Positions 1-46,571 of a DNA stretch of 46,571 bases are shown piece after piece. A program made the translations under genes and the position numbers. The notes beneath the pieces were generated by a model, which ran no database searches, was not told the origin of the DNA, and saw only the letters and a program-made list of their open reading frames with translations. The first letter of the stretch is position 1. Each line of letters begins with the position of its first letter. Where the stretch lies: assembly GCA_025358765.1 (NCBI GenBank), contig JANYIG010000113.1, forward strand, positions 1 through 46,571, given 5' to 3'. This DNA is from Candidatus Kapaibacterium sp. GTDB taxonomy: Bacteria > Bacteroidota > Ignavibacteria > Kapaibacteriales > UBA4661.

Positions 1-3
1 CTA

Positions 4-35
4 CAAAATTAGGGGGTTCGCTAACGATTTCCAAA
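4..35 (-). promoter_or_regulatory. FCB-type promoter reading out of the left edge
   Basis: On the minus strand a TTTG box (32-35) and a TAATTTTG box (4-11) are separated by 20 bases. This fits the Bacteroidetes-type primary sigma consensus (TTTG, about 19-21 bases, TAnnTTTG). It points left, so it would serve a minus-strand gene beyond the window. The same spacing recurs at four other sites here. Inferred from sequence only. Confidence 0.5.
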
Positions 36-135
36 TGTTTTTTTACAATACCCCCGATTTTCTTCCTCTACTCATTCCCAATATTACCCCAAATACCACA
101 CCACCACCCGCTTGTATTTCATCGAAATCTTTTTG

Positions 136-162
136 AAAAAATCTTACAAATGTAGGATTTTT
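136..162 (-). terminator. Possible intrinsic terminator after the sigma/anti-sigma pair
   Basis: Directly after the anti-sigma stop, the minus strand can form an A/T-rich stem of about 11 paired bases with one mismatch. The arms are 151-162 and 137-148, and the 3' arm runs into six U residues (136-141). The stem is weak in G/C, so termination strength is uncertain. Confidence 0.45.
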
Positions 163-172
163 GTAAAATCTA

Positions 173-1207
173 TCACTTTTGCCCCTCCAGAAAACGCTGC
201 TCTTTTGACCAACGATTCAGATTTTTGCCTCCGATTTCTGTCAAAATACTCACACAATCCTTTATTGTTCGGCTAGCTTTGTCAATATTTCCCATTGCTT
301 TGTATAGAAGTGCCATTTCCCCCAAAATATCTCCTTCCAATTCACGCAGTTTAGACGTTTGAGCAATTTTGAGTGCTTGCTCTAACGACATCATACTTTC
401 GTTCAATACGCCGTTTTCGCGCTGCAATATGCCAAGAGTTTTTCGAGCAAAGGCGACAGCAGTAATGTCTCCAGCTTGTTCTTTGTCGCGAATTTGCTGC
501 TCATATTGCTCAATAAGTTTTTTCAGTTTCTCCTGCGCTGGTGTCGTGCTTTGGATGCTTGCCTGTGCCTTTCCATCGGAAAGCTCCTGTGCAGGCTTTA
601 GTCCGGTGGGTTTGGTGCTATCCGATATTACGAAACCATCCACTGTCTTGTTTAACGCAAATGTACGCCCAGAAGCCTCGTTCTTGTCGCTCCGCACGAG
701 AGGTGCCGCCATTTGCTGTGGGGTAGCAATCAACGATTGATTTGTTTGCAGCGAGTGATTTAGCCTTTCCGATGAAGATTGTATCGGCGTTTCAGGTGAT
801 GGAGCAGCGAAACGCCAAATAATAAATGACAATCCACCGCCCAGAACTACCAACACGAGCGCTTTCCCAAAAAACGGTGCCGATGTAAAAAATGACGAGC
901 TTTTTGAAGCAATCGTTCCAAGACCAATACTACTAGACGCTTCAGTACCTATGGCTGATTGTGCAAAATGCTTCTGCATATCGCCCAGAAAACCAATATC
1001 AATATTGTCGTGATTGCGAGTGGCGAGCTGCGACGTATCCAAGAAATCGTCGAACGATTCCATTGTTCGCACTTCCTGAGCAAATGTTGGCGACTGCTCC
1101 ATAAAATTTGTAAACTCTTGCTTCTCGGAAGTGGTGAGCGTACCATCCAAGTATTTCACGAGCAATTCTTCCGTGTGCAAATCCATAACGGGAGGTTGAG
1201 ATTTCAT
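173..1207 (-). CDS. Membrane anti-sigma factor with C-terminal TPR-like region
   Basis: Probable anti-sigma factor for the ECF sigma gene just upstream. The first 60 residues resemble the cytoplasmic domain of FCB anti-sigma factors (acidic start, then a short helical region beginning LVKYLDGTLTTSEKQEF), but no zinc-binding HxxxCxxC is visible. A single membrane segment lies near residues 113-131. The outer half is Ser/Thr/Gln-rich and ends in a helical stretch (about 225-330) that reads like two TPR units (GILQRENGVLNESMMSLEQA and the following repeat). The start ATG overlaps the sigma stop as ATGA and has a strong ribosome site, GAGGAGGTG, at 1213-1221. Function rests on context and the N-terminus; the exact family is unproven. 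Confidence 0.72.
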   Translation of the reverse strand: MKSQPPVMDLHTEELLVKYLDGTLTTSEKQEFTNFMEQSPTFAQEVRTMESFDDFLDTSQLATRNHDNIDIGFLGDMQKHFAQSAIGTEASSSIGLGTIASKSSSFFTSAPFFGKALVLVVLGGGLSFIIWRFAAPSPETPIQSSSERLNHSLQTNQSLIATPQQMAAPLVRSDKNEASGRTFALNKTVDGFVISDSTKPTGLKPAQELSDGKAQASIQSTTPAQEKLKKLIEQYEQQIRDKEQAGDITAVAFARKTLGILQRENGVLNESMMSLEQALKIAQTSKLRELEGDILGEMALLYKAMGNIDKASRTIKDCVSILTEIGGKNLNRWSKEQRFLEGQK

Positions 1208-1824
1208 TTTTGCACCTCCTCAAAAAAAGAGGCTAACGAGGTTCGTAAAAGTTGTTTAGCGCGAAAAACACGCACTTTTGCCAGCGAAAGACTAATTTCA
1301 AGCGCTTCGGCAATTTCTTCATGCTGTAGCCCGTCACAATACTTCATAGTAAACGCCTCCCTCAAATCCTCTGGAAGCACTGCGATTGCCTTGTCAAGCG
1401 ATTGTTGTAAAAGAAAATCTCGCTCCATACTTTCTCCATTCGAAACGGATTCCGATAAGCCCTCCACACCATCACTCATCTCATCCAACGACGTGGAGCG
1501 ACTTGCACGTTTGCCAACTTTCATCACGTGATGCCGTGCAATGGTAAATAGCCACGCAGCATAGCTTCCACCTATGAAAGATTCACGTTTCTCAAATATA
1601 ATACTCATAATTGATTGGAAAGCGTCTTTCGCGCCATCTGGCGTACCCAATGCCCGCAGGCAATAAGCATAGAGGCGCTTGTCATAGCGTTTATATAGCA
1701 TGTTGAACGCGCTTTCGTCGCGGTTCTCGCGAATCAGCACGAAAAGCTGCTCATCAGTCATATCCGCAGAGGCTGACTTCTTCTGTGTGACGCGCTGTGT
1801 AGGTGGACTGGTTATATTCGGCAT
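1204..1824 (-). CDS. ECF-type RNA polymerase sigma factor
   Basis: Sigma-70 family, ECF class, about 206 residues from the preferred ATG at 1824; the open frame continues 41 codons upstream without a better start. Region 2 is seen in DESAFNMLYKRYDKRLYAYC and the following AWLFTIARHHV. Region 4 is seen in LPEDLREAFTMKYCDG, then HEEIAEALEISLSLAKVRVF, which is the helix-turn-helix that reads the -35 element. Its stop overlaps the anti-sigma start by four bases, so the two are translationally coupled, the usual arrangement for a sigma held by its membrane partner. An acidic/serine linker joins regions 2 and 4. No regulon target can be named from this window. Confidence 0.9.
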   Translation of the reverse strand: MPNITSPPTQRVTQKKSASADMTDEQLFVLIRENRDESAFNMLYKRYDKRLYAYCLRALGTPDGAKDAFQSIMSIIFEKRESFIGGSYAAWLFTIARHHVMKVGKRASRSTSLDEMSDGVEGLSESVSNGESMERDFLLQQSLDKAIAVLPEDLREAFTMKYCDGLQHEEIAEALEISLSLAKVRVFRAKQLLRTSLASFFEEVQK

Positions 1825-2082
1825 TATTCGATTCGTAAGCGTGTAAGTGAACGATGTCAGGACTCCTTCACTACAGTACAACGAGCGTTTCGGCGGCTTC
1901 AAAACATTGACCGCTTCCGTCGTCAATATAAGTGTTCCTGTTCCCATAAAAATGCAACCAATTAATCAAACACTACGATTTCTTACGCTTTACAGAAAAG
2001 AAGTCAGTATTGGGAAAAAAGTTACATTCTCGGTATTAGGTTGATAAAAAGGCAGGAGGAGGTCTGACTTGAATACAATATT

Positions 2083-5000
2083 TTACGCAGCTTTCATCAC
2101 GACGAGCGCAATATCATCATTTTGTGGCGCTCCGTCAAGCCATTCGTCAGCGAGGCTGTTCATACGGTTAATGATGGATTGTGAATCTAAATGCCCGATG
2201 CTCTGAAAGCACGATTTGATACTCTCTTCACCGAGTTCTTCATTCTCACTGTTAAAAAGCTCCAACAACCCGTCCGACATAAGCAATAACGTATCACCGC
2301 AAGCAAGGTTAAGTTTAAGTGTTTGGTAATCAAAATGTTCTACTGCGCCTAACACTATCCCACGCAAACGCACAAGCTCGACAGCTTGAGTCTCGCAACG
2401 ATATAGCAGCGCAGGCGGCATCCCTGCTCCTGACATCTCCAACGCGCCTTGTTTATAGCGTAACACCGTCAAACACATGAACATTTTATGCAGATTCATC
2501 CGCTTAATATTGCGCCCAATATGAGCCGCGATGTCTGAAACACTCAAAAACTCCGCCGTTGCATGGAAATTACTTTTCACGATGGATACAAGCATCCCGG
2601 CTCGAACACCGTGTCCGGTCGCATCTCCCACTGCCAGCGTCAATGTATCGTCTTGGGAAACACGGTAATCATAGTAATCGCCGCCTACCTCGGTGGCGGT
2701 TCGCATAAAAAAAGCAATATCCAAATTTGGGATCTGCGGTAGGTGCTTCGGAAGCATCGAAAGTTGTAGCAGCCTTGCCTCATCAAGCTCAGAGGTCTTA
2801 CGTGCATTTTCAATTTCAAGCAATTTATAGGCAAGTTCTGTTTCAGCACGGGCAACTTCGGCATCGTCCAAAAGCCGCGCCAATTCAGCATTCTTCTCAG
2901 TTACTTCTTCTGTGCGGTCAGCAATTAGGAGCTCAAGGCGTTTTGTGCGTGATTGAATTGCCCGTACACGCCATTTATAGACTCCCAAAACCGCACCAAA
3001 CGAACTTAACGCAACAAGCACTTGAAACCATAACGCCCGCCACCACGGCGGACGAATAATAATGCGAAGGCTTACGCCAGCTTCGTTCCAAGCGCCATCG
3101 TTATTGCTTGCCGTTACTTGAAATGTGTATTCACCTGGATCAAGATTCGTAAACCGCGCCATGCGTTCGCCACCGCCAAGAACGATCCAACGGTCATCAA
3201 AGCCACTCATACGATAGGCATACTGGTTTTTGGCTGGGTTTGCAAAATCTAATGCCGCGAACTCAAACGAGAAAGTATTGTCCGTATAATCCAGCATCAA
3301 AAGCGCTTTTTCCGTGATATTTGTGTCAAGCGTTGCAACTTGGTTGAACTTCCGAAACGACGTAAGCACGACCATTGGAACATGAGGGTTGGGATGCAAA
3401 CTGTCAGGATGAAACGCATTAAATCCGTCGGCAACGCCGAAATATAATGTTCCATCTCTACCCTGATAATAGGCTCCCTTGCGGAATTCATTTCCGAGAA
3501 GTCCATCCGAAGCGTCATAGAGACGAACGATCGGTTTTCGAGTGTGGTTGTCACTAAATTCTAAACTCGCTAATCCCCTGCCAGTACTGAGCCAGAGCCG
3601 CCCACGGGCATCTTCCAGAATGCCATATATCACATCACTTGGCAGTCCATCTTTCTCACGAAGATGATTAAATGTTCCCGTGACAGCATCGAACCTATCC
3701 AAACCACCGCCGTACGTGCCTATCCAGAGATTACCTTTTTTGTCCTCATGTAACGACAAAATCGAATTTTCTCCAAGGCTTGACCCCTTCTTGTCTTCAT
3801 GGCGATAGACTGTAAAATTATTCGTTGTGGCATTGTACTTATTTAAGCCGCCACTCGTACCTATCCATAGATTTCCCGCACGATCTTCGCGGATGGCAAA
3901 GACAAAATTATCACCCAAACTTTTCGATTCCATTGGGTCGTTTTTGAATATCGTAAATGCGCCAGTTTGAGAGTTCAAACGGTTCAAACCACCGCCCGAC
4001 GTACCTATCCAGAGATTCCCTGAGCGGTCTTTGTAAAGACAATTCACAAAATCATCGCTTAGGCTTGTGGAGTCCAGCGGATTATGACGATAGACAACGT
4101 TTCGCCCGCTCGCGGGGTCAAATTGATTCAACCCACCTTCCGTTCCAACCCAGAGCATTCCAGAATGGTCTTGCAGAATTGCCTTCACATAATCATCACT
4201 GAGTTTGCCCCCTTCGCTGGTAAATTGGTGTGCGTTATCGGCAGTCGTCAAGCCTCCATTGCCTCCTAACCACAGTTTTCCATCAGAGCTTTGGTAGAAT
4301 GCACTTATGACACCACTACTGCGATCGCCGCCGGTCAAACTCGAAAAAGAATATCGTGTAGTTTGAAAATACACCGTTTTGGAAATAAGTTTATTCAAGC
4401 CTGCCCCTGACGTACCTATCCAGACAACACCTGTACGATCTTGATATAACGCCGAAATGTCATTATCACTCAAGGAACGAAGATTACTCGGCGAATTTTT
4501 ATAGGAACTCCAGCTACAATTGCTTGGCGTAAATATATCAAGACCATTTCGTGTTCCGATCAGTATGTGTCCTTGCTTGTCGGCAAACAGACTGCGAACA
4601 GAATTATCACTCAGGTTACCCAACAAACCAGAGGAAAATGTTTGAATATCGTACCCATCTTCACCGTTAGCTTTACGAGAAAGCCTATTTAAGCCGCCGC
4701 TCCGCGTTCCTACCCACAGATTACCTTGCCAGTCGGTGCAAAGAGACGCAATAGCGTTATCGCTCAATATATTCAACCCAGCCGCATCATTCGTAAAGTG
4801 TGTAAACTCAAATGTTGTAAGATTAAACAAATCCAACCCGCCGCTCCGTGTACCAACCCATAACAACCCCGCAGCCTGAAGCGTACTATCCGCATACACA
4901 ACGGTGACATCGTTATCGCTCAGACTGACTGGTTTACGTTTATCATGCTTGAAGTACTTGAACTCTTGCGTTCGCGGGTTAAAGCGGTTCAAACCACGTT

Positions 5001-5475
5001 TCGTACCAATCCAGAGGTTGCCGTCTTTATCCTCAGCTATTGAGGAAATATCATTGTTCGAGAGACTTTTTTTACTTTCAGGGTCATTTTTAAAGGAATA
5101 GAAACGTCCTGTCAGGCGGTCGAAGCGATTCAAGCCGTTAGCAGTACCTATCCAAAGAGTGCCATTGCGGTCTTCGTAGAGAGAGCGGATATTATTGCTT
5201 GATAACGTAAGTGAATCTGTCGGATCCTGGCGAAAAATCGTGAATGTATAGCCATCATAACGGTTCAAGCCATTTTGTGTGCCGACCCACAAAAAACCAC
5301 GCCGATCCTGCAAAATTGCCGTTATCGAGCTTTCGGACAACCCCTGCTCGCGGGAAATTCGCTCAAACAACAACTGCGAGCTTTGTGCGAAAACAAAACC
5401 TGTCAACATCAGCAATGTTACAGTAGTTATGACGCACAGCCTATACACAACGAAAAAACGGCGAACAGAAAACAT
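2083..5475 (-). CDS. Two-component-type propeller sensor fused to a PP2C/SpoIIE phosphatase
   Basis: Large sensor-effector. An N-terminal signal or anchor segment (MFSVRRFF to FVFAQ) is followed by about fourteen Reg_prop repeats of the form D..G.LWIGT..GLNR.., enough for two seven-bladed propellers. A Y_Y_Y domain follows (NTFSFEFAALDFANP to GEYTFQVTASNNDGAW), then a membrane segment after PPWW, a coiled coil, and a SpoIIE/PP2C domain. Its metal-binding sites are visible as EVGGDYYDY, GDATGHGVRAG, LMSDGLLELF and QNDDIA. Hybrid two-component sensors usually carry a histidine kinase after Y_Y_Y; here a Ser/Thr phosphatase replaces it. I chose ATG 5475 because it begins a normal signal peptide; the frame is open to TTG 5574 and ATG 5568. 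It lies downstream of the GIN gene on the same strand. Confidence 0.85.
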   Translation of the reverse strand: MFSVRRFFVVYRLCVITTVTLLMLTGFVFAQSSQLLFERISREQGLSESSITAILQDRRGFLWVGTQNGLNRYDGYTFTIFRQDPTDSLTLSSNNIRSLYEDRNGTLWIGTANGLNRFDRLTGRFYSFKNDPESKKSLSNNDISSIAEDKDGNLWIGTKRGLNRFNPRTQEFKYFKHDKRKPVSLSDNDVTVVYADSTLQAAGLLWVGTRSGGLDLFNLTTFEFTHFTNDAAGLNILSDNAIASLCTDWQGNLWVGTRSGGLNRLSRKANGEDGYDIQTFSSGLLGNLSDNSVRSLFADKQGHILIGTRNGLDIFTPSNCSWSSYKNSPSNLRSLSDNDISALYQDRTGVVWIGTSGAGLNKLISKTVYFQTTRYSFSSLTGGDRSSGVISAFYQSSDGKLWLGGNGGLTTADNAHQFTSEGGKLSDDYVKAILQDHSGMLWVGTEGGLNQFDPASGRNVVYRHNPLDSTSLSDDFVNCLYKDRSGNLWIGTSGGGLNRLNSQTGAFTIFKNDPMESKSLGDNFVFAIREDRAGNLWIGTSGGLNKYNATTNNFTVYRHEDKKGSSLGENSILSLHEDKKGNLWIGTYGGGLDRFDAVTGTFNHLREKDGLPSDVIYGILEDARGRLWLSTGRGLASLEFSDNHTRKPIVRLYDASDGLLGNEFRKGAYYQGRDGTLYFGVADGFNAFHPDSLHPNPHVPMVVLTSFRKFNQVATLDTNITEKALLMLDYTDNTFSFEFAALDFANPAKNQYAYRMSGFDDRWIVLGGGERMARFTNLDPGEYTFQVTASNNDGAWNEAGVSLRIIIRPPWWRALWFQVLVALSSFGAVLGVYKWRVRAIQSRTKRLELLIADRTEEVTEKNAELARLLDDAEVARAETELAYKLLEIENARKTSELDEARLLQLSMLPKHLPQIPNLDIAFFMRTATEVGGDYYDYRVSQDDTLTLAVGDATGHGVRAGMLVSIVKSNFHATAEFLSVSDIAAHIGRNIKRMNLHKMFMCLTVLRYKQGALEMSGAGMPPALLYRCETQAVELVRLRGIVLGAVEHFDYQTLKLNLACGDTLLLMSDGLLELFNSENEELGEESIKSCFQSIGHLDSQSIINRMNSLADEWLDGAPQNDDIALVVMKAA

Positions 5476-5603
5476 CGCTTTTCGCGCAATTTGTCTGTTC
5501 GCCGCACGTTCAATATAGGCACTGTTATCACGAAAGTGTACAGCCATAGAATGCGTTTGATGTGTCATTTCCAATGCTCAAAATTCAGAACCTTAGAGCT
5601 TCA

Positions 5604-6335
5604 TCAATCTCTGGCTTTAATAACTGCCAGCCCATCAATTTCCTTACGAGCAACCGATGGTTTGCCGCGATAAATCACTTTCGAGACACCAGATGCTGAA
5701 GCACAAATTTCTCGTGTCACGCTCACTTCTATTTTCGAGGCTCCAGAAGCTTCCAAAGTCACCATTTCTGCCATAAGCTCTGATGCACGAACTTCGCAAT
5801 GTCCAGTTGTTTCAATAGACAATTTTTTCACCTTACCTGTCAAATCTAACTGGCAATCGCCACTTAATTCTGCGATAAATTCTTTACCTATCAAATTACT
5901 AATTTTCACATATTGAATACCGCTCATTTCAATGCGTTCAAGCATTGGAACGGTAACTCGGATAGTTGCAGAATTACGTCCAATACCACCGCTAATAGTC
6001 AGTACGCCATCATCCACTTCAATGTGCTTATTCAAACGCCGAAGTGTTGTCGGGTCGGCGGTGATGGTGATACTCGGCTGCTGACCGCATATAACCTCAA
6101 TCATACACATTGCGCCGCTCGCTTCAATGGATTTGAAATTTGCCAACACACGGGTTTCCGTTGAGCCATCGGTAGCGCCATCGGCGACACTTTTGGTGGA
6201 TAAAGAGGCGCTTCCAACATTTACGCTATTTGTAATTACGATCACTCGTTTCCCATCGCCTTCACCAGCAAATACCACCGAAGATGTAGTACACAGGAAA
6301 ATCATTAGCGCCGTAATTGTCTTGAACCTCTTCAT
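5604..6335 (-). CDS. GIN-domain (DUF2807) exported protein
   Basis: Secreted or surface protein with a head GIN domain (DUF2807), a repeat-rich beta fold of unknown function common in FCB genomes. Start ATG 6335 gives a good signal peptide (MKRFKTITALMIF to VVFA) and has AAAGGA about eight bases upstream; the frame is open to 6458. Family signs are the early FKSIEASGAMCMIEV and the recurring short beta steps such as LEASGASKIEVSVT and CASASGVSKVIYRG. The C-terminal end is charged and no membrane anchor is seen. The phosphatase-sensor gene follows closely on the same strand, suggesting co-transcription. A second GIN protein, a lipoprotein, lies at 38984-39769. Confidence 0.8.
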   Translation of the reverse strand: MKRFKTITALMIFLCTTSSVVFAGEGDGKRVIVITNSVNVGSASLSTKSVADGATDGSTETRVLANFKSIEASGAMCMIEVICGQQPSITITADPTTLRRLNKHIEVDDGVLTISGGIGRNSATIRVTVPMLERIEMSGIQYVKISNLIGKEFIAELSGDCQLDLTGKVKKLSIETTGHCEVRASELMAEMVTLEASGASKIEVSVTREICASASGVSKVIYRGKPSVARKEIDGLAVIKARD

Positions 6336-6571
6336 AATCACCATCCTTTCGTTCGTTTTGTTTGTCGCTCTTTGCAAACTATCAACACTTTCATCATGGT
6401 TGCCATCTGAATTATCTGTATCAACGTTTTTCGGTGAATGATGTTGGTTTGTGTTCATGGTTTTTTGTACGTTGTGATTAGCTGAATGTTACGCAAAGAT
6501 GGTATGAAATACCTCAAAAACGCAAATTTTTGTGAGAAAGCGCAAAATTAAGACCACATTATGAAACTATC

Positions 6572-7525
6572 ATGACCGACTCAACACCGAACATTCCTGT
6601 CATAGCACTTGTAGGCGCAACCGCTTCCGGTAAAACCGCAACTTCCATGCTTCTTGCCGACGAACTATCGAAAATCATGCCAGTCGAGATTCTCTCCGCA
6701 GACTCGCGTCAAGTCTATCGCTATCTGACCATTGGAACAGCAAAGCCAACGCCCGCCATGCTCGCCCACGTGCCACATCATTTCGTGAGTATCAAAAATC
6801 CCGATGAAGACTACAGCGCTGGTCTCTATGGAACAGATGCTGCTCGTACGGTGCAAGCAATCCGAAATCGCGGTGCAATTGCGCTTGTGGTGGGTGGCTC
6901 CGGCTTGTATGTGAGGGCATTGAGCGATGGATTGTTCGAGGACGATGTAGATACAAGCTCTGCACGAGCCGTATTAGAGCGGCGTTTGGCAAAGGAAGGT
7001 ATCGGTGCATTGTATCACGAATTGCAGGAAGTGGATTTTGTGTTGGCAGAAAAGTACAACGACCTCAATCACCGTCGTGTCATCCGAGCATTAGAATACT
7101 ATCACACGACCGGAACACCGCTTTCGCAGGCACACGCAGCATTTTCTGTCGAACGAACGTTTCAAACACTTTATTTCGGTGTTCGCCGTGAGCGACAAGA
7201 CTTGTACGAACGTATCAATCAACGCTCCAAAGCTATGTTTGCAGAAGGTTTAGTAGAAGAGACTGAAGCTACACTCGCCATGGGATATGCCCCTACGCTC
7301 AACGCGCTTAATACCGTTGGTTACAAAGAAGCACTCTCCTACCTTCGCGGTGACACCACACGCGAACGCGCCATCGAACTCACGCAACAAAGCACTCGTC
7401 GTTATGCCAAACGGCAACTGACGTGGTTCCGACATGAGAGTAGAGTCTCGTGGCATTCTGGTTCCCCAGGGGCAATTACACAAATGATTATGACTACACT
7501 TCGCCCAATCATGGAATCAACGTAA
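6572..7525 (+). CDS. miaA: tRNA dimethylallyltransferase
   Basis: MiaA transfers a dimethylallyl group to N6 of A37 in tRNAs that read codons beginning with U, in the cytoplasm. The P-loop is GATASGKT (about residues 15-22). The substrate-binding stretch ILSADSRQVYRYLTIGTAKP is typical, as are HHFVSIKNPDEDYSAG, VVGGSGLYVRAL and the RRVIRALEYY segment. Length (317 aa) is normal. ATG 6572 is the first start and leaves little leader; no strong ribosome site is present. It is divergent from the GIN/phosphatase-sensor pair, with about 236 bases between the two starts. Confidence 0.96.
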   Translation: MTDSTPNIPVIALVGATASGKTATSMLLADELSKIMPVEILSADSRQVYRYLTIGTAKPTPAMLAHVPHHFVSIKNPDEDYSAGLYGTDAARTVQAIRNRGAIALVVGGSGLYVRALSDGLFEDDVDTSSARAVLERRLAKEGIGALYHELQEVDFVLAEKYNDLNHRRVIRALEYYHTTGTPLSQAHAAFSVERTFQTLYFGVRRERQDLYERINQRSKAMFAEGLVEETEATLAMGYAPTLNALNTVGYKEALSYLRGDTTRERAIELTQQSTRRYAKRQLTWFRHESRVSWHSGSPGAITQMIMTTLRPIMEST

Positions 7526-7548
7526 TCATTAAAATCACTTCGTTACTC

Positions 7549-7580
7549 TTTCCTTTCTGCCAAAAACTTGATTATATTTG
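7549..7580 (+). promoter_or_regulatory. Possible promoter for the PBP4-type gene
   Basis: TATATTTG (7573-7580) matches the TAnnTTTG box, with TTTC (7549-7552, one base off TTTG) 20 bases upstream. The gene begins about 93 bases later. One mismatch in the upstream box keeps this tentative. Confidence 0.4.
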
Positions 7581-7673
7581 TTGTCTATTTCTAATTTCGG
7601 CAGTGGCATGATATTTGAGATTGTTTTTCAAAAATCATCCACATACAAGCGTTTTGTAATCAAGGAATGAACG

Positions 7674-9353
7674 ATGAATAACTCTCTTCGTATTATTTTC
7701 GGCAGCGTAATAGGCGGTACAGCGCTTGCTCTTACGGCAGTGGCATTTTCTGGCTCCGCACAACCCACACCGATAGCTCATCCCGTAGCTAATATTGCCA
7801 CATCAACCTTTACAGCCGGAGACGGCTATACGGCTTCGACGCTGAAAGCGGCAAAACTCTCCGGCGTGGATAGCTTGCGGGCGCTTCAATCCCTGCAACA
7901 AAACATCAATAAACTTCTTGAAAACAAAACATTACAAAAAACAGAGATTGGGCTCTCCGTGTTTTCGCTAAACAGCCGTAAAGAACTTTTTGCCCGCAAT
8001 AGTGCAACACCACTCACTCCCGCATCTACAACAAAACTGCTGCCGACCTTCGGTGCCTTAGAACAATTCGGTACAGAATACAAAGTCGCAACATCTATTT
8101 GCACCGATGCTGTAAGCGGTATCGGCAAAGACGGTACGCTACGGGGCAATGTCTATCTTGTGGGGCATGGCGATCCACTGTTGAGCGTCACAGACATTGA
8201 AAACCTTGCCGTTCAGCTCTACAATCTTGGCGTGAAGCATATCACAGGCAGCATTTACGGCGATGATTCTTTTTTTGACCATCAGACCAGCCGACGCGAC
8301 TACAGTGGTGATGGCGAGGAAGTTCAACCAACAGGACCAATCAGCGCCCTGACCGTCCAAAAAAACATTGTGACCGTACTTGTCAGTGGTGGACCGAAAG
8401 TCAATCAACCTGTGCGTGTCCAGACGATTCCGTACTCAGACACCTTTACGTTTAGCGTTCAAGCGGTTACAAAGACTATAAAACCTGTGAGAGCAACTAA
8501 ACGCCGCCGCTGGCTAAAACCGACATTGACTATTCGTGAGGCAACTGCGACAAAAAATGGCGGCAAACAACATTTTGTCGTCGCTGGTTCGTTGAACCCG
8601 AACACCACCGTTTCGCAGATATTCTTTGTGCAAAATCCCCCACTTGCCGCCGCTGACTTGCTCCGCAAACGCCTTGAAACCGTTGGCGTTCAGGTGGATG
8701 GGAAATTCGGCATCCAAAAAACACCCAACACATCTGTTGTCCTGACGGAATTCTTACGTCCGATAACAGAAATTTTAAGCATCGTCAACAAAAAAAGCGA
8801 TAATTTCTGCGCCGAACATCTTTTTAAAATGTTGGGTAATGCGGCTTCTGGTGATGACAGAGAAAAGAATAACGCTGTATTTTCTCCTACCGCAGAAAAT
8901 CGCTCTGCACAAGCATCCGTGCAACAACTTCAAACAATCCTCAAAGATCATGCAATCCCCGTGAATAGTTGGACAATCAACGATGGTTCGGGTTTATCCC
9001 GCAGAAACCGCATTGCACCTTCTGTTCTGGTCAAGCTCTTAGATGAGGCTGATCGTGCTCCTTTTGCTGAGACGTTTTTTAATTTGCTCTCCGTTGCAGG
9101 CTTAGACGGTACACTCGAACACCGTATGCGCGGAACGCTCGCAGAATACAACGTCCATGCAAAAACTGGCACACACAAGAACGTAAGCGCTTTGGCGGGT
9201 TATCTGAAAACCAAAGATGGTGAACGCCTTGTGTTCTCGTTCATGTTCAACGGCTGGGGCGTATGGCATTACAAGGGTTTGGAAAATAAGCTCTGCGAAC
9301 TCCTGACGAATTTTTCCTACTACGCACCGCCTGACAGCACGATGTTTCAATAA
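7674..9353 (+). CDS. dacB: D-alanyl-D-alanine carboxypeptidase/endopeptidase (PBP4 type, S13)
   Basis: Periplasmic penicillin-binding protein that trims or cuts D-Ala cross-links in peptidoglycan. After an N-terminal signal or membrane segment (about residues 9-27) the three active-site motifs of peptidase family S13 appear in order: STTK (about 118-121, nucleophile Ser), SDN in the NKKSDNFCAEHLFKML segment, and KTG in HAKTGTHKNVSALAGY near the C-terminus. Length 559 aa is somewhat above the usual 450-500, through a longer N-terminal region and a basic insert (TKRRRWLKP) in the middle domain. Ribosome site AAGGA (7662-7666) stands seven bases before ATG. No partner gene in peptidoglycan synthesis is adjacent. 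Confidence 0.93.
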   Translation: MNNSLRIIFGSVIGGTALALTAVAFSGSAQPTPIAHPVANIATSTFTAGDGYTASTLKAAKLSGVDSLRALQSLQQNINKLLENKTLQKTEIGLSVFSLNSRKELFARNSATPLTPASTTKLLPTFGALEQFGTEYKVATSICTDAVSGIGKDGTLRGNVYLVGHGDPLLSVTDIENLAVQLYNLGVKHITGSIYGDDSFFDHQTSRRDYSGDGEEVQPTGPISALTVQKNIVTVLVSGGPKVNQPVRVQTIPYSDTFTFSVQAVTKTIKPVRATKRRRWLKPTLTIREATATKNGGKQHFVVAGSLNPNTTVSQIFFVQNPPLAAADLLRKRLETVGVQVDGKFGIQKTPNTSVVLTEFLRPITEILSIVNKKSDNFCAEHLFKMLGNAASGDDREKNNAVFSPTAENRSAQASVQQLQTILKDHAIPVNSWTINDGSGLSRRNRIAPSVLVKLLDEADRAPFAETFFNLLSVAGLDGTLEHRMRGTLAEYNVHAKTGTHKNVSALAGYLKTKDGERLVFSFMFNGWGVWHYKGLENKLCELLTNFSYYAPPDSTMFQ

Positions 9354-9475
9354 TCTTCGTCACAATGCTCCCCATACCCGCACAAATCGCCATCATGCCC
9401 GGCGTTTTCTGACCACAGAATGACAGCATTTGTTGCGGAAGTCTTGTTGGCGCTGAAACAGAAAGATGTTTGACT

Positions 9476-10324
9476 ATGAAATTTACAGCAAAGAAGTTTC
9501 TGACATTAAAACGCCTCCGAACAACAATCCTGTATGCCGCTCTCTTCGCAGCCGCCGCAGGCATGATGTTTCCTATCGTCTGGATGTTGCTTCTTTCGCT
9601 GCGTGAACAACCGCAAAGCTACAGCACATTTTGGGCGTTGCTCACGGCTCCCACATCGCTTTTGAATTACACAGAAACACTTTCCTCCGATGCGTTTGGG
9701 CTGTATTTCCTCAATTCCGCTTTTGTGTCGGCGGCGATTACGGCGGGCAATGTATTGTTTTGTTTTATGGCGGGTTATGCGTTTGCGCGACGGGAATTTT
9801 TTGGCAGAAACGCCCTGTTCATCAGCGTTTTGGTTGTACTAATGATACCGCCGCATGTGATTATGATTCCCCTCTATCGCATGATGGTTAATTTTGGCTG
9901 GATTAACACGTTTTACGCACTTATAATCCCGTGGCTCGTGATGCCATTCGGGATTTTCCTTGTACGCCAATACGTGATGAATCTGCCCAAAGACGTGGAA
10001 GATGCCGCCCGCATTGACGGCGCTGGCGAATGGTACATTCTCTTTCGAGTTGTGTTTCCACTTTGTACACCTATTCTAACGGTACTTTCTATCTACGTGT
10101 TTTTGAGCAATTGGAATTCGTTCCTTTTTCCCTTTCTTTTCAGCAACGACGAGGCGCACAGAACCCTTCCCGTCGGGCTTGCGTTCTATCAGGGTAAGCA
10201 ATCCATTGACTGGGGGCATTTGATGGCGGGTGCAAGCATTTCTGCACTGCCAATTCTGACCTTGTTTTCATTCTTCCAAAAGCAGATTATCGAGGGTTTG
10301 ACGGCTGGTTCGTTGAAGGAGTGA
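9476..10324 (+). CDS. Sugar-type ABC transporter permease (MalG/UgpE family)
   Basis: Inner-membrane permease of the CUT1 carbohydrate importer group. About six hydrophobic segments are visible. The EAA loop that docks the ATPase reads EDAARIDGAGEWYILFRVVF, followed by PLCTPILT. The C-terminal YQGKQSIDWGHLMAG and QKQIIEGLTAGSLKE are characteristic of MalG-like subunits. ATG 9476 is preferred, with GAAAGA nine bases upstream; a TTG lies two codons earlier. Oddly, no second permease, binding protein or ATPase is nearby: the gene stands between dacB and the convergent res remnant. The partners may be elsewhere or lost. Confidence 0.9.
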   Translation: MKFTAKKFLTLKRLRTTILYAALFAAAAGMMFPIVWMLLLSLREQPQSYSTFWALLTAPTSLLNYTETLSSDAFGLYFLNSAFVSAAITAGNVLFCFMAGYAFARREFFGRNALFISVLVVLMIPPHVIMIPLYRMMVNFGWINTFYALIIPWLVMPFGIFLVRQYVMNLPKDVEDAARIDGAGEWYILFRVVFPLCTPILTVLSIYVFLSNWNSFLFPFLFSNDEAHRTLPVGLAFYQGKQSIDWGHLMAGASISALPILTLFSFFQKQIIEGLTAGSLKE

Positions 10325-10342
10325 GTAAGTGCAAGCCGCTCC

Positions 10343-12953
10343 TTACATCTGCCGAAGATGCTGCAAAAACTCATCCATCGTGTGTGCACCCGTTACCACG
10401 CGGCGTTCATAAACCATGTAATACCGATACTCATTTCCCGCTTTGTTTGCCCACGTGTTTCCCAAACGTATTTTTTGCTCTGCGTCCAAATGGTCGCCTT
10501 TGGTCTCCAACACCAATGTTTTGCCGCTCTTGGTCTGAATGATAAAATCGGGATAATGATTCACAAAGCCGTTAATTCTAAAGCCCTTCTTTTCAATATT
10601 CCGTGTCCAAAAAAAGATGTTTTCCATATTGGCAACCTCATTGATAACACGCTCCTCGAAGCCGTTCATTGCCGCCTCTTTTTCAAAAAGCATTTTGGGC
10701 ATGTCCTGGGCGCTATAGATGACGGCAACACAAATGACGGCTTCATAAAAATTGCGCCTGTGTCCAACAAATTTTTGAACTGTTTCTCGCCGTGCTGCTC
10801 CGACAGAAGTTTTATTTTTTGCTTGATTTTCTCAGTGTAGGTGCGTTCGTTATCGGCAAAATCCGCGAACTGCTCTTCACTGAAATCTTCGAGAATACTT
10901 GTGATATATTTTTTGATTTCGCGGTCTGCTATCGGGTACATATTCCCAATGATATTCATAATGCGATCGGTGAAGTTTCTCACCCGCGCCTCTTTTCGTG
11001 CGGGGTCAAGGATGTAAGCCATCATATTTTCTTTCACTAATCCCCTCAAACGAAAAGGAACGGGCGTGTGCTCTTTTTTGATTCGTCCAAATCCACCCTG
11101 TACAGCTCTGCTTCAATGCCCTCGAAGGTTATATGCCTATCTGCCTTGCTCAACTGAAAATCTTCTAACAGGTATTCCTTTGCTACAGGAATCTCTTTTT
11201 CTCCCATGACAAAAAGGTCATTGCTCGGAACCTTCATATAAAACTGCGGCAGCCGCAACTGCTCGGCTTGGGCGCGAAACACCTCCTTGATGCGGTACGT
11301 TTTCATAAGCGATTGTAGTTCATTGGGGATAATAGCGCTTTTGGTTTCTTGCGTGGCGACGACAGCTTTTTCAAACGCCTCCGATTGCTTGATAACTGCA
11401 AGCTCCATGACGGCTATATTTTGCGTTGTGATTTCTTCTGCTGGCGATGCGGCGGTTGGTACGACGATTCTTGCGATGTCTATGTCGTCCTCCTTGCTTG
11501 TTACCACATCAGCAAGCTGAAGCTGCTCCGCGCTTTCGGCGGACGGAGCCTCTGGAGTTGTGGATTCTTCCGGCATGGCTATTTTGTAATCCTGTTCGCT
11601 GAAGCCCGCACGATTCAGCCCTTTGACGATATTGTGCAGAGTTTCCCTAAATTTCGATGAAGCAGTCAGCACATAACTCATGTTCAGCAACGGAAAGGCG
11701 TGATTCATCACGTAAGGCTGCCGCAGCACCCGCCCCAACACTTGTTCCACATCCACCGCCGAGGATTTATCAGCCAGCGAAGCCAAAATGTACGCAAAGG
11801 GGCAATCCCAGCCTTCTTTCAGCGCGTTGACCGTGATGATGTATCGCACAGGACAATCACGGCTCATCAAATTTTCGTTTTTTATCTCATCATGGTCTGC
11901 CGTTTTAAGCCTAATCTGCTCTTCCGGTATTTTTAGCTCTACTAATTTCGCTTTGAGCTTCTCAAACGTTGTATGGTCGTCGCCCGTTCTGGGCTGCGCT
12001 TGAAACAGCACAATAGGGCGAATGTACTTGCCGCCTTTGCTCTCTTCTTCTTTCGCTTGCAGCTCCAAACGCCGTTGAAGCTGCAAGGCAGAATTGACCA
12101 CTTCGGTTTTGTCCTGATGATTATACACAATCACGGGTAGCTTGACCATAGATTCTTTTTTGAGTTCCAGCGCGTCTATGAAGCTAATGATGTTGCTGTT
12201 CTTGCGCGGTGTTGCCGTCAGGTCAAGGATAAAGCACGGGTTCAGCTCTTTCAGCATATCCACACTAAGCTCGCTTTCAGCGTTGTGGCTTTCATCCACA
12301 ACCACAACGGGATGCAGTTGCTTGATGACCGCGCCTAATGTAACGTCGTTTTCTGTGCCAACCAAATGTTCAAACGATTGCAAATTGCCATTTTCCTGAA
12401 ATATTTTGCGGTCTTCTTTGTTTCGCGCCCTCAGGCTGTCGAAACTGAACACCATTATCGTCAATTGCTCCTGCACACTGCTTGCGTTGAAGCCCACACC
12501 TTGCAGTAGTGCGGCTTTGTCTAACACTTCCACACGATGCCCAAAATGTGCGTTGATTTTTTGGCGATAGGGATGCGCGGCGTTACTCAAGTTTTTTAGC
12601 GTTTGCTCCAAAATCGCAACCGACGGCACAAGCCACACCACCACACGTGGTCGGTCGTCGTATCGGCGGTCACTATCAAACGTCCCAAACGCATCAAATA
12701 TGGTCTTGAGCGCATTGCAAGCGATAAACGTTTTGCCTCCTGCCGTTGGCACTTTCAAACATACGTGCGGCACACGCGGGATGTTATTTTTGTACGGCTC
12801 TATGGCAGTTCCCGGAAACGGCTACAGGGCAGTGCGTGGATGCATTGCCCAAAAATCGTGAAATGCCTCGCGCACATTGTTGGTGTGCCGAAGGTGTTCC
12901 AAAAAAAGCGCGAGGTCGCCGATGACCTGTTGTTGATAGGGTTTGAGTTCCAT
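10343..12953 (-). pseudogene. res: Type III restriction enzyme Res subunit, inactivated (amber stop and two frameshifts)
   Basis: Remnant of a Res subunit of about 870 codons that would pair with the mod gene at 14042. Reading begins at ATG 12953 (MELKPYQQQVIGDLALFLEH), runs 43 codons, then hits an in-frame TAG at 12822-12824 where CAG is the likely ancestor, and continues as PFPGTAIEPYKNNIPRVP. Helicase motifs follow: VPTAGGKT (Walker A), VVVDESHNAE (DExH), LTATPR and VLGRVLRQPY (motif VI). A first frame change falls near 11046-11056 (a run of four A on the plus strand) and a second near 10698-10712. After that the nuclease domain (NHYPDFIIQT, VLETKGDH) runs to 10343. All three frames keep family-like sequence up to the breaks, so decay is recent, or the assembly has errors. 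Confidence 0.9.
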
Positions 12954-12981
12954 ATAATTCTTCTTTGGTGTGTGGGCTTTG

Positions 12982-13410
12982 TCAATCAGCCATCTCCATT
13001 TTGAACGGTTTCAGCACGCCATACTGTTCCAAATATGCAGCAATAATCGAGACTGGCTGCGGGATAGCTTGCCTTCCGTGTTCTAATTCCGAGATGCGTA
13101 CTTTTGCACTACTTGGAGCATAGCCAACAGCAATACCAAACTGTTGTGCAGTCATACCGAGCGATGTTCGCAACGTCTTCAAACGTTCCGGCGTATAGGT
13201 CGGTACAAGAAGGATTGCATCGCCCGCCTCGACCTCAGTGTTATATCCTTCACTGAGGATACGAGGCGCAGGATGCTGTACTGGAGCCGACCAGTTAAAT
13301 TCATCAAGATTGATGTCGTCGTCATCCGAAAAAGACGCACTACCGTTACTCTTTCTCACGTCATTGTTTCTCCCATTACCTTTGGGGAAAGTTCTGTTTG
13401 AGGGATTCAT
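12982..13410 (-). CDS. HTH (XRE-like) protein, probable antitoxin of the BrnT-like toxin
   Basis: About 142 residues from ATG 13410, which follows AAGGAG at ten bases; the longer open frame lies over the toxin gene in another frame. The N-terminal third is polar and acidic (DDDDINLDEF), the C-terminal half is a helix-turn-helix: YTPERLKTLRTSLGMTAQQF, then GIAVGYAPSSAKVRISELEH and GRQAIPQP. The first 35 bases overlap the end of the broken brnT gene, the usual toxin-first order. BrnT is normally paired with a ribbon-helix-helix antitoxin (BrnA), so an XRE-type partner is less usual. Likely role: bind and repress its own promoter, perhaps through the palindrome at 13730. The gene is intact and ends 28 bases before the res start. 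Confidence 0.75.
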   Translation of the reverse strand: MNPSNRTFPKGNGRNNDVRKSNGSASFSDDDDINLDEFNWSAPVQHPAPRILSEGYNTEVEAGDAILLVPTYTPERLKTLRTSLGMTAQQFGIAVGYAPSSAKVRISELEHGRQAIPQPVSIIAAYLEQYGVLKPFKMEMAD

Positions 13411-13675
13411 AGCGTTCCAGCTCCTTTTTGTGTGCGGCTCGCGCACTGATAATACGATAGTTGGGTGTTCTATACGTGTAAACAACCAGTATCACACGGC
13501 TATGTGAGCGTGCGGTACCAATGCCTAAAAATCGTTCTTCGTCGCCAGTAGCGTTTTGAGAGCGCAGTGCGTAGAAATCAGGGCTTTGGAAGATTTCTTG
13601 TGCTTAGATGAAACTAATACCATGCTTTTCGATGTTGGTGGCTTCCTTGTTTGCATCAAACTCAAATGTCATCAT
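13376..13675 (-). pseudogene. brnT: BrnT-family ribonuclease toxin, interrupted by an ochre stop
   Basis: Ninety-nine sense-length codons from ATG 13675 (or 13672). The start reads MTFEFDANKEATNIEKHGIS, a BrnT signature (F.FD..K...N..KHGI.F). It then meets TAA at 13604-13606 after SFI, and continues in the same frame as AQEIFQSPDF, GDEERFLGIGTARSHSRVIL, VVYTYRTPNYRIISARAAHK and KKELERYESLK, which is the rest of the RelE-like BrnT fold including the conserved R.ISAR.A. CAA to TAA would explain the stop. BrnT toxins cleave mRNA; this copy should be inactive unless the stop is suppressed. The open HTH gene overlaps its 3' end. No ribosome site is evident before the start. Confidence 0.85.
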
Positions 13676-13729
13676 CTGGGAAAAGGGAAAGAATCGTGAT
13701 TCGTATTTCCTCTGCAAAGTTATGGCATA

Positions 13730-13750
13730 AAGTTACGCATTCCGTAACTT
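13730..13750. promoter_or_regulatory. Palindromic operator-like site upstream of brnT
   Basis: AAGTTACG (13730-13737) and its exact complement CGTAACTT (13743-13750) flank a five-base centre. The site lies 55 bases before the brnT start, next to TAACTTTG on the minus strand (13715-13722), a TAnnTTTG-like box. Copies of the half-site occur again in the inverted repeats at 13813 and 13999. An operator for the HTH protein is the natural reading, but binding is inferred only. Confidence 0.45.
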
Positions 13751-13798
13751 ATTTCCAACGACATGATGAAACCAGTGCGACGGCGACGGTCCTGCGGG

Positions 13799-14019
13799 CT
13801 TCATAACTGAAGTTACGCTTGGATACAATTCCCCTTCGTCAGCCGTCTTCGGTGATGAAGGGGTGGCGCACCGTCTTCGGGGCGGCGGGGTAGATCTTCA
13901 TCGCCGGAGGGGGGAAACACCCCGTCCCCTGACGCAATGCGTCAGGGAAAACGGCAGGACACCCCTCTTTTAGGAAAAAGCGGGGAATTTCAAAGCAAAG
14001 CGTAACTTCAGTTCATAAG
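13799..14019. repeat. MITE-like inverted-repeat element between mod and brnT
   Basis: A 221-base noncoding block bounded by 22-base inverted repeats (13799-13820 and 13998-14019; 19 of 22 bases match, with 16 consecutive identical, AACTGAAGTTACGCTT). Inside are a further hairpin (13831-13841 with 13853-13863) and a near-perfect 21-base palindrome (13927-13947, CCCTGACGCA, A, TGCGTCAGGG). The interior is visibly richer in G and C than its flanks. No open frame and no clear target-site duplication are seen. It occupies most of the 366-base gene-free gap 13676-14041. It could be a small non-autonomous element or structured regulatory DNA. Confidence 0.55.
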
Positions 14020-14041
14020 ACAGATGGATTGTTTGAATCTC

Positions 14042-15628
14042 TCAAAATCGCGCCATATCACGTGGTATCTTTTTGAAAATTATTTTCCGCTCTGCCAATG
14101 CCTCCGGCGGAAGTAAGCAATTATCCGCATAGATAACATACTCCTCCGCTTTGGTGCGTACGTGTGCCAAAAACGCATGATTGAGCGTCGTTATCGCTCC
14201 AGCTTCGTAGTGGAAATAATACGCGGTCTCGCCGTGCTTGCCCAAGAATGCAGGCGTTTCTTGATGGCTCGAATCCCGCTTGGGAAGCGGCGTTCTGGTC
14301 TCCGTGTAATACACATACTCGCGTATATGTTCTGCACCAACGCTTTCGTTCAGGTTGCCGTCCTCGCCAAAAAGCGGTGCGCCCATCTCGTAGAAATCAA
14401 ACGCGCCACCCATACCTTCCGTGCCGCCATACCCCGTGATAACACGCTTCACACGCTCGGCAGTGATGCTCTCGGCGTACGGCTCCATTTCTATCAAAAT
14501 AAATTTCCTTGCGCCACCGTCCTGCTTATTCAGGTTCAACACCGCGTGCGCTGTGGTGCCGCTTCCAGCGAAGGAATCAAGGATGAGGGAGTTTGAATCT
14601 GTCGCAATTTGGAGGATCCGTTCAATAAGCCTTTTGGGTTTGGGCGTATGAAATATTTCACCTAATCCCAAGATTTGGATTTCCTTCTTCGCCTCATGGT
14701 TATGACCGACTTCATCATAACGCCATAAGGTTCTGGATACTAAGCCTTCAAATTTTAATTCAGATAAAAAGGTTTTTTTTGATGGGCTATTTTTTCCATC
14801 ACTACCAAACCATATTTCATTGTTGGCGAATAATTTATCTAATGTTTCACGGCTAAATCTTGGGTACGTTCCCTTAGGCGGTGTCCATTCATATCCGTTC
14901 GGAAAAATATGTCTAAAGTTAGAATCAGAGCCGCTTTTAGCATGAATCGGAGTGGCTTTCCATTTTCCCTTTGGGTGATTATCGGGATTTTTATAGGCAT
15001 CGTTCATTTCCTCTGTTCGAGGCAGCCTTCCTACCTTCAAACTGCTTTTATTTTTCGCGTACCCAACGATAAAGTCGTGATTATCAGAAAGATATTTTGC
15101 ATCATTTGCTACGGTATATTTTTTTTCCCAAATGACATTATTGATAAAATTTCCCCCGCCAAAAATCTCATCCATGATAAGTTTCAAATTGGCTTGTTCG
15201 TTGTCGTCAATAGAAATAAAAATTGCGCCGTCGTCTGCAAGGAGTTTATGCAGGAGTTTAAGGCGTGGATACATCATGCAGAGCCATTTGTCGTGGCGGG
15301 AGAGGTCTTCGGATTCCTTGCCAACGACCGCGCCGAGCCACTTCTTGATTTTGGGGTCGTTCACGTTATCGTTGTATATCCAGCCTTCGTTTCCGGTGTT
15401 GTAGGGCGGGTCAATGTAGATGCACTTGACTTTACCTTCGTATTCGGGCAGAAGTGCTTTGAGTGCTTCTAAGTTGTCACCGTGAATGATTTTGTTGCCC
15501 GATGCCGTAGCTTCGCGCGTTTGTGTGCTGCCGCCATCAAAACCATACTGCTGTTCCAGCACTTTGAAGGGAACGTCGCGGTGGTGGTTCAAAACCTGTT
15601 CTTTACCAATCCAGTGGAGTGTAGGCAT
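14042..15628 (-). CDS. mod: Type III DNA methyltransferase Mod subunit
   Basis: Adenine-N6 methyltransferase of the beta class, the recognition-modification subunit of a type III system. Motif IV, DPPYNTG, lies near residues 73-79, preceded by KIIHGDNLEALKALLPEYEG. Motif I, FAGSGTTAHAVL, comes late, near residue 355, the order typical of Mod. GAIFISIDDNEQANLK is another family block. The variable middle (about 170-330) should be the target-recognition domain. At 528 aa it is a compact member. It is the first gene of the locus on the minus strand; brnT, the HTH gene and the broken res follow. No lesion is seen, so it may act as a solitary methylase. Confidence 0.93.
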   Translation of the reverse strand: MPTLHWIGKEQVLNHHRDVPFKVLEQQYGFDGGSTQTREATASGNKIIHGDNLEALKALLPEYEGKVKCIYIDPPYNTGNEGWIYNDNVNDPKIKKWLGAVVGKESEDLSRHDKWLCMMYPRLKLLHKLLADDGAIFISIDDNEQANLKLIMDEIFGGGNFINNVIWEKKYTVANDAKYLSDNHDFIVGYAKNKSSLKVGRLPRTEEMNDAYKNPDNHPKGKWKATPIHAKSGSDSNFRHIFPNGYEWTPPKGTYPRFSRETLDKLFANNEIWFGSDGKNSPSKKTFLSELKFEGLVSRTLWRYDEVGHNHEAKKEIQILGLGEIFHTPKPKRLIERILQIATDSNSLILDSFAGSGTTAHAVLNLNKQDGGARKFILIEMEPYAESITAERVKRVITGYGGTEGMGGAFDFYEMGAPLFGEDGNLNESVGAEHIREYVYYTETRTPLPKRDSSHQETPAFLGKHGETAYYFHYEAGAITTLNHAFLAHVRTKAEEYVIYADNCLLPPEALAERKIIFKKIPRDMARF

Positions 15629-15780
15629 GAGATAAGAAAAAAGTATCGAGGAAAAATATCGGGTAAAAAAATGAGTCCCGCACGAAGTGCTTCAAGCAAA
15701 TACGCACGAATCTGTAAAAATAGAACCGCTATGGAATATCGGCAACGTTTTTCTTCGGAAGTTGCGTCTGTAGAAAACAA

Positions 15781-15812
15781 CAAAAAAAGCCGCTTCAGTA
15801 TTGAAGCGGCTT
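15781..15812 (-). terminator. Intrinsic terminator after the tRNA gene
   Basis: An 11-base perfect stem AAGCCGCTTCA (15787-15797 with 15802-15812) with a four-base loop is followed on the minus strand by seven U residues (15782-15788). It lies 16 bases past the tRNA 3' end and points the same way. Confidence 0.88.
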
Positions 15813-15827
15813 TGAACGTGATGTCAG

Positions 15828-15900
<73 letters not shown>

Positions 15901-15936
15901 GAACCTTCTGTCTCTGATCTATCGCAAAGAATCTCA

Positions 15937-16716
15937 TTAATTGTTGAACAACCCAACAAACAAGCCAATCTGTGCGGTGAAACCTGTAGCATTAAAACTT
16001 GATGGGACACCCGAAATAGGTGCGATATTGTCAACTTTCCAATCGCCAACGGAGGAAATCGAATATCCGGCACTTATACGAACCATGGAAAATAAGGCAA
16101 ACGCATATTCAAAATTCAAATTTGGCTGCACAAAAAAGTGTCCCGCCCGTGCATATCGGTGATAGTTGTCTTTGGCAGAACCAAACGTAAATGTTGGGTC
16201 AAACGCTTGGCTCGCACCGCTGGATTGGCTCGACTCGAACGTGATATTGCCCCAACCAATATTTGCACCCGGCAAAATTGAAAATCCACGAAATGGGCTG
16301 ATGGCGTAATCAATACTCACGCCGTTCATCGTCATACTATATTCCACGCGGCGAGAAAAATTACCTACTGTTCCTTCTTTGAATGCACCACCACCAACGC
16401 TCATAAACCCCAAACGCACATTCGGGATAATCCCAATAGCAGCGAACGCTTGAGCACCGGTCAATAAAAATGGTGAAGTCATGGAAGCCCCCGGTATCAA
16501 TTTGCTTAGGATTCCATTGAGGTCGTCAACGTTGTGGAACATCGCCGTCGCAATAAAACCGCCAGCAACAGCAAAATACGGTGGTTTTGCTTCTTCCGTC
16601 GGCACATCTTCAAACGAAAACTGGTTGAGTTTGTCGTCCTGCGCCATTACGGACGCTGAGGAATACACAACCAAAGCCAAAATAATAAAAGCACATCGGC
16701 GAAGTAGTGTGGACAT
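15937..16716 (-). CDS. Outer-membrane beta-barrel protein, unknown role
   Basis: About 259 residues from ATG 16716, chosen because it begins a clean signal peptide (MSTLLRRCAFIILALVVYSS, cleaved after VMAQ); the open frame extends to 16845 without sense. The mature protein alternates polar and hydrophobic residues in short strands rich in Gly and aromatics, ending GFTAQIGLFVGLFNN, as in small porin-like barrels. I recognise no specific family. It lies last in a minus-strand series after glgA, a lipoprotein and a FadL-like protein, but has its own promoter-like site at 16749-16781. Confidence 0.7.
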   Translation of the reverse strand: MSTLLRRCAFIILALVVYSSASVMAQDDKLNQFSFEDVPTEEAKPPYFAVAGGFIATAMFHNVDDLNGILSKLIPGASMTSPFLLTGAQAFAAIGIIPNVRLGFMSVGGGAFKEGTVGNFSRRVEYSMTMNGVSIDYAISPFRGFSILPGANIGWGNITFESSQSSGASQAFDPTFTFGSAKDNYHRYARAGHFFVQPNLNFEYAFALFSMVRISAGYSISSVGDWKVDNIAPISGVPSSFNATGFTAQIGLFVGLFNN

Positions 16717-16748
16717 ATCAAATGAGGAATATGGGTGAAACCTGTTTA

Positions 16749-16781
16749 CAAATTTACAGCAATATCGGGACTGGAACCAAA
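16749..16781 (-). promoter_or_regulatory. FCB-type promoter for the outer-membrane gene at 15937
   Basis: Minus strand: TTTG (16778-16781), 21-base spacer, TAAATTTG (16749-16756). It lies 33 bases before the chosen ATG 16716 and supports that start over the longer open frame, whose extra codons would cover the promoter. Confidence 0.5.
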
Positions 16782-16817
16782 AACGATATACGAAGCCACA
16801 TCGAAAAAGTTCATTTT

Positions 16818-18062
16818 TTATTCTCTGGCGAATGGCTGGAACCATACTTCACCAATATTTATTGAAAATGAGAACCGTGCAAATCTCTCTTGCAAAAGTC
16901 CGCCATCCACCGTACCACGAACGCCAGCCGTCACCGATGCGTCCAGCATTGCCCGCCGCGTAACGGGGATTCCCAAACCAAACGAGCCATACATTTCGTT
17001 GATGCCCGTATTGTTGATTTGATAATATTGCTGATGATAACCAAAGCCAAGATTATACGTCAACGATTCAAAGAGCGACGCATTGTATTCGGTACTCCCT
17101 GCGTATGAAATGCCCAGTGACAATCTGTTGGCACGACGAAATACAACCGCGTCATTACCCGTTTGATACGAAAATGACGAAAAATCCTTTGTTACAGCAT
17201 CTATAAACACAGATGTCCGACCAATCCGATGCCCAATGCCAACACCAAACGTCAGCGGCATAGTGGTTTCGCCTGCAACTGTATCAATAATATCTGGAAT
17301 CACCGTAAACCGATAGAGTGTCTGCCTGTCAATACTTAGTTTTGTGCTGAAAGCAGCAATCGCGCCAAATGTCCAATTCTCAAGACCAGTGTACTGTAAG
17401 CCTAATGTAAAACCTAACCCGGAAAATTTATCCGTGATTTTGGTCGTGCTGGCGTATGCGTTTTGGTCGGATGGCTGCGACGTGATAATTTCCGTACGGT
17501 TTCCAAACAAGTATTTCACCATAAGTCCTGCACTCAAACCCGACAACGGTCGCACCGAAGCACCCAAATGTATTTGGGACAACCCGCCCTTGCCAGTATA
17601 GAGCGTTATTGCTTGGACTTGCTCTTTCGTAAAGGCAAAACTAACATTGCTCGCAGGGGTTATGCCCAAACTCACACCGACACCCATCGTCGTATCAACA
17701 GCAAATGCCGTTGAAAAACCTTGCACCTCGCCGTTGTTTTGGCTGGCTTGCCCGTCCTGAGTGTTTGTGACTTGAAACTGGCGGAAGGTAAATCCTGTTT
17801 GAAATCGAGTTGTTTTTAGACTTGACCAAGCAGCAGGATTCGTAAAATTGATGGCATACGGGGAGGTTACACCAATCCCAACACCGCCCATACCCTCGTA
17901 CGCGCCACCTAAACTCTCTCGAATATCGCCAATACCAAAGTAGGAATAATTCGAGCCTCCATTGATACCTTGCGCCTGTACTGTCAGCGCTGTCAACGAC
18001 GTTAGTGATATGCAGCCCACCAACACAAATACCGATACGATTATATGACGGAATGCTGGCAT
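16818..18062 (-). CDS. FadL/OMPP1-like outer-membrane protein
   Basis: A 414-residue exported barrel protein. A signal peptide (MPAFRHIIVSVFVLVGCISL to VQAQ) precedes YSYFGIGDIRESLGGAYEGM, then GVGIGVTSPYAINFTNPAAW, a pattern seen in FCB members of the FadL-like long-chain transporter group (early Gly-rich plug, then NPA). The rest alternates as beta strands and ends SFSINIGEVWFQPF. Substrate is unknown. It begins three bases after the lipoprotein stop, so the two are surely co-transcribed and perhaps act together at the outer membrane. Confidence 0.72.
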   Translation of the reverse strand: MPAFRHIIVSVFVLVGCISLTSLTALTVQAQGINGGSNYSYFGIGDIRESLGGAYEGMGGVGIGVTSPYAINFTNPAAWSSLKTTRFQTGFTFRQFQVTNTQDGQASQNNGEVQGFSTAFAVDTTMGVGVSLGITPASNVSFAFTKEQVQAITLYTGKGGLSQIHLGASVRPLSGLSAGLMVKYLFGNRTEIITSQPSDQNAYASTTKITDKFSGLGFTLGLQYTGLENWTFGAIAAFSTKLSIDRQTLYRFTVIPDIIDTVAGETTMPLTFGVGIGHRIGRTSVFIDAVTKDFSSFSYQTGNDAVVFRRANRLSLGISYAGSTEYNASLFESLTYNLGFGYHQQYYQINNTGINEMYGSFGLGIPVTRRAMLDASVTAGVRGTVDGGLLQERFARFSFSINIGEVWFQPFARE

Positions 18063-18065
18063 AAC

Positions 18066-19382
18066 TTACTTTTTACGAGGTGAGTAGGTGATTTCTAATT
18101 TGGGTCGTTTTGTCGGATCGGGATCGTTCACTCCGTAAAACACCATACGGCTCAAATCGGTCGTTTCGTGGTAGTCAGGAGTCACATTAAAATATCGCAC
18201 TTCCGTATCCCTTGTCGCCTGAAGAACCATTGTTCTGCTGGTAACACTACCCGTAGTACTTTCCACTAACCGCTCAATGATGGAAGACAAACTGTTGAAC
18301 TTGATATCTGTCGTGCGACCAAATACGTATTGATTCGTCCCTTCAACGCGGATTCCTGGCACAGCCGGAACACCATCGGCACTTATCAGAGGAATACTGC
18401 TATCGGTTGTAGGAAATTTAAGATACAGTGTGTCTAACATGCCGCGATTGCTCAACCGTGAGGCATCTGGATTCCATGTAAGTGTAAGTTTTGCATTATG
18501 GACGAACGACAACATCGGAATCACGCTGAGGTCAAGCGTAACCAATGAGCGATACAGCACTCCTGGTTGTACAACGATAGATGTTGGATTTGTGGGACGC
18601 TCATCCGTTACAAACGTTGCGAACGAACGCTCAGAGAAGCTATAATATGTATCCAGCGTGTCGCTTTTACGGCGGATTTTCACCTCAATGTAGCTCGAAT
18701 TTGGCTCTATAAAGCGAATGACGGAGGAAGATTTATTAGCCAATATCGCCAGACCATTAATTTTTGTAATCGATGTATCTGTCTGCAACCATGATAAGAT
18801 TAGACGAGGGTCCAACCGCACTCGCACCGTCTCTTTTAACGTCAGATCAACCGCGAGTTTTCCAACAAACGAACCAACGGTGCGCCCATACACTAACCCC
18901 GTCTGTTCTAAGGCGTTTAGATCGCCAAGTGTAGCTGTGGTGGCAATGGATGACCAATCTTTCTGAACCTCTGTCACCTTAAAATTGTGATTATTCCTCA
19001 CTGTATCACCAAACAGAAATGTCGTGGTTGGTAGAACAAGATGTGCCGTAATATCATTTGATGTAACATCCGGAAAAAGAACGGCAAGCGGAATAAACGG
19101 CACATTGAAATTGATAAACGTTTTCGCTTCGGTTGTACCTGCCTTGCCTACAAACCAACCGTCAAGATTGAGTACTTTATGTACTGTATCGGATCGGATT
19201 GTACTGATAAGCGGGAGGGAGTCCGAATTGAGTTGTAGCAATTGGATGGAAGTTGCTGGTAAAATCTCACTACCAACAACGCCCGGTCTGTCGTTGCAGG
19301 ACGTAAAGAATCCGCAAACAAAAGCACAAGCGATAAGGAAATAGATTTGATAATGTTGATACACAAATTGAACGGTGACCAT
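18066..19382 (-). CDS. DUF4270-like lipoprotein
   Basis: A 438-residue lipoprotein. The N-terminus has a membrane stretch ending in FFTSCND, so Cys near residue 29 would be lipidated. The body is beta-rich; it carries DGWFVGKAGTTEAKTFINFN early, then blocks on strand-like repeats, and ends DDP-TKRPKLEITYSPRKK-like sequence. In Bacteroidota, DUF4270 genes commonly lie next to glycogen synthase, and that synteny, together with the lipobox and length, is my main reason for the call. Function is unknown. It lies 42 bases after glgA and three before the FadL-like gene. Confidence 0.6.
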   Translation of the reverse strand: MVTVQFVYQHYQIYFLIACAFVCGFFTSCNDRPGVVGSEILPATSIQLLQLNSDSLPLISTIRSDTVHKVLNLDGWFVGKAGTTEAKTFINFNVPFIPLAVLFPDVTSNDITAHLVLPTTTFLFGDTVRNNHNFKVTEVQKDWSSIATTATLGDLNALEQTGLVYGRTVGSFVGKLAVDLTLKETVRVRLDPRLILSWLQTDTSITKINGLAILANKSSSVIRFIEPNSSYIEVKIRRKSDTLDTYYSFSERSFATFVTDERPTNPTSIVVQPGVLYRSLVTLDLSVIPMLSFVHNAKLTLTWNPDASRLSNRGMLDTLYLKFPTTDSSIPLISADGVPAVPGIRVEGTNQYVFGRTTDIKFNSLSSIIERLVESTTGSVTSRTMVLQATRDTEVRYFNVTPDYHETTDLSRMVFYGVNDPDPTKRPKLEITYSPRKK

Positions 19383-19424
19383 GAGCAGTGAATGTCTGGT
19401 GATGATGTTCGATGATAATGTGGG

Positions 19425-20906
19425 TTACGCAGACAATAAAAGTTTACGATAAATTTCCTCGTATTTTTTCGAGGAATTACCCCACGAATGGTCTTCCTTC
19501 ATGCCATTGCGAACGACATGTTGCCACACATCTTGGTCTTTGTAGGTTTCGAGCGCTTTGCGAATGGCTTTCAGCATATCGCCCGCCTCGAATTTGTTAA
19601 ACAAGAAGCCATTGCCTTTTTTGGTTTTGTCATCAAACTCTTTTACTGTATCAATCAAGCCACCCGTCGCTCGTACAATAGGAACAGCACCGTAAGCAAA
19701 GGAATACAATTGATTCAAACCACACGGCTCAAAGAGCGATGGCATTAAATACATATCCGCGCCAGCTTCCATCAAATGGGAAAGCGGCTCGTCGAAGCCA
19801 ATTTTTACACTGAGTTTATCGGGGTATCTTTTCATGAGCGCTTTTAGCACATCTTCGATGTCTTTGTCACCTTCACCAAGTATCAGAAGCTGCACATCCT
19901 CGGCAAAGAGCTTTTCAGATGCTTGTTTCAAAAGCGAGAAACCTTTTTGCTCTACAAGGCGCGAAACCATAGCAATGACAGGCGTTTCCGGCTTAAATTC
20001 CAATTCAAATTTTTCGACGAGAGCCTCTTTGTTATCAGCTTTTTTCTCCAACGAATCCACCGTGTATCGCTTGGTTATGAGCTTGTCTTTGTCAGGTGTC
20101 CAGATGGTGGTATCAATACCGTTGACAATCGGCGTAAACACATCCTTGCGTTTTTTAAGAATAGCATTCAAGCCGTTTGTCAGTTCTGTGTCCGCAAGAA
20201 GTTCTTTAGCGTATGTATCACTCACAGTCGTGATGTGATCAGCGTAGAGCAAGCCCGCTTTCATGAAATTGAACTTATTCTTATGTTTTACATCTTCAGC
20301 AAAATTTTCGGCAAAACCCGTTTTGCGGAAAGTTTCTTTGAATGGGAACACACCTTGATTGCTGACATTATGAATCGTAAACACAACTTTGGTGTTCTTG
20401 AACTTATCGGGGTACATCGCCTTCATGTACATTGGAACAATCGCCGTGTGCCAATCGTTGCAATGCACCACGTTCGGGAACCAACCCAACAGCAAACATG
20501 TCTGAATCACCGAGCGGGCAAAGAAAATAAACCGTTCGTCGTTATCCTCGTACTCAAGACCAGTTTCGGGGTCGCTGTATAAGCCCCATTTGGAATCGAA
20601 ATAATGATTGTTTGTCGTCATATACGCCTGCACTTTCGTGCGTGTATTAACGATAGAGGAGGATTTGACGGTTGCGAGTTCCTGTGTGTCACCAACAACA
20701 ATAGGAATATCTTTCAGGCGGTTAATCTCGTGGATACGATTTTTGCGCTCGCTGATGGCACCGTATTTGGGCAGCATCACACGAACATCGTGTTCCAAAT
20801 CTCGCAGTGCTAATGGTAGACCGAATGCAACATCAGCAACGCCACCCGTTTTTGCAATAGGGTAAATTTCACTCGCTACGAAGAGAATACTAAAAGGTTT
20901 TGCCAT
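19425..20906 (-). CDS. glgA: Glycogen/starch synthase
   Basis: GT5 glucosyltransferase that extends alpha-1,4-glucan from ADP- or UDP-glucose. From ATG 20906 (about 493 aa, GGAAG just upstream) it begins MAKPFSILFVASEIYPIAKT, with the KTGG substrate loop at residues 19-22 followed by VADVAFGLPLAL. Further marks are NDWHTAIVPMYMKAMYP, TIHNVSNQGVFPF (family usually IHN..YQG), and the C-terminal EPCGLNQLYSFAYGAVPIVR, TGGLIDTV. The open frame to 21023 adds a segment without family likeness. It leads a minus-strand run with a DUF4270-like lipoprotein and outer-membrane proteins and has a good promoter at 21047-21077. Confidence 0.95.
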   Translation of the reverse strand: MAKPFSILFVASEIYPIAKTGGVADVAFGLPLALRDLEHDVRVMLPKYGAISERKNRIHEINRLKDIPIVVGDTQELATVKSSSIVNTRTKVQAYMTTNNHYFDSKWGLYSDPETGLEYEDNDERFIFFARSVIQTCLLLGWFPNVVHCNDWHTAIVPMYMKAMYPDKFKNTKVVFTIHNVSNQGVFPFKETFRKTGFAENFAEDVKHKNKFNFMKAGLLYADHITTVSDTYAKELLADTELTNGLNAILKKRKDVFTPIVNGIDTTIWTPDKDKLITKRYTVDSLEKKADNKEALVEKFELEFKPETPVIAMVSRLVEQKGFSLLKQASEKLFAEDVQLLILGEGDKDIEDVLKALMKRYPDKLSVKIGFDEPLSHLMEAGADMYLMPSLFEPCGLNQLYSFAYGAVPIVRATGGLIDTVKEFDDKTKKGNGFLFNKFEAGDMLKAIRKALETYKDQDVWQHVVRNGMKEDHSWGNSSKKYEEIYRKLLLSA

Positions 20907-21322
20907 GCTTCCGTTATGATTACGACCCGAGAATGAAAGAATGAAAGAGCAAGAAAAACCTGCGAAAATACTTGTGGAAATGGGCGAAAAAAGCGTATCT
21001 TTCATTCTTTGCTTCTTTTCCAATCCGCTCTTTTTTAGTCAAGCTACAAAGGTACGGAAAAAATGTGGAAAAATCAACGACACCTCGCAAGGAGAATGTT
21101 AAGAGGCTGTTAATTATGCATAAACTTCAATGCAAATGTTGAGAACATGCCACATCTATAGCGTCTGCCATACACCTCGAGAACTGCCTTTACAACTACC
21201 GTCGGCGAATCCCTCACAGTGTAGAATAACATCAGAATCTGCTTTGTGACACCTTAAACAATCCAACGTGGATTGGAAATTTCGCAATTAATTCGGAACG
21301 TGTTAGCAATCTGATTTCAGAG
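20907..21322. other. Intergenic region upstream of glgA
   Basis: A 416-base gap. It holds the glgA promoter with a leader of about 130 bases, and a small hairpin (CAATCCA at 21259-21265 with TGGATTG at 21269-21275) just past the glycosyltransferase stop. That hairpin lacks a U-run, so it is a poor terminator. No open frame with coding character and no RNA gene is recognised in the remainder. Confidence 0.6.
21047..21077 (-). promoter_or_regulatory. FCB-type promoter for glgA
   Basis: Minus strand: TTG (21075-21077), exactly 20 bases, TACCTTTG (21047-21054). This fits the Bacteroidetes consensus. Transcription would begin near 21040, leaving about 130 bases of leader before ATG 20906. Confidence 0.62.
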
Positions 21323-22510
21323 TCATCGAATGTCTCGCAAAATTTGCTCAAACACTTCATGAATCTGTCCGAAGCCGTTTTGCTGCACCCTGCGGTGGAT
21401 ATTGGCAGCAAAATCTATAGTAGAGCGCAACGTCCAAAAGCGCTTCACAGCTTGTGCAATTGCCTCTGGCGATTCCGGCTCAACCACCAATCCTGTTTGT
21501 TCTTCGTCCACAAACTCCGCCAGCCCACCCACTCGCGTAACGATGACGGGTTTCTGGAATCCATATGCAATGCTCAAAATACCGCTTTGCGTTCCACTTC
21601 TATACGGCATCATCACAACATCGCATACGTTGTAAAACCGACCAACTTCCTCATTTGAGATAAATTCATTGACTACTTTTACATTGTGCTCTATCCCTAA
21701 TTCCTGTATCAACCCCGTATAAAATTCTGGTTCGTCGTAGAACTCGCCTGCTACCAAGAGTTTAGCATTTGGGTTGTCTCGCATAATCTGTGGCATGGCG
21801 CGGAGCAATACATCCAAACCCTTGTATTTCCGCACATAACCAAAAAAGAGCAATACGTCATTGTCCGGCGCAAACCCAAAGTCCTCTTTTTTTGCGCTGG
21901 CGCTTTCGGGAACGTCATAGAAATCAAAAATCGGCAACTCGGAACGATAGATTGTTCGAGAATCGCGGGAGGCTGCAAGCGGTTTCATATCTTGTGCTAC
22001 TTTATCCGAAAGCGCGAGGAACGCCGACGCATAATACAAGCCGATACTGGTCAGAAGGCGATCAATCGCACGGGACTCGTGCGAAATCATATTTTCCGTG
22101 ATGAAAAGCGTTTTGTTGCGGTATTCCGCACCAAGCAGCATAGACACTGCATAGTGGCAGGGTCCGAAAAACGGATTCCACCAATCAAACACTACCAAAT
22201 CCGGCTTGAGTGCTTTAATACGCTTTGCGGTTTGGAACCACGAAAACGGATTGATAGAATTTAGCAGCCGTTCGCTTGGAAGCCGCATTGCAACAGATTG
22301 GCTTTTGTCAAACTGTGTCGTTCCGGGGAATAACAACGACGGATACAACAGCGAGTAGTTAATAAGCGTCACGTCGAAATGCGGCTCACGGCTTGTATCC
22401 GTCAGCGCTTCGTACAAATGGGACACAAACAGCGCATTACCGCCACGATACGGATAGGCGGGACCAATCAGGACGATGCTTTTTCGGGTGCTTTTTTTTT
22501 CGTGCTTCAT
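21323..22510 (-). CDS. Glycosyltransferase, GT4 family
   Basis: About 395 residues, GT-B fold. After a basic start it reads SIVLIGPAYPYRGGNALFVS (glycine-rich N-terminal loop). The C-terminal donor domain shows VLLFFGYVRKYKGLDVLLRA, AKLLVAGEF, then MMPYRSGTQSGILSIAYGFQ and VGGLAEFVDEEQTGLVVEPE, the usual GT4 nucleotide-sugar site. ATG 22510 is used; AGGAGG sits only one base before it, closer than normal, but no other sensible start exists. It begins five bases after the YfhO-like stop, so the two are coupled, pointing to cell-surface glycan or lipid-linked sugar assembly. Acceptor and sugar are not predictable. Confidence 0.88.
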   Translation of the reverse strand: MKHEKKSTRKSIVLIGPAYPYRGGNALFVSHLYEALTDTSREPHFDVTLINYSLLYPSLLFPGTTQFDKSQSVAMRLPSERLLNSINPFSWFQTAKRIKALKPDLVVFDWWNPFFGPCHYAVSMLLGAEYRNKTLFITENMISHESRAIDRLLTSIGLYYASAFLALSDKVAQDMKPLAASRDSRTIYRSELPIFDFYDVPESASAKKEDFGFAPDNDVLLFFGYVRKYKGLDVLLRAMPQIMRDNPNAKLLVAGEFYDEPEFYTGLIQELGIEHNVKVVNEFISNEEVGRFYNVCDVVMMPYRSGTQSGILSIAYGFQKPVIVTRVGGLAEFVDEEQTGLVVEPESPEAIAQAVKRFWTLRSTIDFAANIHRRVQQNGFGQIHEVFEQILRDIR

Positions 22511-22515
22511 GCCTC

Positions 22516-25095
22516 CTAACCCTGCTTTTTTCGTGTTTGCGTCCACTGCCACACCCCGCCAGCAAGCAGCAGGATTGTGACCACATTCCCCGCAAGGCTC
22601 AAATTTTTACCTATCGCAAAGTTATTCGACGTAAATCGCATTTCCACCGTGTGTTTGCCCGCTGGCACAATCACACCGCGAAAAGCATAATCCACTTTCA
22701 GAATATCCGTCTCTTTGCCATCCACAAACGCCTTCCAGCCTGCCGGATAATACACCTCGCTCATAAAAAGCAGATTGTTTCCCGTTGCTATGGCTTCGAG
22801 TTTGATGTATTCGTTCTTGTAATCCAATATTTTCACGTTTTCAATGTTCGTCATTAAATTACCCGCAACCGTATCAATGGTCTGTGCGAGCGGCTTTTCG
22901 AGGTAGGCGGTTTCGAGGGCAGAAAAATTACCATCCCGCAGATGCCCCAAAATATCCATTGCCGAAGCAACTTCTACGCGGCTGACAAAGAAGGCTCGGG
23001 GCAGCACCGATGGATTGTCATAGACAAGCGCTCCCGTTTCGTTCGAGCGGAATACGGGCTGCGTAGATTCACTGAACGGGCGGTCGAACACAAGGTATTT
23101 TACGTTCATCAGGTTCCACAAAAACGGGTTGAACACGACCGAACCCCCACCTTTGCCCGCAACGTCCAGCAAATCCTGATAAACACGCAACTTTGCTGAG
23201 TGATACCCGTGAACGTGCTGCAAACCAAAATACGCCGGAACATTCGCCTCTGTGGTCAAATCTGCAATGCGGAACAATGTTGAATCTTGCTTGATAAAAC
23301 TCACGACATCGGTTTTGCGGAACGCTGTTTCTTGCAGCTTTTCTTTGGAGATTTCCATCGGACGCACTCCCACGCGCCATAAATCCACCACGAGCAACAG
23401 CCCGAAGACACCGAATAGAAGCGTCTTGGAAAACGTTTTTCGCATAAACAGCCACGCGGACAACATGAATGCAATGCCGATAAAACCTGTCACGTACCAA
23501 TCGGATTTCATTTCGTTGAACACAAAGGAATACACTTGTTGCGCCGCTTCTTTATTCTCGCCAAATTTCTGCGCCTCAACCGCTTGTTTGATGTATCCTT
23601 GTTCACCCACTGAACCGTAAATAAAACCCGTCACAAGAAACACGCCCGCAGCAATCACGCCATAGAGCAAGTATTTTTTCACCGCCTCGTTTGAATGCTC
23701 GTTTGAACGTTCGTTTGAACGCTCATTGGAACGCTCGCGCCATGCCACAAGCGCTGCAATCCCAAAACCCGCCAAAATCGGCACGGCAAACTGCAACAGC
23801 GCCAGTACCATCTGCGGCGCACGAAATTTGTTGAAGTTCGGCACGAAATTGAAAAATAGATTGTACAAAAGCGGCATATTCCGCCCGAACGAGAGCAGCA
23901 GTGCAAACACCGACAGCGCAATCAAAAACTGCACAAACGTATCACGCCAATACCGCGCAACACCAATGATGGCAAGCATCAGCACACCGATGCCCATGTA
24001 ATTTGCAGCATCCGTGAACGGCATTTGCCCCCAATATGTGCGAAGCGTCATTACCCGCCCGCCCGTTGCTGCGCCTTTGTACTCCATTTTACCAAAACCG
24101 TAGTAGTTCGGCACAACGAACGTAATCATCTCTTCGGGGCTGAACGACCAGTTTGTGGCATAGTCGTAGTCGTTGCCGCCGTTCGCATCTTGTTTTGCAC
24201 CTACGGTCTTCTCGATAGGCGCAGTACCACGTGTCGAATAAGATGTGTATTCCATCACCGACAAATAACGGTCTGCCGCCATTGCGAACGACAACCCGCC
24301 CGCCACCACAAGGATTCCCGCTGCACGAAGTACACCAACAACAGACTCTTTTTTTATGAGACGCGAGATAAGTTCAAACGCAATGTACAGCCCAAAACAA
24401 CACACGCCGTAAAACGCCATCTGCACGTGCGTGGATTCGACCAAAATGTGCGTGACAACCACCAACAAAGCGGCGTAGAGCAACGAGAAGCGTTCGCGCA
24501 ATTTTTCAAGACAAAGCAAAATGTACGGGAAAGTCATCAGCGCCATTGGTTTCGTGTTATGACCAATCATCACCCACACAATGACAAACGTCGAAAACAC
24601 CGCCGCAAATGCCGTAAAAAACGCTGTAAACCGCTCGTGCTGTTTTGCTCGCATCAGCAAATACATCCCAATGCCGTATATCATGTAATACGTTGCTACG
24701 CGAGCCGCATCGCTGCGGAAGATTCCCCCAAAACCGTTCGTGATGCCGTAGAACACGACCATAATAACATCCCACCATCGGTCGCCCGTTGTGAGCAGTG
24801 CCGCATAACTCGGCATTCCCGAAAAAATATTCGGAATCCAGAGCGGAAATTCTCCCGCTCGCTTGGCAGCATCGAGGTACGGTGCAAAACTGCCGGACGC
24901 GATGTTATCCGACGCAGCAAATACACCGCCGCCAAAGATTACACCTCGAAAAAACAGCAACAAGGCTATCGCGATACCGACGCAATAGAGCCAGTCGTGA
25001 TATTTTTCGGGAATAAGAGGTTTTTTAGCGGCGTGTGGTTTGACGTGTTTTGTGTCGTGTGCGCCATGCACGTGACGGGGTGTTTGTTTGGACAT
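22516..25095 (-). CDS. YfhO-like polytopic membrane protein
   Basis: About 859 residues from ATG 25095 with some 12-13 membrane segments. The N-terminal part (FFRGVIFGGGVFAASDNIAS, FPLWIPNIFSGMPSYAAL) and the soluble C-terminal part (SEVYYPAGWKAFVDGKETDI, YAFRGVIVPAGKHTVEMRF) match the YfhO family, GT-C-like membrane proteins linked to glycosylation of cell-wall or lipid-linked polymers. A basic, histidine-rich leader (HVHGAHDTKHVKPHAAKK) precedes the first segment. A four-unit SNER-type tandem repeat lies in a loop near residue 460. The GT4 gene follows at five bases, an apt partner. Confidence 0.85.
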   Translation of the reverse strand: MSKQTPRHVHGAHDTKHVKPHAAKKPLIPEKYHDWLYCVGIAIALLLFFRGVIFGGGVFAASDNIASGSFAPYLDAAKRAGEFPLWIPNIFSGMPSYAALLTTGDRWWDVIMVVFYGITNGFGGIFRSDAARVATYYMIYGIGMYLLMRAKQHERFTAFFTAFAAVFSTFVIVWVMIGHNTKPMALMTFPYILLCLEKLRERFSLLYAALLVVVTHILVESTHVQMAFYGVCCFGLYIAFELISRLIKKESVVGVLRAAGILVVAGGLSFAMAADRYLSVMEYTSYSTRGTAPIEKTVGAKQDANGGNDYDYATNWSFSPEEMITFVVPNYYGFGKMEYKGAATGGRVMTLRTYWGQMPFTDAANYMGIGVLMLAIIGVARYWRDTFVQFLIALSVFALLLSFGRNMPLLYNLFFNFVPNFNKFRAPQMVLALLQFAVPILAGFGIAALVAWRERSNERSNERSNEHSNEAVKKYLLYGVIAAGVFLVTGFIYGSVGEQGYIKQAVEAQKFGENKEAAQQVYSFVFNEMKSDWYVTGFIGIAFMLSAWLFMRKTFSKTLLFGVFGLLLVVDLWRVGVRPMEISKEKLQETAFRKTDVVSFIKQDSTLFRIADLTTEANVPAYFGLQHVHGYHSAKLRVYQDLLDVAGKGGGSVVFNPFLWNLMNVKYLVFDRPFSESTQPVFRSNETGALVYDNPSVLPRAFFVSRVEVASAMDILGHLRDGNFSALETAYLEKPLAQTIDTVAGNLMTNIENVKILDYKNEYIKLEAIATGNNLLFMSEVYYPAGWKAFVDGKETDILKVDYAFRGVIVPAGKHTVEMRFTSNNFAIGKNLSLAGNVVTILLLAGGVWQWTQTRKKQG
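23687..23734 (-). repeat. Four 12-base tandem repeats inside the YfhO-like gene
   Basis: Four units of TCGTTTGAACGC-type sequence (plus strand) run end to end, the middle two almost identical. They encode RSNERSNERSNEHSNE on the minus strand, a polar loop between membrane segments. Unit length keeps frame. Confidence 0.8.
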
Positions 25096-25172
25096 GAGTA
25101 CGGTTCGTTTGAGTGTTAAGGGATGAATTTTAACTTGCGAAATCTTGCTTGCATCGGTATTCTTTATGTTTC

Positions 25173-25625
25173 CTAGGCTTTTGCCTCTTTTTCTATCCAA
25201 ATCGTCACAGGTCCGTCGTTCACGAGTTCCACGTCCATCATCGCTGCAAAAATGCCGGATGCGACCACAAGACCGCTTGTTGTTTTCAAATGCTGGAGCA
25301 TATTGTTATAGAGTGGTTCGGCATGGCTTGGATGCGCCGCGCCCGTGTAACCCGGTCGGAAGCCTTTTTGTGCGTCGCCGTAAAGAGTAAATTGCGACAC
25401 AAGCAAGATACCGCCTTGCACATCGCGCACGGAAAGGTTCATTTTGCCTTCGGCATCCGAAAAAATACGGAGATTCACAAGTTTATTGCTCATCCATTCC
25501 ATTTCCGCCTCTGTGTCCGTCGGCGCAATGCCCACAAACACAAGGATTCCTTGCCCAATCTGCCCCGTAATGTTACCATCAACCGTTACAGACGCTCGTT
25601 TTACCCGTTGAATCAATAGCCGCAT
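25173..25625 (-). CDS. dtd: D-aminoacyl-tRNA deacylase
   Basis: Hydrolyses D-amino acids (and glycine from tRNA-Ala) mis-charged on tRNA; cytoplasmic homodimer. 150 residues from ATG 25625, beginning MRLLIQRVKRASVTVDG as usual. The catalytic cross-subunit motifs are clear: SQFTLYGD near residue 77 and the GPVT of ELVNDGPVTIWIE near residue 138. Normal family length. It lies between the DUF457 gene and the YfhO-like gene on the minus strand, 37 and 77 bases away. Confidence 0.97.
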   Translation of the reverse strand: MRLLIQRVKRASVTVDGNITGQIGQGILVFVGIAPTDTEAEMEWMSNKLVNLRIFSDAEGKMNLSVRDVQGGILLVSQFTLYGDAQKGFRPGYTGAAHPSHAEPLYNNMLQHLKTTSGLVVASGIFAAMMDVELVNDGPVTIWIEKEAKA

Positions 25626-25662
25626 ATCACGCAGTTTTTTTTCCAAAAGACCAAGTAATTTT

Positions 25663-26295
25663 CTACATCAACCGCATGTCCCGCAAACACGCATACACCA
25701 ACAAGCCAGCCACTATGTATGCAGCAGTCGTGGATACTAATGATGGCGCAGTAAATTTGAACGCGGAACCAAACGATTGTTTGGGCGAAATCCGCACGCC
25801 CTCGAAGTTTACAAAGGAAAACATTTCGTCAATCATCAAATGCACAACAAAGCCAAACAGTGCGCTCGCAGCAGCAGCGTTTTTGATGGATACAGGCGAA
25901 AGCCGGAAACCCCAATACACAAGTGCTGCCCACGCTATTGCGATCGGAATACTGTGAAAGATGCCCCGATGGACGCAAAATTGCGACATCAGGCTTCGCA
26001 GCCCGTATTTAACGACGACGTAGAGGGCAAGCGCTGTCAAAATCATCTTTGAGGGTGATGTGAAGCCCAGACTCTGCGCGGCAAATACAGGAATGACAAC
26101 GCTTGCAAGCCCAAAGCCCATATCATTCGGCGTACTGTGCGGGCTGTCAATATCCGGCAGCAAACTCGATACGCAGGCTATCACCCCAAATGCCGTGGCA
26201 TCGGCAAGCGGTGTTTGGAGTTTAAAATATGCCGCCGCGCCGCATACAGCGCCTGCAACCATACCCCCGCTTAGATGATGAACGAAATTTCCCAT
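25663..26295 (-). CDS. DUF457/YdjM-type membrane metal-dependent hydrolase
   Basis: A 210-residue protein with about four to five membrane segments. It has the conserved histidine/aspartate sites of the YdjM (DUF457) group: an early HHLSGG, LLPDIDSPHS (about 45-54), HRGIFHS (109-115) and HLMIDE (about 160). Its activity is uncertain; the family is annotated as metal-dependent hydrolase from these motifs. A promoter-like site lies 31 bases upstream, so it probably leads an operon with dtd and the YfhO-like and GT4 genes. The start has no ribosome site and a very short leader. Confidence 0.85.
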   Translation of the reverse strand: MGNFVHHLSGGMVAGAVCGAAAYFKLQTPLADATAFGVIACVSSLLPDIDSPHSTPNDMGFGLASVVIPVFAAQSLGFTSPSKMILTALALYVVVKYGLRSLMSQFCVHRGIFHSIPIAIAWAALVYWGFRLSPVSIKNAAAASALFGFVVHLMIDEMFSFVNFEGVRISPKQSFGSAFKFTAPSLVSTTAAYIVAGLLVYACLRDMRLM

Positions 26296-26325
26296 AATTT
26301 ACACGGCATTTTTTCGTAGTTTCAT

Positions 26326-26356
26326 CAAATTTAGCGATAATTGCCCTGCTAACCAA
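26326..26356 (-). promoter_or_regulatory. FCB-type promoter for the DUF457-dtd-yfhO-GT4 series
   Basis: Minus strand: TTG (26354-26356), 20-base spacer, TAAATTTG (26326-26333). The start codon is at 26295, giving a leader of some 25 bases. Confidence 0.58.
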
Positions 26357-26390
26357 TACAAGCAATGATTTCACGTTTATACACAATCAA

Positions 26391-28514
26391 ATGATATTCA
26401 CACGCTCTCGCCCAACGTTTTTTATTGTCACTCTGTTGTTCACGGTTGCGTTCGTCACTCCTATAGCAGTGTTCAGCCAATCAAGCGCTCAACAAACGGT
26501 GACAGATTCGCTCACGCAGACGCTTGCCCAATATACGGAGCAAAATCGCACGGACACCGCCACGGTCAACCTCTTGAACAGGCTTGCGCGGGAATATTTC
26601 ACCCGTACACCCGAAAAAGCGCTTGGATACGCCCGCCGTGCCGTCGTCCTTGCCGACAAACTCGGTGATGTGAAGGCAGTTGCTCAGTCCATCAGCAATA
26701 TTGGCGCTGCCTATTTTTATCAAGGTAAATACGATGTTGCGCTCGAAAACCACCTTGCAGCGCTCCGGCTCCGCGATAGTATAGGCGACAAACAGGGCGA
26801 AGCCGCTTCGCTCAATAATATCGGTTTGATTTATGCCGAGCAAAGCAAATATGATCTTGCGCTTGAATATCACCAAAAGGCACTCAAGCTCCGCGAGGGA
26901 ATCGGTGATAAACAAGGAATGTCAAGTTCGTACAGCAATATCGGCTTGATTTATTCTGACCGATTTCGGTTCGACGAGGCAAAAGAAAATTTTGTCAAAG
27001 CACTTGGAATCTTCCGCGAAATCGGCGACAAACAAGGTGAAGCAAGCCTTTTGAATAATATTGGCAAAATTTTAACTATTCAAAGCAACTACATTGAAGC
27101 ATTAGAATGTTATAATCAATCGCTGCAACTCAAAAAACAAACCGGTAATCAAGAAGGGCAATGCTCATCACTAAACAACATCAGCAATGTTTATATTGAG
27201 CAGAAAAAGTATCACGAGGCTCTTAAATATTCGCTTGAAGCATTGGAATTGGCGGAAACCATTGGCGCAAAACTTCGCCAACAAGAAGCATTAGAGAGCA
27301 TTTCGGAGATTTATTCGGCACTCGGCGACAAAGGGCAGGCTCTTGAATACTATAAACGTTTTGTCGGTACGCGAAACGAAATTTTAAGCCAAGAAAGTCA
27401 AAACAAAGCACTTCAACTTCAAGCGCAGTACGAAAGCGAAAAGAAAGACCAAGAAATTAAACTGCTCACAAAGGACAACGAACTTCAAGGAACCGTCCGC
27501 AACTCGCTGCTTGCTGGCGGAGCACTGCTCGTCGTATTGCTCGGGTTAATGATTCGCCGTTACCGTGAGAAAAAACGCGCCAACGAAGAGATTTTGCGCC
27601 AACAACAAGCGCTCGAAGAGCAAGCACGGGAAATCACGATATTTAATCTCTCGCTCGAAGAAAAAAATGAACAGCTTGGAGAGAAAAACCGCGAAATCAT
27701 GGACAGTATTTTTTATGCAGAGCGGATTCAAAGCGCTGTTTTGCCACATCAAATCCATATGCTGGGCGCATTGTCCGAACATTTTATCCTCTACAAACCT
27801 CGTGATATTGTGTCGGGCGATTTTTACTGGTGCCAAACGATTCGCCCAAACGGCAGTGATGATGGTGCATTTGTCATTGTTGCCGCTGTGGATTGTACGG
27901 GACATGGCGTTCCTGGCGCGTTCATGTCCATGATTGGCAACTCAACACTGAATCAAATCGTGATGGAAAACCATATCTACGATCCCGCCCGCATCCTCGA
28001 GGAATTGCACATCGCCATTCGGTCGGCACTACAACAGGACGAGGAGGAAGACGACGGTAACAACTCGCGTGACGGCATGGACATTTGCCTCTGCCGCATA
28101 GACCGCGCAGAGGTTACGTTTGCAGGCGCTAAACGACCGCTCTATATCATGCGACCAAACGCAGACATTGGTTCCGAAGGAGCATGGGACGTGGAAGAAA
28201 TCAAAGGCGACAAAGTGAGTATTGGTGGAAAACAGAAAGAAGAACGACGGACGTTTACGAATCACACTCGCCCAATAGACCAAGAAATGGCATTATACCT
28301 AACAACAGACGGCTTTATTGACCAGCCAAACCCGAACAATGACCGCTATGGCAGCCGTCGTTTGAAGACTAAACTCGCAGAAATGGCTCTGCTACCCGCT
28401 CGTGTACAACGCCAAACTATGCTCAATGAACTCAAACAATTCCAATCTTCCACTGGACAGCGTGACGATATTACTATTGTTGGCTTAAAACTCCGTCCCG
28501 ACAAGATTGAATAA
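26391..28514 (+). CDS. TPR-repeat membrane sensor with PP2C/SpoIIE phosphatase
   Basis: A 707-residue regulator. A signal/anchor segment (FIVTLLFTVAFVTPIAVF) is followed by about six TPR units (from TATVNLLNRLAREYFTRTPE to QALEYYKRFVG), several nearly identical in the GDKQGEASLLNNIG core. Next come a membrane segment (LLAGGALLVVLLGLMI, about residues 372-388), a coiled coil and a SpoIIE/PP2C domain. Metal sites: DIVSGDFYW, VDCTGHGVPGAFMSM, LTTDGFIDQ and GQRDDITIV. It would sense through the periplasmic TPRs and remove phosphate from a Ser/Thr target, probably an anti-sigma antagonist; no such partner is adjacent. It resembles, in output only, the propeller-phosphatase at 2083. Confidence 0.92.
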   Translation: MIFTRSRPTFFIVTLLFTVAFVTPIAVFSQSSAQQTVTDSLTQTLAQYTEQNRTDTATVNLLNRLAREYFTRTPEKALGYARRAVVLADKLGDVKAVAQSISNIGAAYFYQGKYDVALENHLAALRLRDSIGDKQGEAASLNNIGLIYAEQSKYDLALEYHQKALKLREGIGDKQGMSSSYSNIGLIYSDRFRFDEAKENFVKALGIFREIGDKQGEASLLNNIGKILTIQSNYIEALECYNQSLQLKKQTGNQEGQCSSLNNISNVYIEQKKYHEALKYSLEALELAETIGAKLRQQEALESISEIYSALGDKGQALEYYKRFVGTRNEILSQESQNKALQLQAQYESEKKDQEIKLLTKDNELQGTVRNSLLAGGALLVVLLGLMIRRYREKKRANEEILRQQQALEEQAREITIFNLSLEEKNEQLGEKNREIMDSIFYAERIQSAVLPHQIHMLGALSEHFILYKPRDIVSGDFYWCQTIRPNGSDDGAFVIVAAVDCTGHGVPGAFMSMIGNSTLNQIVMENHIYDPARILEELHIAIRSALQQDEEEDDGNNSRDGMDICLCRIDRAEVTFAGAKRPLYIMRPNADIGSEGAWDVEEIKGDKVSIGGKQKEERRTFTNHTRPIDQEMALYLTTDGFIDQPNPNNDRYGSRRLKTKLAEMALLPARVQRQTMLNELKQFQSSTGQRDDITIVGLKLRPDKIE

Positions 28515-28571
28515 GATTTTATCAACTTCTTCCCGCGATCTTTTTACGACATTGTACCGTTTATAATTCCC

Positions 28572-30167
28572 ATGAAATCTCTCCTTTGGTCGCCCCTTGA
28601 ACCCGCTTTACAAGATTTGTTAAAGAGATTGTTTATTGTAAGTTTGGCAGTGCATTGCCTCACAGCGTTCTTCAATATTGGATTTCATCACTTCGATGAG
28701 CACTTCCAAATCCTTGAATTTGCTGCATACAAACTTGGACTTGTATCGCCGGAGACATTGCCATGGGAGTTCGCCGCGCAAATTCGTCCCGCCGCACAAC
28801 CAGCAATCGTGTTTATTCTGGCAAAAGCAATGATGGCGATTGGTATTTATAACCCATTCATTTGTGCGCTAATCGTACGAATAATGGCAGCATTCGTAGG
28901 CTGGGCAAGTGGAGCACTTTTGTGTTTGTATGCGCTGCGGTGGATTCAAGATGAAGCTGCAAAACGCCTCCTTATCTGGCTCACATGTTTTTTATGGTTT
29001 CTACCCTATCTTCACGCACGGTTTTCTTCGGAAAGCCTTTCGGGTTCGTTCTTGTTTGTGGGAGTGGTTCTGGTATTGATAGGGAATGAAATAAGAAATG
29101 AGACGAACAAGAAATGGCACGAACGCACATTGTATGCGCTTGTCGGCGGCGTGATGCTTGGATTATCGTTTGTGATGCGCTTCCAAAGCGCCATTGCCGC
29201 GGGTGGCTTGGGGTTATGGTTTGCCTTCGTACTCACAAAAGACACAAAACACTCGTTGCGGCAGCAATTATGGTATGGGGGGCTTATTGTAGTAGGTTTT
29301 CTGATGGCGGTAGGAGTCGGAACAGTGCTTGATCGTTGGTTTTACGGAGCGTGGGTGTTTACCCCATGGCGATATTTCGAGAGCAATCTTCTTGCCGGAA
29401 AAGCGGCAGAGTTTGGCGTGGAGCCATTGTGGTGGTATTTTGTGAATGTGGCGTTGTGGATGAGTCTGCCTCCACTCGGCATTATTCTATTCCTTGCTTG
29501 TGGTGCGGTGTGCGTTTGGCATTGGCGGCATCCACTTGTGTGGGTCGTTGTACCATTTTTTGCGGCGCATTGTTTCATTGGTCACAAAGAATTACGCTTT
29601 CTTTTTCCGTTAGTCAACGCCTTACCCGTGCTGATTACATTGGCATTTGAGCGTGGAAATCTGACAAACAGAAGCATTCAAAGTCGTTTTGGGGCAAGTA
29701 TCGCTTCGTGGTCGCGTAAACGTTGGTTGTGGCGACTTTTTTGGGTGCAAAACACCCTATTTCTGGTTGTGATGACCATCAAGCCTGCAAGCGGCAATGC
29801 ACCGGTGTATGAATACCTCTATAACCAAGCGGGCAAGCAAAGTAGCGCTTCCCCACTTGAGTTGTACACATTCACCCACGACCCGTTCAATTACATCAAA
29901 TTAGACGTACAGTTCTATCGTCCGTCAAATTTTCACGCTACGAAACTTGCCGCCGAGAGCGAACTATCTGCTCTTCTACGCCAACATGAATCGGTGTTGC
30001 TATATTGTGAAGGCGTTGCACCTTCGTTGAATAATGTGACGTGTACGCCAGTTGCGTCATCATTTCCCGTGTGGGTAAAATATTTCAACATCAACAACTG
30101 GATGGCAAGAACGCACATTTTGACAATTTATGAGTGCAGGCTTTCCGCTGACGCTGCCATTCCATAA
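28572..30167 (+). CDS. GT22-type (Alg9/PIG-B-like) mannosyltransferase
   Basis: A 531-residue polytopic membrane protein with about nine to ten hydrophobic segments, GT-C fold. The first loop carries HHFDEHFQILEFAAYKLG, matching the catalytic DE..Q of GT22 enzymes that use lipid-linked mannose, followed by LPWEFAAQIRPAAQPAIVF. The internal GHKELRFLFPL is the family's conserved H-K-E-x-R-F block. It follows the TPR-phosphatase at 57 bases on the same strand. Substrate is unknown; bacterial members are thought to mannosylate glycolipids or surface polymers. Confidence 0.87.
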   Translation: MKSLLWSPLEPALQDLLKRLFIVSLAVHCLTAFFNIGFHHFDEHFQILEFAAYKLGLVSPETLPWEFAAQIRPAAQPAIVFILAKAMMAIGIYNPFICALIVRIMAAFVGWASGALLCLYALRWIQDEAAKRLLIWLTCFLWFLPYLHARFSSESLSGSFLFVGVVLVLIGNEIRNETNKKWHERTLYALVGGVMLGLSFVMRFQSAIAAGGLGLWFAFVLTKDTKHSLRQQLWYGGLIVVGFLMAVGVGTVLDRWFYGAWVFTPWRYFESNLLAGKAAEFGVEPLWWYFVNVALWMSLPPLGIILFLACGAVCVWHWRHPLVWVVVPFFAAHCFIGHKELRFLFPLVNALPVLITLAFERGNLTNRSIQSRFGASIASWSRKRWLWRLFWVQNTLFLVVMTIKPASGNAPVYEYLYNQAGKQSSASPLELYTFTHDPFNYIKLDVQFYRPSNFHATKLAAESELSALLRQHESVLLYCEGVAPSLNNVTCTPVASSFPVWVKYFNINNWMARTHILTIYECRLSADAAIP

Positions 30168-30215
30168 GTGAGCCGATGCCTCAGCACAGTATTTTGGGTA
30201 CGCGATTGTTCGGAG

Positions 30216-31670
30216 TTATCGCAAAAGCAGCCACGTCGCAAGGACAACCAAGGCAAGCGCAAACCACCAAAAATCCTTACGCTTGAGTAAAAGACCCGTC
30301 CAAGCTGTTGCACCACTCACAACGAACAGTATAAACTCTAACCAATGAAATGTTTGGCGCTCTACCGCCGGAAGCACTGTTAATACTCGTTCTGAGCCTT
30401 TGCTCTCCAAACCAATACTGTCAATACCTGTCAGCAACACCCGATATTTGCCCGGATGAAGCGAAATTGTTGCATAGTCATGGGCGGTCATGACTGTGTA
30501 TAATTGTTTAGAAGTGACAGCGTCAATAACCTCAAAGCGTGTTCGAGCGCTTTGTTTTTGCCATGTAAACTTCATTGCATCTGAATGTAGTATCTGTGGT
30601 AATTGCGGTTCGAGCAATTCTGGAATTGGCGGCAACTGGCGCGGTGTCTCAGGCGCAATGTTTGCAGCCATACGGGTTCCAAAGTTTTCAGCAACAGTTA
30701 TCGCATCACTCGACACGGCATCTGACTTCACCTGCGCTGTACCCTCATGGACGGAAACAAGCGAGCGTCCCTGCTCATCTACGCCTATTTTGATAGCATT
30801 GCTCATCATCACTTCCCCCGCCACAGTCTTCACAAGAAACTGATCTTGCTGTTTTGCAGCCTGCAGCTTGAGCCATAGATTACCTTTCACCAAGCCAATA
30901 TGTTCTTTCTGTTTGCCTTCCGGCTGAAGCGATTGTGTCGGGCGATAGATCACCACCAATGAATTTTCCGACACCTTAAGTTTGCTTTGGTCTTTGAACG
31001 TAACCTCAACACGAGCGTTTTCGAGTGTATTGATTTTATGATACTCATAAATAGGAAGTCGGAGAAGCCCCATCTGCCAGTCTTTCTCCCACGGAGCAAG
31101 CGTTTTTACTTGATTTTGTACGAAAGTGACTTCTCCATCTGGCTCCATCGGTTTTCCGTCATTGGCGGTCAGCACTCGCTTTGATGTAGCGCTCACGCCT
31201 ACGATCTCCACACGCCTATTTTGCGACCGCCCCGATTCCGTGTTGTTATCCGCTATGGGAGATTGGTCGCCAAGCCCACGCGCCCTTATACGATCTGCTG
31301 GAACACCTGCCTGCGAAAGAATGCTTCTGACCATCATTGCGCGGTCAAACGAGAGCTTTGCGTTTTGTAGAGCATTACCTTGATTATCTGTATGTCCCGT
31401 AATCTCAAGCTCCAACTCTGAAACGCCGCGCAAGTATTGTGCTATTTTTTGTAAAAAAGGAAGGTTCGTAGGATTGATAGTTGATTTACCCGTATCGAAT
31501 ATGCTTTCTTTCAGGACAATTTTTTTACCCGGACGCAAATCTATTTGGTCGGCAGGTAATCCTTGAGAAGAAAGGACGACAATAACTGTCAGAAAAATAC
31601 TCAATGCAACACCTACAAAGCGCCATCCACGCCTTATAAAGCACCATAGCGAGAAAAAAACATCATTCAT
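30216..31670 (-). CDS. OmpA-domain and FecR-domain fusion protein with C-terminal membrane segments
   Basis: About 484 residues from ATG 31670. A membrane anchor (residues 18-36) precedes an OmpA-like peptidoglycan-binding domain: LELEITGHTDNQGNALQNAK, then VRSILSQAGVPADRIRARGL and SQNRRVEI. A FecR-like beta domain follows (ARVEVTFKDQSKLKVSENS to QFLVKTVAGEV and SLVSVHEGTAQVKS). The end has two hydrophobic segments (FILFVVSGATAWTGLLL and WWFALALVVLATWLLL) around KRKD. OmpA domains usually sit C-terminal in outer-membrane proteins, and FecR usually follows a sigma system, so this order is uncommon. Likely an inner-membrane protein gripping the wall. It follows the M1 peptidase on the same strand. 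Confidence 0.83.
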   Translation of the reverse strand: MNDVFFSLWCFIRRGWRFVGVALSIFLTVIVVLSSQGLPADQIDLRPGKKIVLKESIFDTGKSTINPTNLPFLQKIAQYLRGVSELELEITGHTDNQGNALQNAKLSFDRAMMVRSILSQAGVPADRIRARGLGDQSPIADNNTESGRSQNRRVEIVGVSATSKRVLTANDGKPMEPDGEVTFVQNQVKTLAPWEKDWQMGLLRLPIYEYHKINTLENARVEVTFKDQSKLKVSENSLVVIYRPTQSLQPEGKQKEHIGLVKGNLWLKLQAAKQQDQFLVKTVAGEVMMSNAIKIGVDEQGRSLVSVHEGTAQVKSDAVSSDAITVAENFGTRMAANIAPETPRQLPPIPELLEPQLPQILHSDAMKFTWQKQSARTRFEVIDAVTSKQLYTVMTAHDYATISLHPGKYRVLLTGIDSIGLESKGSERVLTVLPAVERQTFHWLEFILFVVSGATAWTGLLLKRKDFWWFALALVVLATWLLLR

Positions 31671-31719
31671 AATACTACCGGTTGATTCTGAGTCTGGGAT
31701 TCTGATGGAAACAACGCAG

Positions 31720-31759
31720 AACGGCTTGGCAAGATACATCGTTCATTTGCCAAGCCGTT
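31720..31759. repeat. 13-base perfect inverted repeat, hairpin between M1 peptidase and OmpA-FecR genes
   Basis: AACGGCTTGGCAA (31720-31732) and its exact complement (31747-31759) flank 14 bases. The plus strand ends in five T; the genes on both sides run on the minus strand, where no good U-run follows. It may attenuate read-through from the peptidase gene, or protect the mRNA end. Confidence 0.55.
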
Positions 31760-31778
31760 TTTGTTGTCTACTATGACG

Positions 31779-34136
31779 TTAGTTTGTTCCCGAATTTTTT
31801 TTCTGTTGTTCGTATTGGCGTTGAATCTGCATCGGATTTGGTTGCGCGACGTTGCGATTTTTGAATAACTGAAAGCGGCTTGGAGCCTGACGTTTCGGAT
31901 ACGCATTGTTCGACAAATTCACATCTGCTGTCTCCAAATACGGGTCAACAAGGAATGATTTGACGGGCTTGTCTGTCATCACAACTTTTTTGATTTCGTT
32001 GTTATTATGCCGCCAGATTTCCGCCGGATAGCGGCGTACCTCTTTCGTTCCATCCTCGTACGTAATTTCAAGAATTACAGGCATTGTCAAACCACCAAGA
32101 TTTTTAAACTGGATTTCGTAAAAATTTAGATTTGTGCTGACAATCTTCTTTTCATCTTCGGTCAACCCAGCGATATATTTTTCGTAGCCCTCTTTATCCC
32201 AAGGATTCACAGCAAATGGGTTCGCTTTATCGTAAAAATCTTGAGCGACTGTGTCAGCTTCCACTAACGTTTTTGGAATGTCGTTTTTGTTACGGAGTAC
32301 GGTTAAATCACCCGGCACAACTTCTTTATCAGCTTTTTTCTTTGCCACTTCTACGTCAGGGTTTTGCGTATCAATCGCATACCGTTTTACGGCTTCTAAG
32401 GAAATATCACAATTATCCGTTGTGTAGAACCAACCACGCCAGAACCAGTCCAAATCTACACCGGAAGCATCTTCCATTGTGCGGAAAAAATCTGAAGGCG
32501 TTGGGTGCTTAAATGCCCACCGCTGTGCATATTTTTTGAACGCAAAATCGAAAAGTTCGCGCCCCAACACCGTTTCGCGCAAGATATTCAAGCCCACCGA
32601 TGGCTTTGAATAGGCATTGGGTCCGAACTCACTCGGTGGAATGTTATCCGACGTAACCATAATGGGCGTTAAGGCTGACTTGTCGGCTTTCATATACTCG
32701 ACAATATCACGCGGGAAAAGCTCTGTTGACGGGTAATTTCTATCCCACGCTTGCTCTGTCATTGATTGCAAAAACGTATTTAACCCCTCATCCATCCACG
32801 TCCACTGGCGTTCGTCGGAGTTGACAATCATTGGGAAAAAATTGTGACCGACTTCGTGAAAAATAATCAACAGTAATACGTTTTTAAGCCGTTCAGCGTA
32901 TGTTCCATCAGCATCAGGGCGCGGACCATTAAAACAAATCATCGGATATTCCATACCGTTGACGGGTGCATTCACGGAAATCGCTACCGGATATGGATAC
33001 GGAAAAGTATGTTTCGAGTACGTTTTGAGCGTATGCGCTACAGCCCGCGTGGAATATTGCCCCCACAGCGGATTGCCCTCTTTTGGGTAGAACGACATCG
33101 CCATTGGATGTTTACCTTCTACGTCCGTACCCATCGCATCCCAGATAAATTTCCGCGAGCTTGAGAACGCAAAATCCCGCACTTTTTCAGCTGTGAATAC
33201 CCATGTTTTCTTTTGCTTGGAACGTGATTTTTCGTTGTCTGTCGCCTCTTTTGGCGTAACAATTTCAACTGGCGCGGCGGCTGTTTCGGCTTTTTTCAAA
33301 CGACTGCGTTGCTCTGGCGTGAGGACGGCAGCCGCATTCTGGAGCGTACCCGTTGCTGCAATCACGTGGTCGGCGGGTGCAGTAATACTTACTTTGTAAT
33401 CGCCAAACGACAGGGTAAACTCACCTTCACCTAAGAACTGCTTGTGCTGCCAGCCTTGAACATCGCTATAAACAGCCATGCGCGGGAAAAATTGCGCCAT
33501 TGCATACAGATAGTTTCCGTCTTTCTCGAAGAATTCATAACACGAGCGAGCGCTAAAGCTCTTCGGCACGATATTAAAGCTCCAATCTAACGAGAATGAC
33601 ACCTTCTGTCCTGTGCGAAGCGGCGTAGGCAGATCAATCCGCATCATCGTCTTAACAATTGTGTATTTAAGTGGTTTTCCGGCAGCATCACGAATGTTTT
33701 TGACTTTGTAACCACCATCAAATGTACTTTGGTCAACCAAGCGTTTTACGCCATTCAGCGATTGTCTCAACGCACCTGTTTCTGTCAAATACGTCTCGGA
33801 CTCTTTCGAGAACGCATTTTGGTCGAGTTGCACCCATACATATTCAAGAGCATCGGGTGAATTATTCGTGTATGTAATGGTCTCGGAACCGCTCAGGCTC
33901 TGATTTTCGTCGTTCAGTTCCACACTCATCACGTAATCCGCTTTTTGTTGCCAATACTGATGTCCGGGCGCACCAGATGCCGTGCGATAGGTGTTCGGCG
34001 TGGGAAGCATTTGGTCTAATTGTTCAAATTTGCCACTTCTGGGCGGTTTGGGCTGGTCAGCTTGTTGAGCGAATGCGCTGTAGGCAAGACATAACGCTGC
34101 ACTCAGAGCAACGCAGGTAGAAACAAAAGGTCGCAT
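31779..34136 (-). CDS. M1-family zinc metallopeptidase
   Basis: A 785-residue exported aminopeptidase-like protein. A signal peptide ends at AFAQQ. The gluzincin site is complete: HEVGH at about 427-431, with the third zinc ligand Glu near 450 in MDEGLN, and the substrate-binding GMEYP (in place of GAMEN) near 395. N-terminal beta domain and C-terminal helical and beta parts follow the family plan. A Lys/Ala-rich insert (KKAETAAAPVEIVTPKEATD, about 280-310) is not typical. It starts at ATG 34136. The variant GMEYP may alter exopeptidase preference. A hairpin lies past its stop. Confidence 0.9.
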   Translation of the reverse strand: MRPFVSTCVALSAALCLAYSAFAQQADQPKPPRSGKFEQLDQMLPTPNTYRTASGAPGHQYWQQKADYVMSVELNDENQSLSGSETITYTNNSPDALEYVWVQLDQNAFSKESETYLTETGALRQSLNGVKRLVDQSTFDGGYKVKNIRDAAGKPLKYTIVKTMMRIDLPTPLRTGQKVSFSLDWSFNIVPKSFSARSCYEFFEKDGNYLYAMAQFFPRMAVYSDVQGWQHKQFLGEGEFTLSFGDYKVSITAPADHVIAATGTLQNAAAVLTPEQRSRLKKAETAAAPVEIVTPKEATDNEKSRSKQKKTWVFTAEKVRDFAFSSSRKFIWDAMGTDVEGKHPMAMSFYPKEGNPLWGQYSTRAVAHTLKTYSKHTFPYPYPVAISVNAPVNGMEYPMICFNGPRPDADGTYAERLKNVLLLIIFHEVGHNFFPMIVNSDERQWTWMDEGLNTFLQSMTEQAWDRNYPSTELFPRDIVEYMKADKSALTPIMVTSDNIPPSEFGPNAYSKPSVGLNILRETVLGRELFDFAFKKYAQRWAFKHPTPSDFFRTMEDASGVDLDWFWRGWFYTTDNCDISLEAVKRYAIDTQNPDVEVAKKKADKEVVPGDLTVLRNKNDIPKTLVEADTVAQDFYDKANPFAVNPWDKEGYEKYIAGLTEDEKKIVSTNLNFYEIQFKNLGGLTMPVILEITYEDGTKEVRRYPAEIWRHNNNEIKKVVMTDKPVKSFLVDPYLETADVNLSNNAYPKRQAPSRFQLFKNRNVAQPNPMQIQRQYEQQKKNSGTN

Positions 34137-34262
34137 AAAAATTTACGAGAATGGATGAAACATATATGGAACCATTACAAGGTGTTGCATTGGATGTGAG
34201 AAGACTGTAAAAATGCCGTTTTTTTAGCGTATTTTCAAGAAAATTCGAGCATAATTATTATT

Positions 34263-36095
34263 CTATTCCGTTTCAATAACAAGCATCGTTCGATGGTTTG
34301 ACGCTCGTACAATGTTTCCTCCTGCATTTATCAATCGTTCGGGCTTCATATGGAGTACATTAGCAACCTCGTTTGCCCGTTCTTGTTGCAGTCGAGATGG
34401 TGGACAGAATGTTATCAATCGCAGTCGAGACGATGCTTGTATGCTTCTACTAACAACCCCCAACAGTGTTCTGTTACGCTCGTTCAACGGTTGCTGGTCG
34501 AAACTACTTCCCGTCTCGTCTTCCAAAAAAACAAGGTCTATCGTGCGCTTAACAGGATTAGAACCAACAATCTTCTCCTGTTCAACGTTGATAAAACCCG
34601 AATCAGCAATGGTGGCTTTCTGTTCATCATCCACGACAATTAACTTATAGGCAAGCCGCTCTTGTGCGCGGATGACGTGTTCTGGCTCCTCAGCCGGTGT
34701 CCATGTAACACTTGTATCTGCTATGCTTACACCGAAAAATCGTGCTAATACTTCTCCGCGCTGCGTAATTTCGAGCGTCCAACCTTGAATATCAACCTCA
34801 CTGATGATGCGCGGAAAAAATCGCACCGTCGGCAAACGACTGGTAAGGAGTGTATCGGTGATGATATACGGCTTCAGCGCCACCGAATCATTTGACAAAA
34901 AGCCAACCTGCGGCATTGTAGGCGGTGAACTCCACAGCCGCACAATGGTCTTTTCCGCTTTTACCTTTACTGTGCGCTCTCGCTTGCCATCGGGCATAAT
35001 AAATTCCGCATGAACATTGGCAGTAATCAATGGTTTGGGCTTTGGTACTTCGCGGCGGTAAGACTCTTGTATGATGACGGCATTTGTGACGGTATTTGTC
35101 GCAAACGGCTTCGACGGCGGCGGCGCTTGTGGTGGTACTCCCGTGACTACACGACCGATAACACCAAAAAGGTTTTCTTCTTCGTCTTTCACCTTCGTTG
35201 TCTGTGGCTGTCGAATCACCCGTGAAACCAACATTACACGTGGCTCACGGACAGAAGTAAGCATCTGCAATGTTGTGTCGCGCCGAAACACCGTGTCTAT
35301 TGGAATTGGTTGTTGGTTGCGGGGGTGCGTATCAAACACAAGCGATACACCAAACCGTACACGGGGAATCATATCGCCCCACGACGTTCCATCGGTGCTT
35401 ATCGGTAAAAAAGGTATATTGAAGCTCAATTCCGGTCGCAACGAAACAGCGTTATTGGGTGCGAGTGCAAGCGGATAACTCACCACAAACGTTAAGCCTG
35501 TTTGCAGGGAACGAACAGCTTGCAATGAACCATTGCGGGTTTCCTGTTTACCCACGCCGAGTGTTGAATCCGTCACACGAAGAGCAGACCGCGCAATCAT
35601 GCTTAAATTCAAACCTGCTTGCAGCGAAATGCCAGACGCAAGCGTATATCGCAGTGTAGGCATAACGGCAATGGAGTTCATCGAAAAAAATGCTTCGTAG
35701 AGTTTTTGTGAGCCACCCGCCGTACCGCTCATTGTGCTGCTTGCCGTGAAAAAGCCATCCAGAAATTGGGTCTCCGCTTGTAGCCCAAAACGAACATCCT
35801 TGAGCCAAGGTATAGTAGCCCAGAAAGGAAATTCCGACCCTAACCCAAACACAAAGCCACTGACCGAACTTTGATTATCGCTAATGCCTTGCGGAATATT
35901 TTGGGAAGCAGCGGGAAATTTACTGAACGCACCGCCAATGCTTATCGGAATATGAGTGTATATGCTCATTAACGGAGATTGTCGTGTTTCTGGGAGTGAA
36001 TCACGGAGCATTGCCGCATAAACGAGCGGACTTGTGAACAGCATGAAATACAGCACAAATACATGAGCCTTCAGCAACTGCGTACATTGTTTCAT
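34263..36095 (-). CDS. Outer-membrane barrel protein with OmpA-like C-terminal end
   Basis: About 610 residues from ATG 36095. A hydrophobic signal (HVFVLYFMLFTSPLVYAA) leads into a predicted barrel (about 45-280) of alternating strands such as FGLQAETQFLDGFF. A proline-rich linker (PPQAPPPSKP) joins a beta region and a terminal domain that looks like a divergent OmpA fold (TIDLVFLEDETGSSFDQQPL, then RLRLITFCPPSRLQQERANE, VANVLHM), with the usual D..G.T.. blocks eroded. I am not certain of the OmpA call. The promoter at 36101-36132 would start the message at about this ATG. Confidence 0.65.
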   Translation of the reverse strand: MKQCTQLLKAHVFVLYFMLFTSPLVYAAMLRDSLPETRQSPLMSIYTHIPISIGGAFSKFPAASQNIPQGISDNQSSVSGFVFGLGSEFPFWATIPWLKDVRFGLQAETQFLDGFFTASSTMSGTAGGSQKLYEAFFSMNSIAVMPTLRYTLASGISLQAGLNLSMIARSALRVTDSTLGVGKQETRNGSLQAVRSLQTGLTFVVSYPLALAPNNAVSLRPELSFNIPFLPISTDGTSWGDMIPRVRFGVSLVFDTHPRNQQPIPIDTVFRRDTTLQMLTSVREPRVMLVSRVIRQPQTTKVKDEEENLFGVIGRVVTGVPPQAPPPSKPFATNTVTNAVIIQESYRREVPKPKPLITANVHAEFIMPDGKRERTVKVKAEKTIVRLWSSPPTMPQVGFLSNDSVALKPYIITDTLLTSRLPTVRFFPRIISEVDIQGWTLEITQRGEVLARFFGVSIADTSVTWTPAEEPEHVIRAQERLAYKLIVVDDEQKATIADSGFINVEQEKIVGSNPVKRTIDLVFLEDETGSSFDQQPLNERNRTLLGVVSRSIQASSRLRLITFCPPSRLQQERANEVANVLHMKPERLINAGGNIVRASNHRTMLVIETE

Positions 36096-36100
36096 AACCA

Positions 36101-36132
36101 CAAAAATATGCCGAATATATCACGGTGACAAA
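36101..36132 (-). promoter_or_regulatory. FCB-type promoter set against the start codon at 36095
   Basis: Minus strand: TTTG (36129-36132), 20-base spacer, TATTTTTG (36101-36108). The last G lies only six bases from the A of ATG 36095, so the transcript would be leaderless or nearly so unless translation begins further in. Confidence 0.58.
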
Positions 36133-36298
36133 CGCAGAAAAAAAATCTCATAACAATTTGCAACTAATTTGTAACCAAGAGTAAACTCGTGGCTTTTTCT
36201 TTTTAGACGTAAGAATATACGCAACCGCTCTTCTTTTGTTCGCATTTTGTTCATATAAACACATTTAACGACTTTTATATCGCCCATTTACTGCCAAC

Positions 36299-36925
36299 AT
36301 GGAACGTTGTATCATCACTCTCTCGCTTTTACTCATCTCTGTCCTTAGCACAGTAGTTGGACAGGAAGCACCCCAAGAACAGTCATCAACTGCACAAGAA
36401 TCAACTGCACAAGAAGAGACGCTCCTTTCAGGCATTCGCATTAAACAGAATGGTGGTTTTGGCGCTGTCAGCATCAAATTTACGCCAATTGCTGGACAAA
36501 CAGGCACGTTAGTAGGCGGATACGGTGGATGGCTTATCAATAAAACGTTTCTGGTCGGCGGCGGCGGATACGGTTTGGCGAATGCCGTACGTACGGAAAC
36601 CAGCACGACTGCGCTTCCCCTCTCGTTTGGCTATGGCGGTGCGGTGTTTGAATACATCGCCAATTCTGACCAACTATTACACTATGGCGCTGCATTGCTT
36701 GTTGGCGGTGGGGATGTGGGTTACGGGCAGCTGTTCGATACAGCATCAAGCACTGTTTTTGTTCTGGAGCCAAGCGTGTACGCAGAACTTAACCTCACAA
36801 ACTATGCACGAATGAACTTTGGCGCGAGCTATCGTTTAGTACGCGGGGTACAAATCCCCCTGCTTTCCAACGTTGATTTATCAGGTGCTTCAATCGTTGT
36901 TCAACTCAAATTTGGCAAATTTTAA
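36299..36925 (+). CDS. Glycine-rich surface or outer-membrane protein, paralogue of the gene at 38257
   Basis: A 208-residue exported protein. Signal peptide MERCIITLSLLLISVLSTVV ends at GQ, then a Gln/Thr-rich linker holds the direct repeat SSTAQESTAQEE. The mature part has GVSIKFTPIAGQTGTLVGGY-like Gly/Tyr-rich strands (LVGGYGGWLINKTFLVGGGG), then YGGAVFEYIANSDQLLHYGA and AELNLTNYARMNFGASYRLV. The product at 38257 shares the same order of blocks and the C-terminal LKFGKF/FKFGKF ending, so the two are duplicates. Likely a small beta-barrel with an FGKF-type C-terminal signal. Role unknown. Confidence 0.75.
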   Translation: MERCIITLSLLLISVLSTVVGQEAPQEQSSTAQESTAQEETLLSGIRIKQNGGFGAVSIKFTPIAGQTGTLVGGYGGWLINKTFLVGGGGYGLANAVRTETSTTALPLSFGYGGAVFEYIANSDQLLHYGAALLVGGGDVGYGQLFDTASSTVFVLEPSVYAELNLTNYARMNFGASYRLVRGVQIPLLSNVDLSGASIVVQLKFGKF

Positions 36926-36939
36926 TCTTGATTTCCAGA

Positions 36940-38184
36940 ATGAAAACGGCACAACAAATATTCCTTCTTGCTTTTGCTATAGCAACACTTCTAAACGCAA
37001 AACGGATATACGCTCAAAAAGCCGACTCCGTCAAGCCTGTGCAGTCGTTCAATTCTGAGGACTACATTGTTATGCCTGTTAATGCGTCTGTGTTGCCCGG
37101 ATTCAGCATTGGTGCGGCTGTCAAAGGTGTATCAGGCAAAAAAATTATCAATGGGCTATCGTTTAATCTTTTTGGCGGCTTTGCTGACCGACTTGCTGGC
37201 GCGGAGTTTAGCGTGATTTGGGGTGGTTATACTGAAGATGCTTTCGGTGTTCAGGCTGCAGCCATTGGAAACAGCGTCGGTGGCTCACTGACGGGTGTAC
37301 AGATGGCAGGAATCGGGAGTATCGTTTCAAACGACCTCAAAGGTATGCAAGCAAGCGGCATTGCGAATATTGCGGGCGGCAGAACATGGGGTGTACAAGC
37401 GGCAGGCATTGGTAATCTGAGCAGTCACGGGCTGGAAGGCGCACAAGCGGCGGGCATTGCAAATATTGCAGCGGGTGGTGATTCGTGGGGTGTACAAGCG
37501 GCGGGCATTGCAAATATTGCTACACATAACTTTGACGGGGTTCAAACGGCAGGTATCACCAACATCGTAGGCGGCGAAATGACGGGTATTCAAGCAAGTT
37601 TGGTGAATGTCGCCGGAACAATGAATGGCGTACAGTTTGGACTTATCAACGTTGCCGGAGACGGGGATGGTATTCCCATTGGCTTGGTGAGTTTTGTAAA
37701 AGAACGTGGTTTTAACGTTGACCTTTGGGGCGATGAAATGGGCTTTGCTCACGTCACACTCCGCTCCGGTACACGGAATTTCGCCAATTACCTCGGCATT
37801 GCATGGCAACCTCTCGGACTCGTACATTACGTTGGCATTCTTTATGGTGTGGGTGCTGAGTTCTCTTTAGGCGATGCCGCATATACTACGCTGGATCTAA
37901 TGTCTATGGCTGTGAGCAACCCGCAGTATAGCTGGAATATTTTGGGCTTAAATAATAGTGTACGTGACGTTGAATCATGGAGTAGAATTACGAAACTCCG
38001 TGCAACCATCGGGTTAAAAATACTTCCGGGCATTCATATTTTTGGCGGTGCTACGTTGAACGCCTTCACATCAAGCAACAACCTCGGCGAAAACTTAGTA
38101 CTGTGGTCGTTCTTCGATGCTCAAATTGGACAAACTACGCTACGCCTTAGCCCGGGATTGGTAGCTGGCATACGACTTTTTTGA
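36940..38184 (+). CDS. LA_2272-type surface repeat protein
   Basis: About 414 residues from ATG 36940, 14 bases after the previous stop. Signal peptide MKTAQQIFLLAFAIATLLNA ends at YAQ. The middle (about 105-250) repeats a unit of roughly 20 residues of the form GVQ.AGI.NIA.G, e.g. GVQAAGIGNLSSHGLEGAQA and GVQAAGIANIATHNFDGVQT, eight or more times, a turn-rich beta helix-like stack as in Leptospira LA_2272 surface proteins. Gly-rich strands follow and the end IRLF-type could insert in the outer membrane. It is flanked by the two paralogues, implying a surface assembly. Confidence 0.75.
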   Translation: MKTAQQIFLLAFAIATLLNAKRIYAQKADSVKPVQSFNSEDYIVMPVNASVLPGFSIGAAVKGVSGKKIINGLSFNLFGGFADRLAGAEFSVIWGGYTEDAFGVQAAAIGNSVGGSLTGVQMAGIGSIVSNDLKGMQASGIANIAGGRTWGVQAAGIGNLSSHGLEGAQAAGIANIAAGGDSWGVQAAGIANIATHNFDGVQTAGITNIVGGEMTGIQASLVNVAGTMNGVQFGLINVAGDGDGIPIGLVSFVKERGFNVDLWGDEMGFAHVTLRSGTRNFANYLGIAWQPLGLVHYVGILYGVGAEFSLGDAAYTTLDLMSMAVSNPQYSWNILGLNNSVRDVESWSRITKLRATIGLKILPGIHIFGGATLNAFTSSNNLGENLVLWSFFDAQIGQTTLRLSPGLVAGIRLF

Positions 38185-38256
38185 TACCTAAAAACATAGG
38201 AAATCAGACTTTTATTTTTTACTTTTTTACTTTTCACTTTTTTGGAGCAACCTATT

Positions 38257-38931
38257 ATGAAACGCATTCATGCTTTCCTCGCACTCTGCTTGATTTCGGG
38301 TATTGTGATAACAACTGGCTTGTACGCCCAACCAACCGATGTCCTTAATCCTGAAGCACCGACTCAACAACAAGAACAATCATCGGGCATCGAAACACTC
38401 ATTCCGGGCAATGCTCGGTTCTCAGGTTACGGTGGTCCGGTCGTGAAGTTTTCACCCGTCAAAGGCTCCTTGAGTACATATGTAGGTGGTTATGGTGGTT
38501 TGCTGGTCAATAGCACCCTATTCATCGGCATCGGTGGCTATGGGCTTGCAAATAATATTGCGGCAGATGCAACGATTGCACCCGGACAATCGCTTGGCAT
38601 TGGCTACGGTGGTCTGGTATTAGAATACATCGCTAACTCGAACCAGCTGCTCCACTATGGTGTACAAATGCTCGTGGGCTATGGCGGCGCTACATACTAC
38701 TATCGTGGATTAGATTTTAACGGTCGTACCGTGCGTCTTTTGACCTCGCAAGCCGATGGATTCTTCGTTGTGGAACCGGGTGTGTATGCAGAAGTAAATA
38801 TTGCTCGCTGGTTCCGTATTGGAGCGGGTGCGAGCTACCGTTATGCAAATGGTGTGGAGTTGAACGGACTTACGAATAGTGATATAAGCGGCGTTTCAGC
38901 GAATTTGACGTTCAAGTTTGGTAAATTCTAA
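38257..38931 (+). CDS. Glycine-rich surface or outer-membrane protein, paralogue of the gene at 36299
   Basis: About 224 residues from ATG 38257, with GGAG nine bases upstream (38244-38247). Signal peptide MKRIHAFLALCLISGIVITT ends at LYAQ. A Gln/Glu linker precedes FSGYGGPVVKFSPVKGSLST, then YVGGYGGLLVNSTLFIGIGG and LVLEYIANSNQLLHYGVQML, aligning block by block with the upstream paralogue and ending FKFGKF. The leader is unusually T-rich. Role unknown. Confidence 0.75.
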   Translation: MKRIHAFLALCLISGIVITTGLYAQPTDVLNPEAPTQQQEQSSGIETLIPGNARFSGYGGPVVKFSPVKGSLSTYVGGYGGLLVNSTLFIGIGGYGLANNIAADATIAPGQSLGIGYGGLVLEYIANSNQLLHYGVQMLVGYGGATYYYRGLDFNGRTVRLLTSQADGFFVVEPGVYAEVNIARWFRIGAGASYRYANGVELNGLTNSDISGVSANLTFKFGKF

Positions 38932-38983
38932 GCCGTATTGGCTTTTCATATTTCATCTGTCCATTTTTTACACTACAATCATC

Positions 38984-39769
38984 ATGAAAACGCTCCATAA
39001 TCACTCGCTCAACCAATTATTGAATTACTCTATCCTCGCAAATGTCGGTATCGCTGTACTTGTGGCGCTTGCGGTACTCACGCTTACGAGCTGCAATATC
39101 AATATCAACAACGTCAACGCCGGCATTATTGGCAATGGCAACGTCACCACGACCAAACGAACGATTGATGCGTTCGATGCTATAACGATTGAAGGATCAG
39201 TTAATGTGGATATTGTGTGCAAACAATCTCCGGGCATAGAAATCACGACGGACGAGAATATTATTCCCTATATTCGCACAGTCGTTGTTGGAACAACGCT
39301 TAAAATCTACGTCGAAAATAATCTTTCCTTCCGCCCGACCAGAAACATCAGCGTAAAGGTTAGTGCCGTACAGATTCGCAGTTTGAGTCGCGATGGTTCT
39401 GGCAACACCACGCTTGCGGCACTTGAAACACCAACATTTGTTCTCGTACAAGCAGGCTCTGGTAATGCGGACGTTCAAGCCTCCGTGCAAACTCTAACCG
39501 CTTCTATTATAGGCTCCGGTAACATCAATCTGCAAGGAAGTTCGCAAACAACAATCATTTCGCTTAGTGGTTCGGGGAATATTGATGCACGCCGCTTACT
39601 TGCTGCACAAGCAACAGCGCGGATTGATGGCTCTGGTAATATCAACGTTTATGCGTCGCAAACATTAGATGCGACAATTGCGGGTTCAGGAAATATTTTC
39701 TATTTCGGCAATCCACCAACGGTACGCCGCTCTATATCTGGGTCGGGAAACATTCGTTCTCGGCAATGA
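38984..39769 (+). CDS. GIN-domain (DUF2807) lipoprotein with GSGN repeats
   Basis: About 261 residues from ATG 38984. A hydrophobic stretch (LANVGIAVLVALAVLTLTSC) ends in a lipobox Cys, so this is a lipoprotein; Asn-rich residues follow. The head GIN domain shows KRTIDAFDAITIEGSVNVDI. The distal half holds about seven GSGN steps (DGSGNTTL, AGSGNADV, IGSGNINL, SGSGNIDA, DGSGNINV, AGSGNIFY, SGSGNIRS) spaced some 17-20 residues apart, a regular beta-helix. Unlike the 5604 protein this one has a lipid anchor. It ends the plus-strand surface cluster, 52 bases after the paralogue. Confidence 0.85.
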   Translation: MKTLHNHSLNQLLNYSILANVGIAVLVALAVLTLTSCNININNVNAGIIGNGNVTTTKRTIDAFDAITIEGSVNVDIVCKQSPGIEITTDENIIPYIRTVVVGTTLKIYVENNLSFRPTRNISVKVSAVQIRSLSRDGSGNTTLAALETPTFVLVQAGSGNADVQASVQTLTASIIGSGNINLQGSSQTTIISLSGSGNIDARRLLAAQATARIDGSGNINVYASQTLDATIAGSGNIFYFGNPPTVRRSISGSGNIRSRQ

Positions 39770-39809
39770 CAAGTCGGAATGTGTGTGTTCAACAATCGGT
39801 CGGATAGTA

Positions 39810-41114
39810 TTATCGCACATTTGACAAAACAAGTATTTCCCACGCGCTGAGGTTATCTGTATTATCAATTACCGCAGGTGGATACTTCCACATAACGGTT
39901 TCACCGACGGAATGCGGTATAATCACGCTTCCAAGCGTCTTTTTGCCTTGTGCGGTGCGTTCTTTTGCCCATGCGTGAAGCGCATTGTGCTTTTGGGGAG
40001 CAAGTGCGTCGGAGTTACTCGTTTTTGTATCAAAAACACATAAACAGCCGTTTTTGAGCAGGACAACAAAATCTGCAAAAAAGAGCCGCTTTTTGTTGTC
40101 AGTACCGGTGTACGCTATGGAAAAATGTTCGCGCCCACTGTCGCCGTTTTTGTACCACCACTGCACGTATTCTGAGTTTGCTTCCAAAAATTTCACAAAC
40201 TCCTGTTCGGGGCGGCTTGTATTGTGCAGCACGTAGAATGGCTGGAGAATGTGGGTGGGGATGTTTTCCAGTACAGAATAATTGTCGGTGTACAATCGCT
40301 CCTTTGGAACATCCCACGTGAAGATTTCAACGCTTTGCCTCCGCTTTTTAGCGGCTTCTTGTTGCAATTCTGCGTGTTTCAGAAGCGATCGTGCCAGCAG
40401 TTCCACGAAATGTAGGCTGTTGTTGGTTTCCAAGATGATTTTTGTGCCGGACTTTTCGTCAAAACCACAATATTCTCGCAAAAGATTAACAAGCCCTGTC
40501 GTCATCAAGGGAACACTTTCGGCTTTGGCATATCCGCCGCAATTCTGCTCACAAAAGCGTCGGAGTGCTTGCCGAAGTTCCTCGCTCGTGCGGGCAAAGC
40601 GTTGTTTATGTGCGGCATCCACTTCCACGCCACCTTTTGTGTATGCGTCGTCAAGGTCAAACTCCAGATTAGCTGCAACCGCTATTTCAATTGTTTGTAC
40701 ATCGGTGCGTACCATTTTTGCCTGTAAAGCACGGATATTCCGCAAGTGCTGTGATTCTGAGCCGTCTTCGCCATTCAAAACTTTTGAGAAATCTATTGAA
40801 AAATCGAAGTACGCTTCTGCCGCATGACAAAGGGCTTTGTAATACTTCGCTCCCAAACGATTGCGGTCAAGTCGTGCGTTGATGTGCTCTGCTTTGAGCA
40901 AAAGGTCTTGGTATATGGCGCGGCGCACGGCTACGTTGTTCGAGAAGTAATCAGCATCTTCAGCAACAATCCGAATCATGCTTTGCGATAAATTCGTATA
41001 AACGTAGCCATAGCTCAGTTCATCGCGCTCGTCATAGTGCCGTTGCTCCGGCATTCGCAGGATACGCCCGACGGTCTGAACGGCTTTTTCTTGATAGGGT
41101 TTGAGTTGAATCAT
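39810..41114 (-). CDS. Type III Res-like protein lacking helicase motifs I-V
   Basis: About 434 residues from ATG 41114. It begins MIQLKPYQEKAVQ, the normal start of a Res subunit just before the helicase core, but passes at once to TVGRILRMPEQRHYDERDEL and YGYVYTNLS, which is helicase motif VI. Walker A, DExH and motifs III-V are absent, with no frame loss, so about 450-500 residues are missing as a clean in-frame deletion. The rest (linker, then nuclease: FFADFVVLLKNGCLCVFDTK) is intact with Asp and D-x-K. ATP-driven translocation should be impossible; the nuclease might still be made. The start overlaps the 66-residue gene by four bases. Confidence 0.85.
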   Translation of the reverse strand: MIQLKPYQEKAVQTVGRILRMPEQRHYDERDELSYGYVYTNLSQSMIRIVAEDADYFSNNVAVRRAIYQDLLLKAEHINARLDRNRLGAKYYKALCHAAEAYFDFSIDFSKVLNGEDGSESQHLRNIRALQAKMVRTDVQTIEIAVAANLEFDLDDAYTKGGVEVDAAHKQRFARTSEELRQALRRFCEQNCGGYAKAESVPLMTTGLVNLLREYCGFDEKSGTKIILETNNSLHFVELLARSLLKHAELQQEAAKKRRQSVEIFTWDVPKERLYTDNYSVLENIPTHILQPFYVLHNTSRPEQEFVKFLEANSEYVQWWYKNGDSGREHFSIAYTGTDNKKRLFFADFVVLLKNGCLCVFDTKTSNSDALAPQKHNALHAWAKERTAQGKKTLGSVIIPHSVGETVMWKYPPAVIDNTDNLSAWEILVLSNVR

Positions 41115-41311
41115 GTCTGCTGTGATTGGTCTTGGGGTTGTGATGTGGTCAATTCGTCCGGGTAAACCCATCGGACAACGCCGTTTTCCCAAATAGGAAT
41201 CTTCAAGCCCGCCTTACGAGCTTCTTCGCGGGCATTGTGGGCGGCACGGAGCATGGCGGCTTGGATGCCCTGCAATTCAGTTTCATCGAATTGGTGTGAT
41301 GTCGGTGTCAT
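41111..41311 (-). CDS. Small protein, probable antitoxin partner of the zeta-like kinase
   Basis: A 66-residue protein: a helical half (ETELQGIQAAMLRAAHNARE) followed by KAGLKIPIWENGVVRWVYPD and a polar tail. Small proteins with an alanine-rich helix and a K.G..I..W.NG.V pattern are often neighbours of zeta-type kinases, hence the guess; I do not recognise a named family. A strong ribosome site (AAGGAGG) lies six bases before ATG 41311. It overlaps the kinase gene and the res-like gene by four bases each. It could also be a structural subunit of the RM complex. Confidence 0.6.
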   Translation of the reverse strand: MTPTSHQFDETELQGIQAAMLRAAHNAREEARKAGLKIPIWENGVVRWVYPDELTTSQPQDQSQQT

Positions 41312-41823
41312 GGTTTGCCTCCTTTGTCGAGTATGATAGGTACTATGTTTGTGTTATCATATAAAAACCATTCATCAACAAGTTGCTTATACAAGTGATC
41401 AAAGTTTTCTAATCCTGCCGCGAAGCGGCGGCGAATCACGCTCTCGGGAATATGATGACCGCCAAGCGCGACACGGTTTTGCACTCGTGCAATCGCAATT
41501 TCCGGCGAAGGCAAGCGAAGAAAAAATAGCTTTACCACATAACCACTTGCTTGCCAGTGTGGAATATCGCGGGCGTAATTCTTACCGCTCAAGGTGGTTT
41601 CTATCGCAAAACTCTCGCCTCGTGCGGCACACGCCGCTATCATGGACAGCATGATTTTCCCCGCTTGTACGGCTGCCGCTTCGGGTGCGAAAGGGCTGAT
41701 ACCCGCCGCTATCAAATCTGCATTGATGAACGTGAGTACGCCTGCTTCGTGCGGAAGAAATTCGCGGGCAAACGTCGTTTTTCCCGCGCCGTTGGGTCCG
41801 GCGATAATAAAAACACGTTTCAT
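41308..41823 (-). CDS. Zeta-toxin-family P-loop kinase
   Basis: A 171-residue kinase. Walker A is GPNGAGKTT at residues 9-17. FINADLIAAGISPFAPEAAA and FAIETTLSGKNYA follow, then VKLFFLRLPSPEIAIARVQN and HHIPESVIRRRFAAGLENF, the lid with paired arginines, all typical of zeta toxins, which phosphorylate UDP-N-acetylglucosamine or related sugars and stop wall synthesis. The open frame is undamaged. It begins inside the mod stop (ATGA) and ends inside the next start, so it is fixed in the RM operon. Whether it is toxic or a sensor kinase is open. Confidence 0.85.
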   Translation of the reverse strand: MKRVFIIAGPNGAGKTTFAREFLPHEAGVLTFINADLIAAGISPFAPEAAAVQAGKIMLSMIAACAARGESFAIETTLSGKNYARDIPHWQASGYVVKLFFLRLPSPEIAIARVQNRVALGGHHIPESVIRRRFAAGLENFDHLYKQLVDEWFLYDNTNIVPIILDKGGKP

Positions 41824-43679
41824 ACTTCTTCAGCGATCTCTTCTTCGTTCCCGCCCTCTTCCGGCGGCAAAATATCGCGGTATGCCTTGTATATCGCCTC
41901 CGGCAATGCACACAGCTCCACGCGGTCAATTACTTCTTCAAATTCTTCGGTGAACGGATGCTGCGACGGCGAAAATACATACACCTTAATTTTCCTGCTT
42001 CCCTGCGTAGGCAGATGCGTAGGTAGCGCCGCAATAAACTCTACCGCCCGCTCTACTGCTTCGTCAATGTACCGCGAGGGATAAATAAGCAGCATCTGCA
42101 CGTGCCGGCTTCCGGACGCATCCGCGAAAAGCCGCATTTCCCCGGCATCCACATCGGGCGGTGTTTCCAGCTCGGTGTAACAGTTTTCTTTGATGCACAG
42201 CATCGCTGTGGCACGGCGTGTGAGTTCTTCGCGGTTCCGGCTTGTGCGTTCGCGCAGCACAAAGTCCGTGCGGTAGTAGCGGAGCGCATTCTGCCGTAGC
42301 CCCGCGACCGCTTCGCCGTTGGGTTTTGTGTAGCCCTCTATCACGCGGCGGTTGCGCTCGTAGCAAACTTCTTCGGCAATACCGTTTTCGTTGTTTGTCA
42401 CCAAAATGCACTGCCGCGCCCCGCCGTCCGCCGCGTTCAGCGCCATCACTGCATGCAGCGTTGTGCCGCTTCCGGCAAAAAAGTCGAGGATGAGGGAAGA
42501 TTTGTCGCCGTTGAAACCGAGGAGATATTTGATGAGCGAAGTTGGTTTAGGGTAATCAAATTTATTAACGCCTAATTCAATCAATTCCAATTCGGCAATT
42601 TCGTTAGTCCCGACACCAACAGTTCTATCAATAAGATTTGGCGGTACTTCCGGCTCGTACTCAGCTTTTTCATACGATAAAATCATCGTTTTTGTTTTTA
42701 TCGTCATTACCGTACCTCTGCTCAATTCTTCGTCCAAGTTGTCTTGTGTCCAAATAAATTTGCCTTTGAGAGCAACTTCGTTCACATTTTTGCCATTAGC
42801 AATTTCCACATCATTAAGGAGCGCAATATGGTATCTATCTGTGCCGTACAAACCGGATTTTATCTGTGTTTCCTTGATTTTAATATTGAGTGTTTGGGGT
42901 GCAAACTTCAAGATTTTTTCGCTGTTTTGATGTTTCATCATCGGATTATCGCTGGAGCTACTTTTCTGTAAGCCCTGAAAGCGCTGATTATTTCTAATTT
43001 TTTCATAGCACACCACAAATTCAACTTTCCCTTTTGTCTTATTTGAAAGGTTTGAAGGTGTTTCTGTTTTTACCCATGAAAAAATTTCAATAAAATTCCC
43101 CTCCCCAAAAACCGTATCGCACAAGAGTTTGAGTTGTGCTTGTTCGTTGTCATCAATGGAAATAAAAATAACGCCCGTGTCTTTCAGCAAGCGGTGAGCG
43201 AGCGTGAGGCGGCGGTGCATGAAGGCAAGCCATGCAGAGTGGCGGTAGGAATCTTCTTTCTCCACAAAGCGGTCGTTGTAGCGGAAGTCTTTATTGCCGG
43301 TGTTGTAGGGCGGGTCAATGTAGATAACATCCACGTTGCCTTCGTGTGTGAAGGCAAGTGTTGAAAGCGCATGGAGGTTATCGCCTTCGATGAGGATGTG
43401 GTTAGGCACATTTTCTTCAAAGAGGGTTTCGCCGTCAGGTTTTGCGGGCGGAAGAATGCGGCGCTCCGGCACTTCCACCAAGACGGGCAATTCGGTGCGA
43501 AGGCGTGTTTCTACGTCTTCCGGTCGGTCTTCCCAAAGCAAGCCATAGTGCTGCTGCAAACGCCCCGCAAGGTAGTCATGTTCGTCGTCGGTAAGAATAC
43601 CGCTTTGTTTGATTTTTGCCAGAATTTGTTCGCGGAGGCTTTCGGAGCGTGGCTGCTCGGAAGAGTTTCTTTTTGCCAT
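41820..43679 (-). CDS. mod: Type III DNA methyltransferase Mod subunit (second locus)
   Basis: Adenine-N6 methyltransferase, beta class, 619 residues. An N-terminal helical region (DDEHDYLAGRLQQHYGLLWE) precedes ILIEGDNLHALSTLAFTHEG and motif IV DPPYNTG near residue 122. GVIFISIDDNEQAQLKLL follows, then a variable target-recognition part (about 205-370), then motif I FFAGSGTTLHAVMALN near residue 410. It differs from the Mod at 14042 in length, N-terminus and variable part, so a different target is expected. It leads an operon of four genes, all with ATGA overlaps. No promoter of the TAnnTTTG type was seen upstream. Confidence 0.94.
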   Translation of the reverse strand: MAKRNSSEQPRSESLREQILAKIKQSGILTDDEHDYLAGRLQQHYGLLWEDRPEDVETRLRTELPVLVEVPERRILPPAKPDGETLFEENVPNHILIEGDNLHALSTLAFTHEGNVDVIYIDPPYNTGNKDFRYNDRFVEKEDSYRHSAWLAFMHRRLTLAHRLLKDTGVIFISIDDNEQAQLKLLCDTVFGEGNFIEIFSWVKTETPSNLSNKTKGKVEFVVCYEKIRNNQRFQGLQKSSSSDNPMMKHQNSEKILKFAPQTLNIKIKETQIKSGLYGTDRYHIALLNDVEIANGKNVNEVALKGKFIWTQDNLDEELSRGTVMTIKTKTMILSYEKAEYEPEVPPNLIDRTVGVGTNEIAELELIELGVNKFDYPKPTSLIKYLLGFNGDKSSLILDFFAGSGTTLHAVMALNAADGGARQCILVTNNENGIAEEVCYERNRRVIEGYTKPNGEAVAGLRQNALRYYRTDFVLRERTSRNREELTRRATAMLCIKENCYTELETPPDVDAGEMRLFADASGSRHVQMLLIYPSRYIDEAVERAVEFIAALPTHLPTQGSRKIKVYVFSPSQHPFTEEFEEVIDRVELCALPEAIYKAYRDILPPEEGGNEEEIAEEV

Positions 43680-43771
43680 AATACGGTCGTATTGCGATTG
43701 TTCCTACCTATGGAAGTTTAGATAAATTCCTGGAAACCGCATCAAACCTTACGCGCAAGAACCCCACTCAA

Positions 43772-43791
43772 TCTCCCCTTATAAGGGGAGA
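43772..43791. repeat. 20-base perfect palindrome upstream of mod
   Basis: TCTCCCCTTA joined to its exact complement TAAGGGGAGA, with no loop. It sits about 92 bases before the mod start in a 231-base gap that otherwise shows nothing recognisable. It may be an operator or a dispersed intergenic repeat. Confidence 0.5.
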
Positions 43792-43910
43792 AGCAAGGCG
43801 TGAAGCGGCTTGTGGAATAGTTCGTTTTTTGTACACAAACTCGAGAAGCAGATACAAAAAAAAACGCGCAAACCCCTCGGCAACTCGCGTGCGCCTTACA
43901 TCTTTATTCC

Positions 43911-45200
43911 TCACATCTTCATTCCTTTCATCGAATCTGAGTTTTTCTGTGGCGTTTCTCCACCGTGTTGATGCCCGCCGCCTGCTCCACCGCGCAATTG
44001 CCGTTCCGAATCCAACAAAAATCCGCCGCTTGCTACAACTTTTTCTCCTGCGGACACACCCGAAAGAATCTGGGTTTTACCATCGAATTTCGCACCCGTT
44101 GTTACTTGTCGCATGGCGAATTCGTTCGTTTTGCCTTGCACCTGCACCCAGATGATATTCTGTTTGCCCGTTACCAAAACTGCATCGTCCGGCACTGTCA
44201 AGCCTGTGCCTTGATTGAACACAAAAAGCGTTTCGGTGTACATCGCCGGACGCAGTTTCCCATGCGGGTTTGGCGTTTCAATGCGAATTTTCACCGTGCG
44301 TGACTCTGCATTTACCACTGGATAAACGAAAGCAACACGCCCTTTGAAGGTCTCGTTCGGATAGGTCTGTGTGTGCAAAACAACCTGTTGACCAATCTTT
44401 ACCGCCGCCACGTCGGTTTCGTAGAGTTCCGCCATATTCCAGAGCATAGAAAGGTCGGCAACGTCAAAAAGCGGTGCACCAATGTTCACATACGTTCCTT
44501 CCACGATTTTTTTCTCAATCACCGTTCCGCCGTAGGGCGCGTAGATAGTGGTTGTGAGCGCTGCCTCTTGCCCCCGTTCCAATGTTTGAACTTGCGCTTC
44601 CGTCAGTCCCCAAATCATCAGGCGTTCTTTTATTTTTGTGACAATGCTTGAACCAGCACCGCCGCTCAAACTTGTCGTCTGCTGATTTTTGAAGGCGATG
44701 ATGTACTCGTTTTGTGCTTGTAATAGTTCTGGACTATAGATATCAAAAAGCGGCTGTCCTTTGTGAATAATCATGCCAGATTGATTGACAAAAAGCCGCT
44801 CAATCCGTCCGCTCACGCGGGCAGTGATACTTCGGCGGTTTTGTTCGGCAAAGTCCAGCGTTCCGATAGCCGTAACCGTGCGACGAATCGGCTCCGACAT
44901 CACCGTTGCCGTTTGCACATCTGCCAGTACGCGGCTTTGCTCCGTTACCGTAAGTTCGCTCAAGGTATGCTTTTCGTGTTCGCTCTCAGCTTCTGCACTG
45001 CCGACCGGCACTAAGTCCATTTGGCAGATTGGGCAAATACCTTCTTTGTCCGAAATCACGTTAGGGTGCATTGGACAGGTGTATTTTGTTGGCTTGGCGG
45101 CTGTTGTTGCAGCGGAATCGTTGTGACCAGTATGCAGTGCGGTTTTCTGCGAGCACGCAGCAAGGCTCAGGAGCAGAACCGCAATGATGATGTGTCTCAT
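43911..45200 (-). CDS. CusB-like heavy-metal efflux adaptor lipoprotein
   Basis: Periplasmic adaptor (membrane fusion protein) of a heavy-metal RND pump, about 429 residues from ATG 45200. A lipobox (LLLSLAACSQ) anchors it. A metal-binding domain near residues 40-65 shows YTCPMHPNVISDKEGICPIC and QMDLVPV. The hairpin/lipoyl/barrel core follows (SVSG-like RVSGRIERLFVNQSGMIIHK and VTTGAKFDGKTQILSGVSAG). The tail is rich in His and Met (GGGHQHGG, MKGMKM), suiting Cu or Ag. It lies 101 bases downstream of the TolC-like gene; the RND pump is not in view. Confidence 0.92.
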   Translation of the reverse strand: MRHIIIAVLLLSLAACSQKTALHTGHNDSAATTAAKPTKYTCPMHPNVISDKEGICPICQMDLVPVGSAEAESEHEKHTLSELTVTEQSRVLADVQTATVMSEPIRRTVTAIGTLDFAEQNRRSITARVSGRIERLFVNQSGMIIHKGQPLFDIYSPELLQAQNEYIIAFKNQQTTSLSGGAGSSIVTKIKERLMIWGLTEAQVQTLERGQEAALTTTIYAPYGGTVIEKKIVEGTYVNIGAPLFDVADLSMLWNMAELYETDVAAVKIGQQVVLHTQTYPNETFKGRVAFVYPVVNAESRTVKIRIETPNPHGKLRPAMYTETLFVFNQGTGLTVPDDAVLVTGKQNIIWVQVQGKTNEFAMRQVTTGAKFDGKTQILSGVSAGEKVVASGGFLLDSERQLRGGAGGGHQHGGETPQKNSDSMKGMKM

Positions 45201-45215
45201 AGTTGTAAGGGTTTG

Positions 45216-45289
45216 GAGTGCGGAATGTATTCCGCTATGATATTGAATGATCACTTGCGTGAATGAGGAGCGGAGTACATTCCGCACTC
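45216..45289. repeat. 21-base inverted repeat between the TolC-like and CusB-like genes
   Basis: Arms 45216-45236 and 45269-45289 match at 20 of 21 positions around a 32-base loop. Each arm contains a smaller near-palindrome (GCGGAATGTATTCCGC in the first). The spacer separates the two efflux genes. It could be a messenger hairpin that tunes their ratio, an operator for a metal regulator, or a dispersed repeat; no U-run follows, so it is not a standard terminator. Confidence 0.7.
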
Positions 45290-45301
45290 TGGTTCAAAAA
45301 A

Positions 45302-46571
45302 TTATCGTAAGCGTTCGCCAAGAAGGAATTCAAGTTGTGCAAGCGCAAGATGATACTGTTCTCGTGCCATAAGCACGTCATCACGCTTCATCAGGAGCAT
45401 CCGCTCGGTGTCTAACAGCCCGCTAATGCTTGTTTGCCCTGATTGCAAACCCGCAAGCTGCGCGTCGAAAGTACGCTCGTAAAGCGGAATGATAGTGCTT
45501 TCAAGGATTTCTGCGGTTTGTGTGGCTGTGTGCATTTTTTGAAGCTGCTCTTCCATTTGCGCGGAAAGCATGAGCGTCATGCTCTCGCGCTCTAAGGTTT
45601 GTGCTTGGGTTATAGCCGCGAGTTCTTGCGCTTTAGCAGTGTACTTAGCGGAAGACCACGGCGCAAAAGGCAGCGTGATTTGTGCCATGAGGCTGTACAT
45701 AAAATCCGGTGGGGCATTTGGCGCACGAATGATGTACTCAAAGGGCGATTCCAACGCACCCGTAAAAAGCGGCGAGGTTGCCGTCAGCGTCATTCCTTGC
45801 GGCATCCGCATAATCATTCCTTGAAGCATCACGTCTGGTGTTGCTTCTTTTTCGGCAGAAACCCGCTCCGCTTCGGTCATGGCAATCATGCTTGCCATAC
45901 GGCGTAGCGTTGGGTTCGAGGCAGCAAGCGATTGAAGGCGCTCCCGCGCTTGTGTTTCCGTGAAGCGGCGTTCTGTAAGAACAGGGATAATGTCAAATGA
46001 AACTGTACTCGTGCGCCCTACAAGTGCAGCGAGCATAGCAAGCGCGGTTTTGCGCTCATTGCCAAGCGTGGTTTGTTTCAGCACGGCAAGCGATTTTTCC
46101 GCTTGCAGACGCAGCACTTCGGCGTAGGAAAAGCGTCCTGCCTGCACCTGCGATGAAGCCACTTCAATCGAACGCTCCAAGACGGTTGCGGTGCTGGCGT
46201 AAATTTCGCGCTGGCGGTCAATGCGCCACAGCATCGTGTACGCAGTGGTGATGTCGGCACGGAGTTTTGCGGCAAATTCTTGTGTACGGTCTTGTTCGTT
46301 TTTTACTCGCGCCCGCTCCATATCTTGCATTGCGGCGAGTTTACCGCCCAGCATGAACATCTGCGAGAGCGAAAAATTGTTCGAGAGTGCGCCGTTCACG
46401 ATGTTAAAATTGCCAACTTGTACCTGTTCCACCGCAACGCCCGCTTGCGGCGGCGGCAATGCGCCTGCTGCATCAATACGATGCTCGGCGGCTTGGACGG
46501 TGAAAGCATAAGCGCGAAGCTGCGGATTATTCCGCATTGCTTCCGAGAGCAAGGAATCAAGCGGCTGCGCG
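45302..46571 (-). CDS. TolC-family outer-membrane efflux protein, 5' end beyond the window
   Basis: Partial: 422 codons visible. The frame stays open through 46571, reading AQPLDSLLSEAMRNNPQL, where AQ looks like the end of the signal peptide, so only the signal sequence is missing. Two tandem TolC-type halves are seen: helical stretches around AGALPPPQAGVAVEQVQVGN and RIDRQREIYASTATVLERSI, and near the end QTAEILESTIIPLYERTFDA with LAGLQSGQTSISGLLDTERM. It would form the outer duct for the CusB-like adaptor encoded next. Confidence 0.92.
   Translation of the reverse strand, partial: AQPLDSLLSEAMRNNPQLRAYAFTVQAAEHRIDAAGALPPPQAGVAVEQVQVGNFNIVNGALSNNFSLSQMFMLGGKLAAMQDMERARVKNEQDRTQEFAAKLRADITTAYTMLWRIDRQREIYASTATVLERSIEVASSQVQAGRFSYAEVLRLQAEKSLAVLKQTTLGNERKTALAMLAALVGRTSTVSFDIIPVLTERRFTETQARERLQSLAASNPTLRRMASMIAMTEAERVSAEKEATPDVMLQGMIMRMPQGMTLTATSPLFTGALESPFEYIIRAPNAPPDFMYSLMAQITLPFAPWSSAKYTAKAQELAAITQAQTLERESMTLMLSAQMEEQLQKMHTATQTAEILESTIIPLYERTFDAQLAGLQSGQTSISGLLDTERMLLMKRDDVLMAREQYHLALAQLEFLLGERLR

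Follow-up and report, generated by a model that had tools for sequence, protein, structure and literature searches.

The type III locus and its genes

The stretch of DNA analysed here, called the window in the following, comprises 46,571 nt of contig JANYIG010000113.1 from Candidatus Kapaibacterium sp. and carries a type III restriction-modification (R-M) locus in which a methyltransferase gene (Mod), a BrnT-like/HTH pair and a restriction subunit gene (Res) follow each other on the minus strand. The family sequence of Res covers 2611 nt (10343–12953, minus strand) and is spread across three reading frames. Reading the minus strand from the ATG at 12953, the protein starts with MELKPYQQ as in many relatives, and after 43 codons an amber TAG (12822–12824, minus strand) is reached at codon 44, exactly where a preliminary description of this DNA had placed it. 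The amber strikes a tolerant position, since the respective alignment column is variable across 59 relatives (F 19, Q 10, M 8, H 4, L 4, gap 4, Y 3, I 2, S 2, K, T and N 1 each); a related genome of the same family (G007, described below) has a sense codon there. In this alignment and in those used to place the frame changes the rows of L034 and L038 are too short, because their Res start had been set at an internal MELK.

The rest of Res is divided into three open pieces on the minus strand, in agreement with the 575, 127 and 119 codons reported before: the largest (11046–12773, 575 aa) is the helicase part with AGGKT, DESH and GRVLR, the second (10666–11049, 127 aa) lies between the helicase and nuclease parts, and the third (10343–10702, 119 aa) retains a PD-x(n)-ExK nuclease motif. 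Family-like residues run on past each break as had been claimed: using 59 relatives as tblastn queries, the homology of the 20 relatives listed lies first in frame 3, then in frame 2 and finally in frame 1, with the switches at 11040–11079 and 10681–10729. Both frame changes noted in the preliminary description are present, although the first one is displaced. It was given near 11050, but we prefer a position at about 11073 within an A6G run (11071–11081, minus strand, frame A to B), because frame A keeps the family sequence through ‘DESKK’ and frame B takes it up from ‘EHTP’ (nine listed of 59 aligned relatives). The second (10703–10725, minus strand, frame B to C) had been expected near 10705 and indeed falls between ‘SSIAP’ and ‘DMPK’, at about 10723 to 10705. 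Here the window proves to be 13 nt shorter at the DNA level than six aligned sequences, namely five relatives and a piece from G007, and this lesion is not a simple base-call slip. With an amber and two frame changes Res is thus not present as a single ORF in this assembly.

The 575-aa piece was recognised by the PADLOC model REase_III (230.5 bits) and by Pfam ResIII (47 bits), and the frame A translation retains the helicase motifs AGGKT, DESH and GRVLR, which we take to be Walker A, DExH and motif VI, respectively. An excerpt of PMC2667262 lists similar motifs for mod and res. In the last piece the C-terminal nuclease motif reads PD-x(n)-ETK; the 119 aa match no Pfam family at E 0.001 and reach 24.1 bits with the NCBIfam restriction endonuclease NF046055, far below its cut-off of 800. 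Sequence similarity to the Res structure of EcoP15I (4zcf) is weak (21.9 bits).

Mod itself (14042–15628, minus strand, 528 aa) is open and of full length, retains DPPY and FAGSG, matches PADLOC MTase_III with 704.7 bits over positions 1–541 of 542 and can be aligned over residues 1–528 with many relatives. The locus therefore shares with type III R-M systems of the EcoP15I kind the presence of Mod and Res in one locus, the helicase motifs, the C-terminal PD-ExK and a Mod with DPPY and FxGxG, but differs from them by a Res that is broken in three places and by extra genes that separate Mod and Res. About 200 nt upstream of Mod a tRNA-Met gene (anticodon CAT) is located at 15827–15900; tRNA genes often adjoin inserted islands. 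At 41308–43679 the window encodes another type III Mod, of 619 aa, and after it a Zeta-toxin-like ATPase. This Mod looks solitary, as no match to a Res profile was obtained among the neighbouring ORFs scanned around it.

The gap between Mod and Res (12954–14041) is filled by the BrnT-like/HTH pair, and in the relatives L003 to L068 the same place acts as a slot for varying cargo. The BrnT-like gene (13376–13675, minus strand) carries an in-frame TAA at 13604–13606 and hence is not a single open frame; with X at the stop it matches PF04365 completely (1–77 of 77, 83.1 bits). Its end is overlapped by an open gene for an HTH-like protein of 142 aa (12982–13410, minus strand), for which HTH_31 gives 20.4 bits, below the cut-off of 27; to call this protein the antitoxin is only a guess. 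Between Mod and the BrnT-like gene lies a MITE-like dispersed repeat (13790–14028) with inverted arms (31 nt, 77% complementary), of which five further places with 89–97% identity over about 210 bases exist in the same genome.

Relatives of the locus and the gap between Mod and Res

One scan of genome contigs yielded 68 related loci. In 59 of them Res is a frame of more than 800 aa ending in a stop, one of these (L050) being cut at its 5' side. Among the other nine, six reach a contig end, L067 crosses N runs, L048 contains an in-frame stop close to N bases and the homology of L069 stops at residue 133. For the 61 relatives with a Mod match, Mod is open in 53, partial in seven and in two frames in one, L063 from Nitritalea, which is another possible broken partner. 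Matches were also present in 89 plasmid records, two at 60–80% identity and 87 below 60%, and no relative was confirmed in viral contigs, which were scanned by pattern. No empty site of the locus emerged, since a permease and a BamG-like neighbour are found on different contigs in all seven relative genomes that match both, the second match being weak in G009.

The end of Mod is near Res in 61 of the 68 loci, with a gap of less than 150 nt in 24 and of at least 150 nt in 37, and 36 of these 37 longer gaps hold an ORF of at least 75 aa (L034 was placed by hand in the short-gap group without cargo). Of 50 gap ORFs found, 42 were scanned, which gives 44 together with the HTH protein of the window and one ORF from G007; one ORF each from L004, L007, L008, L011, L013 and L047 and two overlapping frames were omitted. 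Among the 25 of 29 Pfam families listed there are at least seven RhuM, six AAA_15/AAA_21, five YhcG/DUF1016, five Fic and four DUF4276, at least two each of DUF559, 23S IVP, DUF4160 and DUF2442, and at least one each of UvrD, an OLD-like TOPRIM and Bro-N. These counts are lower bounds because some ORFs were missed (e.g., in L014, L026, L046 and L049), and the relatives are not independent, several being Algoriphagus. RhuM and Fic/Doc have been linked to R-M operons before, as seen in an excerpt of PMC3710099, and a weak literature search found no description of a type III Mod-Res cargo slot. For specialists in defence islands this variable cargo may be of greater interest than the broken Res.

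G007 belongs to another genus of the same family and carries a like type III locus. Ten genomes of this family were searched, all of them outside the genus of the source organism. In a blastn comparison of the window with two G007 contigs all matches are limited to Res and Mod, some of them to the second Mod of the window (42421–43325), and thus the flanks differ. Over query residues 1–407 the G007 Res has 85% identity; its two pieces are located at one end each of contigs C108 and C7. Each of these ends matches at least 39 other listed places (40 scored of 114 and 40 of 90 candidates, respectively), and among the 39 listed per end 23 and 18 start at base 1–3 of a contig. The ends share a 21-nt inverted sequence, with ATTACAA on both sides. 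This fits a multi-copy element that was apparently inserted into the G007 Res, the joining of C108 and C7 being inferred. The repeat ends in question are L087 1–51 and L088 1–58. As the G007 Mod in addition shows a frame change near residues 92–100, the G007 locus looks broken in other ways than that of the window, although errors are possible in G007 as well, its genome being a draft.

Alternative readings of the interrupted frame

Our reading of the locus as a type III R-M system (Mod, BrnT-like/HTH pair, Res) whose Res is a recent pseudogene is held with high confidence and had to be weighed against several others. The true Res might be intact and the lesions might stem from mistakes made in sequencing or assembling a fragmented draft genome. 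The source genome (98.25% completeness, 2.31% contamination) is indeed split into 362 contigs, the frame change at 11073 lies within an A run, a usual site of base-call slips, and our controls count stops and not frame changes. However, a 13-nt deletion and a nonsense change differ from run-length errors, and in-frame stops, registered by the controls inside conserved domains only, were found in none of 44 ABC-ATPase places and in one of 13 ResIII places, which is the Res locus under study; of the places matching Mod, one of seven has such a stop. Many other genes of the window match their profiles from end to end (e.g., IPPT 1–243 of 243, S13 1–438 of 444, GlgA 2–477 of 477, DUF2807 1–181 of 181), which is a partial test because YdjM matches 8–114 of 176 and some genes match nothing. 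Finally, the TAA of the BrnT-like gene is a fourth lesion in the same locus. We therefore regard errors as an improbable explanation, and the earlier argument that three separate lesions speak against a single sequencing slip is strengthened by the multi-base deletion, the stop in the BrnT-like gene and the rarity of in-frame stops in the controls.

An intact Res might also be made by recoding, through a programmed -1 shift on A_AAA_AAG at 11079–11073 combined with amber read-through. A AAA AAG is a slippery sequence, this in-phase heptamer sits exactly at the frame change, and the amber codon falls into a variable column. Against this, 41 of the 46 relatives listed (a pattern-matched subset of the 59) encode Lys-Lys at this place, unlike G007, so that an A-rich run is expected without any recoding, and in those 46 a single frame continues across the site. 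Folding of the 72 nt downstream is not better than that of shuffled sequences (z 0.19), the 13-nt deletion is still to be overcome further downstream, and TAG also terminates one of the 21 window genes counted, which speaks against its read-through. Programmed frameshifting was rejected on the relatives’ single frame, the lack of a special downstream fold and the further deletion, and we give recoding practically no credence. Somewhat less remote, yet still very improbable, is that Res is split and each piece forms a subunit of its own. All three are open and have possible starts (GTG 12773, TTG 11049, ATG 10702), and the first and last retain their motifs. Yet no clear split form was seen among the 68 relatives, 59 of which have one long frame while the other nine are explained by contig ends, N runs, the stop near N and the early end of homology. 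In addition, the large ORF does not cover the first 44 codons or the sequence up to 12773, and 13 nt of the family sequence are missing at one of the breaks. Split subunits were rejected on the relatives’ single frames. A second Res acting in trans was rejected as well, as none of the genome’s other sequences, which include 12 other ResIII-domain places, matches Res at E 0.001.

Age of the lesions and fate of the locus

To date the pseudogenization of Res we can use the comparison with G007. Over 448 codons of the N part dN is 0.095 and dS 2.36, the latter near saturation, and the differences at the three codon positions number 62, 31 and 215. Conservation of Res is poor between about residue 408 and the first frame change (163 codons, dN 0.47, with dS saturated); for pieces B and C dN is 0.245 and 0.162 and dS 1.33 and 1.55, respectively. 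The low dN relative to dS points to a mostly purifying history of Res, and because of this and of the catalytic motifs retained in the pieces the breaks appear recent relative to the split from G007. The lesions had been called recent before, and this holds in that relative sense only. Compared with the N part of Res, the Mod of the window is more diverged from its counterpart, the main G007 Mod ORF (410 codons, dN 0.311, dS 1.61), which may be due to the variable recognition part.

Relaxation of Res may already have begun, as far as the alignments suggest. Using L015 as outgroup, 27 amino-acid changes of the N part are assigned to the window branch and 16 to that of G007; the numbers are 23 and 16 if L016 serves as outgroup and 23 and 15 for L009. 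At family-invariant Res columns, defined on close relatives with the distant L054, L055, L057, L058 and L059 omitted, 16 of 285 positions deviate in the window, the highest value of 56 rows, and six of 285 in G007 (Fisher p 0.048), from which the possible relaxation follows. The signal is modest, since the intact relative L051 deviates in 13 of 298 columns. The window Mod deviates in one of 88 invariant columns, and the difference between Res and Mod is not significant alone (p 0.086).

According to our model the amber would end Res translation after 43 codons, the first frame change would part the helicase from the middle part and the 13-nt deletion the middle from the nuclease part. Inner starts would be no rescue, the helicase and nuclease parts being in different frames. 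Due to the amber and these differing frames restriction has most likely been lost; if no working Res is made, the locus would no longer restrict DNA. The methylase beside the recently dead Res is predicted to be probably still active, and Mod would then be made and methylate its target as a solitary methylase. Res presumably died before Mod, because an earlier loss of Mod would have exposed the host DNA; in the part of PMC4176335 consulted, methylase loss with a still working nuclease is described as possibly lethal.

A similar state is described for Haemophilus influenzae and Neisseria, where, following the excerpt of PMC2667262, inactivating res mutations occur next to retained mod genes in the modA loci (phasevarions). 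Like these the window has an inactive Res and a retained Mod. Phase variation of Mod was rejected here, as a tandem repeat scan of 9400–16900 (minimum score 30) revealed no short-unit repeat tract able to switch Mod. Unlike the modA loci, the window locus has just two weak repeat rows with units of 12–13 nt (2.0 copies at 10940–10963 and 2.4 copies at 15639–15669), and although the 13-nt row at 15639–15669 lies 11 nt ahead of the Mod start any regulation by it would be putative. With the solitary (orphan) methyltransferases treated in the consulted part of PMC4176335 the locus shares a methylase without a working cognate nuclease, but differs in that the dead nuclease gene still adjoins Mod. 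The locus may go on to full decay, or Mod may be retained for another use. That it is turning into a solitary methylase, with Res dead in place and Mod selected for a task outside defence, e.g., gene regulation, is a tentative idea which we consider rather unlikely; this pan-genome study, in the part consulted, regards the decay of whole systems as a rare route to solitary methylase genes.

In summary, Res is a well-marked pseudogene of an ordinary type, and the type III locus around it is decaying. It offers a clear example of the decay of a restriction system, with the nuclease lost and the methylase still open, and a like locus from a second genus of the family is apparently decaying too. 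The annotation ‘type III R-M’ of this locus should therefore not be taken as active defence.
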